Positions 1-38,772 of a stretch of 38,772 nucleotides of DNA are shown in pieces. Every line of letters begins with the position of its first letter. Within the stretch, counting starts at the first letter, position 1. The DNA lies in the IMG/VR virus record IMGVR_UViG_3300010412_000037, positions 1 to 38,772 of that record; one strand, given 5' to 3'. This DNA comes from a virus. Under the pieces are notes generated by a model. It had not been told where the DNA came from and did no database searches. It saw only the letters and a list, made by a program, of their open reading frames with translations. A program made the translations under genes and the position numbers.

Positions 1-738
1 CAGAAAGCAGCCAAGATCATCGCAAAGCTCAAGACGATCATCGCAGATACCGAGATCAGCATGCGCAAGCTGTACCAGCCGGCGCGGCTGATCAAGAACT
101 CGTGCAACGTGATCTACACCTCGAACATGTCGGACGCCATCGAGTTGCCCTCGGACGACAGGCGTACGAACGTGGGACGGTACCAACCGGCGCGCATCCC
201 GCTGTCCATGGCTGAGATCCGGCAGATCGAGGACGGAGTAGAACTGTTCGAAGCCTACAGCTATTGGATGACTCGTGAGGCAGACCTGGACAAGGCGCGC
301 TTCCCACTGGACAACGAGGCTCGCAGGCAGCTGATCGACACGACGATGCGCTCTGCGGACTCGGTTGCGCAGGCGCTGACCAAGGGAAACATGCAGTTCT
401 TCGTGGAGCTGCTGCCTACGCAGGACGACGCAATGAAAGTGCCGAACACGGAATCTGCGTTCGACTCGCTGCGTGTCACGGCTGCGTACAGGGAACTCGT
501 GAAAGAGATCGTGCTGACCAACAAGAACAACCTGGCACGGGATGAGCTGCGTGTGCTGTTCCAGTACTGCATCGGCAGCGTCCCGCTGTCGCCGAACAAG
601 TTCACGTCCTATCTCAGGCACCACCGCATTCACATGGACTACGTATGGAACGGTCAGCGCTCGGTTCGGGGAGTTCAGGTACATTGGCACGCAGACCCCG
701 CTTGGTTGGCACAAACTCGCGCAGATTTGTCGCGCTGA
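1..738 (+). CDS. Primase/helicase of the D5-like (DUF5906-type) group, C-terminal part
   Basis: The reading frame is open from the first base of the window, so the 5' end lies outside and about 245 residues are visible. Just after the visible start there is a stretch reading IYTSNMSDAIELPSDDRR. This matches the conserved 'TSN-x(n)-DRR' segment near the end of the superfamily 3-like ATPase domain in phage D5/DUF5906 primase-helicases. The rest is a helical C-terminal region ending in a tryptophan-rich stretch (VHWHADPAWLAQ), which is also typical of these proteins. The Walker motifs and any primase domain would lie upstream and cannot be seen. The likely role is unwinding and priming at the replication fork together with the polymerase at 10887-12713. 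The family call is inferred from motif pattern only. Confidence 0.7.
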   Translation, partial: QKAAKIIAKLKTIIADTEISMRKLYQPARLIKNSCNVIYTSNMSDAIELPSDDRRTNVGRYQPARIPLSMAEIRQIEDGVELFEAYSYWMTREADLDKARFPLDNEARRQLIDTTMRSADSVAQALTKGNMQFFVELLPTQDDAMKVPNTESAFDSLRVTAAYRELVKEIVLTNKNNLARDELRVLFQYCIGSVPLSPNKFTSYLRHHRIHMDYVWNGQRSVRGVQVHWHADPAWLAQTRADLSR

Positions 739-1115
739 ACCGCAAGAAGCGCAAGCGCATCAAGCTCGAGGTCCCCAAGCTCAAGCAGCGGATTGTCTTC
801 ATGAAGCTGTACTCCCCGCCAAGGCAGGCGGATACGAACATGTGGGGCTCGTTCCTGCGCTCGTACCTGATCCCCCAGCTGAAGGATCGCCTGGACGTGT
901 TGGAGTACGCTGTGGCCAATGGCCCCAGCATCTCGCGCGGAAGACTGCGCTTTGTCAAGACCAGGATGAAGAAGCTGAGGTTCTACGGCCAGAATCCCAG
1001 GCAGGCAGCCTTTCTGCTTCGCAACTACCTATCGCGGAACCAAACCGCAGGACACCTCGCATGGAATTTCCTAACGCAGCAGACTTCGCCAGCCTCTCAA
1101 CAGAACAACAGCTAG
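684..1115 (+). CDS. Basic hypothetical protein
   Basis: This is an open frame of about 143 residues that I do not recognise. The N-terminal part is strongly basic (LNRKKRKRIKLEV). A helical body with many Arg/Lys follows, which would fit nucleic-acid binding, but no motif proves it. The start is uncertain. A TTG at 684 has GGGGAG and CAGGT upstream and overlaps the helicase end by 55 bases. An ATG at 645 would overlap by 94 bases and has no convincing ribosome site. ATG 801 would give a shorter protein. The 3' end overlaps the next gene by 55 bases. Codon use in the central part fits the strand, so I think the gene is real. Confidence 0.5.
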   Translation: MARRPRLVGTNSRRFVALNRKKRKRIKLEVPKLKQRIVFMKLYSPPRQADTNMWGSFLRSYLIPQLKDRLDVLEYAVANGPSISRGRLRFVKTRMKKLRFYGQNPRQAAFLLRNYLSRNQTAGHLAWNFLTQQTSPASQQNNS

Positions 1116-1363
1116 TCCTGCTGAAGAACCTGGTGAATGCGATCACACGCGAATCGTTTGTGGGTATCGTGCTCGGCCTTGCAATGAAGAACGTGCAGGA
1201 CAACGACCGCGTGACGTTCCACAGCTTGCTTCTCGGCACCCGGCATGACCTTGTCGGGATGGCGAGAATCATTGGGGAGAGCATCCTCACTCTGCCTGAA
1301 TCGGACAAGGGTGCCTCTTCCGACCTTGACGATGGACCACCCCCAGGGGAGAAGCTACATTGA
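1061..1363 (+). CDS. Small helical hypothetical protein
   Basis: The gene encodes 100 residues from an ATG preceded by AGGA at a spacing of about 8. The sequence is mostly helical (for example STEQQLVLLKNLVNAI) with an acidic, proline-rich tail. I do not recognise a family. It overlaps the preceding frame by 55 bases. Its stop codon (TGA at 1361-1363) shares bases with the TTG start of the next gene, so the two are probably translationally coupled. Confidence 0.6.
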   Translation: MEFPNAADFASLSTEQQLVLLKNLVNAITRESFVGIVLGLAMKNVQDNDRVTFHSLLLGTRHDLVGMARIIGESILTLPESDKGASSDLDDGPPPGEKLH

Positions 1364-1689
1364 CTACAACTGCCGAAGCAGGACGTGACAAGGGCTTCAT
1401 GCGTGTCACCAATGCCAACAAAGCGTGGATGCGCAGTGCGTTGTTGCGGTGCATGCAGTGGCGCCTCAACGCGCTTGCCGACGGCTCGCCAAACGCCTTC
1501 ATCGCAGAAGACATCAGGCGCGCACTGAGTACTGAGATCGGGGAACCAACCCACCACAACGCGTGGGGTGCACTCACCCGGCTCCTTCTCAACAAGAAGA
1601 TCATCAGGCCCAACGGTACGATGCGACCAATGCGGACACCAAGGAGCCACGCGCGCCAGTCTCCAGGATATTGGTGGACTCCGCTGTGA
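1360..1689 (+). CDS. Winged-helix-like small phage protein
   Basis: The protein has 109 residues and starts at TTG 1360, which overlaps the previous stop. A good GGGGAG ribosome site lies just upstream. The central part (AEDIRRALSTEIGEPTHHNA, then WGALTRLLL) and the end (RSHARQSPGYW) match a pattern I know from many small phage proteins: 'GEPhhpNAWGal...', then an R/I/P stretch, then 'SHAR'. These are generally considered helix-turn-helix-like, possibly binding replication DNA. A DNA-binding role is inferred, not shown. The stop overlaps the GTG start of the next gene (GTGA). Confidence 0.6.
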   Translation: MTTTAEAGRDKGFMRVTNANKAWMRSALLRCMQWRLNALADGSPNAFIAEDIRRALSTEIGEPTHHNAWGALTRLLLNKKIIRPNGTMRPMRTPRSHARQSPGYWWTPL

Positions 1690-2096
1690 ACTCACTCCAG
1701 GAACGCCTGCTTTCGATATTCGAGCAGGGAGAAGCACTGTCTGTGATTGAGCTCAGCAGGCGCATGAATGGGTACGAACCAAAGTCGATTCGCAATCGAC
1801 TGCGTGTGATGCACCTGGAGGGCAGCATTCACGTGTGTGGGTGGCGGCGCTCGCTCGGCAAGGGCGGGCGCCCCGCCCCTTTCTTCAAACTGGGTCCCGG
1901 GGACGACACGCCGTGTCCGACACCGGGCCACAAGTTCAGGGACTTCCATGCAGACCGAAAACATCTCTTCCCCACAAGGGAACGTTATCAGCGACGACCT
2001 GGTGAGTTCGACCCCTTTGTCCAACTCTACCGACCAGCCGCAGACTTCATCCCCGATGACATCATCGAAATTCTATGCCGACCTGGCCGCTGTTAA
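1686..2096 (+). CDS. Winged-helix DNA-binding protein (ArsR/MarR-like)
   Basis: The frame encodes 136 residues from a GTG that overlaps the previous stop (GTGA), with GGTGGA upstream. Residues about 5-60 look like a winged helix: helix one around LQERLLSIFEQGEALSVIEL, then a helix-turn-helix around RRMNGYEPKSIRNRLRVMHL. A wing with the basic GKGGRPAPFFKLG segment follows. That layout is seen in small phage proteins annotated as ArsR-like regulators. It may regulate phage or host genes, or simply bind DNA. The last 50 residues overlap the next gene by 149 bases in another frame and may be less constrained. Confidence 0.6.
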   Translation: MNSLQERLLSIFEQGEALSVIELSRRMNGYEPKSIRNRLRVMHLEGSIHVCGWRRSLGKGGRPAPFFKLGPGDDTPCPTPGHKFRDFHADRKHLFPTRERYQRRPGEFDPFVQLYRPAADFIPDDIIEILCRPGRC

Positions 2097-2214
2097 GGCC
2101 GCGGAGCGGTGCACGATGATGCTCGGCGTGAAGGTGCCGCCCAACTACAAGTACTGGCGCCGCTTGATGGGGCTGCGCGGTAACGACCTGTATCGCGACA
2201 AGGACAGCGAATGA
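1948..2214 (+). CDS. Small hypothetical protein
   Basis: The gene encodes 88 residues from ATG 1948 with AGGGA about 5 bases upstream. The first 35 residues are rich in Ser, Thr, Gln and Pro and are probably disordered. The second half (KFYADLAAVKAAERCTMMLG, then PPNYKYWRRLMGL) looks like a folded helical unit. No family recognised. It lies in a different frame over the end of the winged-helix gene. It ends in an ATGA junction with the next start, supporting translation in this frame. Confidence 0.55.
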   Translation: MQTENISSPQGNVISDDLVSSTPLSNSTDQPQTSSPMTSSKFYADLAAVKAAERCTMMLGVKVPPNYKYWRRLMGLRGNDLYRDKDSE

Positions 2215-2480
2215 AGATCCCTCATTACAAGCGTCCCGCGGACGTGACTGGCGCAACCAACGGCTTCGCCGTCGCGGCGATGAAGCTCGACTTCGAGAGG
2301 ACCTGTGACGATGTGGAACGAAAAATCAGAACCGAAGGACCCTGGTCAGTGCTTTATAAGGCTGATACCAGGAGACGTGGTGAGAAACAAAAGCTACGCA
2401 AACTCACCGCACTTCGTAGTGATCCACGCAAACACGTCGCCCCTCGGGCATACCAAAAGCGCGACTCTCGCAACAACTGA
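2211..2480 (+). CDS. Small basic hypothetical protein, doubtful 3' half
   Basis: The frame encodes 89 residues from an ATG in an ATGA overlap with the previous stop, with AAGGA upstream. The N-terminal 55 residues (for example AVAAMKLDFERTCDDVERKI) read like a real helical protein. From about base 2311 it is overlapped for 170 bases by another convincing frame. Its own C-terminus becomes a run of Arg/Lys that may be a frame artefact. No function can be assigned. Confidence 0.4.
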   Translation: MKIPHYKRPADVTGATNGFAVAAMKLDFERTCDDVERKIRTEGPWSVLYKADTRRRGEKQKLRKLTALRSDPRKHVAPRAYQKRDSRNN

Positions 2481-2541
2481 CGGCCGAATCGAAGAGTGGG
2501 ACACCGCCTCGCTCGAGATCATGATTGCACGAAGACTATGA
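2311..2541 (+). CDS. Small hypothetical protein
   Basis: The gene encodes 76 residues. ATG 2311 sits 9 bases after AGAGGA; a GTG two codons earlier (2305) is too close to that site. The body (CFIRLIPGDVVRNKSYANS, then HFVVIHANTS) alternates hydrophobic residues, suggesting a small beta-barrel. The start of the barrel resembles a KOW/SH3-type fold, but this is only an impression. The stop overlaps the next ATG (ATGA). It is overlapped on its 5' side by the 2211 frame. Confidence 0.6.
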   Translation: MWNEKSEPKDPGQCFIRLIPGDVVRNKSYANSPHFVVIHANTSPLGHTKSATLATTDGRIEEWDTASLEIMIARRL

Positions 2542-2708
2542 GAATCCGAGACCCCAACTGGAAGTACTACCCGGCGTCGGAAACGATGAAAGCCGGCTAC
2601 CTGCAGCGGCGCATGAAGGAGTACCGCAGACAGGTCCAGCGTGAGAACGAGAAGCCTGTTCTCACAGAACCCCGTCTTACCGGAATCGGCGTGTCATGCA
2701 AACCATAG
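2538..2708 (+). CDS. Very small hypothetical protein
   Basis: The gene encodes 56 residues from an ATG in an ATGA junction with the preceding stop. The N-terminal half (NWKYYPASETMKAGYLQRRM) is basic and helical and recalls short phage proteins with an 'NWKY.P...T' start. I cannot name the family. The 3' end overlaps the next gene by 13 bases. No strong ribosome site is seen, so translation probably depends on coupling. Confidence 0.5.
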   Translation: MRIRDPNWKYYPASETMKAGYLQRRMKEYRRQVQRENEKPVLTEPRLTGIGVSCKP

Positions 2709-3064
2709 TAGACATCGACAAACGCGACGAGCAGGACGGCGAATACCCACGGATGTTCAGGTACCCGTGTGGGTGCGTCGGCTTCAGCCCACTCAACGAG
2801 CGGACAGAGGGCGACAGTCGCATGCCGATAGCCGACGCGCTGATCGTCTACGACTGCGCGGATGACGCAGATGAGATCAATCCCTGCTTCTACATCCGCC
2901 GCGGGATCTACATGCTCCAGGCTCATCGGTCCGGCGCAGAGCTGACTCCCATTCCACTCACACACGAGGAGGTGCTCAAGCACATCAAAAGCATTCGCAA
3001 CATGATGACGAACGGAAAGCGTTTCGTTGCCCTTCAAAGTCTTCTCAAATCCGAATCCTCATGA
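2696..3064 (+). CDS. Hypothetical protein
   Basis: The gene encodes 122 residues. There is a short CGCxxG-like turn (YPCGCVGF, about residues 23-30) and mixed alpha/beta content, with a helical end (LTHEEVLKHIKSIRNMM). One isolated Cys pair is too little to argue for a metal site. The start overlaps the previous gene by 13 bases. The stop overlaps the ATG of a tiny membrane ORF (ATGA). Function unknown. Confidence 0.65.
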   Translation: MQTIVDIDKRDEQDGEYPRMFRYPCGCVGFSPLNERTEGDSRMPIADALIVYDCADDADEINPCFYIRRGIYMLQAHRSGAELTPIPLTHEEVLKHIKSIRNMMTNGKRFVALQSLLKSESS

Positions 3065-3162
3065 TCCTCAACGCACTCCTGCTTGCTACCACCGCCATGG
3101 TGGTCCGACACGTGTACATCCGCCTCACCACCCAGAAAGGAGCCGATACCAATGCGCATTAG
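3061..3162 (+). CDS. Possible 33-residue single-span membrane peptide
   Basis: A short frame starts at ATG 3061 inside an ATGA junction with the preceding stop and ends at TAG 3160-3162, 10 bases inside the next gene. The peptide begins with a hydrophobic segment (MILNALLLATTAMVV) followed by a basic stretch (RHVYIRL), as in a small inner-membrane protein or signal anchor. The junctions on both sides fit the packing style of this phage. It also carries the strong ribosome site of the ATPase gene within its end, so it could simply be a coupling leader. Confidence 0.35.
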   Translation: MILNALLLATTAMVVRHVYIRLTTQKGADTNAH

Positions 3163-4177
3163 TCAAGCCGGGCAGGTTCTCGCTGCCGCCTTGAAAGCCG
3201 ACGTCCCCGTCATGTTTTGGGGCCCCCCGGGGGTAGGCAAGTCGGATCTCACGCACCAGGTCGCCAACGACCACTCGCTTGACATCAGCGACGTCCGGAT
3301 CAGCCAGCTCGAATCCGTGGATTTGCGCGGCATCCCGCAGGTACGGGAGGGGGTTACGAAATGGAACCCGCCGGATTTCCTTCCGCGGGATCCTGACAGT
3401 CGAGGCATCCTGTTCCTCGACGAAATCAACAGCGGCCAGACCAGCACCATGGCTGCTGCATACCAGCTTGTGCTCGACCGTCGCCTCGGCAGCTACCAGC
3501 TCCCGAAAGGCTGGCGTGTCGTTGCCGCCGGCAACCGGATCCAGGACCGGGCAATCGTGAACGCGATGCCCGCGCCGCTGCGCAACAGGTTCATCCACAT
3601 CGAAGTCGAGACGCATCTCGACGACTGGTGTGCATGGGCCCTGCGCAACGAGATCCACTCGGACGTGATCGCGTTCCTGCGCCAGGAGTCGAACCTGCTC
3701 AATGAGTTCGATGTCGGCCAGAGCGAGACACGCCAGCGGGAAGCCAGCCAGAAGCTCAAGGACGCGAAAGCGTTCGCCACACCACGCTCGTGGGCGTTCC
3801 TGTCGAAGATGCTGCATTCGGGCATCCCGGCAGGCGCGGAGTACGAGACCTACGGCTCAGTCGTGGGTGAAGGTGTCGCGGCGCGCTTCATCGCGTACAT
3901 GAAGTACTCGAGCAAGATGCCGAACCTCGACGCCCTGCTCATGAACCCGAAGCAGACAGAGGTGCCGAAGGAACCCGGCACGCTCTACGCCACGGCAGCA
4001 GCCCTGGCTACCAAGATCACGGAGAGCAACCTGGATCGCGCGGTGCTGTACATGGACCGCATGCCCCCGGAGTTCGGCGTGATGTGCATGTCGGACGCGG
4101 TCACTCGCAACCCGAAGGTCTGCAACACGAAGGCCTTCACCGAGTGGTCGACGCGCAACTCCGACGTGATCCTGTAA
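3152..4177 (+). CDS. MoxR-type AAA+ ATPase
   Basis: The gene encodes 341 residues from ATG 3152, which sits 9 bases after the strong site AGAAAGGAG (3134-3142). Walker A is GPPGVGKS (residues 24-31) and Walker B is ILFLDEIN. A sensor-1-like GNRIQD and an RNRF segment (PLRNRFIHIEV) follow. This is the core layout of MoxR-family AAA+ ATPases. MoxR proteins normally work as ATP-driven chaperones with a VWA-domain partner, often in metal-cofactor insertion or complex assembly. The VWA-like gene at 5028-6164 follows one gene later, so a functional pair is very likely. The substrate in the phage cycle is unknown. The N- and C-terminal parts contain no extra recognisable domain. Confidence 0.85.
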   Translation: MRISQAGQVLAAALKADVPVMFWGPPGVGKSDLTHQVANDHSLDISDVRISQLESVDLRGIPQVREGVTKWNPPDFLPRDPDSRGILFLDEINSGQTSTMAAAYQLVLDRRLGSYQLPKGWRVVAAGNRIQDRAIVNAMPAPLRNRFIHIEVETHLDDWCAWALRNEIHSDVIAFLRQESNLLNEFDVGQSETRQREASQKLKDAKAFATPRSWAFLSKMLHSGIPAGAEYETYGSVVGEGVAARFIAYMKYSSKMPNLDALLMNPKQTEVPKEPGTLYATAAALATKITESNLDRAVLYMDRMPPEFGVMCMSDAVTRNPKVCNTKAFTEWSTRNSDVIL

Positions 4178-4181
4178 GAAC

Positions 4182-4267
4182 ATGGTGGAGATACTCGTAG
4201 CACGAGTGTAGGAGGAAAAGCCTTGGTCCAGGACCTCGAATCCTGGAGAGCCGGAGGCTTCCGCCGG
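4182..4267 (+). promoter_or_regulatory. Structured leader with three candidate hairpins
   Basis: The 200-base gap between the ATPase and the next gene contains several inverted repeats. Hairpin 1 is 4191-4198 with 4202-4209 (8 pairs, one G-U, loop AGC). Hairpin 2 is 4228-4233 with 4241-4246 (6 pairs, loop 4234-4240). A third, weaker pairing is 4252-4255 with 4260-4263. None is followed by a U run, so they are not intrinsic terminators. A 9-codon frame (ATG 4182 to TAG 4211) spans hairpin 1, and its stop overlaps a perfect AGGAGG (4210-4215). The arrangement looks like a translational leader, but that is inference. I saw no convincing sigma-70 promoter here. Confidence 0.35.
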
Positions 4268-4300
4268 GTCGGTAATGTCCTCATATGGCTGGCACGGTAA
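4223..4300 (+). CDS. Possible 25-residue leader peptide
   Basis: A TTG at 4223 sits 7 bases after a perfect AGGAGG (4210-4215), one of the best ribosome sites in the window. It opens a 25-codon frame that ends at TAA 4298-4300. The peptide ends in a hydrophobic run (VGNVLIWLAR). It overlaps hairpin 2 and ends shortly before the Nmad5-like gene. It may be a regulatory upstream ORF rather than a functional protein. A longer in-frame N-terminal extension of the downstream gene from ATG 4285 overlaps its last codons but looks low-complexity. Confidence 0.3.
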   Translation: MVQDLESWRAGGFRRVGNVLIWLAR

Positions 4301-4377
4301 CTAGTACTCCGAATTTGAGGCACAAGCAGCGTAGCGAACTGCCTCCACCACCCTCTCACTCTCATACAGCGGATCCC

Positions 4378-5031
4378 ATGGCCACAGTCGTCCTAACTAA
4401 AGGCAGACAAGACACCATTCGCTACAACCTCGTCAAGAACTACGAAAACAAGGCGACCGAGCTACTCGAGCGAATCGACGCCGTTGCCGGTAACCTGGCA
4501 CGCTACACCTACAACCTGCTCGTGCCTGCCGACCTTCAGAAGAAGCTCAAGGAGATTCCGAAGGACTACCTGATCTTCACCGAGACGCTCAAGATTCGGT
4601 TCAAGGTCGAAGGACAGTTGTCCCGGGACGTCGTGATCCAGCTGGCGGACAAACTGCCGGTAGCGGCCAAGCACACGTTCGGGGTCCAGATGCACTACAC
4701 CCCTGAAGTGGTTGCAGAAGCGGAGCCCGGCTCTGTCTTGGCCACTCATGGCGGCGAGGCGATACGCCTGCTCAGGGAAGCCTACGCGCTGAAACAGGAG
4801 TCCGACGCTCTCTCCGACCAGGTCAAGGACCTGTTCAAGAAAGTGTCCACGCTACAGCAGCTGCACAAGATCTTCCCCACGGTGCTCGAGTATGTCGACG
4901 ACGGCTCGCGCGCAATGTTCAACCGCAAGGTCGAGCGCACCAAGGTCGATCTATCCGACGCCCTGGACGACGAGCTGCGCGTTGCTCTCGTCAAGGCCAA
5001 CATCCAAAACTTTGCCAAGGCAACCAAATGA
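4378..5031 (+). CDS. Nmad5-like protein (nucleotide-modification-associated family)
   Basis: The gene encodes 217 residues from ATG 4378. The first residues (LTKGRQDTIRYNLVKNYENK) match the 'LTk-x-R-x-x-I' opening of the phage Nmad5 family. The last third has helical coiled segments and a segment reading KVSTLQQLHKIFPTVLEYV, which matches the family's 'T-x-x-x-L-x-x-x-(W/F)P-x-V' end pattern. Nmad domains were predicted from gene neighbourhoods to take part in phage DNA base modification; no biochemical activity is established. A start at ATG 4285 would add 31 low-complexity residues and is less likely. The gene sits between the MoxR ATPase and its VWA partner and overlaps the latter by ATGA, suggesting a shared job. 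Recognition is by eye. Confidence 0.55.
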   Translation: MATVVLTKGRQDTIRYNLVKNYENKATELLERIDAVAGNLARYTYNLLVPADLQKKLKEIPKDYLIFTETLKIRFKVEGQLSRDVVIQLADKLPVAAKHTFGVQMHYTPEVVAEAEPGSVLATHGGEAIRLLREAYALKQESDALSDQVKDLFKKVSTLQQLHKIFPTVLEYVDDGSRAMFNRKVERTKVDLSDALDDELRVALVKANIQNFAKATK

Positions 5032-6164
5032 CCTTCGAGATCCGCAAAGTTGACCCCATCACGAAGGCTCGTGCAGAGATCGTGATGGCTGACCCGTTCT
5101 TCGGCACGCTGCTCTTGCGCATGCGTTTCGTCGAAGACCCAACAGCGCCGACTGCATGGTGTAACGGCGTGACCATCGGCTACAACCCGAAGTTCATCAA
5201 GACGCTCAACAGCGAGGAACTGAAGGGCCTACTGGTTCACGAAATCATGCACCCGGCGCTCCTTCACCACATCCGCCGCGGCAACCGCGAACACCGTCGG
5301 TGGAACATGGCGGCGGACTACGCCCTCAACCCGCTGATCAGCAAGCGCTATCGCTTGCCGCAAGGAGCGCTCGATGACCCGCGATTCCATGACAAGGCTG
5401 CTGATGAAATTTACAACCTTCTGCCTGAGCTTCCTCCTGGTGATGGCGGTAGTTCTGACCCTGGTGGATGCGGTGAAGTCCGAGATAACCCAAGCGATGG
5501 ACAAGCGCAGGACGCAGCTAACCGACAAGCTGAATCAGAGTGGAAACAGAACCTTGCCGCCGCAGCCCACAACGCCAAAATGCGAGGGCGAATGCCCGCC
5601 GAGCTCGAAAAGCTCGTCGCAGACGCGCTGACACCAGTCGTTGACTGGAAGAGCGCACTTCGTCGATTCGCAACGGAACGGGTCAATGTTGAAGACAGTT
5701 GGAACAAAGCTCAGCGAAGGTTCATTGCAGACGGTCTGTATCTGCCTGGTAAGTACAGCGAGACCGTTGGCCCCATTGCTGTCTTTCGCGATACATCTGG
5801 GTCTATCTATTGCGATCCGAATGCTCTCCAGCAATTCAACGGAGAAATCGAGTCCATCGCAGTCGACGTCCGACCCAGCAAAGTGATCATCATCGACTGC
5901 GATGCTGACGTCCAGCAGGTGATGGAGATCGAGCCCGGCGAAGAGATGCCGGCCGGGCTGACCGCAGCCAAAGGCGGCGGTGGCACCAGCTTCGTGCCGC
6001 CATTCGAGTACATCGAGAAGGAAGGCATCGAGCCGAAGTGCATCATCTACCTGACCGATGGCTACGGCACCTTTCCGGACCCAGACAGTGTCCACTACCC
6101 CACCATGTGGATCATGACCACCGACGTTGAACCGCCCTTCGGCGAATGCATAAGGATCTCCTGA
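5028..6164 (+). CDS. VWA-like protein with HExxH metallopeptidase-like domain (DUF2201 type)
   Basis: The gene encodes 378 residues and starts in an ATGA overlap. The N-terminal domain has HEIMH (H71, E72, H75) within LLVHEIMHPALLHHIRRG, a zinc-binding metallopeptidase-like helix typical of DUF2201 proteins. A Gly/Ser/Pro-rich linker (about 136-160) separates it from the C-terminal VWA-like domain. That domain carries a MIDAS-type DTSGS motif (residues 255-259) after a hydrophobic strand and a later IYLTDG. Proteins of this architecture are the usual partners of MoxR AAA+ ATPases. The pair probably forms an ATP-driven machine acting on a protein complex. Whether the HExxH site cleaves or only binds metal cannot be told. 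The gene ends in a TGATG junction with the next one. Confidence 0.8.
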   Translation: MTFEIRKVDPITKARAEIVMADPFFGTLLLRMRFVEDPTAPTAWCNGVTIGYNPKFIKTLNSEELKGLLVHEIMHPALLHHIRRGNREHRRWNMAADYALNPLISKRYRLPQGALDDPRFHDKAADEIYNLLPELPPGDGGSSDPGGCGEVRDNPSDGQAQDAANRQAESEWKQNLAAAAHNAKMRGRMPAELEKLVADALTPVVDWKSALRRFATERVNVEDSWNKAQRRFIADGLYLPGKYSETVGPIAVFRDTSGSIYCDPNALQQFNGEIESIAVDVRPSKVIIIDCDADVQQVMEIEPGEEMPAGLTAAKGGGGTSFVPPFEYIEKEGIEPKCIIYLTDGYGTFPDPDSVHYPTMWIMTTDVEPPFGECIRIS

Positions 6165-7084
6165 TGAACCCGAAACGCTGGCACGAGATGCGCGAGCTAT
6201 GGGATACGCGCAAGCGGAACTTCCGCCGGCTGATCTTCAACGCCCACCATCGCCGCTGGAACTGCGCTGCGTTCATGTTCATGCCATCCGTGGTTCCCAC
6301 GGACGCGCACAAGCGCGCGTTCGACATCTTCTGGCGCGGCTCGCAGAACCTGGATCCGGACAAACGCACGATCATCGCTACGGTCTTTCCAAACGGCAGC
6401 TTCATCTTCCCGTTGCAGTACAGGAACGTCAGCTCGTCGATAAACCACCTGCTTGGGTGGCTGACCGACGGCAAGCTCGCGATCAAGATCAACCGAAGCG
6501 TCATGACGAACGCTGACCACATCCTGTTCCCGGCGCACACGTACTTCTGGAAACCAGAAGGCGAGTCGGTGTACATAGGTCCGGACGGGAAGGAAGTCCC
6601 GTTCGAAGAAGGGCGCGCGGCAATGCGGGACAAGACCAAATGGCACCATGTGAAGGGCGGGTTCATCATGAACGCGGATGGGACCATCACGAGCTTTCAG
6701 CCCATCCTCCACCGCAAGTGGATCCCGGAAAAGAAGAAGGAGTACCGCCAGCGCCGGAGGCAGTACCTGTTGCAGGTCCTCTCCCGGGTCAAGCTGGGAG
6801 CGTACGACGAGCTGATCGAGACCCTGGGCAAAGCGGGCTGGTCAACAACATTCACGCAGGCATACACAGAGGCATGCAAAGCCCGCAGCGAGCTCGAAGC
6901 TCACTTGTCCGAGATGGACCCGGAGGATCCCAAGACGTCCGACCTGTTTGCCACCGCCGCCGCAGTGCGATCCTGGCGGCGGGCAGTCAAGGACCGGGAG
7001 AGGCTGGAGACTGGGGTCCGTACCGTGATGAGTACGAGCGCAGAAAAACTCCGTCAGGACACGGGAGCTGTCATATACTCGTAG
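6164..7084 (+). CDS. Hypothetical protein in the MoxR/VWA module
   Basis: The gene encodes 306 residues from ATG 6164 (TGATG junction), with AAGGAT about 7 bases upstream; an ATG at 6146 would extend it by six residues inside the previous gene. The N-terminal half is rich in aromatic residues and alternates strands (RTIIATVFPNGSFIFPLQYR, then NADHILFPAHTYFWKP). The C-terminal half is basic and helical (KKKEYRQRRRQYLLQVLSRV). I do not recognise it. The one-base overlap links it to the MoxR/VWA genes, so it may serve the same process. A 29-base gap follows before the nuclease gene. Confidence 0.65.
   Translation: MNPKRWHEMRELWDTRKRNFRRLIFNAHHRRWNCAAFMFMPSVVPTDAHKRAFDIFWRGSQNLDPDKRTIIATVFPNGSFIFPLQYRNVSSSINHLLGWLTDGKLAIKINRSVMTNADHILFPAHTYFWKPEGESVYIGPDGKEVPFEEGRAAMRDKTKWHHVKGGFIMNADGTITSFQPILHRKWIPEKKKEYRQRRRQYLLQVLSRVKLGAYDELIETLGKAGWSTTFTQAYTEACKARSELEAHLSEMDPEDPKTSDLFATAAAVRSWRRAVKDRERLETGVRTVMSTSAEKLRQDTGAVIYS
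7074..7079 (+). promoter_or_regulatory. Weak candidate -10 element
   Basis: TATACT at 7074-7079 resembles a sigma-70 -10 box and lies 35 bases before the nuclease start, across the end of the preceding gene. The hexamer 17 bases upstream (7051-7056, CCGTCA) is a poor -35 match. It is one of few TATA-like boxes near a gene gap in this GC-rich block. Very tentative. Confidence 0.15.
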
Positions 7085-7113
7085 GTCTGTCAACTCAGTC
7101 CGACGAGTCCACG

Positions 7114-7917
7114 ATGCTGAAAACCTGGTCGCATTCCCGGATGGTCACCTTCGAGTTGTGCCCACGCCGGGCAAAGCTCCAGTACATCGACCGCATCCCC
7201 GAGCCAGAGCGCCATCTTCCCCCTGGAAAGACCGAACATGCCAACGACCGCGGCACGCGTGTGCACGAGGCTGCTGAGCGTTTTGTCAAGGGCGGCGTCG
7301 AGCTTATTCCGGAGCTTCATGCGTTCCGGGAAGAGTTCGAGAACCTCCGCACCCTATATCAAGAAGGTAAGGTTTCGCTCGAAGGCGAGTGGGGTCACGA
7401 CCGATCCTGGTCCCCGGTAGCCTGGATGAGCTCGGATGTCTGGATTCGCTTGAAGCTCGATGCCATGGTGCGCGTGGCGGACGATCACGCGGTCGTCATC
7501 GACTTCAAGACAGGCAAGAAAGCCGGCAATGAAATCAAACACTTGGAACAGGGTCAGCTCTACGCCGTGGCCACACATGCACGCTTCCCCGAGCTGGAAG
7601 GGGTTGATGTGGAGTTCTGGTACACGGACCAGAATGATCTCTCACATCATGCATACACCGCCGATGAAATCCGAGTCCTGCGAGACAAGTTTCATTCCCG
7701 AGGAGTACGAATCACTTCTGAAGTCGATTTTCCCCCCAAACCGTCTACATTCAACTGCAAGTGGTGCCCCTACGGTCGATGGGGAACTAATCACTGCCCT
7801 GAAGGAATTGGTGGGAAGGCGGACATCTGGAAATCGCCTTTTAGAACTGACAGAGTGGGTGATGGTCCTGCGGACACTTTCGTTGTCGGACCTAGACCAG
7901 CTCTGCCTGAAGGCTAA
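7114..7917 (+). CDS. PD-(D/E)XK exonuclease, Cas4/RecB-like, with Fe-S cysteines
   Basis: The gene encodes 267 residues. RecB-family nuclease motifs appear in order: GTRVHE (47-52), an Asp in IRLKLDAMV (D116), DFKTGK with D130 and K132, and a Gln-Tyr motif (EQGQLYA, Q148/Y150 region). Four cysteines sit where Cas4/AddB proteins hold a 4Fe-4S cluster: C16 in ELCPRR, then C215, C218 and C228 in the C-terminal FNCKWCPYGRWGTNHCPEG. It should trim DNA ends during phage replication or recombination, next to a SNF2-type motor. No cas1/cas2 is nearby, so a CRISPR role is not suggested. The last 35 residues lie in overlap with the next gene and may be poorly conserved. Confidence 0.85.
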   Translation: MLKTWSHSRMVTFELCPRRAKLQYIDRIPEPERHLPPGKTEHANDRGTRVHEAAERFVKGGVELIPELHAFREEFENLRTLYQEGKVSLEGEWGHDRSWSPVAWMSSDVWIRLKLDAMVRVADDHAVVIDFKTGKKAGNEIKHLEQGQLYAVATHARFPELEGVDVEFWYTDQNDLSHHAYTADEIRVLRDKFHSRGVRITSEVDFPPKPSTFNCKWCPYGRWGTNHCPEGIGGKADIWKSPFRTDRVGDGPADTFVVGPRPALPEG

Positions 7918-8098
7918 CAAGCACTTCCACGAGTCGCTGGTCGAGTCCGCAGTGAAGTATCGACTGCGTGGCGCCCGCCCCATCGTCCTCCTCGCTTACA
8001 TCGAGACGTTTCGGTTCTTTCATCCTGGGCAGGAAGCGGCCCAGGCTTTCCCAGCCGGCGGTGGAATGGGAATTGAAACACCGGCAGCTTCAGCCTGA
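7811..8098 (+). CDS. Small helical hypothetical protein
   Basis: The frame encodes 95 residues from GTG 7811, with AAGGA 4 bases upstream. ATG 7862 is an alternative start. It overlaps the end of the nuclease by 107 bases. The non-overlapped part (LKANKHFHESLVESAVKYRL, then IVLLAYIETFRFF) is clearly helical. No family recognised. It ends before a 96-base gap. Confidence 0.5.
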   Translation: MGRRTSGNRLLELTEWVMVLRTLSLSDLDQLCLKANKHFHESLVESAVKYRLRGARPIVLLAYIETFRFFHPGQEAAQAFPAGGGMGIETPAASA

Positions 8099-8150
8099 GG
8101 TCTACCTCCTTTCTCCCCTTGGGTGATGAAGTCGGCGAAGCTACGTTACA

Positions 8151-8168
8151 GCTAGCCCTGGGGTTAGC
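8151..8168 (+). other. Inverted repeat in a 96-base intergenic gap
   Basis: The gap 8099-8194 is among the longer untranslated stretches in the left block. It holds an imperfect inverted repeat, GCTAGC (8151-8156) with GTTAGC (8163-8168), extendable to 8 pairs with one G-U. No U run follows, so it is not an intrinsic terminator; it could be an operator or RNA hairpin. The gap also begins with a pyrimidine stretch containing CCTTTCTCCC (8108-8117). Confidence 0.3.
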
Positions 8169-8194
8169 GCTCCAGGCACCTACAAGAGCCCGCC

Positions 8195-8611
8195 ATGAGT
8201 TTCGACCGAAGCAAGGACACATCAGAGCAGCTGGTGCACGCGTACACGCTGTATGTGAAACACGCAACGTATTACAGCCGACGCCGCAGCGAGGAGCACT
8301 TGTTCTACAGTTACTTGCGCCTCGTGGAGGATGTGAGTGAAGAGCTCAATTCGCGCATCGAGCGCGTGGGAGATGACGAACTCAAGTCCATTGGCGCCCT
8401 GGTCGTCGCAGCAATCATGAGAGGCAAGATCCTTAACGAACTGCAGCTGGGCTGCATGGACGTTCTTCTGGGCAAGGTCCACAATGAACTCTACAAGCGA
8501 GACCTCCTCATCGAAGGAACCCCCACTCATCGGCGGGCTTACGCTCTTGCAGCTGGCCTCCATGCAAGTCCGACTATTCGTCAATGTCTGCTCGAAACGG
8601 CTCCGGGGTGA
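8195..8611 (+). CDS. Helical hypothetical protein
   Basis: The gene encodes 138 residues from ATG 8195 after the gap; the ribosome site is weak. The protein is almost entirely helical (EEHLFYSYLRLVEDVSEELN, then LKSIGALVVAAIMRGKIL) with many charged residues. No motif or family recognised. Its last 43 codons are overlapped by the next frame, so the true functional part may end near residue 100. Confidence 0.55.
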   Translation: MSFDRSKDTSEQLVHAYTLYVKHATYYSRRRSEEHLFYSYLRLVEDVSEELNSRIERVGDDELKSIGALVVAAIMRGKILNELQLGCMDVLLGKVHNELYKRDLLIEGTPTHRRAYALAAGLHASPTIRQCLLETAPG

Positions 8612-8795
8612 GAAGGACATGTTCTGGGAAATGGCGCTGATGGAACACATAGACCTCGCCGTGAAGGAACAAAGCACCAAGGTACAAATCGAATTCATGA
8701 ACATACTGAGAAACATCGATGCTTCCACTCTTTCAGCACCAGAGCGCGTCAATCTCGTTCATCCTTCCCAGGGACCGGACGTTCGACACGTCTGA
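8484..8795 (+). CDS. Helical hypothetical protein
   Basis: The frame encodes 103 residues from ATG 8484, with AAGG 6 bases upstream; ATG 8562 is a shorter alternative. It overlaps the previous gene by 128 bases and the helicase gene by 77. The middle part (FWEMALMEHIDLAVKEQSTK) is an amphipathic helix. No family recognised. This is one of several long same-strand overlaps in this stretch. Confidence 0.45.
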   Translation: MNSTSETSSSKEPPLIGGLTLLQLASMQVRLFVNVCSKRLRGEKDMFWEMALMEHIDLAVKEQSTKVQIEFMNILRNIDASTLSAPERVNLVHPSQGPDVRHV

Positions 8796-10116
8796 CCCCG
8801 GCACGGGAAAGACCCGTACCGCCATCGAGGTGTACGCGCACCGCCGCAAGAATCTCGGCGCGGGCTGCGCGCTGGTCATTGCACCCAAGTCCCTGCTGCG
8901 CTCCGCGTGGGCAGACGACTTCTTCAAGTTCGCGCCACAGCTGCGTACCTCGGTCGCAACGGCCGAGAATCGAGCGAAGGCTTTCGCCGACAAAGCAGAC
9001 GTGTTCATCACGAACACAGATGCGGTCAAATGGCTGGTGAAGCAGCCGGATGCGTTCTGGAAGCGTTTCCACGAGGGAATGCTGATCATCGACGAATCCA
9101 CGGCGTTCAAGCACCACACCAGCCAGCGCAGCAAGGCGCTGAAGAAGATCAGTAAGAACTTCCGCTACCGGCACGCCATGACCGGGACCCCGAACAGCAA
9201 CATCATCACTGACCTCTGGCACCAGGTTCTCGTTCTCGACGACGGGCAGCGGCTCGGTACGTCGTTCTATGCGTTCAGGAACAACACGTGCACTGGCGTG
9301 CAGGTGGGGCCTGTGGCCACGATGATGCGCTGGGAGAACAGGCCGGGCATCGAACAGGTCATCAGCAAGCTGATCGAGGACATGACGATCCGGCACAAGT
9401 TCGAGGACTGCGTAGACATTCCCGAGCACACCATGCGCTCGATCAACTACCACCTGAGCACGAAGCAGTACAGCACCTACCAGCAGATGGAGCATGCGGC
9501 CATCACCATGGTGGAGAGCGGCGAGACGATCACGGCCGTGAACGGAGCCGCGGTGATGACCAAGCTGATGCAGATCGCCAGCGGCTATGTGTACGACAAC
9601 GCAGGCGAGGCACAGCTCGTGGATACGGGCCGATACGAGCTGGTCGGCGACCTGGTCGACGAGCGGAAGAACAGCATCGTCTTCTTCCTGTGGGAGCATC
9701 AGCGAGACGCGCTGGCCACGGAGTTCCTGAAGCGGGGCATCACGTACACCACGCTCGACGGCAGCGTGTCCAGCAAGCAGCGCGAAGAGCGGGTGAAGAT
9801 GTTCCAGCAGGGCTTCTACCGGGTCATCCTGGCCCAGCCGCAGTCTGCAGCCCATGGGCTGACCCTGACTAGGGGCACGTCTACAATCTGGGCGAGCCCG
9901 ACGTACAACCTGGAGCACTGGCTGCAGGGCAACAGGCGCATCTACCGCGCAGGACAGACGCAGAAGACCGAGACCATAGTCGTGGTGGCCCCGGGGACCA
10001 TCGAAGAGCGCGTCACCCAGCGGCTGCAGGACAAGGACGCGAAGCAGATGGACCTCCTGGATGCCCTCGACCTGAGCACACGAGTGAAAGCAAAGCTCGC
10101 GCCGAAACTGCCATGA
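8719..10116 (+). CDS. SNF2-type DEAD/DEAH-box helicase/translocase
   Basis: The gene encodes 465 residues. Motif I is DPGTGKT (26-32) and motif II is DEST (125-128), the SNF2 version of DEAH. Motif III-like MTGTP lies at 154-158. The second RecA-like domain carries FFLWEHQRDALATEF, ATLDG-type sequence (YTTLDGS) and the motif VI region with NRRIYRAGQTQKTETIVV, including the SNF2-typical 'R-x-x-R-x-G-Q' arginine finger area. Phage members of this family are short double-stranded DNA translocases used in replication or recombination. It follows the Cas4-like nuclease, so the two could resect or remodel DNA ends. The start overlaps the previous frame by 77 bases; the end overlaps the next gene by ATGA. 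Confidence 0.88.
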   Translation: MLPLFQHQSASISFILPRDRTFDTSDPGTGKTRTAIEVYAHRRKNLGAGCALVIAPKSLLRSAWADDFFKFAPQLRTSVATAENRAKAFADKADVFITNTDAVKWLVKQPDAFWKRFHEGMLIIDESTAFKHHTSQRSKALKKISKNFRYRHAMTGTPNSNIITDLWHQVLVLDDGQRLGTSFYAFRNNTCTGVQVGPVATMMRWENRPGIEQVISKLIEDMTIRHKFEDCVDIPEHTMRSINYHLSTKQYSTYQQMEHAAITMVESGETITAVNGAAVMTKLMQIASGYVYDNAGEAQLVDTGRYELVGDLVDERKNSIVFFLWEHQRDALATEFLKRGITYTTLDGSVSSKQREERVKMFQQGFYRVILAQPQSAAHGLTLTRGTSTIWASPTYNLEHWLQGNRRIYRAGQTQKTETIVVVAPGTIEERVTQRLQDKDAKQMDLLDALDLSTRVKAKLAPKLP

Positions 10117-10442
10117 CCCTAGGCGACTACACCGACTTCCGCGCGCAAGCACTGGAAGATCTGAATCAGCACTTCAGGCACAAGATCGAGATGGAGCGCA
10201 TGAAGATGCGCATCCAGTGGGAAGTCATGGCACAGCGCTCGTGGGATGAGCTGGTACAGGTGATCAAGGAAAACGACCTGCACAGCATCTGTGTGGAGCA
10301 AAGCGGACCAGCTACTGCTACCGCCTATCACGGGTTCAAGCCATACGTCGTGTTCACAAAGAGCTTCGAGCAGGTGCTGTTCAAGATCGCCGCGCTCGGT
10401 TGTCGCCCCATCGTGCAGGTTAGGAAAGATGAACGCACCTGA
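10113..10442 (+). CDS. Small protein A of a three-gene related set
   Basis: The gene encodes 109 residues and starts in an ATGA overlap with the helicase. The N-terminal 50 residues are helical and charged (RHKIEMERMKMRIQWEVM). The C-terminal part ends in FEQVLFKIAALGCRPIVQV. This pattern (hydrophobic helix with K-[IL]-x-A-[LM]-G then a short strand) also occurs at the end of the next two small proteins. Function unknown; placement suggests a replication accessory. Confidence 0.65.
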   Translation: MTLGDYTDFRAQALEDLNQHFRHKIEMERMKMRIQWEVMAQRSWDELVQVIKENDLHSICVEQSGPATATAYHGFKPYVVFTKSFEQVLFKIAALGCRPIVQVRKDERT

Positions 10443-10704
10443 TCTCTATCCTAGCCTGTCTCCAACTACATCTTCTGTGGTTGCGGAAATGCAACATCAC
10501 ACTCTTGCCGCCTTGGCTGGGCACCCGACATGGATAAAAAAGCATGGAGTTGTCTTGACGCCGTGGAGCGATTCTTCGGGCTGGGTGGCGCTGCAGATAG
10601 ACAACGCAAAGTTCTGGACCTATCACGGCACGACTGTGACAGCGATGGCGCTGAAGCTCGCAGCTATGGGGTACGAAGACATAAAGATCGTTTTTACGCC
10701 GTAG
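10429..10704 (+). CDS. Small protein B of a three-gene related set
   Basis: The gene encodes 91 residues from ATG 10429 with a good AGGAAAG site; it overlaps the previous gene by 14 bases. After a Ser/Thr-rich start it has strand-like segments (GVVLTPWSDSSGWVALQID). It ends with TAMALKLAAMGYEDIKIVF, matching the end of protein A and of protein C. It looks like a small alpha/beta fold. Function unknown. Confidence 0.65.
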   Translation: MNAPDLYPSLSPTTSSVVAEMQHHTLAALAGHPTWIKKHGVVLTPWSDSSGWVALQIDNAKFWTYHGTTVTAMALKLAAMGYEDIKIVFTP

Positions 10705-10736
10705 CAGCGCACATCGCGCGGCTGAACACCGCGAAC

Positions 10737-10886
10737 ATGAAGATCCAGCTGGTCGTACGTCCAGAGCTTCTCCGGGCCGGAGAAGTGATCGTTAAGATAG
10801 AAGAACAGGAGTATTCGTTTTCGTCGCCAATAGAGATGATCATGAAGCTGAAGGCCCTTGGGGTCGACATCAAGGTTGAAGAGTAG
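10737..10886 (+). CDS. Small protein C of a three-gene related set
   Basis: The gene encodes 49 residues from ATG 10737, 32 bases after the previous stop. The protein consists mainly of the shared module: two strands (MKIQLVVRPELLRAGEVIVK), then PIEMIMKLKALGVDIKVEE. The stop TAG is directly followed by the ATG of the DNA polymerase, whose ribosome site (AAGGTTGAAGAG) lies inside the end of this gene. Function unknown. Confidence 0.6.
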   Translation: MKIQLVVRPELLRAGEVIVKIEEQEYSFSSPIEMIMKLKALGVDIKVEE

Positions 10887-12713
10887 ATGACAACGATCTT
10901 TCTGGACTTCGAGACGTTCTACGACAAGGGCTACTCGCTGAAGAGCCCGAAGATCTCGATGAGCGAGTACATCCGCGACAAACGCTTCATGGTTCACTGC
11001 GTGGGTTGGGCTGTCGGACGCCGGCCGCTGCAGTGGTGCTCCGGTGATCTCGCCCGAAAGAAGCTGGCAGAGCTCCCGTGGAAAAATGCCACGCTCGTCT
11101 GCCACAACACCGCGTTCGACGGCTACATACTCAGCCATCACTACGGTCACGTTCCCAAGCGCTACGCGGACACGATGCTCATGAGCCGCGCGGTGTATGG
11201 CGCGCACGTGCCGCACGACCTGGATTCGCTTGCTGAACGCCTGGGGACAGGCGCGAAGATCAAGGGGGCCCTGGCCGACATCAAGGGGAAGACTGAGCTC
11301 ACCGAGGAGGAGATGAACAACCTCGGCGAGTACTGCGTGAACGACGTCGGTGTGATGGCTTCTTCCTACGACATCCTGGTGGAGAAGGTACCGGCGGACG
11401 AGATGGACCTGATGCATCTCACGCTCCAGATGTTCTGCGACCCGGTGTTGCGCGTGGACATGGAGCGTGTGAAGGAAGCGCTGAACAAGGAAGTTGGCAA
11501 CAAGGTCGCGAAGGTGATGCTGGCGGGCGTGTCGGCAGACCAGCTCAGCTCGAACGACGAGTTTGCTGCGCTCCTGGAGCGCCAAGGCGTGACGGTGCCA
11601 ACCAAGATCAGCCCGGCTACCAAGTGCGAGACATGGGCCCTGGCCAAGAAGGACAAGGCCTTTCTCGACCTGTACGAAGGGGGCACAAGCAACATCAAGG
11701 CAATCATCGAGGCGCGCTGGGCGATCAAGTCGACGCTCGGAGAATCACGCGCCGAGCGCTTCCTTCGCGCGGGGGAGGACGACGCAAAGCTTCCTGTGCT
11801 GCTGCAGTACTGCGGCGCACACACCACACGTTGGTCCGCAGGCAATAGGATGAACTTCCAGAATCTTCCTCGTGGCGGCGAACTGCGACGGAGCATCCTG
11901 GCGCCTGCGGACCACGTCCTCGTTGTAGTCGACTCGGCGCAGATCGAAGCTCGAGTGAACCTGTGGATGGCCAACGACCAGGAGAAGCTCGAAGTCTTCC
12001 GCCTGTACGACGAAGGGAAGGGTCCTGACCTTTATCGAGTCACAGCCACGGTGATGTTCAAGAAGGCCCTGGAGGACATTACAGCTCATGAACGCTTCGT
12101 AGGGAAGGTCTGCACGCTGGCCCTGGGGTTCGGAATGGGGCCGGACAAGCTGAAGACCACCTTGGCCACTGACCAGAATAGTCCGGTCGAGATCACCATC
12201 AACGAGGCATGCGACTACGTGAACACGTACCGCAAGTTCAACCAGGCCATCGTGCACCTGTGGCAGGAGATGGAAGCACACCTGACGAACATGGTTCAGG
12301 GTGAGCCGAAGAAGTTCAAGGCTGTGTCGTTCGACAAGAACCAGATCATCCTGCCATCCGGGCTGGCGATCCACTACCACATGCTGCACGCGTCGATCAG
12401 CGCCATGACGAAGCGCGCCTTCAACGCCTCGTACCAGTCCCGCAAGGGGCCGGTGAAGCTCTACGGCGGGATCCTGACCGAGAACGTGGTCCAGGCCCTG
12501 GCCAGGTGCATCGTGGCCAAGCAAATGCTTGAAATATCAAAGAGATACCGTGTTGCATTTATGACACACGACGAGGTCGTCTACATCGCCCACAAGGACG
12601 AGGCCGAAGAAGCCCTGCAATTCGGGCTCCGCACCATGAAGACGCCGCCGTACTGGGCGCCGGATCTGCCGCTAAACGCAGAGGGCGGGTACGCAGAGAA
12701 CTACTCGAAATGA
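10887..12713 (+). CDS. Family A DNA polymerase with 3'-5' exonuclease
   Basis: The gene encodes 608 residues, shorter than bacterial Pol I because the 5' nuclease domain is absent. Exonuclease motifs are DFET (D7, E9), HNTAFD (73-78) and YCVND (149-153). Polymerase motif A is DSAQIEAR (D349-R356), aligned with DYSQIELR of E. coli Pol I. Motif B runs from R403 to G416 with K407 as the conserved O-helix lysine. Motif C is HDE (561-563). Catalytic residues are therefore all present. In motif B, L411 takes the place of E. coli Phe762 and F415 that of Tyr766. This is the phage replicative polymerase. The gene starts directly at the stop of the preceding small gene. Confidence 0.95.
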   Translation: MTTIFLDFETFYDKGYSLKSPKISMSEYIRDKRFMVHCVGWAVGRRPLQWCSGDLARKKLAELPWKNATLVCHNTAFDGYILSHHYGHVPKRYADTMLMSRAVYGAHVPHDLDSLAERLGTGAKIKGALADIKGKTELTEEEMNNLGEYCVNDVGVMASSYDILVEKVPADEMDLMHLTLQMFCDPVLRVDMERVKEALNKEVGNKVAKVMLAGVSADQLSSNDEFAALLERQGVTVPTKISPATKCETWALAKKDKAFLDLYEGGTSNIKAIIEARWAIKSTLGESRAERFLRAGEDDAKLPVLLQYCGAHTTRWSAGNRMNFQNLPRGGELRRSILAPADHVLVVVDSAQIEARVNLWMANDQEKLEVFRLYDEGKGPDLYRVTATVMFKKALEDITAHERFVGKVCTLALGFGMGPDKLKTTLATDQNSPVEITINEACDYVNTYRKFNQAIVHLWQEMEAHLTNMVQGEPKKFKAVSFDKNQIILPSGLAIHYHMLHASISAMTKRAFNASYQSRKGPVKLYGGILTENVVQALARCIVAKQMLEISKRYRVAFMTHDEVVYIAHKDEAEEALQFGLRTMKTPPYWAPDLPLNAEGGYAENYSK

Positions 12714-12731
12714 CCTTTCTCCCTCTACAGG

Positions 12732-12749
12732 GTGGAGTACACTCCGATG
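12732..12749 (+). promoter_or_regulatory. Ribosome site inside a short hairpin
   Basis: The 33-base gap after the polymerase contains GGAG (12734-12737), the likely ribosome site for ATG 12747. It can pair with CTCC (12742-12745) through a TACA loop. This would hide the site next to the start codon. The stem is only four or five pairs, so the effect is uncertain. The gap also begins with CCTTTCTCCC (12714-12723), also found after the stop at 8098. Confidence 0.25.
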
Positions 12750-13121
12750 TCAACTCTTGGTGAACGTATCGATCATCTGCAGCGCCTGAAGGTCCAGAAG
12801 AAGGAGCTCGAGGCGCAGGTGAGTACGGCCCAACAACTGATCGACTTGGCTGAAAAGGACCTGATCGAATATATGGAAGGGCAGGGGGTCACACAGGCCT
12901 CTGGAAACCTGGCACGGGTTTCCTTGGACAATCGCAAGCTTCCCCAGGTCGTCGATTGGTCCGCCTTCCACAAGTACATCCTGGAGTCGGGCTACATCCA
13001 CTTGCTGGAGAAGCGCCCGTCCGTAGCAGGATGCCGGGAGTTGTTCGAGTCGCACTCGCCGATCCCGGGAGTAGTACCCTTCGACAAGAAGGTTGTGCGC
13101 ACAACGAAACTAGATGAATAG
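12747..13121 (+). CDS. Conserved-type phage protein with N-terminal coiled coil
   Basis: The gene encodes 124 residues from ATG 12747; GTG 12732 would add five residues but has no ribosome site. Residues about 6-45 form a coiled coil (LQRLKVQKKELEAQVSTAQQ). The second half follows a pattern I know from many phage replication regions: 'VDWSAFHKYI', 'LLEKRPSVAGCRELFES', then 'IPGVVPF'. These proteins lack an established function. It is followed after 7 bases by the putative ssDNA-binding gene. Confidence 0.65.
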   Translation: MSTLGERIDHLQRLKVQKKELEAQVSTAQQLIDLAEKDLIEYMEGQGVTQASGNLARVSLDNRKLPQVVDWSAFHKYILESGYIHLLEKRPSVAGCRELFESHSPIPGVVPFDKKVVRTTKLDE

Positions 13122-13128
13122 AGGCCTC

Positions 13129-13866
13129 ATGACAAACGCACTGGTGAACTACGACGAGCTGTTGGCGAAGAAAGCTGCCGAGCTCAGCAAGAAGATCAGC
13201 AAGCCTGGCGGCGACCTGATCAAGGTAACGCAGAGCAAGAAGTTCCGATTCCCCGACGGCATGGAGTCCTCCGAACCGTTCGAGGCGATCATCCTGGACT
13301 TCGTCTCCGTCTATCAGTACTTCCCCAACCCGTTCGTTCGCGACGAAGTCATTCCGCCCGATTGCTTTGCCATCGGCGAGGATGTGGCTGAGCTGCGTCC
13401 CAGCGACAACGCCCCGAACAAGCAGGCCGAGGCGTGCGCTGTGTGTCCGCAGAATCAGTTCGGCAGCGCGCGTCAGGGTCGTGGCAAGGCGTGCCAGAAT
13501 CGCCGGCTGCTCGCACTCGTGCCGAAGGGCTCGGCTGCGGATCATCCGATCTGGCTGCTCTCCGTGTCTCCGACTGGCTTGCGCGCGTTCGACGCTTTCG
13601 TCAACGCCGTGGCAGCCAGCTTCAACGCACCGCCGATCAAGGTGGTGACGACCATCGGCTTCGATCCGAAGTCCGATTACCCCTCGCTGCGATTCGGCAA
13701 CTGGTCTCCGAACGAAGAGCTCGAAGCCTGCGTCGGCCGCATGGAAGAGGCACGCAAGCGCCTGCTGACTGAGCCGGACTACTCGGCGATGGAACAGGCG
13801 AAGGCCGCAGCCCAGCAGGCTAAGCCCAATGCTGGTGGCCGTCCTGTTTCCCGCGTGATGCGGTAG
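13129..13866 (+). CDS. Putative ssDNA-binding or recombination protein with Cys cluster
   Basis: The gene encodes 245 residues from ATG 13129, 5 bases after AGAGG; ATG 13114 is a weaker alternative. It has a conserved cysteine region: PPDCF (C79), CAVCPQNQFGSARQGRGKAC (C103, C106, C122). Four cysteines in this spacing could bind zinc. This 'CxxCP-N-x-x-GS-x-x-G-x-GKAC' signature is familiar from phage proteins often annotated as ssDNA-binding. The C-terminal 30 residues are Ala/Gln/Lys-rich and probably flexible, as in ssDNA-binding protein tails, though not acidic. The ssDNA-binding role is inferred from family resemblance and position next to the polymerase. Confidence 0.55.
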   Translation: MTNALVNYDELLAKKAAELSKKISKPGGDLIKVTQSKKFRFPDGMESSEPFEAIILDFVSVYQYFPNPFVRDEVIPPDCFAIGEDVAELRPSDNAPNKQAEACAVCPQNQFGSARQGRGKACQNRRLLALVPKGSAADHPIWLLSVSPTGLRAFDAFVNAVAASFNAPPIKVVTTIGFDPKSDYPSLRFGNWSPNEELEACVGRMEEARKRLLTEPDYSAMEQAKAAAQQAKPNAGGRPVSRVMR

Positions 13867-13874
13867 GAGGTGAG

Positions 13875-14228
13875 ATGTCTGCTGGTGAGCTGATCATGCG
13901 GTGCTTTCATGCGCGGACAACCGCGCATGTCTTGCACCTGCGCACGCGGTCGTATGCGGCCCACAAGGCGCTGAACGACTTCTACGACGGGATCGTCGGC
14001 CTGGCCGATTCATATGCCGAGGGTTACCAAGGCAAGTACGGCCTGATCGAGGAGTACCCGAAGAAGTTCACCTTCTACGACGATCCAATCAAGCTGGTCT
14101 CCGACCTCTGCGAGTGGATCGAGCAGAACCGCAAGGAGCTCGGCGACAGCTCATACCTGCAGAACATCGTGGATGAGATTGTCGCCCTCTGCGAAGAGAC
14201 GCGGTACAAGCTGCGCTTCCTGCGCTAA
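13875..14228 (+). CDS. Dps/ferritin-like protein (DUF5856-like)
   Basis: The gene encodes 117 residues with an excellent AGGAGGTGAG site directly before ATG 13875. H18, H30, D45 and E49 have spacings 12, 15 and 4. These equal the spacings of the ferroxidase ligands of E. coli Dps (H51, H63, D78, E82). The surrounding helices (ARTTAHVLHLRTRSYAAHKA and FYDGIVGLADSYAEGYQG) also look like Dps. The protein is shorter than the roughly 165 residues of Dps and lacks the long lysine-rich N-terminus. Similar phage proteins are grouped as DUF5856 (from memory). It may protect DNA from oxidative damage or store iron. It is the last gene before a terminator. Confidence 0.75.
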   Translation: MSAGELIMRCFHARTTAHVLHLRTRSYAAHKALNDFYDGIVGLADSYAEGYQGKYGLIEEYPKKFTFYDDPIKLVSDLCEWIEQNRKELGDSSYLQNIVDEIVALCEETRYKLRFLR

Positions 14229-14242
14229 CAAGAAACTTGCCC

Positions 14243-14270
14243 GGCCCGGTGCAGCCGGGCCTTCTTTTTT
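14243..14270 (+). terminator. Intrinsic terminator
   Basis: GGCCCGG (14243-14249) pairs with CCGGGCC (14255-14261) around a TGCAG loop, followed by TTCTTTTTT (14262-14270). This is a strong rho-independent terminator 15 bases after the Dps-like gene. The next gene starts only 14 bases further on. Confidence 0.9.
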
Positions 14271-14284
14271 GCTCGGAGCTCCAA

Positions 14285-14833
14285 ATGCACTTGATGATCG
14301 ACCTAGAAACGCTCGGCACAGACCCACGCTCGGTGATACTCAGCTTGGGTGCTGTGTTGTATGCCGACGACGACATCACTCGCACGTTCTACGTCGAGCT
14401 GGATGCCCAGGAACAGCTGGACCACTATCGGCGGCATGCGAACATGTCTACCGTCGCGTGGTGGGTCGATCAAGACCACCGGGCCAAGGCCGTGCTCAGG
14501 CCGCGCGCACCGGAATCACTCGTGTCGGCAATGACCGGACTCGAGAACATGCTGACACGCAACGAATGGGCAGAGGTCCTGGTGTGGTCGAACGGAGCCT
14601 CGTTCGACATTCCGATCCTGCAGACTGCATTCCAGGACACCGGGATCAAGTGCCCATGGCAGTACTACAACGAGCGGTGCTTCAGGACGATGAAGACGCT
14701 GTTCAAGAACATCAAGGCGCCAACGATGGATGGGCTGACGAAAGACTCCGTCAAGCACAACGCGTTGAATGACGCGCTCAACCAGACTCTTCACCTCAGG
14801 AAGCTCCTCGAATGCGCCGCCGCCATTCAGTAA
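14285..14833 (+). CDS. 3'-5' exonuclease, DnaQ-like (DEDDh, Rv2179c/DUF5051 type)
   Basis: The gene encodes 182 residues from ATG 14285, 6 bases after GGAG (14275-14278). Exo I is DLET (D6, E8). Exo II is SNGASFDIPIL with D108. Exo III is HNALND (H158, D163), of the DEDDh type. The layout, including MSTVAWWVDQDHRAKAV after the first domain, matches the phage exonucleases related to mycobacterial Rv2179c. It would degrade DNA or RNA from 3' ends and may take part in nucleotide scavenging or repair. The end overlaps the kinase gene by 22 bases. Confidence 0.85.
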   Translation: MHLMIDLETLGTDPRSVILSLGAVLYADDDITRTFYVELDAQEQLDHYRRHANMSTVAWWVDQDHRAKAVLRPRAPESLVSAMTGLENMLTRNEWAEVLVWSNGASFDIPILQTAFQDTGIKCPWQYYNERCFRTMKTLFKNIKAPTMDGLTKDSVKHNALNDALNQTLHLRKLLECAAAIQ

Positions 14834-15354
14834 TCGGTTTCTCCGGAGCTGCGCGAAGTGGCAAAGACACCTGCGCCGAAATGGCGCTTTCGGTCCTGGG
14901 AGGTTATCGCTACAGTTTTGCGGACCCGATCAGGTCGATGCTCAAAGCCGGATTCGGCATCGACTTTACCGACCCATACTGGGCGGAACGGAAAGAAGAG
15001 CCAATCTCGGCGTTTGGTGGCAAAAGCCCGCGTCAAATGATGCAGTGGCTCGGCACCGAATGGGGCCGCAACATGATCGACCCGAGCATCTGGTTGACGC
15101 TAGGCACGGCCAAGTTCCTGGAAGACGGCCCGGGCATGGTGATCGCCGACGTTCGGTTCGAGAACGAAGCACAGTGGGTCAGGAGGCTTGGCCTCCTGGT
15201 CCACGTAGTGCGACCAGGCGCGACACCTGTGGCGTCACATCCGTCGGAGAACGGAGTGGCGTATGATCCGGCGGACCGCACGCTCATAAACGACGGGACG
15301 CTGCAGGACCTGCAACAAGCGCTGCACAAACTCTTAGGTGTCGACGAAGCCTGA
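14812..15354 (+). CDS. Deoxynucleoside monophosphate kinase (T4 gp1-like)
   Basis: The gene encodes 180 residues with AGGAAG 8 bases before ATG 14812. A P-loop GAARSGKDT is at residues 12-20. FADPIRSMLKAGFGI and the segment SPRQMMQWLGTEWGRNMIDP are typical of phage dNMP kinases. DVRFENEA (113-120) is the conserved nucleotide-binding segment. The enzyme phosphorylates dNMPs to dNDPs, feeding the polymerase. In phages with modified bases the same family supplies the modified nucleotide; there is no direct evidence for that here. Confidence 0.88.
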   Translation: MRRRHSVIGFSGAARSGKDTCAEMALSVLGGYRYSFADPIRSMLKAGFGIDFTDPYWAERKEEPISAFGGKSPRQMMQWLGTEWGRNMIDPSIWLTLGTAKFLEDGPGMVIADVRFENEAQWVRRLGLLVHVVRPGATPVASHPSENGVAYDPADRTLINDGTLQDLQQALHKLLGVDEA

Positions 15355-15772
15355 AAACCAATTCATCTCCGGTATCCACGCCCACCTCAAGGACGTGTAT
15401 CACGAGAAGATGAATAACCCCTTTCGGTCCGGTACCGCCGACGTGTGGTACTCCGGACTGAATGGCGACGTCTGGATCGAATACAAGTACATTCCCCTGA
15501 TCCCCAAATCCGCTCATATCAGACCAGCGATTTCCGAACGACAACGCGCGTGGCTGCTGGACCGATTCACCGAAGGCCGTACCGTGTATGTCGTCGTAGG
15601 CTGTCCTGAAGGAGGCGTCGTAATTGCTCCTCAGCACTTCGGGTCGGCTTACGGCCCCGAGGAGTTTCGCCAGCGGCTGCTTTCCCGTAAACAACTCGCA
15701 GAGTGGATCCGCGAGCACACAGGACAAAGCCCTTGCCGTACCCGCAGTCAATCTTTGTTACAGCGAAAGTAG
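15338..15772 (+). CDS. PD-(D/E)XK nuclease (VRR-NUC/resolvase-like)
   Basis: The gene encodes 144 residues from GTG 15338, which overlaps the kinase end by 17 bases. The motif region reads NPFRSGTADVWYSG, then GDVWIEYKY: D35 followed by E48 and K50, the PD-(D/E)XK core, with the 'G-x-x-D-x-W' approach typical of small phage nucleases. It could act as a Holliday-junction or flap endonuclease, or as a nicking enzyme. The C-terminal 20 residues (after about 125) are basic and overlap the next small frame. Confidence 0.65.
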   Translation: MSTKPENQFISGIHAHLKDVYHEKMNNPFRSGTADVWYSGLNGDVWIEYKYIPLIPKSAHIRPAISERQRAWLLDRFTEGRTVYVVVGCPEGGVVIAPQHFGSAYGPEEFRQRLLSRKQLAEWIREHTGQSPCRTRSQSLLQRK

Positions 15773-15885
15773 CGCACTCCGTCTATCGCATCGTCCTGTC
15801 AGCTGTGCTGACTGTTTCGATCTTGACGGAAGCGTATCTCTTCATCCGTGGTCGCGCCAAGCAGAAGAAGGTGATCACACGATGA
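15733..15885 (+). CDS. Possible 50-residue single-span membrane protein
   Basis: A frame begins at TTG 15733, 8 bases after AGGAC, and ends in an ATGA junction with the gene product 88-like gene. The protein has one hydrophobic span (IVLSAVLTVSILTEAYLF, about residues 20-37) and a basic tail (RGRAKQKKVI). GTG 15703 is an alternative start. The junction and the hydrophobic profile support it; function unknown. Confidence 0.45.
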   Translation: MPYPQSIFVTAKVAHSVYRIVLSAVLTVSILTEAYLFIRGRAKQKKVITR

Positions 15886-16493
15886 CCAAGGATGAAGCTC
15901 TCAAGATATGCGGGACTCTGTCGCGTCCTTCGAAGATGCCGTGTCCTGCCTACAGCATTCCGGCGACGCTCTGCGTCACCGGCTCGAAGCTCCGAGAGAA
16001 GAAAGGCACCGTATGCAGCAAGTGCTACGCGATGAAAGGGCGGTATCTGTTCGACAACGTAGTGCAGGCGATGAACCAACGCGCCTCCGGACTGAAGAGC
16101 CCGAAGTGGGCGCAAGGAATGGTGACGCTCATCGGCGCGACACGCTCCCCGTGGTTCCGGTGGCACGACTCTGGCGATCTACAAGGTCTACAGCATTTGC
16201 TGGACATCGTGTTCATCGCGGATCGGCTGCCGGAAAAACGGTTCTGGTTGCCCACTCGGGAGGTTGGGCTCGTGTCACAGTATCTGGCGGTCTTCGGTTC
16301 GTTCCCATCCAACCTTACAGTCCGAGTGTCAAGCCCACTCGTAAACGGCGACCCAATACCAGGGTACGCCCTGACGTCTACGGTGGTGACGGAGAATCCT
16401 ACCTGTCCAGCCTCCTTGAATGGCAACCGATGCGGGGAATGTCGAATGTGCTGGGATCCTAACGTCAAGAATGTCTCGTACCTGGAGGGGTAA
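15882..16493 (+). CDS. Gene product 88-like cysteine-rich protein
   Basis: The gene encodes 203 residues with AAGAAGGTGA upstream of ATG 15882. The sequence follows the GP88 family of phages: LSRPSKMPCPAYSIPA, CSKCYAMKGRYLFDN, WFRWHDSGDLQ, FWLPTRE, and a C-terminal CGECRMCWD. Nine cysteines (10, 21, 31, 45, 48, 175, 184, 187, 190) suggest one or two metal or Fe-S sites. The biochemical role of the family is not known. It ends in a one-base TAATG overlap with the next gene. Confidence 0.75.
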   Translation: MTKDEALKICGTLSRPSKMPCPAYSIPATLCVTGSKLREKKGTVCSKCYAMKGRYLFDNVVQAMNQRASGLKSPKWAQGMVTLIGATRSPWFRWHDSGDLQGLQHLLDIVFIADRLPEKRFWLPTREVGLVSQYLAVFGSFPSNLTVRVSSPLVNGDPIPGYALTSTVVTENPTCPASLNGNRCGECRMCWDPNVKNVSYLEG

Positions 16494-16810
16494 TGCCAGT
16501 TCTCGGCTACAAACTCATGCGGCTCCGCAAGGACGGAACGCTTGGCTCTCTGTTCATCAACCGCAAGGCCAGGTACCCAACGGGCAAATGGCTGAAGGCT
16601 GAGGACCACCCTACGAGAGGCTACGCACATCGGCCTGGCTGGCACGTGTTGCGCGCGCCACACGCTCCACACCTGAGCAAGGAAGGACGCGTGTGGGTGA
16701 TAGTGGAGTGCAGCGGAGTGAGGTACGTGGATCGTCCGCTGTCCAACGGCGGCTGGTGGATGCTCGCCAACCGCATCCGAATCATCGACAACAGCTGGAA
16801 GTACGTATGA
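16493..16810 (+). CDS. Conserved-type small phage protein
   Basis: The gene encodes 105 residues from ATG 16493 (TAATG junction). The sequence (YKLMRLRKDGTLGSLFINRK, RPGWHVLRAPHAPHLSKEGR, then VWVIVE) belongs to a pattern common in phages near gene product 88-like genes. It is rich in Trp, His and Arg and likely beta. Function unknown. The stop overlaps the next ATG (ATGA). Confidence 0.65.
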   Translation: MPVLGYKLMRLRKDGTLGSLFINRKARYPTGKWLKAEDHPTRGYAHRPGWHVLRAPHAPHLSKEGRVWVIVECSGVRYVDRPLSNGGWWMLANRIRIIDNSWKYV

Positions 16811-17100
16811 ACATCTACCGCATCAGTCTGTCCAAAGTTTTCTCCGACCCCGAAACGAACACTCACTCGGACGAAGGCGAGACCATCGTTGGTTTCACCG
16901 CTACGTTCGATGAGGCTAAAAGGGTGGCTAAGCTACACGATGATTCTTTTGTAGATCTCATCGTGGTCGGCACCGCCAAGGAGAGCATCGTGCGGCTGAT
17001 GAAAGCCGCGTACGGCTTCTGCGACTTCTCGGACTTCCCGATCCTGCGTTCGTGGGAGCGCACCGCGCGCGGCGGACTGAAAGAGACGGGGCCGCGATGA
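16807..17100 (+). CDS. Small hypothetical protein
   Basis: The gene encodes 97 residues with GGAAG before ATG 16807. It begins with a strand (NIYRISLSKVFS), has an alpha/beta body and an acidic-aromatic segment (YGFCDFSDFPILRSW). No family recognised. It ends in a possible ATGA junction (ATG 17097). Confidence 0.6.
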   Translation: MNIYRISLSKVFSDPETNTHSDEGETIVGFTATFDEAKRVAKLHDDSFVDLIVVGTAKESIVRLMKAAYGFCDFSDFPILRSWERTARGGLKETGPR

Positions 17101-17129
17101 CGCTTGAAGCTGTTCCGTCGAATGCCTCT

Positions 17130-17147
17130 GGAGGTACAATGACCTCC
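17130..17147 (+). promoter_or_regulatory. Hairpin covering a ribosome site and start codon
   Basis: GGAGGT (17130-17135) can pair perfectly with ACCTCC (17142-17147), with ACAATG as the loop. The first arm is the ribosome site and the loop holds the ATG at 17139. If formed in mRNA, it would reduce initiation there. It may be chance in a GC-rich gene. Confidence 0.3.
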
Positions 17148-17414
17148 TCCAAGAGGACACCCCCAATGCCGACCCTGCTCGCTGAGGATCTCGCTGAGAT
17201 CCGCCGATGGCTTGACATTAACCTCATGAATTGGCTGGTGCCGAGGTTGGATCGAATAGAGGAGGCGGTAGCCGCACATGTACCAGGGTCTGGTCTTTCA
17301 GATCGAAGAGATGGTGGACACACTGAGTCATCTCCCGGTCACAACGGAAACGGGGCTGGCTCGCCAGTCGCTGAAAGCAGCATTGTTCTGGTTGACTCGC
17401 GAAAAGCCGCCTGA
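17139..17414 (+). CDS. Small hypothetical protein
   Basis: The frame encodes 91 residues from ATG 17139, 4 bases after GGAGG. An alternative ATG 17097 lies in an ATGA overlap with the preceding stop and adds 14 residues. The N-terminal half is helical (DLAEIRRWLDINLMNWLVPR). The second half is Gly/Ser-rich and overlaps the next frame by 137 bases, where it is probably a passenger. Function unknown. Confidence 0.45.
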   Translation: MTSSKRTPPMPTLLAEDLAEIRRWLDINLMNWLVPRLDRIEEAVAAHVPGSGLSDRRDGGHTESSPGHNGNGAGSPVAESSIVLVDSRKAA

Positions 17415-17433
17415 GCCTAAGAGTCAAGCATGA
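17278..17433 (+). CDS. 51-residue helical protein, possibly Acb2/Tad1-hairpin-like
   Basis: The frame starts at ATG 17278, 12 bases after AGAGGAGG (17258-17265), and ends in an ATGA junction with the holin-like gene. The protein is two helices (LVFQIEEMVDTLSHLP, then LARQSLKAALFWLTREK) joined by a short turn. The second helix pattern 'LA-x-x-x-L-x-x-A-x-(M/F)-W' recalls the DUF7681/Acb2-Tad1 hairpin phage proteins, which sequester cyclic nucleotides. At this length the similarity is weak. Confidence 0.4.
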   Translation: MYQGLVFQIEEMVDTLSHLPVTTETGLARQSLKAALFWLTREKPPEPKSQA

Positions 17434-17705
17434 CGCCCGCGCTCCCTCCTAACTGGCGAAAGGGCGTCGCCTATGTCCTCGTTGCTTCGTACGCGTACCA
17501 GCTTGTGCTGTGGCCGTTGCTGTTCTGGCTATGCAACCTAGCGACGCTGTGGACAGGCCAGCAGTGGCCAGCACCGACGCTGCTCCCGTGGGAACACCTG
17601 ATGTCAGGTACTGCCACACTTGCCGCTATCGCTGGAATCGATATTGCGCGGGACAAGCTTGTCCCGACAGAAGAAGCTCCGAAGTCAACTGTCCAACGGC
17701 TATGA
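17430..17705 (+). CDS. Small membrane protein, holin-like
   Basis: The gene encodes 91 residues from an ATG in an ATGA overlap. Two hydrophobic segments are visible: about residues 12-40 (YVLVASYAYQLVLWPLLFW) and about 56-72 (HLMSGTATLAAIAGIDIA). A charged C-terminus follows (RDKLVPTEEAPKS). This layout fits a class II-like holin or another small inner-membrane protein. No endolysin is recognised beside it, so the lysis role is tentative. Confidence 0.55.
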   Translation: MTPALPPNWRKGVAYVLVASYAYQLVLWPLLFWLCNLATLWTGQQWPAPTLLPWEHLMSGTATLAAIAGIDIARDKLVPTEEAPKSTVQRL

Positions 17706-17706
17706 C

Positions 17707-18012
17707 ATGACCCCAGAACAACTGATTGCTTGGCACGCACACCAGATCACGTTCCTACCAGCGACAGACAACGCAGTAGTTCAACTCCACCGCGAAGCAA
17801 TGCACTGTGTGGTGCGGCTGCGTACTGGATGGGACTCGGTTGCTCGGCGCGAAGAAGAACAGGCCGCGGAGATCGAGCGGCTGCGTGGGTTGCTGCGGGA
17901 GGCGCGGCAATCTGTGTGGCGTGAGGCCAATGACGAGCGCGAGATGGAGGGACGCGGGTACTACTGTGACCTTGCCCACCGTATCGACGCCGCTCTGAAG
18001 GAAGAGAAATGA
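17707..18012 (+). CDS. Coiled-coil hypothetical protein
   Basis: The gene encodes 101 residues from ATG 17707, one base after the previous stop. The middle (RREEEQAAEIERLRGLLREA) is a coiled coil. The end (YCDLAHRIDAALKEE) is typical of many small phage proteins. It follows the holin-like gene and could in principle be a spanin- or Rz-like protein, but there is no membrane segment or lipobox. It is the last gene of the + strand block. Confidence 0.55.
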   Translation: MTPEQLIAWHAHQITFLPATDNAVVQLHREAMHCVVRLRTGWDSVARREEEQAAEIERLRGLLREARQSVWREANDEREMEGRGYYCDLAHRIDAALKEEK

Positions 18013-18028
18013 GTGAGCTCGAATGAAG

Positions 18029-18054
18029 AAGCCCGCCTAGGCGGGCTTTTTTTG
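18029..18054 (+). terminator. Intrinsic terminator between convergent blocks
   Basis: AAGCCCGC (18029-18036) pairs with GCGGGCTT (18041-18048) around CTAG, followed by a T run to 18054. It ends the + strand block. Read on the - strand the hairpin is followed by TTCTTC, so it may also terminate the virion block less efficiently. A ten-base palindrome, CCCATATGGG (18064-18073), lies just beyond it. Confidence 0.9.
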
Positions 18055-18079
18055 TTTCCTAACCCCATATGGGACCGCG

Positions 18080-18226
18080 CTAGCGCAAGACGTCCCAGAC
18101 CAGGCCCACGTTGGCTAACGCATAGCCGAAGAACGCCAGCGCCATCCCGGGCCTTCCCTCTTTCGCCAGCATCAAGCAGGTGATGAGGTACACCACACCC
18201 ACGAAAGCAATCATCCACCAGCTCAT
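18080..18226 (-). CDS. Small membrane protein
   Basis: The gene encodes 48 residues and is the last gene of the - strand block. It has two hydrophobic stretches (WMIAFVGVVYLITCLMLAKE and MALAFFGYALANVGLVW) with GRPG between. The 'ALAFFGYALANVGL' segment is familiar from very small phage membrane proteins of unknown function. The start overlaps the previous stop by ATGA (ATG at 18226-18224). Confidence 0.65.
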   Translation of the reverse strand: MSWWMIAFVGVVYLITCLMLAKEGRPGMALAFFGYALANVGLVWDVLR

Positions 18227-18447
18227 AGCAGGAAGGCTGCTGCGGTAAGGAGGATGGTCATCGCAATCGTCGAGCGGCCCACAAACTCCTCGACCGTCAT
18301 CCACGAGAACACCTGTGGAAGTTCGACCTTCGGAGCCGGTATCTCTTTGCCGTAGCACCCTTTGTGAACTGGGCGCTCGCCCTCGAAGTGCATTGCGAAA
18401 CCCGGTGCGACCTCCTGGCCGCACCGGAAGCAGGTTATCTTAGGCAT
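18223..18447 (-). CDS. Zinc-ribbon-like small protein with C-terminal membrane segment
   Basis: The gene encodes 74 residues from ATG 18447; an upstream TTG (18483) is less likely. CFRC near the N-terminus and HKGC further on form a C-x2-C ... H-x2-C set that could bind zinc. The C-terminus (STIAMTILLTAAAFLL) is hydrophobic and could anchor it in the membrane. Function unknown. Confidence 0.55.
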   Translation of the reverse strand: MPKITCFRCGQEVAPGFAMHFEGERPVHKGCYGKEIPAPKVELPQVFSWMTVEEFVGRSTIAMTILLTAAAFLL

Positions 18448-18451
18448 GGAC

Positions 18452-18706
18452 TTAGCTGGGACCGACCTTCGTGTCACTGACAACCCACGCGCTCCATGCC
18501 TGAGCCTGGGGCTCAGTCATGTACATGCCTTGCCCAGAGCCGTCAGGGCGAATCGCGCCGCCGTACCAGCTGACTTGTTCCGCCGCCGGCCTGAAGAACC
18601 TCCACGGGAAGCTGCTGCGCCGCTTGAGTTCGGTCTCGGAGAGGCCCCGGAGGTCCGGGTGCAGGACGTTGAATGTCTGGAACCTGAATACCGTGCTGAT
18701 GCTCAT
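18452..18706 (-). CDS. Small hypothetical protein
   Basis: The gene encodes 84 residues. AAAGGAGGTGG, one of the strongest ribosome sites in the window, lies just before ATG 18706 and overlaps the stop of the preceding gene. The sequence (SISTVFRFQTFNVLHPDLRG, then PWRFFRPAAEQVSWYGGAIR) has mixed content with no motif I recognise. The strong site implies high expression compared with its neighbours. Confidence 0.6.
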   Translation of the reverse strand: MSISTVFRFQTFNVLHPDLRGLSETELKRRSSFPWRFFRPAAEQVSWYGGAIRPDGSGQGMYMTEPQAQAWSAWVVSDTKVGPS

Positions 18707-18717
18707 TACCACCTCCT

Positions 18718-19371
18718 TTACATGGTGTAGCTTGTTCGGACAGACACTATCGGCCTGCCGTCCATGTTGGGATGATACAGGGGGCGCGGCACCGGCGGCT
18801 GCCCGCGGGCTACACGCTTCCTGTCTTCCTCGGCGCCGGAAGCAATCGCACTCAGTCGGTAGCCGGTGATGACATAGAACGGCCCCCACTTCCTCGTCGT
18901 TTCCCAGAGCCAACTCCCGTCCGGCGTACGCACCCACAGCGTACCGACCTTGATCGGTTCGCCGTCAGGCGTCTTGTCGATCTCAGGATCCGGGCCTTCG
19001 GTCAGCGCCACGCTCACCCGGTCGTCCTCGATCACCAGATCCATGTACCGGAGGCCCTCCCGCTTCAGCCAGTCCGGCTTTGTGTAATACGACACTCCGT
19101 ACCCGCTGTTGCGCCAGCCCAGCCAGACGCAGTCTCCGATGTAGCGCCCGAAGCGCTCGTAGATCTTGACCTGTGTCGCTTCGTAGCTGGCGCCCGGAGT
19201 CGTGCCTGAGCCGAAGGGGCTCACCGGATCATCCGGCGTTACCATCAGCGGCGGGTACTTTCCCCTTATCGCGAACAGCGGCACTGCCAGCTTCAGCAGC
19301 AGCTTTATTACCGGCTTCCCGTAGAACAGGAGCTTGTGCTTCAGGGGCAGGCTTGCCTTTATCCGTTCCAT
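18718..19371 (-). CDS. Phage protein with N-terminal membrane segment (DUF7338-like)
   Basis: The gene encodes 217 residues from ATG 19371 with AGGAAG upstream; it overlaps the HExxH gene by 143 bases. An N-terminal hydrophobic helix (VIKLLLKLAVPLFAI) is followed by VTPDDPVSPFG, IYERFGRYIGDCVWLGWRNS and GYGVSYY. This order (membrane helix, 'TPDDP', 'ERFG', 'W-x-G-x-RN-x-x-YG') matches a widespread family of small phage proteins, which I recall as DUF7338. Function unknown; a role at the membrane late in infection is plausible. Confidence 0.6.
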   Translation of the reverse strand: MERIKASLPLKHKLLFYGKPVIKLLLKLAVPLFAIRGKYPPLMVTPDDPVSPFGSGTTPGASYEATQVKIYERFGRYIGDCVWLGWRNSGYGVSYYTKPDWLKREGLRYMDLVIEDDRVSVALTEGPDPEIDKTPDGEPIKVGTLWVRTPDGSWLWETTRKWGPFYVITGYRLSAIASGAEEDRKRVARGQPPVPRPLYHPNMDGRPIVSVRTSYTM

Positions 19372-19768
19372 CGTAGTCTTCCTTGTAGGCGTGTAGGAGC
19401 AGGGCTTCGAGCACCGTGATGATGGAGTGCTCTTCGGTCAGCACGGCGTCGTTGTTCTCTCCTTCCGCTACGGCCACGTCGATCAGCGGGCGCAGCAGGA
19501 GGTGCAGAAGCTCGTGCAGGGCGGTGGACTCGAGCGACTCTCCGTTCACCTCGTGGGCGCCGAAGTCCACGCCGATTGAGTAGCGCGCCAGCCGGTGCTC
19601 GTGCTCGACGGAGATGAGCGCGGCCATCGCCTTCGGCTCGCGCTTCTTCGCCCTGGATACGCGCCAGTTCCTGAGGTTGAGTAGCTCTCTCCACTTCTTG
19701 ATGTATTCGTCGAACTCGGCCACGTGGTGGTCGAGCACAGGGTTCTGCGGTGGGTCTTTCTTCTTCAT
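19229..19768 (-). CDS. Small HExxH zinc-metallopeptidase-like protein
   Basis: The gene encodes 179 residues and starts in an ATGA overlap with the 1864-residue gene. HELLH (H85, E86, H89) lies in STALHELLHLLLRPL, and a Glu-rich helix (LTEEHSIITVLEALLLH) follows about 25 residues later, which could supply the third ligand. The N-terminal part (YIKKWRELLNLRNWRVSRAK, then IGVDF) has the strand-helix layout of minimal phage metallopeptidases. The C-terminal 45 residues are Ala/Lys/Pro-rich, probably disordered, and overlap the next gene. Protease activity is predicted only from the motif. Confidence 0.65.
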   Translation of the reverse strand: MKKKDPPQNPVLDHHVAEFDEYIKKWRELLNLRNWRVSRAKKREPKAMAALISVEHEHRLARYSIGVDFGAHEVNGESLESTALHELLHLLLRPLIDVAVAEGENNDAVLTEEHSIITVLEALLLHAYKEDYDGTDKGKPAPEAQAPVLREAGNKAAAEAGSAAVRDKGKVPAADGNAG

Positions 19769-22700
19769 TGGAGCGCTGCCTTTGCCAGTGGAGAGCCGGG
19801 GAGCGACCTGAACACGAGCTTGGACCAGCTGTCCTGCGGGCTGCCCGCAAGCGTTTGCATCGCTTGAAGCATGTGCCCGCCTGTGGGACCGATGAACGAC
19901 TGCCCAGGTACGCCATTTCGATTGAGGTCTTCTATGGCATCCACACCGAACCCCGCGGTGCCGAGCACTGCGGTGTTCTTGGCGGCGGTGGCCAGGAAGT
20001 TTTCAAGCGAAATGTCCACGCCCTTTCCTAGCAGCATGGCTTTGCTCCAACTTGTAGCTACGGAGAACGGGATGAGGGACATCATTATGGCAAACGGAAC
20101 GACGTTGCCGTAGTCGGTTTCCTTGTTGACGTACTTCCAGAACACCTGCTGGAACGAGTAGGTGAACTGCTTCAGGTGGAAGATCAGCATGAAGCGCGGA
20201 TCAGAGCCCCAGATCGGACGGTGCGCAGCGTTCGGGCGGATGGCCGCTCCGTCGACGAAGCGGAAGATCGCCTGCTGGACCTTGTTGGCCGCAGCCTGCA
20301 CGTCCGGGTGGTCGACAGGCTTCTTGAGCCTCTTCGCCCATTGGGTATCGAGCACCAGCAGCTTGGCGTCCTTCGTCCCGGGCCGGTCGAACTTGATGTC
20401 CTTCATGTCGAGGCCAAGCTCTTCCAGGTACCGCGCGCTGTCGCCCTTCGGGTCGTTCTTCTCGATTACGTTCTGGTAGTGCTTCCTGATGAAGGCCGTG
20501 GAGGCGAGCATGCCCGCGGTACGCATGCTGCGGTTCCACGACTGCATGCCGGTCCACTTGAAGAACTTGTCGTTGACGCGCTTGGCGAACCCGCCGATAT
20601 ACACGCCGTCGTAGGCCATGCCGTAGTTGGCCATCTCTGCGTTGTCGTCGAGCAGGCCAAGCAGCTCAGCCATCTCTTCCTGCACGGTCCGCGGCTGTCC
20701 ACGGAGATCGCGGACGATGTCGCCAATGCCCCGCTGGAAAGCTTTCCAGGCCTGGGTCATGTCGTGCGAGCGTACGGCTATGCCCACGACGTCCATGAAG
20801 TTGTTCACCAGCACCATGGGGAGCAGCACGACGTTCTCGTACGCCATGATCGTCTGCATGATGCTGCGCGTGTCGCGATCCATGTCGTGCCCGAGGGTTC
20901 CGTTGAGCGCGGCGACGGCGTTTTCAGCCATGCGCTCCTGGTCGGGAGTGGCCCCCTGCTCGCTCGCTTCCTGGAGCTTCTGTACGATGACCTGGCCGCG
21001 CGAACCGAACTGCTTCGTGTACTCGGCGCGGTGCACGGCCTGGTACGTGTACCTGGTCAGGATGTTGACCAGGTCCTGGTTCTGGAACTTCGCGAACGCC
21101 GCGGCGTTGCTCGGCTTGATGAAGTCGAGCTTGATGTTCGACGCGCTCTGGAAGTACGGCGAGTACGCCTGCTCGCTGCCGAGCGGGATCTGGTCTTCGT
21201 TCACAAGGTCATCAGCCAGGCGGTTGATGCGGGTGTCGCTCCATCCGCTGTGCTGCTTCACCAGCGCCAGGAACTCGTCGCGATTCTGGTTGATGAGCTC
21301 GTAGTCCCACATGCGCGGGAAGTAGTTGTACGAGACCTGGCGCAGCGGTACACGTTCGATGGTCTTGGCCCACCGGACGTTGCCGTCCTTGTCCTTCTGC
21401 TCGCCGTACCTGATGAACGTCTCTTCGACCTTGGCGTCCTTCAGGTACTGGAACATCTCGCCGAGGTAGTCGCGGACTGCCTTCACGATTGGGTCTTTCG
21501 AATCCTCACGCGACTGCAGCGCGAGCAGTGCCTTGGACAGCTGCTCCTGGCTGGCGCCCTTCAGCACGTTCTTCTGCTTGGCCGACCACTTGTTGTGCTC
21601 GATGGCCCGCTTCTGCAGGAAGGACAGCTTGCCGTGCTCGCTGTCCGTCTCCTTGTGGTACATGTCGGCCAGCTCGCGGTACGCCTTGATGTTCGTGTCG
21701 CGCAGCCTGTCCGTCGACGAACGGAACAGCGCCTCGCCCATCTTCCACGCCGGCCCGGTCATGCGCTCAAGGCGCTCGCCCAGCGTCCGTAGCTTCGCGT
21801 CACGGATGATGCTGCCAGCCACGGACACGTTGTTGTCGCTGAAGCGCCCTTCGTCGAAGGAGTTCATCAGCGCCAGGGCCTTCTCGTTGTGCGTGACGAT
21901 GCCGATGAGGTCGCGGAGGAACCGGAGCATCCGCTCGAAGAAGCTGCGGGCGGTCGGGGAGATGTCGCTGTTCGTGATGACGCCGGCGCGCCAGAACTGG
22001 AACATGTACGCGACGGCTTCCTCGGGGTCGTTCTTGACTTGTTCCCAGGCCGCCGGGTGCTTCTTCGCCAGCTCGGCCTTGAGCTTGCGCTGCACAGCGG
22101 CGCCGCGCGCGGCGCGCACCAGCGACGCGTATCCGTTGCGCAGCTCTATCGGCGCGCTCGGGTGCGTCAGCAGCGACACGAAGCTGTGCATGGCTTCGTG
22201 ATGTGCCGTGCTCTCCGCGGCGGCCATGCCGATGTCGCCCGCCAGCTCGAGGATGCGCCGGCCGGTGCCGTCCTTGAAGAAGGCGCCCGCGCCGCCGATG
22301 TCGAATGCCCGGCGGAACTTGACCTCGGCCTGCTTGCCGATGAGCCTCCAGACCTCTTCCTTCAGGGCGTCGCGCTGCTCTTTCGTGAGGTTCTTCTCGG
22401 CGTTGAAGAAGTTCTGCCGGTTGAAGTCCTTGCCGGTCACCGCGGCAACGGTCGCGGCGGCGGGTGTACGGTCCCATTCGCTGCCCAGGGCCGGAGCGAG
22501 CTGGTTGTCGGACGCCGGCCGCTGCTGCGGGGCTTCCTTGGCCTGGTGGCCCAGCGCCTCGGGAAGGGCCGGAGTGACCAGCGGCGGAACCGGCTTGGGC
22601 GGCTTGCCGCGCATTCCAGCGGCTTCCGCGATGCCCTCCAGCGACGGCTTGAGCTCCTGCACCGGGGCGTTGCCCGGGACAGGGCCCTTGTCGACGCGCG

Positions 22701-25359
22701 CCGGGGCGCGCTTGAGGGCGTCCAGGTTCTCTCCGGTCTCCTCCTGCACGCGGCGTACCTGCGGCGTGCGGCGCTCGATGGCCTCCTGCCCCTCGGTCAT
22801 TTCCTGTGTGCTGGCAGCTCCGGCACCCAGGCCTTCCTCGAAGCTCTCACCCCGCAGCTCCATGACCAGGTTCCGATACGAGCCGCGGCCGTGGCGCAGG
22901 CTGGAGAGGCGCGCCTTGGCCTTCTTTCTCTGCTCGATCAGCGCTTCCCGTTCCAAGGCCGACGCTTCTTCGACGGCGGCGTCCAGCCGGGCGATGTCTG
23001 CCTGTAGGTCGAGGATGGGCTTGTCGTATGCGGCGGCCTCGGCGTCAGCGGCCTCAATAGCCAGCGCGGTGTCGTCTGGGCCCATGGTCGCGTAGTCGCG
23101 GAGCATGTCCTGCATCTCGGCGGGAGTCAGCTCCATTCCGGCGTTATCTTCCGCCAACGCCTGAGTCAGCTCGCTCTGCGGCGGGAGCCCAGTCGCGAGC
23201 TGCACGTCGGCCTGCAAGAACTGCTTGCGGGAGGCCTTCACCAGAGCGCCGTACGTGATGGTCTTGCCGTCCTTGCCGGGCATGCGCCACACAGGCATGT
23301 CGGCGCGCAAGCCGAGCTTGTCGCGCTTCCCCTGCTCATTCGGTACCGCGGCCTCGTTCAGCGTATAGCCGCGGTTCATGACCTTGCGGATGCCTTCGTC
23401 GAGCATCGACTTCAGGTACGGCAGGAAGTCTTCGCCCTTGGCGTTCAGCCTGGACTGGGCTTCGGCGTCGCGCTTGAGCTCAGTGGCCAGGATCGCGGAC
23501 GCGTTGAGTTTCAGCGGCCTGCCGTCCTTCCAGAAGTTCAGGGTCGACGGGCCATCTGCGCGCTTGAACTTCTGCCGTGCGTACTGCTGAATGTCCCGGT
23601 CGGAAGCCGTGACGTCGTCGCCCGGAAGCGCCTCGGTCCGGATGATGTTCAGCCCGGAGAGGATCTCGTCGGCGCCAGTGTCCAGATTCAGCGAGCTCCA
23701 CAGCATCTTCAGCTGATTCGCTTCCTTCTCGATGGCCGCGCGTTGCTTGCCCGGGGGAGTCTTCCTGTACTGGTCGCGTAAGCGCTGCATACGCGGCTCG
23801 TAGTTCGACAGGGCTTCGCGCATGCGCTGCAGCTCGGCTTCGGGCTCGATGCCGTTTTCCAGCGCGTACTCGAGCATGTTCTGCGGTCCGTACGTGCGGC
23901 TGTTGCGGTTGTTCGGGTCGGTCTTCAGCGCGCCAATGTCTCGAAGTGACTTGTACGCGCTTGGAGGGGGCTTTCCAACGAACGGCAGGCCTGTCTTCGC
24001 TTCCTTGAAGTGATAGCTGGCCTTCGGAGCCGTCTCGTCGACGATGCTCGACCCTTCTTCCGGACCGACGCCGCTTTCCCACAGCGTCTCCCTCTCGTGC
24101 TTCGGGACTGCGCTCTGGTAGTGCTCGAACAGCGCGTCGGCCTTTTCCCAGTCCGGCTTTCCTTTCTCTCCGACAAGCTCGGCGATGACCGCGCGGAACG
24201 GATCCATGTCGGGCGTCATGCCGGGGTTGTTGGCGATGCCGAAGCGGCCCTCGCCGCGTACGTAGGCGTCGATCTCCTGCGCGAGCTGGCGGACGTCGAC
24301 GTTGGCGCTCAGCTGCGAGAAGCGCTTCTCGCCGATGGCCTTGATCAGGTAGCTGTCCTGCTCGGACAGGTCTTCCTCCGCGGAAGCGATGCCCGTGAAC
24401 ATCTTGCTGTACTTCTTCTCGCCGTTCGGATTCCGGAGCGCGTCCAGGATCTCGGGCATCGTCTTGCCTTCCATGCTGGCTGCGAACTCGCGCGCCTTCT
24501 GGACGGGGTTCTTGAACGAGTCGAGGATGCTGCCAGTGTCCGCACCGTCGCCGACCTGGGTGGGCATGGCGCCGGCCACTCCCGCCATCGGCGCGGAGCC
24601 GATGGCACCCTGGATGACGGACTCGCGCACGTCGCGGACGTCGCCGCTGGTGTCGCGGTTCGGATCGAGCAGGGTCTTGGTCCCAATGCCTGCAACCTCC
24701 TGCACGCCCTCGGTGAGACCCTCCGCACCCATGTGCTGCGCAACACGCCCCGGGTAGCCGAGGTTCTTGCCGACTGCGCGCAGAGGACCGCGTCCGAAGA
24801 TGTTCAGGAAGGGCACGGACTCGAGTGCGGTATTCACAAGGCCCTTGCCGGTGCTGGCTGCGAACGCAGCGCGCGGATCTGCGCCCTGAGCTTCCTCGCT
24901 CATGGCGGTCTCGCCCGCTTCGATGGGGAACATCGTCGCGAGGCCGAGCTTCGGATTGCGCGTCGCCGCGGCGACAGCAAGGCCGGGCGCGTACGAGGTC
25001 AGGGCGTTGGCGACAGCGCCTGCGCCGTATCGCAGCGCTTCGTGCGGTGACCCGACTTCCGTGACGTCCTGGATCGTACTGACGCCGGCCTCTCCAGCGC
25101 GGCGCTGAAAACCGCGTGCGGCCTCCTCAACGGGAGCAGCCAGGCGGTCCTGGCCGAGCATACGCAGGCCGGTGCCCACGTACGACAGCGGCCCGGCGGC
25201 CAGCGAACCGAGCCGGGATTGTGTGACGCGCCGGCCGAACTCGCCACCGGTGACGTCCAGCCCCGCGCGGAAGCTGTCGTACGGCGTCGTGGAAGGCGGC
25301 GCGGCCGGGACTTCCTCTTCTGGCGCCAGGATGTCCGCAAGCCTCCGCAGGCCAGCCAT
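19765..25359 (-). CDS. Very large probable internal virion protein with zinc-peptidase signature
   Basis: The gene encodes 1864 residues, the largest complete gene here. It starts at a TAATG junction with AGGGG upstream. About residue 1051 there is AESTAHHEAMHSFVSLL; H1054-E1055-A-M-H1058 is an HExxH motif. E1113/E1114 in DPEEAVAYMFQFW could be the third ligand, about 55 residues later, as in gluzincins. The C-terminal half resembles the helical 'large polyvalent protein' type (for example YFPRMWDYELINQNRDEFLA). Proteins of this size and kind in podovirus-like phages are packed in the capsid and injected with the DNA. A long Ala/Pro/Glu-rich linker spans about 860-970. Location and function are inferred. 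Confidence 0.7.
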   Translation of the reverse strand: MAGLRRLADILAPEEEVPAAPPSTTPYDSFRAGLDVTGGEFGRRVTQSRLGSLAAGPLSYVGTGLRMLGQDRLAAPVEEAARGFQRRAGEAGVSTIQDVTEVGSPHEALRYGAGAVANALTSYAPGLAVAAATRNPKLGLATMFPIEAGETAMSEEAQGADPRAAFAASTGKGLVNTALESVPFLNIFGRGPLRAVGKNLGYPGRVAQHMGAEGLTEGVQEVAGIGTKTLLDPNRDTSGDVRDVRESVIQGAIGSAPMAGVAGAMPTQVGDGADTGSILDSFKNPVQKAREFAASMEGKTMPEILDALRNPNGEKKYSKMFTGIASAEEDLSEQDSYLIKAIGEKRFSQLSANVDVRQLAQEIDAYVRGEGRFGIANNPGMTPDMDPFRAVIAELVGEKGKPDWEKADALFEHYQSAVPKHERETLWESGVGPEEGSSIVDETAPKASYHFKEAKTGLPFVGKPPPSAYKSLRDIGALKTDPNNRNSRTYGPQNMLEYALENGIEPEAELQRMREALSNYEPRMQRLRDQYRKTPPGKQRAAIEKEANQLKMLWSSLNLDTGADEILSGLNIIRTEALPGDDVTASDRDIQQYARQKFKRADGPSTLNFWKDGRPLKLNASAILATELKRDAEAQSRLNAKGEDFLPYLKSMLDEGIRKVMNRGYTLNEAAVPNEQGKRDKLGLRADMPVWRMPGKDGKTITYGALVKASRKQFLQADVQLATGLPPQSELTQALAEDNAGMELTPAEMQDMLRDYATMGPDDTALAIEAADAEAAAYDKPILDLQADIARLDAAVEEASALEREALIEQRKKAKARLSSLRHGRGSYRNLVMELRGESFEEGLGAGAASTQEMTEGQEAIERRTPQVRRVQEETGENLDALKRAPARVDKGPVPGNAPVQELKPSLEGIAEAAGMRGKPPKPVPPLVTPALPEALGHQAKEAPQQRPASDNQLAPALGSEWDRTPAAATVAAVTGKDFNRQNFFNAEKNLTKEQRDALKEEVWRLIGKQAEVKFRRAFDIGGAGAFFKDGTGRRILELAGDIGMAAAESTAHHEAMHSFVSLLTHPSAPIELRNGYASLVRAARGAAVQRKLKAELAKKHPAAWEQVKNDPEEAVAYMFQFWRAGVITNSDISPTARSFFERMLRFLRDLIGIVTHNEKALALMNSFDEGRFSDNNVSVAGSIIRDAKLRTLGERLERMTGPAWKMGEALFRSSTDRLRDTNIKAYRELADMYHKETDSEHGKLSFLQKRAIEHNKWSAKQKNVLKGASQEQLSKALLALQSREDSKDPIVKAVRDYLGEMFQYLKDAKVEETFIRYGEQKDKDGNVRWAKTIERVPLRQVSYNYFPRMWDYELINQNRDEFLALVKQHSGWSDTRINRLADDLVNEDQIPLGSEQAYSPYFQSASNIKLDFIKPSNAAAFAKFQNQDLVNILTRYTYQAVHRAEYTKQFGSRGQVIVQKLQEASEQGATPDQERMAENAVAALNGTLGHDMDRDTRSIMQTIMAYENVVLLPMVLVNNFMDVVGIAVRSHDMTQAWKAFQRGIGDIVRDLRGQPRTVQEEMAELLGLLDDNAEMANYGMAYDGVYIGGFAKRVNDKFFKWTGMQSWNRSMRTAGMLASTAFIRKHYQNVIEKNDPKGDSARYLEELGLDMKDIKFDRPGTKDAKLLVLDTQWAKRLKKPVDHPDVQAAANKVQQAIFRFVDGAAIRPNAAHRPIWGSDPRFMLIFHLKQFTYSFQQVFWKYVNKETDYGNVVPFAIMMSLIPFSVATSWSKAMLLGKGVDISLENFLATAAKNTAVLGTAGFGVDAIEDLNRNGVPGQSFIGPTGGHMLQAMQTLAGSPQDSWSKLVFRSLPGSPLAKAALQ

Positions 25360-28073
25360 TAGCGCCCCCTACGACGCAGCAGTTCGTGATAGGCGGTCGT
25401 CCTGTCGACGTCAGGCAGCTGACCGAAGTGGAACGTGTCGGTGTTCCCGTACCTGTACTGGTCGGCATCCACGGGGCCGACCTCGGTGAGCAGCTCGTCC
25501 TGCCACACGCCGGGCTCCGCACCCGTGGGTTGGTACCGTCGCAGGTTCTTCGACGTGCCGCTCGGGCTCCGGATCCCCAGCAACTCCATGAATTTGTTGG
25601 AGAAAGAGGAGTTGTCCATGTCCACCGCGTTGGCCTCGTCGGCCGCCTGGAACAGCGCGTTGCGCTGCTCGGCGCTGAGCGAGCCGAGCGAGAGGTTGTT
25701 CTGGCTGAGCGTGAACATGATGCGGTCCATCGACTTGTTGTACTGCGCCCGGGTTTCGGGCGTGGCGTCCTTGGCGTCGAGGCCGTAGCGGGTAGCCAGC
25801 TCCTTGGCCAGCGAGTCGGCGTTCTTCGTGTTGCGCTCGTCGGCGGCCTTCCTTTCCTCGCCGGTCAACTTGCGCTCGTCGAACTTCAGGCGCGCGGCCG
25901 CGGTCGCTGCGGTCGAAGCGGCGCCCTGGCGAATTGCGTCGGTGCGGGCCAGGTGGGCCTTGGCCATCTCCTCGGCCTGGTACTGATCGACGTCGGTCTT
26001 GCGCATCAGCTGCGCTTGCGTCGCGCGCAGCGCGGTGCCCTTGCGCTCCTGTTCCAGCCCTTCCTTGGCCGCGTCGATGTCCTGCTTGCGGCGCAGGATG
26101 CTGCTCTTCGAGCCGGTGTCCGACTTGAACTTGGCCATGTCGAGGTCGCGCTCCGCGGCGGTCCTGCCGAAGCGGTCGCGCTCGGGTTCGGCGGTCGACT
26201 CGAGGTAGCCAATTTGGCGGTCGCGCGCGGCCTTGGCTTCTGCCGTGTCGTTCGCGGTCTGTGCATCCACGGACATCTGCCTGATCTGGTTCTCCCGCGC
26301 CCGCGCGGCCAGGTCGCCGCGCATGTCGAAGCTGCTGACAGTGCCGCCCTTCATCCCGGCCAGCGCCTCGTCGCGCGGCAGGTTGGTATAGAGCGGACTG
26401 CGCAGGCCTTCTCCGGTGATGCGGTTGATCCCCGTTCCCGGCGGGCCGGCGGGGGTCTCCTGCACGTTCGGCTGCGGCGTCATCAGGGCGTTGTCCAGCG
26501 AGCGCAGACCGGAGACGTTGTTGATCATGTTCTCCGTTCCGGCCGTGTTGCCCGGAGCGCCGACCGCGCGGAGCTGCTCGGCCTTGTCGGACGGCATCTG
26601 CTTGTCCGTGAGACCGTAACGCCGCGCGAGCGCCATGACTGCATCGGGGGCGAAGTAGCCAGCCGTACCGCCAGTGAGGCCGCCGACCACCGTACCTACC
26701 GGTCCAGCGACCGACCCCAGGCCCGCCCCGAAGGCCGCGCCGCCCGCGGCGCCGCCGAAACGCGAGATGCCTTCAACCACCCGATCCGTCTTGTCTTCGG
26801 CGGTCATTCCGGGGGTGTCCATGTCTTGTTTGGCGTTGTACGCCTCGAGCCCTACGCCCGCAGGCAGAGCCATGCGGCCGATGGCACCCATGCCGGCGCC
26901 AGGGAGTTTGCGCAGTACGCTGCCGACCGCACGGCCTGCCTGCCGAGAGAAAGGCACGCTCGGCTTAGGAGCGGCGGCCTCCGGGCCCATGAGCGAGGAG
27001 CCCGTCGAGCTGAACTGCACGTTCGTCGGGTTCAGGCGGCGTGCTTCCGCCGCGCGCTGTACGGCAGAGCCGTAGCCGCCCGGGTCCGCCGCGGCCTTGG
27101 CCGCACGGAAGTCCTGCATCGTGGCGTTGCCGACTTCGATCCCCGCGGTCGGGGCCTTGAAGCCAGGAACCCGCTCCATCGCGCCCTGGGCTGCGCCCAC
27201 GGTCGGGCCGAACTTCCCGCGCAGGGCCGTGCCGGCCTCGTCAGCCAGGTTGCCGGCGTCGGACCACGCTTTCTCGCCCACGCTTTTTACGGTGTTGCCG
27301 ACAGCGCCGACCGTCGAGCGCAGCGTCGGGTTCGATGCGGCGGTGGAATACGCTCCCTTCGCGGCCTCCCACCCAGCCTTGGCCGCGTCCACCCCAGCGT
27401 CTACCGCGCCTTGGGCTGCGCTCGCCGCCTTGAATGCGCTGCGCGTCGGGTTCGACGCGGCGGTGGAATATGCTCCCTTGGCGGCCTGCCACCCAGCCTT
27501 GGCCGCTTCCACCCCGGCGTCTACCGCGCCTTGGGCTGTGCTCGCCACCTTGAATGCGCCGCGCTTCAGCGGGTCGATCCACTCGCCCATTGCGGCGTGC
27601 GGGACGCCGTCTACCATCTTGGCACCCGGCTGTCGGCCGGTCGTGCGCAGCACCAGCCTGTCCAGCGCCTTCGGGCCACCAACGGCCTGCACGGTCGCGG
27701 CCGGCAGGATGTACTCGCCGTCGCTCACGCGGAGCTCGTCGCCGTCGTCGTCGAACGCAGGAACCTTGTCGTCGCGCGGACCGCCCGGGCCCTTCACTTC
27801 GCCGCCGTGCTGGAAGCCGAGGATGTTGCGCAGCAGGCCGCGCGGCTTGTAGTCCGGATGCGGCTTGACGCGCTCTGGCTCCTTCGGAGCTTCCTTCTTC
27901 GGTTGCGCGTCCGCGGGCTTGGCACTCACGGCCTTGTCTACAGCGCCGTCGATCTGCTCCTTGCGGTTGCGCAGCGCGTTCGCCGCAGTCATGACGGTGC
28001 CGCCATCCGCATATGCGCGGAGCGCCGACTTCAGCTCGAACTCCTTCGTCATGTTCGACTTCGTCTTTTTCAT
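25359..28073 (-). CDS. Large probable internal virion protein with tandem duplication
   Basis: The gene encodes 904 residues from ATG 28073 with GGAG 5 bases upstream; an upstream start at 28115 would overlap the previous gene. Near the N-terminus, DGEYILPAATVQAVGGPKAL resembles the 'DGEYV(I/L)PA' motif found in many phage virion proteins. Residues about 170-250 consist of two 40-residue copies (AAKAGWQAAKGAYSTAASNP and near-identical). A Gly-rich hydrophobic stretch (about 455-495) could be membrane-interacting. The last third is charged and helical. It precedes the 1864-residue protein, supporting a shared internal-core or ejection role. Confidence 0.65.
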   Translation of the reverse strand: MKKTKSNMTKEFELKSALRAYADGGTVMTAANALRNRKEQIDGAVDKAVSAKPADAQPKKEAPKEPERVKPHPDYKPRGLLRNILGFQHGGEVKGPGGPRDDKVPAFDDDGDELRVSDGEYILPAATVQAVGGPKALDRLVLRTTGRQPGAKMVDGVPHAAMGEWIDPLKRGAFKVASTAQGAVDAGVEAAKAGWQAAKGAYSTAASNPTRSAFKAASAAQGAVDAGVDAAKAGWEAAKGAYSTAASNPTLRSTVGAVGNTVKSVGEKAWSDAGNLADEAGTALRGKFGPTVGAAQGAMERVPGFKAPTAGIEVGNATMQDFRAAKAAADPGGYGSAVQRAAEARRLNPTNVQFSSTGSSLMGPEAAAPKPSVPFSRQAGRAVGSVLRKLPGAGMGAIGRMALPAGVGLEAYNAKQDMDTPGMTAEDKTDRVVEGISRFGGAAGGAAFGAGLGSVAGPVGTVVGGLTGGTAGYFAPDAVMALARRYGLTDKQMPSDKAEQLRAVGAPGNTAGTENMINNVSGLRSLDNALMTPQPNVQETPAGPPGTGINRITGEGLRSPLYTNLPRDEALAGMKGGTVSSFDMRGDLAARARENQIRQMSVDAQTANDTAEAKAARDRQIGYLESTAEPERDRFGRTAAERDLDMAKFKSDTGSKSSILRRKQDIDAAKEGLEQERKGTALRATQAQLMRKTDVDQYQAEEMAKAHLARTDAIRQGAASTAATAAARLKFDERKLTGEERKAADERNTKNADSLAKELATRYGLDAKDATPETRAQYNKSMDRIMFTLSQNNLSLGSLSAEQRNALFQAADEANAVDMDNSSFSNKFMELLGIRSPSGTSKNLRRYQPTGAEPGVWQDELLTEVGPVDADQYRYGNTDTFHFGQLPDVDRTTAYHELLRRRGR
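27325..27564. repeat. Tandem duplication of a 120-base unit
   Basis: Bases 27325-27444 and 27445-27564 are two adjacent, near-identical copies with an exact 120-base period inside the 904-residue gene. The encoded 40-residue units are helical and Ala-rich. The copies differ at a modest number of positions, several of them synonymous, so the duplication appears relatively recent but is being maintained in frame. Confidence 0.9.
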
Positions 28074-28083
28074 GCCAGCTCCG

Positions 28084-29937
28084 TCACTGCTGAATGTTGT
28101 AGTTGATTCCGACACCGGCGCTTCCCGAGAAGCTCATTGCCAGGTGCACCGCGCTCATCGCGCCAGCGGCAAGCTGCGCGGAGTACTGGGCCATCATCCG
28201 CAGGCTCTCTGCGTTCAGGTTGCCCAGCTTGATTACCCGCTCTGCTTCCGCGGCGTACTTGGCGATCTCGGCCTGGTACAGCGCCACGGAGTTGCGGATG
28301 GCACCCTCTACGCGCTTCACGTTCAGTTCTGCGTACGCAGTGCCGGTCTGGGCTTCAGCCACGAACTTCTGAAGCTGCGCCCTGTAGTTGTCCGATTTCG
28401 TCGCGAAGATCGACGACGTCGACGTGACCTTGGCTTTCTCGGCTTCGATCAGCGCAGCGAAGCGCGTCGTGTCGTTCTGCGCAGCGTTGATGAGTGCGTC
28501 TACCTTGCGGAGCGACACGCTTGCGAAGGTCTCCTTCGCGCGCAGCTTCGCCATGTACACGTTCGCCTCGGCGTTGATGACGCCAACCTTCGCAGCTTCG
28601 GCCTCGACCTGGGAGCGGTATGCGTCGACGCGGGTCTTGTCACCCTGGAGCTGGGCGATGTACGCGTCGATCTCGCTCTTGAACATGTCGATCTTCAGTT
28701 TGTCCGCGTCGATCTTTGCCGTCGCAGCCTGCACTCGGGTCTTGTAGACGTCGGCGGAAGTCGCAAGCGCCTGCAGCCGGGCCTTGTACACCTCGACCAG
28801 CTGCTGATTGAGCTGACCAATCGCCTTCTGCGATTCGATCTGCGCCTTGTACGCTTCGAGCTTCGAGATCTCGGCGTCGACCTTCACTTTGAACACCGTG
28901 GCCTGCACGCCGTAGGCCTGCGAGCGAATGTTGAACGCCTGGACCTCGGCGTTGTAGATCGCAATGGCCTGGTCGATCCGCGCTTTCTCGATCTCGAGCC
29001 GGCGCTGAGCGACGTTGTTGAACAGGTTGATCTGCATGTTCTCGATGGCCACGCACTGCTGGACGGCCTGGTTGAGCTGCTGGATCAACGTCTCCTGCGC
29101 CTTGATGTACACGTCGCGGCTGAGCGACTGTCCCTTCAGCTGGCTGTCCTCGACGGTCGCGTTGACCTGGGCAGCAAGCATCCCCGGGGGCATGCTGTAT
29201 CCGCGCGAGGCGAACGTCTCGAACGCTTCGTTCACCGCCTTGACCGCCAGGGTGTCCTCGCGTCCGCGCGCCCGGTCAAACAGCGCCTGCTCGACGTCTG
29301 CCGGAAGACCGGACTTGCCGTTCATCATCTCGACGATCTTGGCCTTGACCAGGTCGAGCTCTTCCGAGGAGTACTCCGGCTCGCTCCACGCCAGGACCGA
29401 GCTCGGGGCCGAAGCGTCAAGCGTCGGCGCAGCGGTGTCGAACGTCGGCAGTATGATGGGAGTGAACGCCGGCAGCGTGATCGCGTGCAGCGCGTCCAGT
29501 CCAGGTTCTGCGAACGACGGCTCCGACGGCAGGGTGATGTCGCTCACCGCAGGCTTGTCCGGAACCGGGTAGCTTCCCACCGACGGGATCGTGGTCGGGA
29601 ACGAGATGCTGGCGATGGACGGATCGAAGTCCGGCATCGTCGGGTCGATACCGGCGATGGCCGAGTCGATGTCGCGCTCGTTCGGCTCAGTTACATCGAA
29701 GTCGCTGATGTTCGGCGTGCTGGGCTCTGCGGGCGGCGAGCCGAACGTGGGTGTCACGTCGCTTCCGGCGCCGGGATCGGCATACACAGGCGGCGGCGTG
29801 AGCGCCGGCAGCGGCAAATCTGCCAGATCGTTCGCGTACCCCTCAAACCTAGACAGCAGGCTGTTGGTGAGGGTATTCAGCGACCCGAGCTGGGCGACGA
29901 TCTGGTTGTAACTGCCTTGAACGAGGTCTTCGACCAT
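28084..29937 (-). CDS. Coiled-coil virion protein
   Basis: The gene encodes 617 residues and begins at a TGATG junction with GAGAGG upstream. Residues about 45-185 are Pro/Asp/Ser-rich with repeated 'P-x-F/I' spacing and probably extended. Residues about 200-580 are long coiled-coil helices (for example EVQAFNIRSQAYGVQATVFK). The C-terminus has a Gly/Ser/Ala-rich tail (SFSGSAGVGINYNIQQ), seen in similar phage proteins. It is likely structural, possibly a tail or ejection component. Exact role unknown. Confidence 0.6.
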   Translation of the reverse strand: MVEDLVQGSYNQIVAQLGSLNTLTNSLLSRFEGYANDLADLPLPALTPPPVYADPGAGSDVTPTFGSPPAEPSTPNISDFDVTEPNERDIDSAIAGIDPTMPDFDPSIASISFPTTIPSVGSYPVPDKPAVSDITLPSEPSFAEPGLDALHAITLPAFTPIILPTFDTAAPTLDASAPSSVLAWSEPEYSSEELDLVKAKIVEMMNGKSGLPADVEQALFDRARGREDTLAVKAVNEAFETFASRGYSMPPGMLAAQVNATVEDSQLKGQSLSRDVYIKAQETLIQQLNQAVQQCVAIENMQINLFNNVAQRRLEIEKARIDQAIAIYNAEVQAFNIRSQAYGVQATVFKVKVDAEISKLEAYKAQIESQKAIGQLNQQLVEVYKARLQALATSADVYKTRVQAATAKIDADKLKIDMFKSEIDAYIAQLQGDKTRVDAYRSQVEAEAAKVGVINAEANVYMAKLRAKETFASVSLRKVDALINAAQNDTTRFAALIEAEKAKVTSTSSIFATKSDNYRAQLQKFVAEAQTGTAYAELNVKRVEGAIRNSVALYQAEIAKYAAEAERVIKLGNLNAESLRMMAQYSAQLAAGAMSAVHLAMSFSGSAGVGINYNIQQ

Positions 29938-31100
29938 CAGACGCGCCTCTCAGAAACGTCAGCGTCCAGGAAGGCGCTGTCGATGCTGAAATCCCCGCCG
30001 GACTCGTTAGCGAGGGTAAAGCGCAAGTATCGGCTGCGCAGTCCGCGTCCTAGGCCGATCCGATCAGGGACGTAAGTGTCCGCCACCCTCGGCGGTGCGG
30101 TGTATTCGTACTCCGTCTCTACCCCATCGTCGGTAGCCGACATTGTAACCGTAAGTGCTTGATTACTGGTGTATCCGAGGTAGACAGCGCGCGGCAGCTT
30201 GAGCCTCTTCTCGCCGAAGTCCGTGAGGTTCGACGTCACGCGCGCCGCAATGTCTGCGGCCTCGTCGCGCTCCGCTCCTACCTTCACCAGGCCGGTGGGT
30301 CCGGTGGCGTACAGCTCGCCGCGGAAAGACGTCACGGAGGCGAAATCGAAAGGCTCATAGCGTGAGCCTGCCCAGTTGTCGGAGTTCGCAGACCAGGCCG
30401 CGCTGCCGAGCGCCAGTACGGTTCCCCAGCCGAATCCGGCCGAAGTCAAAAGAGCGTAGAGTGTTGCGTCAGCGAACAGGGCGTCGGACAAGGCCCCTTG
30501 TGAAATGGCTATGTCGTATACGCCACCCTGTAGTACTGCTTCGCTGCCTACTACCCCCGAGTCCGCAAGTAAAGCCCGGACAACTGCGTACAGCGCCAGG
30601 GTCTCGGACAGCACGCCGGTGACCTGGAGATCCTCTACCTTGTAGGCGAAGACCACGTCACCGACGGTGCCCGAGACGTACAGCACGGGCCTGGAAACGG
30701 TGAAGCTGCTGAAGCTCGCGCCGACCGTGCCAGTGCTGGTTGCTAGGGTGTACTCATCTGCGAACAGCGTTTCCGAGAGCACGCCGCCGTCGACCGTGTC
30801 CAAAAGCAGGCGCGGGTACAGCCCGTCGCGCACGACCATGGTGGGCGCCACGAGCATCGGATACATGCGCGCGGACAGGAACGTCGCCGCTCCGACCGTG
30901 CTGACTCCGCTGTCCACGAACAGGAAGCCGTCGCCCTCGATGTAGTCGCCGACGACGCCGTACGCGTCCAGGATCAGCCCGAACGCCGGATACGCCTCGT
31001 CCGCGCCGACCAGCGTGGAGGCGCTGGTGTCGGCGGCGATTCGTATGAATGTCGCTACTCCGAGTACGCCGGAGCCAATTACGTCCTCATGGGGATCCAT
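29937..31100 (-). CDS. Virion protein, beta-rich
   Basis: The gene encodes 387 residues from ATG 31100 with GGAG 7 bases upstream; it overlaps the preceding gene by 14 bases. The sequence is beta-rich with loosely repeated turns such as GGVLSETLFADEYTL and TGVLSETLALYAVV. The C-terminal domain (RYLRFTLANESGGDFSIDSA) resembles the end of tail appendage or carbohydrate-binding beta domains. Function unclear; it lies within the structural block. Confidence 0.55.
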   Translation of the reverse strand: MDPHEDVIGSGVLGVATFIRIAADTSASTLVGADEAYPAFGLILDAYGVVGDYIEGDGFLFVDSGVSTVGAATFLSARMYPMLVAPTMVVRDGLYPRLLLDTVDGGVLSETLFADEYTLATSTGTVGASFSSFTVSRPVLYVSGTVGDVVFAYKVEDLQVTGVLSETLALYAVVRALLADSGVVGSEAVLQGGVYDIAISQGALSDALFADATLYALLTSAGFGWGTVLALGSAAWSANSDNWAGSRYEPFDFASVTSFRGELYATGPTGLVKVGAERDEAADIAARVTSNLTDFGEKRLKLPRAVYLGYTSNQALTVTMSATDDGVETEYEYTAPPRVADTYVPDRIGLGRGLRSRYLRFTLANESGGDFSIDSAFLDADVSERRV

Positions 31101-33636
31101 CTACGACTCCTACGAAGGCAACCGTACCGCGGAACACCTCGCGCGACGGGCTTCCCTCGAAAATTCCGGGACCGTACCCGCTGGGGCCCGTGTCTCCTAT
31201 AACCAGGTCCGAGTCTCCGAACCCATTCCAAAGAACCCCACACTGCTGGATGTTCCCATACTCGTCGGGGGATGGGTAGAACCAGTTCGCATCCCACGGA
31301 TAGTACGGGTTCTCAGCCGTCGGCTTCCAGGTGTGCTTGTACACCTCCTTCATGCCACCCATCGGGGGGTAGTCAGCGAACACGTGAAAGATCTGGTCGT
31401 ACGACGTCGAGGAAACCGTAGTCTGCGGGCGGTCCGGCCCCTGAGGCCAGTTGTCGACGGTGTCGCACTCTGAGAACCACGGGCCCTCGTCCACGATGTC
31501 GCTGCACAGGGTGGGCGAGTAGTTCGTGATGACGATCCGCCGGTCCGTGTGCCACCAGCCGCACTTGTCCGACGTCGGGAGCCAACCGCCGCCAAACGAC
31601 GGGCCGGGGTTGATCTTGCCGAATAGCCGCGTGCACTCGAACCACCACGGGTCCAGCATCTTCGGCCACGTCTTCATCCACAGGACGCCGGTCGACTGGC
31701 GTTCGTCCGCCCATGCGAACAGCACCCCTTCGCGCGTGCCGCGCGGAACGATGCACGCAATCCTGTATCCCTTGCCGTGCTCCGTCGTCCTCTCTTCCTC
31801 GCGGTCGAACGTGTGCGTGCGGGTACCCCAGCAGCGGGACGGCCACGCGGGGTCATCCCCGACGACGTACTGGTCCTCGCGCAGGTACTTGCTCTTGATC
31901 TTCGTAGTGATCTCGGTGGGCGCCGGAATGAAGCGCGGATCGTTGTCGCTGTGGTAGAAGCCCGGACCAAGCTCTGTCGAACCGTACAGCTCCGTCTGCG
32001 TCCAGCTGCCCTGCCACATGCAGTCTTCGTAGTCGTTGGTGACTTCGTTGAACGTCTTCACGTCCAGGTCTGAGTACCACTTCACGTACTTCAGCTGGTC
32101 GCCGATGAAGTACACGTGCATCATGCAGTCCTGCACTACCGGGTAGTTGTAGTTGCCGTACTGGAAACCCAGCTTGCGCAGATCGACGTTCATGAGCCCG
32201 GGCAGCAGCGGCTCGTGGAACTTCATCGGAGGAGCGGCCAGGTTCTTGCCTGGGTACCACACCTTGTTCCGCGCGCTTGCCCCCATGCCGGCGCTGCCGG
32301 TTACGCGCGTCACGGTCTCGGCATCCAGCTGAGTGAACGCCGCGGCGGGGTCGCCCTTGGCCTGGGCCACCAGCGCGCGTAGCGTGCTTTCGGAGAGCCA
32401 CGGCAGTTTGCTCATGACGAACCACCGGTAGTCCGGTGTCGTCGGACCCTGGTTGGTGAGCAGCGCTTTCAACTCTGTCTGCAGCGCGACGTGCTCGTCG
32501 CCGGTCTGCGGCGGCATCTCCGAGATTCCACCGAACTGGAAGTGGAAGTGCTGCGTGTACATGAAGTCGTCGGCGCCGTACTCATACATCACGTTGTGCG
32601 CTTCAGTGCCGGACTGGTTGAACGCCCACCCCATGCCTGTCGAGAACGGCTGGTGTGCATACGCCGTAGCGACTTCTGCATCGGTCTTCAGCCGCTTGAC
32701 GAAGCCAGCGCGGATCGCAGCATCGAGCACGCCGCCGTAGATCGCAGGGAATGGTTCGCCGGTCGGGAACCCGCCGAACGTGTCCAGGAATTCGATGGCT
32801 TCGTAGTCGCCCTCTTCCTCGACGTATTCGCGGAACTCCAGCTTGTCAGTGCCGCGCCAGTACCGCATCGGCATGATCAGCACGCCGCTCGGGCTGATCT
32901 GCGCGATGTACCACTTGCCGTCGCCGCCGGCTACGACGCCGTGCGTGCGGTAGAAGCGGTTGTCGTACTGCACCTGGAGCCCGCGCAGGAACGTAGCGAG
33001 CTCGTGATACGTGAGTGACTTGAGGTATTCCTCGGCGTCTGTCTCCTCGATCTTCAGCACCTGCTGGAACGCACTCGGGGACTTGAACTTGCCGAAGCCG
33101 AGCAACCCCTGCACGAGCTTCACCATCCGCCCGCTGAACAGTGAGCTGATCATGAATCCGTGCTGGGCGAACTGGAGCGGACTAGCAGCCCACATCCCCT
33201 TGAGGTCGTCCCTGTCGCTGCTGAGATCCACAGCGAACCGCTCCATGGTCTGCGGCCCGGAGCTGATGTTCAGGCGGTTCTGCGTTCCGGAGGTCGGATA
33301 GAACCCGGTGACGACGTTGACCGGTCCGGTGGGGCTCGAGCCCACCGTGATGCGCGCAGTGGTGTGTATGCCCGAAGCGAAGTCCGGATACGTGATGCTC
33401 AGCGGAGTTTCGTACTCGTCTTTCTTGGCCGGCACAATGCGTACGCGAACCAAGTCCCCGTGCTTGATCGCATATGCAAAACCGCCGTCGGGCAGCTCGA
33501 GGTACTTGCGGTACGCCAGCAGTCCGCGGGCGTCAGCCTCTGACCGGGTCAGATAGGCGATGCGGTGAGCATAGCTCACCGCATCCGCTGTCATCGGCCC
33601 TTCGACGGTTAGTCCGAACCCGTCGAAGAGTTCCAT
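31087..33636 (-). CDS. Large virion protein
   Basis: The gene encodes 849 residues from an ATG in a TAATG junction. It is rich in aromatic and Gly residues throughout. The first part has beta segments (FAYAIKHGDLVRVRIVPAKK). The middle and end are dense in Trp, Tyr, Cys and Asp (DPWWFECTRLFGKINPGPSF, then GWWHTDRRIVITNYSP). I do not recognise a family. Composition and position are compatible with a tail, baseplate or receptor-interacting protein. Confidence 0.55.
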   Translation of the reverse strand: MELFDGFGLTVEGPMTADAVSYAHRIAYLTRSEADARGLLAYRKYLELPDGGFAYAIKHGDLVRVRIVPAKKDEYETPLSITYPDFASGIHTTARITVGSSPTGPVNVVTGFYPTSGTQNRLNISSGPQTMERFAVDLSSDRDDLKGMWAASPLQFAQHGFMISSLFSGRMVKLVQGLLGFGKFKSPSAFQQVLKIEETDAEEYLKSLTYHELATFLRGLQVQYDNRFYRTHGVVAGGDGKWYIAQISPSGVLIMPMRYWRGTDKLEFREYVEEEGDYEAIEFLDTFGGFPTGEPFPAIYGGVLDAAIRAGFVKRLKTDAEVATAYAHQPFSTGMGWAFNQSGTEAHNVMYEYGADDFMYTQHFHFQFGGISEMPPQTGDEHVALQTELKALLTNQGPTTPDYRWFVMSKLPWLSESTLRALVAQAKGDPAAAFTQLDAETVTRVTGSAGMGASARNKVWYPGKNLAAPPMKFHEPLLPGLMNVDLRKLGFQYGNYNYPVVQDCMMHVYFIGDQLKYVKWYSDLDVKTFNEVTNDYEDCMWQGSWTQTELYGSTELGPGFYHSDNDPRFIPAPTEITTKIKSKYLREDQYVVGDDPAWPSRCWGTRTHTFDREEERTTEHGKGYRIACIVPRGTREGVLFAWADERQSTGVLWMKTWPKMLDPWWFECTRLFGKINPGPSFGGGWLPTSDKCGWWHTDRRIVITNYSPTLCSDIVDEGPWFSECDTVDNWPQGPDRPQTTVSSTSYDQIFHVFADYPPMGGMKEVYKHTWKPTAENPYYPWDANWFYPSPDEYGNIQQCGVLWNGFGDSDLVIGDTGPSGYGPGIFEGSPSREVFRGTVAFVGVVDGSP

Positions 33637-34226
33637 TACGACGTCAGCGTGACCCGGTAGCCGAGCTGGAAGCTGTCACTGTTGTACAGCGTCCTGGTCG
33701 AACCGAAGCGAGCCGCCGAGCCCAGCACGCCGGTCGTACCGCCGCGCGTGTTCTCGGAGTGCAGGCCTGCGCCGTTCACCGTCAGCGAAGTCGTGCAGAC
33801 GATGGAGAACGTCGCGCGCGCCGACAGGTTGTCGATGGCACCGGCCGCAGCGACGCCCGGGGTCCACGCAGGCCGCGTCACCTCCGAGAAGCCCTCGGTC
33901 AGGCTGGTGATCTCTCCCGCGGTCGACGCGTAGTTCGCAGCGGTCCAGTTCGCAGCCGGATTGATCGCGTTCGCGTACAGCGAAACGTACCAGTTGGCCT
34001 GCTTGGCGGTCGCACCGAACACGACGTTCAGGATGTTCAGGATCGACGCGTCCGGCAACAGGTTGGGATCCTGCCGCTCGTCCTGGCCGTTCACCGAGTG
34101 GAAGTACATGCCGCTCGCGAACACCTGCTGCTTCGGGAAGAGAACGCCGCCGTCGGTAACGTCGTACTGGCCGTTGCCGAGCGCCGATGCGAACTCGCGC
34201 TTGTGTTTCAGAATGAGCTTGTCCAT
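33636..34226 (-). CDS. Small virion protein
   Basis: The gene encodes 196 residues from ATG 34226 with AAAGAGG 6 bases upstream. It starts with a basic helix (KLILKHKREFASALGNGQYD). It then has repeated strand and Asn/Ala/Gly-rich segments (WYVSLYANAINPAANWTAAN, then SEVTRPAWTPGV). The 'WYVSL' and 'GFSEVTRPAW' motifs resemble small structural proteins of many phages. Possibly a tail or decoration component. Function not proven. Confidence 0.6.
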   Translation of the reverse strand: MDKLILKHKREFASALGNGQYDVTDGGVLFPKQQVFASGMYFHSVNGQDERQDPNLLPDASILNILNVVFGATAKQANWYVSLYANAINPAANWTAANYASTAGEITSLTEGFSEVTRPAWTPGVAAAGAIDNLSARATFSIVCTTSLTVNGAGLHSENTRGGTTGVLGSAARFGSTRTLYNSDSFQLGYRVTLTS

Positions 34227-34236
34227 CAGGGCCTCT

Positions 34237-35412
34237 TTAGGAGACAAGGGAGAGTAGTCGACGTTCGTGTACGACGGTTGCGCCGTACTGACCGACCGGA
34301 ACACGAAGCCGCTTACCCTGCGGCTCCACCACTGAACCGTTTGGCGTGCCGATAGCGTAACCACGCTCCGACATCCACACGGCATACCGCGACGCCGAAT
34401 CAACCCCGTCCAGGGACATCTCGGTGCCATCGATACTTGTTGCTGAGCCCGGGATCGGTGCGCCGGCGCCCGTCTGGACGACGTCCCACTTCTCCGGCCC
34501 CTGTCCTTTCATGAACAGGACGCTGCCAGGCTGTCCCACGAACACGCCGCCTTCAACCGGCTGTATGAACGTCACACGCCCGGGGAACTGCACGAACCCG
34601 GTGCGGGGGTCCATCAAGCCGTAGCGCAACGGCTCGCTGATATACACCACGTTCCCGCGCGCCACCAGCAGCCGGCCGCGGAAATAGCGCAGGTACATCC
34701 CCGGCCGCATGCGCGTCTTGTGCCGCGTGTCGCATGCACGGCCGAGGTCTGTGCCCTCGCCGAGAAACACAGGGCCGCTGCCAACAGGCGCGGTGGCGGC
34801 CAGGTAGAACACTTCGCCGTTCGGCGTCGTGCGATACACGCGGATGTGGGTGACCTTGTCTTCGGTAGGAGTGGGCAGGACTGGAATCTCGATGCCGCCA
34901 CCAGCGGCGACATCGATGAACTCAGCTGCGCTCGCGGCGCTTTCTTCCCCATTCGAGGTCACGTACGTGATCAAGACTCCGTATCGTCCTTGAACAAGTC
35001 CACCAGCCGCGTCCGCCATTCCAAATACTTGAGGCGGATCTTCAACGCCAAGGTGTTCCACACGACCGCCGCGGACGACCGCAAGCGTGCCAAGGCCTCC
35101 CAGAACCAGCTCATTGTTTACCTCCGCATACTCGAGCTCCGAGTCGTAGACCGCGCCGAGTGGCACGTACGACACCGGAGCCGTAGTGAAACTGTGAAGC
35201 TCACCACCCATGACGCCGACCAGCGAGTCCAGGACCTGTGACCCGAACACGCTGGTGACCCCCGCCTGCAACAGCTCGAACCCAGGCCGGCGCGACACCC
35301 AGCCGTCGCGCCAGAAATCGACGTTCACGGCGTCCTTGACCCAGCCAGGGTCGTTTGGCTCGCCGGTGACGTTGTCGATGCCCAGGAAGGGCGTGATCTT
35401 GAGCTCAGACAT
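34237..35412 (-). CDS. Tail/connector-like virion protein (possible beta-propeller)
   Basis: The gene encodes 391 residues and overlaps the previous gene by 8 bases. The start (ITPFLGIDNVTGEPND, then AVNVDFWRDGWVSRRPGFE) matches the opening of podovirus tail/connector proteins: a 'G-I-x-N' start, then 'AVNVD-x-x-x-G-x-x-x-RRPG'. The remainder is beta-rich with repeated Gly-turn strands. It probably belongs to the tail or nozzle, by analogy to P22 gp10- or T7 gp12-type proteins. The assignment is based on pattern only. Confidence 0.55.
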   Translation of the reverse strand: MSELKITPFLGIDNVTGEPNDPGWVKDAVNVDFWRDGWVSRRPGFELLQAGVTSVFGSQVLDSLVGVMGGELHSFTTAPVSYVPLGAVYDSELEYAEVNNELVLGGLGTLAVVRGGRVEHLGVEDPPQVFGMADAAGGLVQGRYGVLITYVTSNGEESAASAAEFIDVAAGGGIEIPVLPTPTEDKVTHIRVYRTTPNGEVFYLAATAPVGSGPVFLGEGTDLGRACDTRHKTRMRPGMYLRYFRGRLLVARGNVVYISEPLRYGLMDPRTGFVQFPGRVTFIQPVEGGVFVGQPGSVLFMKGQGPEKWDVVQTGAGAPIPGSATSIDGTEMSLDGVDSASRYAVWMSERGYAIGTPNGSVVEPQGKRLRVPVGQYGATVVHERRLLSLVS

Positions 35413-38400
35413 GGGCCACCGTCGGGGCGGGCGCGTCCGAAGACGGCATACACCAGTGGTAGTTTACGAACAGGTGCCAATTATAGATCGCCGGCGACGG
35501 GATGTCCGAGCTAAGTATTGACTCTGGCAGGACATTTTTGGTCGGGTTGTCGTTGTACGGGGGGTCCGGATCGACCTTGTAGACCCTGAACCTCGAGAAA
35601 TGACGCTGCAGCCGGTAGACCAGCTCGGACATGTCCGTCCCTTCCGGGTAGACATGCCTGATCCGATAGGCCACCAGGGCCGCCGTCGGGCTGGAGTTCG
35701 TGAACCCCTGGAACTCCCGCAGCACCGGGAAGCCCACCCTGGTGACATAGATGGACGGGGGCTGGGTGTCCGTTATCGGGGCCATGTAGGTCGGGGGATC
35801 CAGCTGGATGCCGTCCAGCCCGTCGATGTACCGCCCCGTGCGGGTCTCGCACTCGAACTCGCTCGGGTACACGTTCCGGTTGAACAGCTCGATGCTGTTG
35901 TTTCCGGTGACGTACGAGTTGATCCACAGCGGCCGGATGGCGTCGTAGCCGACCTCCTCCGGGTACTGGATCTTCGGGGTGCCGAAGGCGGACGACTCGT
36001 GGGAGCCCCAGCACTCCATGTACCGCGGGCTGGTCGGGATGTCGACCCGGCCGAACTTGGAATCCTTCCGACCGGAGGCGTACAGCCACCGTTTCCAGTT
36101 GGACACCCAGTAGAGGCCGAACACTTCCAGCCCCCCGGCCGCGTCGGTGTACGGGCGCATCCCGCCGCCGGTCTGGTGGTAGATCGTGCGGTTCTTGTTC
36201 GCCGCCCACAGGTTGCCGAACTGGCCGTATGGGTTGCTCCCGGAGATGGTCTTCCAGTTCCAGTCCGGGGCGTACCACTCCTTGTACCCGTGGTTCAGCC
36301 TTACCTGCTCCGTGACGGGAGGGTCTGCGTTCGTGGCGTATATCGTGTAGGGGGTTACGGCCTGCTTCTGGTGCTCCGTAACGTCGATCCCGGTCGTGAA
36401 GATCCACTGTGGCGCCGCGATGGTCGGGAAGCCCCACAGGTTGTAGTTGATGTAGACCTCGGTCTGCGCGGGCTTGGCGAAGATCGAGTTCGCGCGCACG
36501 ACCGGGCCCGTCGGAATCACCCAGGCGATGCCCGACGGCTTGAGCTCGTTGATCGGTATGGAAGCGGTTCCAAACTCGTCGGTGGACGCGAGCGAGCCGA
36601 CATACAGGCGGCGCAGCACGTACGGCGTGATGCTCGTGTACTCGACCTTGTGCGTCCACGGAACCTTGTGGCTGATCCAGCTGGGCGCCATCGACGGGTA
36701 CTGCTTGTTGTCCCGGATGTCCTGGCGGCCGAACGCGTGCGAGGGAACGACGCCCTCCGGCTCGACGTACCGGATCCAGTGCTCCACGCGGGCGCGGCCG
36801 TACTGGTCGTGGTCCAGCGGCAGGAACACGCCGGGGGTGTAGCTGCGGTTGCGGTTCTCGACAACCGTGCCCTTGCTGATCGGGTCCCAGGCCGGCAGGA
36901 TCCCCCAGCACTTGGCGATGGTGAAGTGCTCCTCGACGTACGGAGCGGCGTGCCGGCCCTCCGTGTCCTCGTCCCAGCTCTGCGGGGCGACGGGGTGCGG
37001 GTTGATCCGCACGTCGACATCTAGGCCGCCGGTCTCGCCGCGGTACGGCCAGGTCTGGTACACCTTGCGGATCCGGTCCGCGACCATGTGGGTGCCGATC
37101 TCCATCGACTCCAGCACCCAGTGCATCTTGAACTTGCGGTTGCGGTTGACCACCTCCTCGGGGCGGCCCACCTCAGCGGTTGGGGCGATCCCGAACGGAT
37201 ACACCTCCTTCGCGGTCTTGTAGATGACGTGCCACTTCTCCGACACGAAGCTGTCGATGCCGTCCATCGGGAAGTAGCGGATGGCGAACGCCACCTGGAT
37301 CGGCTTCTGGAACGCATTCGGCGCGATGGTCGCCGGGATGACCTGGTATGGCTGAATCAGGTCCGCCGGGTAGAAGGCGAACCGGCTGTCCATGTGGCCG
37401 AAGGTCTTGAGCTCCTTGTTGAAGTTCTCGACGAGGGCGGTGCCGTACGCGGCTTCGTCGATGTCCACGAACTCGCGGTATGGCGCCTTCTTGATGTACT
37501 GGATGAGGTTGTAGACCTTCAGCGGGCGCTCGACGATGCTCGTAGCGCCGATGGTCTGGGTCGGGCACATCCTCCAGGCCAGGCGGATCTTCGTGTCGTC
37601 GCCACTCGCCGGCGTGGACGACTTCCACCCAATCGGCCAGCACGGAGTGCCGTTGTAGGCAATGAAGGTCCCGAACGCCGAGGACTCGAAACCTTCAGCG
37701 AGCAGCTCGACGTGCCGGCCCACCAGCGGGGGCATGACGCTGGGCGGGTTCTCGGTCGGCTGTGCGTACAACGTACGTACCCAGAACTCCAGCGACGGGG
37801 TGCCGACGGCAGAGGACACGAACCCGTAGTCGTACGGCAGGACCTGGTAGTAGTGCGCCACGTACTGCGTGCCGAACGCGACGGCGAGGAACCCGTCCTC
37901 GTCCAGGTCCACGATCCGCGCCTTGTTGTCGATGGTGACGTCGTCGCCCAGCGTGCTGCTCGTCCAGCCCCAGGGATACACGTCCTTCGAGAAGTTGGCG
38001 TACGCCGGGGTGCCGAACCGGGACGACTCCGTCGCCATGTACGGGAAGATGTACTGCGTGAGCGTATACACCGTCGGAGAGCCGAGCAGGCCGTGAGTCC
38101 ACGACAGCGGAACGACGTTCTGCTGCCAGTGAGTCACTATCGGGTACGTGATGCTCATCGGCGTGAAATTGATGGCACGCACGTACACGCCGCCATGTGG
38201 CACGACGAAGTAGAAGGCTACGTTCTGCGTCGGTGGGACGTCGTAATACGCGACGAAGTTGAAGTCGACCGTCGCACCGTTGTACTGAACGTCGTAGAAC
38301 TTCGTTCTGCCGAAGATCTCCGAGTACAGCCCGTCGGGGAAGATGCCGTGAGCGGCGTTGGTCGGGGAGTTGTCCCCGAACTCCTCGGTCAGCCAGCCTT

Positions 38401-38772
38401 TCTCGAGCAGGTGCCGCTTCAGCGTTGTACCGAACGGCAGCTGTACCCCAGAGGCCAGCGGAGGCGTATAGGCGTCGACGAACAGGAAGTCGACGCTGGC
38501 CCCGTTGTAGATCGGGTCATAGATCTTCGTGGCGCCGAACACCTCGGCGTAGATCCCGGTCGGCAGCGCTTCCTTGTAGTCCCTGTACGCCAGCGGGACA
38601 GAAACCACCGACGACTGGAACCCGCCCGCAGTCGTAATTGGCAGCGCGCCGGTGCCGAAGTAGAAATGGACGTTGGCCGTGAGCGGCTTGTCGTACGCGT
38701 CGACAAACAAAAAGTCGACCCCAGCGCCGTTGTAGATCGGGTCGTAGACCTTCTGGGAGCCGACGCGCTCGG
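35405..38772 (-). CDS. Very long repeat-containing virion protein, 5' truncated by window edge
   Basis: The frame is open to the right edge, so the N-terminus is missing and about 1121 residues are visible. The visible N-terminal part contains 75-residue tandem repeats (KVYDPIYNGAGVDFLFVDAY and near-identical copies). Further on are many degenerate 'SSAFGTP-x-I ... R-x-(V/I)-x-P-x-G' units (for example ESSAFGTPKIQYPEE and STDEFGTASIPINELKPSG). It is rich in Tyr, Pro, Gly and Trp. Such a repetitive beta protein could be a tail fibre, long appendage or cell-wall-binding protein. No catalytic motif is visible. Confidence 0.65.
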   Translation of the reverse strand, partial: ERVGSQKVYDPIYNGAGVDFLFVDAYDKPLTANVHFYFGTGALPITTAGGFQSSVVSVPLAYRDYKEALPTGIYAEVFGATKIYDPIYNGASVDFLFVDAYTPPLASGVQLPFGTTLKRHLLEKGWLTEEFGDNSPTNAAHGIFPDGLYSEIFGRTKFYDVQYNGATVDFNFVAYYDVPPTQNVAFYFVVPHGGVYVRAINFTPMSITYPIVTHWQQNVVPLSWTHGLLGSPTVYTLTQYIFPYMATESSRFGTPAYANFSKDVYPWGWTSSTLGDDVTIDNKARIVDLDEDGFLAVAFGTQYVAHYYQVLPYDYGFVSSAVGTPSLEFWVRTLYAQPTENPPSVMPPLVGRHVELLAEGFESSAFGTFIAYNGTPCWPIGWKSSTPASGDDTKIRLAWRMCPTQTIGATSIVERPLKVYNLIQYIKKAPYREFVDIDEAAYGTALVENFNKELKTFGHMDSRFAFYPADLIQPYQVIPATIAPNAFQKPIQVAFAIRYFPMDGIDSFVSEKWHVIYKTAKEVYPFGIAPTAEVGRPEEVVNRNRKFKMHWVLESMEIGTHMVADRIRKVYQTWPYRGETGGLDVDVRINPHPVAPQSWDEDTEGRHAAPYVEEHFTIAKCWGILPAWDPISKGTVVENRNRSYTPGVFLPLDHDQYGRARVEHWIRYVEPEGVVPSHAFGRQDIRDNKQYPSMAPSWISHKVPWTHKVEYTSITPYVLRRLYVGSLASTDEFGTASIPINELKPSGIAWVIPTGPVVRANSIFAKPAQTEVYINYNLWGFPTIAAPQWIFTTGIDVTEHQKQAVTPYTIYATNADPPVTEQVRLNHGYKEWYAPDWNWKTISGSNPYGQFGNLWAANKNRTIYHQTGGGMRPYTDAAGGLEVFGLYWVSNWKRWLYASGRKDSKFGRVDIPTSPRYMECWGSHESSAFGTPKIQYPEEVGYDAIRPLWINSYVTGNNSIELFNRNVYPSEFECETRTGRYIDGLDGIQLDPPTYMAPITDTQPPSIYVTRVGFPVLREFQGFTNSSPTAALVAYRIRHVYPEGTDMSELVYRLQRHFSRFRVYKVDPDPPYNDNPTKNVLPESILSSDIPSPAIYNWHLFVNYHWCMPSSDAPAPTVAHV
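38201..38752. repeat. 225-base tandem repeats in the long virion gene
   Basis: Two full units (38752-38528 and 38527-38303) and part of a third, read on the - strand, have an exact 225-base (75-residue) period. Each unit begins K(V/I/F)YD-x-x-YNGA and runs through VDFxF, then about 'F(G/Y)' and 'GxxxExFG'. The third copy is more diverged. More units may lie beyond the window edge. Confidence 0.8.

Follow-up and report, generated by a model that had tools for sequence, protein, structure and literature searches.

A phage operon combining a MoxR-type ATPase and a putative metallopeptidase-VWA protein with a diverged Nmad5-family protein, a candidate adaptor of a proposed protein-remodelling machine

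Genes for a MoxR-type AAA+ ATPase (A), a diverged Nmad5-family protein (N) and a DUF2201 metallopeptidase-VWA protein (V) form an operon that recurs among viruses. We put at about one in two the probability that this operon encodes an early-expressed, ATP-driven machine for protein remodelling or protein cutting, in which N, or in its place a protein related to DUF3150 (D), would serve as a non-enzymatic adaptor.

The example analysed here comes from the IMG/VR virus record IMGVR_UViG_3300010412_000037, and the window is the whole stretch of 38,772 nucleotides that was analysed. The operon occupies positions 3152-7084 and consists of four plus-strand genes, A, N, V and Q, whose coordinates were borne out by translation (Table 1). 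The last three are joined by overlaps, ATGA at 5028 (N/V) and TGATG at 6162-6166 (V/Q), as the original prediction, made from the sequence alone, had claimed, and the motifs that it named are also present, namely the Walker A motif at residues 24-31 of A (GPPGVGKS) and, in V, HEIMH (H71/E72/H75) and DTSGS (255-259). Its 'structured' 200-base leader ahead of N did not hold up, as the spacer at 4178-4377 folds with a z of -0.36 relative to shuffles, 76 of 200 of which fold equally, and has no match in Rfam; neither a promoter- nor a terminator-like site was found in it. An in-frame ATG at 4285 means that the spacer might be shorter. The operon sits within a replication cluster, while the virion genes of the window lie on the minus strand, opposite to the module. 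DNA polymerase A, a DUF5906/VapE-like protein and a PD-(D/E)XK nuclease are recurrent neighbours of the module, and it is from the gene neighbourhood that early expression is inferred.

Table 1. Features of the operon in the window
Feature	Position	Strand	Description
A	3152..4177	+	341 aa; ATPase of the AAA+ class, MoxR type, homologous to gp24 of phage N4
Spacer A-N	4178..4377	+	200 bases; special structure not detectable
N (P0002)	4378..5031	+	217 aa; diverged member of the Nmad5 family, modelled as a helical hairpin that contains a beta insertion
V (P0003)	5028..6164	+	DUF2201 protein, 378 aa: N-terminal HExxH metallopeptidase domain and C-terminal VWA/MIDAS; homologue of phage N4 gp25
Q (P0004)	6164..7084	+	306 aa; probable distant member of family downstream of V

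The ATPase matches PHROG_1297 at E 9e-98 and Pfam AAA_5 at E 1e-7, and among solved structures it comes closest to the AAA modules of midasin (E 1e-21). It carries Walker A and B, sensor 1 and an arginine finger, as an AAA+ protein should, and K30 of Walker A, D90, the sensor N128, R146 and R212 are kept in 97-100% of 140 relatives, the roles of R146 and R212 being assigned by position only. When the four proteins were scanned against NCBIfam, only weak AAA matches appeared, all to A.

V matches DUF2201_N (PF13203) at E 1e-44 and DUF2201/VWA at E 8e-23. Its zinc-site residues, H71, E72, H75, H80 and D97, are kept in 99-100% of 166 relatives (100% after rounding for H71, E72, H75 and D97), and so are the MIDAS residues (DxSxS, T, D), namely D255, S257, S259, T320 and D344. 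By sequence, V is a putative metallopeptidase of the DUF2201_N type with an intact HExxH zinc site, and proteolysis by V is probable, judging from the conserved residues. The peptidase domain of DUF2201_N is itself termed 'putative' in Pfam. A match to SprT-like proteins, which are DNA-protein-crosslink proteases, is sub-threshold in Pfam (E 0.003). With the AF2 model of V (pLDDT 91), a fold search leads to the midasin MIDAS domain and to the VWA domain of NorD. In phage records and PHROGs, proteins of the V type are often labelled 'HNH endonuclease' or 'hypothetical'.

Placing N and Q required profile routes, because P0002 and P0004 as single queries retrieved no relatives from IMG/VR or INPHARED, apart from one chance-level match for P0004. 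Neither has a significant match in Pfam, and for P0002 a match to PF18757 is absent even with the E limit set at 1. P0002 is nevertheless recovered at E 8.5e-11 by an N profile from which it and its closest relative had been left out, and Nmad5 is matched by 22 of the 34 N-family members, several of them over the curated cut-off. Moreover, the N profile built without P0002 aligns with the canonical Nmad5 profile at an hhalign probability of 98%, and the N profile matches gp056 of phage M6 at E 2.7e-14. The AF2 model of N (pLDDT 87) is a helical hairpin with which a fold search reaches named Nmad5 proteins, although the same search of the PDB gave no significant match. Through these intermediates and the predicted fold, P0002 is assigned as a distant relative of Nmad5 and not as a curated member of PF18757; the Nmad5-like identity originally proposed for the middle gene therefore stands by way of relatives, but not as a direct match. 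Conserved catalytic residues are absent from N in the alignment of its relatives, and it is improbable that N by itself modifies DNA. Among the parts of N that are conserved are an N-terminal VR and a TL..WP base. P0004 matches the HMM of the Q family weakly (E 0.0028), with an hhalign probability of 76% alone and 93% when combined with its positional counterparts from two related loci, L006 and L008, where the counterpart likewise has V on one side and the PD-(D/E)XK nuclease gene on the other. Of 80 related loci, 27 have a member of the family downstream of V, mostly following N, and Q is a probable distant member of it.

The linkage of A, N and V is more than chance, because it also emerges from a reverse test in which loci were fetched by N sequence alone. 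Two N subfamilies, both of which came from V loci, served as queries, since the whole 34-member N alignment was too diverse for a pattern search. Among the 127 viral loci obtained, V is present in 118 and A in 98, and all nine loci lacking V are cut near N by a contig end. Wherever V is present, it lies within 1.2 kb of N on the same strand, and at 70% identity V is found in 52 of 55 clusters. The neighbourhood survey thus revealed the recurrent co-occurrence whose lack had been named in advance as grounds for rejection, and the original view that an Nmad5-family gene belongs to one module with a MoxR-VWA pair is upheld. Module genes share one strand in 208/208 loci, and N and V are separated by no more than 20 bp in 65/75. 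The usual gene orders are A-N-V and A-D-V-N-Q, with the slot between A and V holding either D or N and both together in only 1 of 80 loci, which fits interchangeable adaptors. In the window this slot is taken by N, and the D profile matches no gene there. Homology between D and N was considered and rejected (hhalign probability 1%). The association is not obligatory on either side: MoxR-metallopeptidase-VWA pairs without N are common (N4, phage G, GAP32, S-TIM61), so N is dispensable for the core, and Nmad5 occurs without a DUF2201 protein in M6, HK542 and JLBYU60.

The machine reading is backed by the resemblance of the V fold to midasin MIDAS and NorD VWA domains, by the closeness of A to midasin AAA modules, and by catalytic residues that are near-invariant in A and V, none being conserved in N. 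The MoxR ring would dock on the VWA/MIDAS domain of V, as NorQ does on NorD and as the midasin ring does on its own MIDAS domain; the NorQD mechanism has been described (PMC13036017). Hydrolysis of ATP could then exert a pull on V itself or on a client that V holds, and the attached zinc-protease domain might cut the client or be opened for cutting. Selection of the client would fall to N as adaptor or scaffold, with D filling the same slot in other phages and in plasmids. The client might conceivably be a DNA-bound protein of the early phase, from either the phage or the host.

According to the original prediction, the machine acts on or assembles an enzyme of nucleotide or DNA modification, with N belonging to the modification pathway, a proposal that now appears very improbable. 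Canonical Nmad5 in M6-like phages does adjoin genes for hmU-DNA kinase, hydroxymethylase and amino acid:DNA transferase (PMC9476957), and a dNMP kinase gene lies downstream of the module in the window. Among 45 records carrying A, N and V, however, none has an hmU-DNA kinase (PF18723), a thymidylate synthase/hydroxymethylase (PF00303) or an amino acid:DNA transferase (PF18724), the window and most of these carriers being fragments; phage M6, as positive control, was detected by the PF18723 and PF18724 searches. Furthermore, in 11 isolate phages with Nmad5, the set with hmU kinase (3) and the set with a DUF2201 metallopeptidase (3) are disjoint, and the lack of conserved catalytic residues in N likewise speaks against the proposal.

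An unlikely role, though one proposed for jumbo phages (PMC7824862), is virion assembly, with ATPase and VWA-peptidase together chaperoning and proteolytically processing the proteins of head or tail. It would agree with the pairs of GAP32 and S-TIM61, which lie among virion genes and near Hsp70 or Hsp20 genes, with the ESI-MS/MS note in the record of the PA5oct ATPase, and with tail development as the role of the MoxR-VWA pair of archaeal ATV, as cited in PMC7824862. Both in the window and across many clade relatives, by contrast, the module adjoins replication genes, the virion genes of the window are on the other strand, and A-D-V is kept on plasmids, where virions are not made. That the machine instead removes or cleaves host proteins in counter-defence or host takeover, with N as targeting subunit, seems a rather remote prospect, as the only match between the A-N-V form and known defence proteins is a weak one to the ATPase. 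It would nonetheless suit the accessory positions of Nmad5 genes in lambdoid, P22-like and Dhillonvirus phages, the escape of a Dhillonvirus from the Tmn defence system through Nmad5 mutation and the failed cloning of the Dhillonvirus Nmad5 gene, apparently owing to toxicity (PMC11846954), as well as the presence of A-D-V, without N, on conjugative or mobilizable plasmids.

The original prediction stated that no characterised system of this kind was known in phages, but the MoxR and metallopeptidase-vWA pair had already been described in group 2.2 jumbo phages (PMC7824862) and corresponds to gp24/gp25 of N4. No account of Nmad5 and DUF3150 proteins as its fixed partners was found in the searchable literature. 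In N4 and its Schitoviridae relatives the homologous genes form one block, as in the module, but in N4 no N or D gene was found between or beside the pair; in the Vibrio Schitoviridae 1.097.O, VCO139 and pVco-5, Nmad5 is present several kb from V. The pair of GAP32, whose genes are homologues of A and V, has the same two-gene architecture, whereas neither N nor D was found in its region. The module shares with NorQ/NorD and midasin the residues of the AAA+ ring and the MIDAS, although V has an extra N-terminal HExxH peptidase domain and the client differs. The prototype of Nmad5, M6 gp056, belongs to a thymidine hypermodification cassette, whereas the fixed partners of N in the module are A and V. 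Plasmid MoxR-DUF3150-VWA operons of Cupriavidus and Paraburkholderia have homologous A and V in the same order, with V about 34-40% identical to P0003 over the two regions read, but their middle gene is D.

The presence of N, a small coiled protein, with the machine genes in many relatives suggests that N serves the machine and that its DNA-modification catalogue name may mislead. The gene set, in which a MoxR ATPase goes with a peptidase-VWA protein and often with a fixed third partner, is widespread in phages and plasmids; should the third partner be an adaptor, annotations would need revising in their hundreds, and the part that Nmad5 plays in Tmn sensing could be tested as a question about a protein machine instead of DNA modification. 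A broader reading, which we offer tentatively as possible rather than likely, holds that Nmad5 is the adaptor or client-presenting subunit of MoxR-VWA machines and not a DNA-modification domain, and that the phage A-N/D-V operon encodes a novel type of ATP-dependent protease, its zinc peptidase being driven by a MoxR ring via a VWA domain while phage DNA is replicated or the host is taken over; if true, it would bear also on the Tmn-linked Nmad5 variants. In phage ICP2, the replication region has a second and different pair of the MoxR-VWA type, CobS/CobT, close to Nmad5. A single distant locus was also met in a Lentisphaeria MAG by a scan of genome contigs.

The ATPase, Nmad5-related and VWA genes of the window belong to a module that is real and recurrent. 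As the sole query, the Nmad5-related protein (P0002; family N) retrieved no relatives from phage records or from an IMG/VR pattern scan, and relatives were instead collected through the DUF2201 metallopeptidase-VWA protein (V), which yielded 80 loci. Among these, the MoxR AAA+ ATPase (A) is present in 72, N in 50, a DUF3150-related family of 286 aa (D) in 47, and N or D in 71; the slot between A and V is held by D or N, with both together in 1 of the 80 loci. The relation of D to DUF3150 rests on the L007 member, just above the curated cut-off (25.2 vs 24.9 bits), and on weaker matches of two further members. In the reverse test, two N subfamilies used as queries led to 127 loci; V is present in 118 of these and A in 98, in line with the original reading of the genes as one phage module. 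Because these subfamilies were drawn from V loci, the tie to V is shown for them and not for Nmad5 genes at large. Clustering at 70% identity gives 55 clusters, 52 of which include V. N and V lie ≤1.2 kb apart throughout, and in the nine V-less loci the contig stops no more than about 1.1 kb upstream of N. The usual gene orders were A-D-V-N-Q (45) and A-N-V (44), Q being the family of the fourth gene in the window's operon. With N immediately ahead of V, ≤20 bases separate the two in 65 of 75 cases; module genes are co-stranded in all 208 loci. A-D-V without N is carried by plasmids, some of them conjugative. The Burkholderiales plasmids L232 (4954-8176) and L233 (4886-8230) have a MoxR/DUF3150-like/VWA-metallopeptidase operon, which in L233 directly adjoins type IV secretion genes.

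Module genes and two downstream genes of the window
Feature	Position	Strand	Remarks
A, ATPase	3152-4177	+	matches AAA_5 and PHROG_1297
N	4378-5031	+	no significant Pfam match
V	5028-6164	+	Pfam hits: DUF2201_N (putative metallopeptidase), DUF2201 (VWA)
Q	6164-7084	+	no significant Pfam match
Deoxynucleotide monophosphate kinase (PF21448)	14812-15354		downstream of module, replication cluster
GP88-family protein (PF17338)	15624-16493		downstream of module, replication cluster

Translation confirmed the coordinates, motifs and gene overlaps initially claimed for the operon. The 200-base spacer at 4178-4377, which had been called structured, folds in no unusual way (z -0.36), and neither an Rfam match nor a promoter- or terminator-like site was found in it. 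An in-frame ATG at 4285 (window 4285-4377) would add 31 residues to N, but 4378 is the start better supported when the family is aligned.

The Nmad5 assignment of the middle gene stood as a distant relation through intermediates. A counterpart of P0002 was found in L006 among the genes of the 80 V loci (E 5e-9), and an iterated N profile gathered 66 genes. Pfam Nmad5 is matched by 22 of 34 N-family proteins (best E 1.3e-8), and 4 of 10 scanned singly exceed its curated cut-off. A profile built without P0002 and its L006 relative, as a guard against circularity, recovered P0002 at E 8.5e-11 and reached an hhalign probability of 98% against a profile made from 11 canonical Nmad5 sequences. P0002 scores weakly when compared directly with the canonical family (HMMER E 0.026, hhalign 23%) and is thus a distant Nmad5 relative rather than a scoring member. 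Its AF2 model (pLDDT 87) shows a pair of long helices and a beta insertion. This model found no significant PDB fold match, and in a viral structure library it reached proteins named Nmad5. Two N paralogues flank V in L014, L015, L022, L034-L037, L041, L046, L057 and L058; the copy preceding V is short (about 220 aa), whereas the copy that follows is long (about 270-330 aa).

Conservation across 156 N proteins is confined to V/R at the N-terminus, some hydrophobic positions and a TL..L..WP motif, and no catalytic-looking residue set was found. In V (n=166), conservation rounds to 100% for H71, E72, H75 and D97 and stands at 99-100% for H80 and for the MIDAS residues D255, S257, S259, T320 and D344. 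HExxH-containing patterns had brought in the initial 80 V loci; the motif is kept in all V loci, including the N-fetched and phage-record loci, whose retrieval did not depend on it. In 140 ATPases, K30, D90, N128, R146 and R212 are conserved at 97-100%. Among solved structures, A comes closest to the AAA modules of midasin, and the V model (pLDDT 91) matches VWA folds, including the midasin MIDAS domain and NorD of the NorQD complex, in which the action of a MoxR-type ring on its VWA partner has been described (PMC13036017). Homologues of the window's V protein, P0003 (e.g. N4 gp25, NC_008720 11164-12306), are labelled 'HNH endonuclease' in PHROG_1314 and many RefSeq phage records, probably a propagated misannotation; by Pfam, P0003 has no HNH domain, and the DUF2201 metallopeptidase and VWA domains are present instead.

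The Q family (about 260-300 aa) lies downstream of V in 27 loci, usually after N; many members are incomplete because the contig stops or the reading frame is split. The window's Q protein, P0004, is by sequence comparison a probable, if unproven, member: it scores E 0.0028 against the family, and a profile that combines P0004 with the genes at the equivalent position of L006 and L008 reaches an hhalign probability of 93%.

It had been noted that no characterised system of this kind was known in phages, but the pairing of MoxR with a metallopeptidase-vWA protein has already been described in jumbo phages (PMC7824862), and A-V is equivalent to gp24/gp25 of phage N4. What appears undescribed, as judged from open-access papers, is the fixed association of this pair with Nmad5-related and DUF3150-related proteins; the mechanism of the module is one that we infer.

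A link to DNA modification was originally proposed, and canonical Nmad5 does keep such company: the M6 genome places gp056 in a cassette with an hmU-DNA kinase, a TS-type hydroxymethylase and an amino acid:DNA transferase (PMC9476957). M6 lacks A and V in the 50 kb examined and DUF2201_N in its entire genome. PF18723, PF00303 and PF18724 were found in none of 45 N carriers (window included, about 31-70 kb each), whereas M6 scores for PF18723 and PF18724 and the PF00303 search was positive in nine control genomes; among 11 Nmad5 isolate phages, three have the hmU kinase, three others DUF2201_N, and none both. As the carriers are mostly fragments and other modification routes are possible, the proposal keeps some room, at roughly one chance in ten. 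A role of the A-V pair in virion assembly stays alive, since virion genes surround the pair in GAP32 and S-TIM61. In the window, an IMG/VR virus record of 38,772 bases and probably a fragment, genes matching virion families occupy the minus strand, whereas the module shares the plus strand with replication-type neighbours, namely a DUF5906-type fragment on one side and a PD-(D/E)XK nuclease, SNF2 helicase and DNA polymerase A on the other. Polymerase, DUF5906/VapE-like and nuclease genes also adjoin the module in other loci. In Vibrio phage ICP2 (L245, NC_015158, genes 36-42), Nmad5 gp36 lies about 1.7 kb from CobT gp41 and CobS gp42, a MoxR-VWA-type pair different from A-V, in the replication region just before the replication genes.

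In L077 (6871-7356) and 10 other loci, a post-module gene without a Pfam match resembles, by eye, an Ntn-hydrolase (proteasome/HslV-like) peptidase. Twelve of the examined loci also have, downstream of the module, a small gene for a CsrA-family regulator, for example at 8425-8610 in L025 (Pfam CsrA, E 8e-12).
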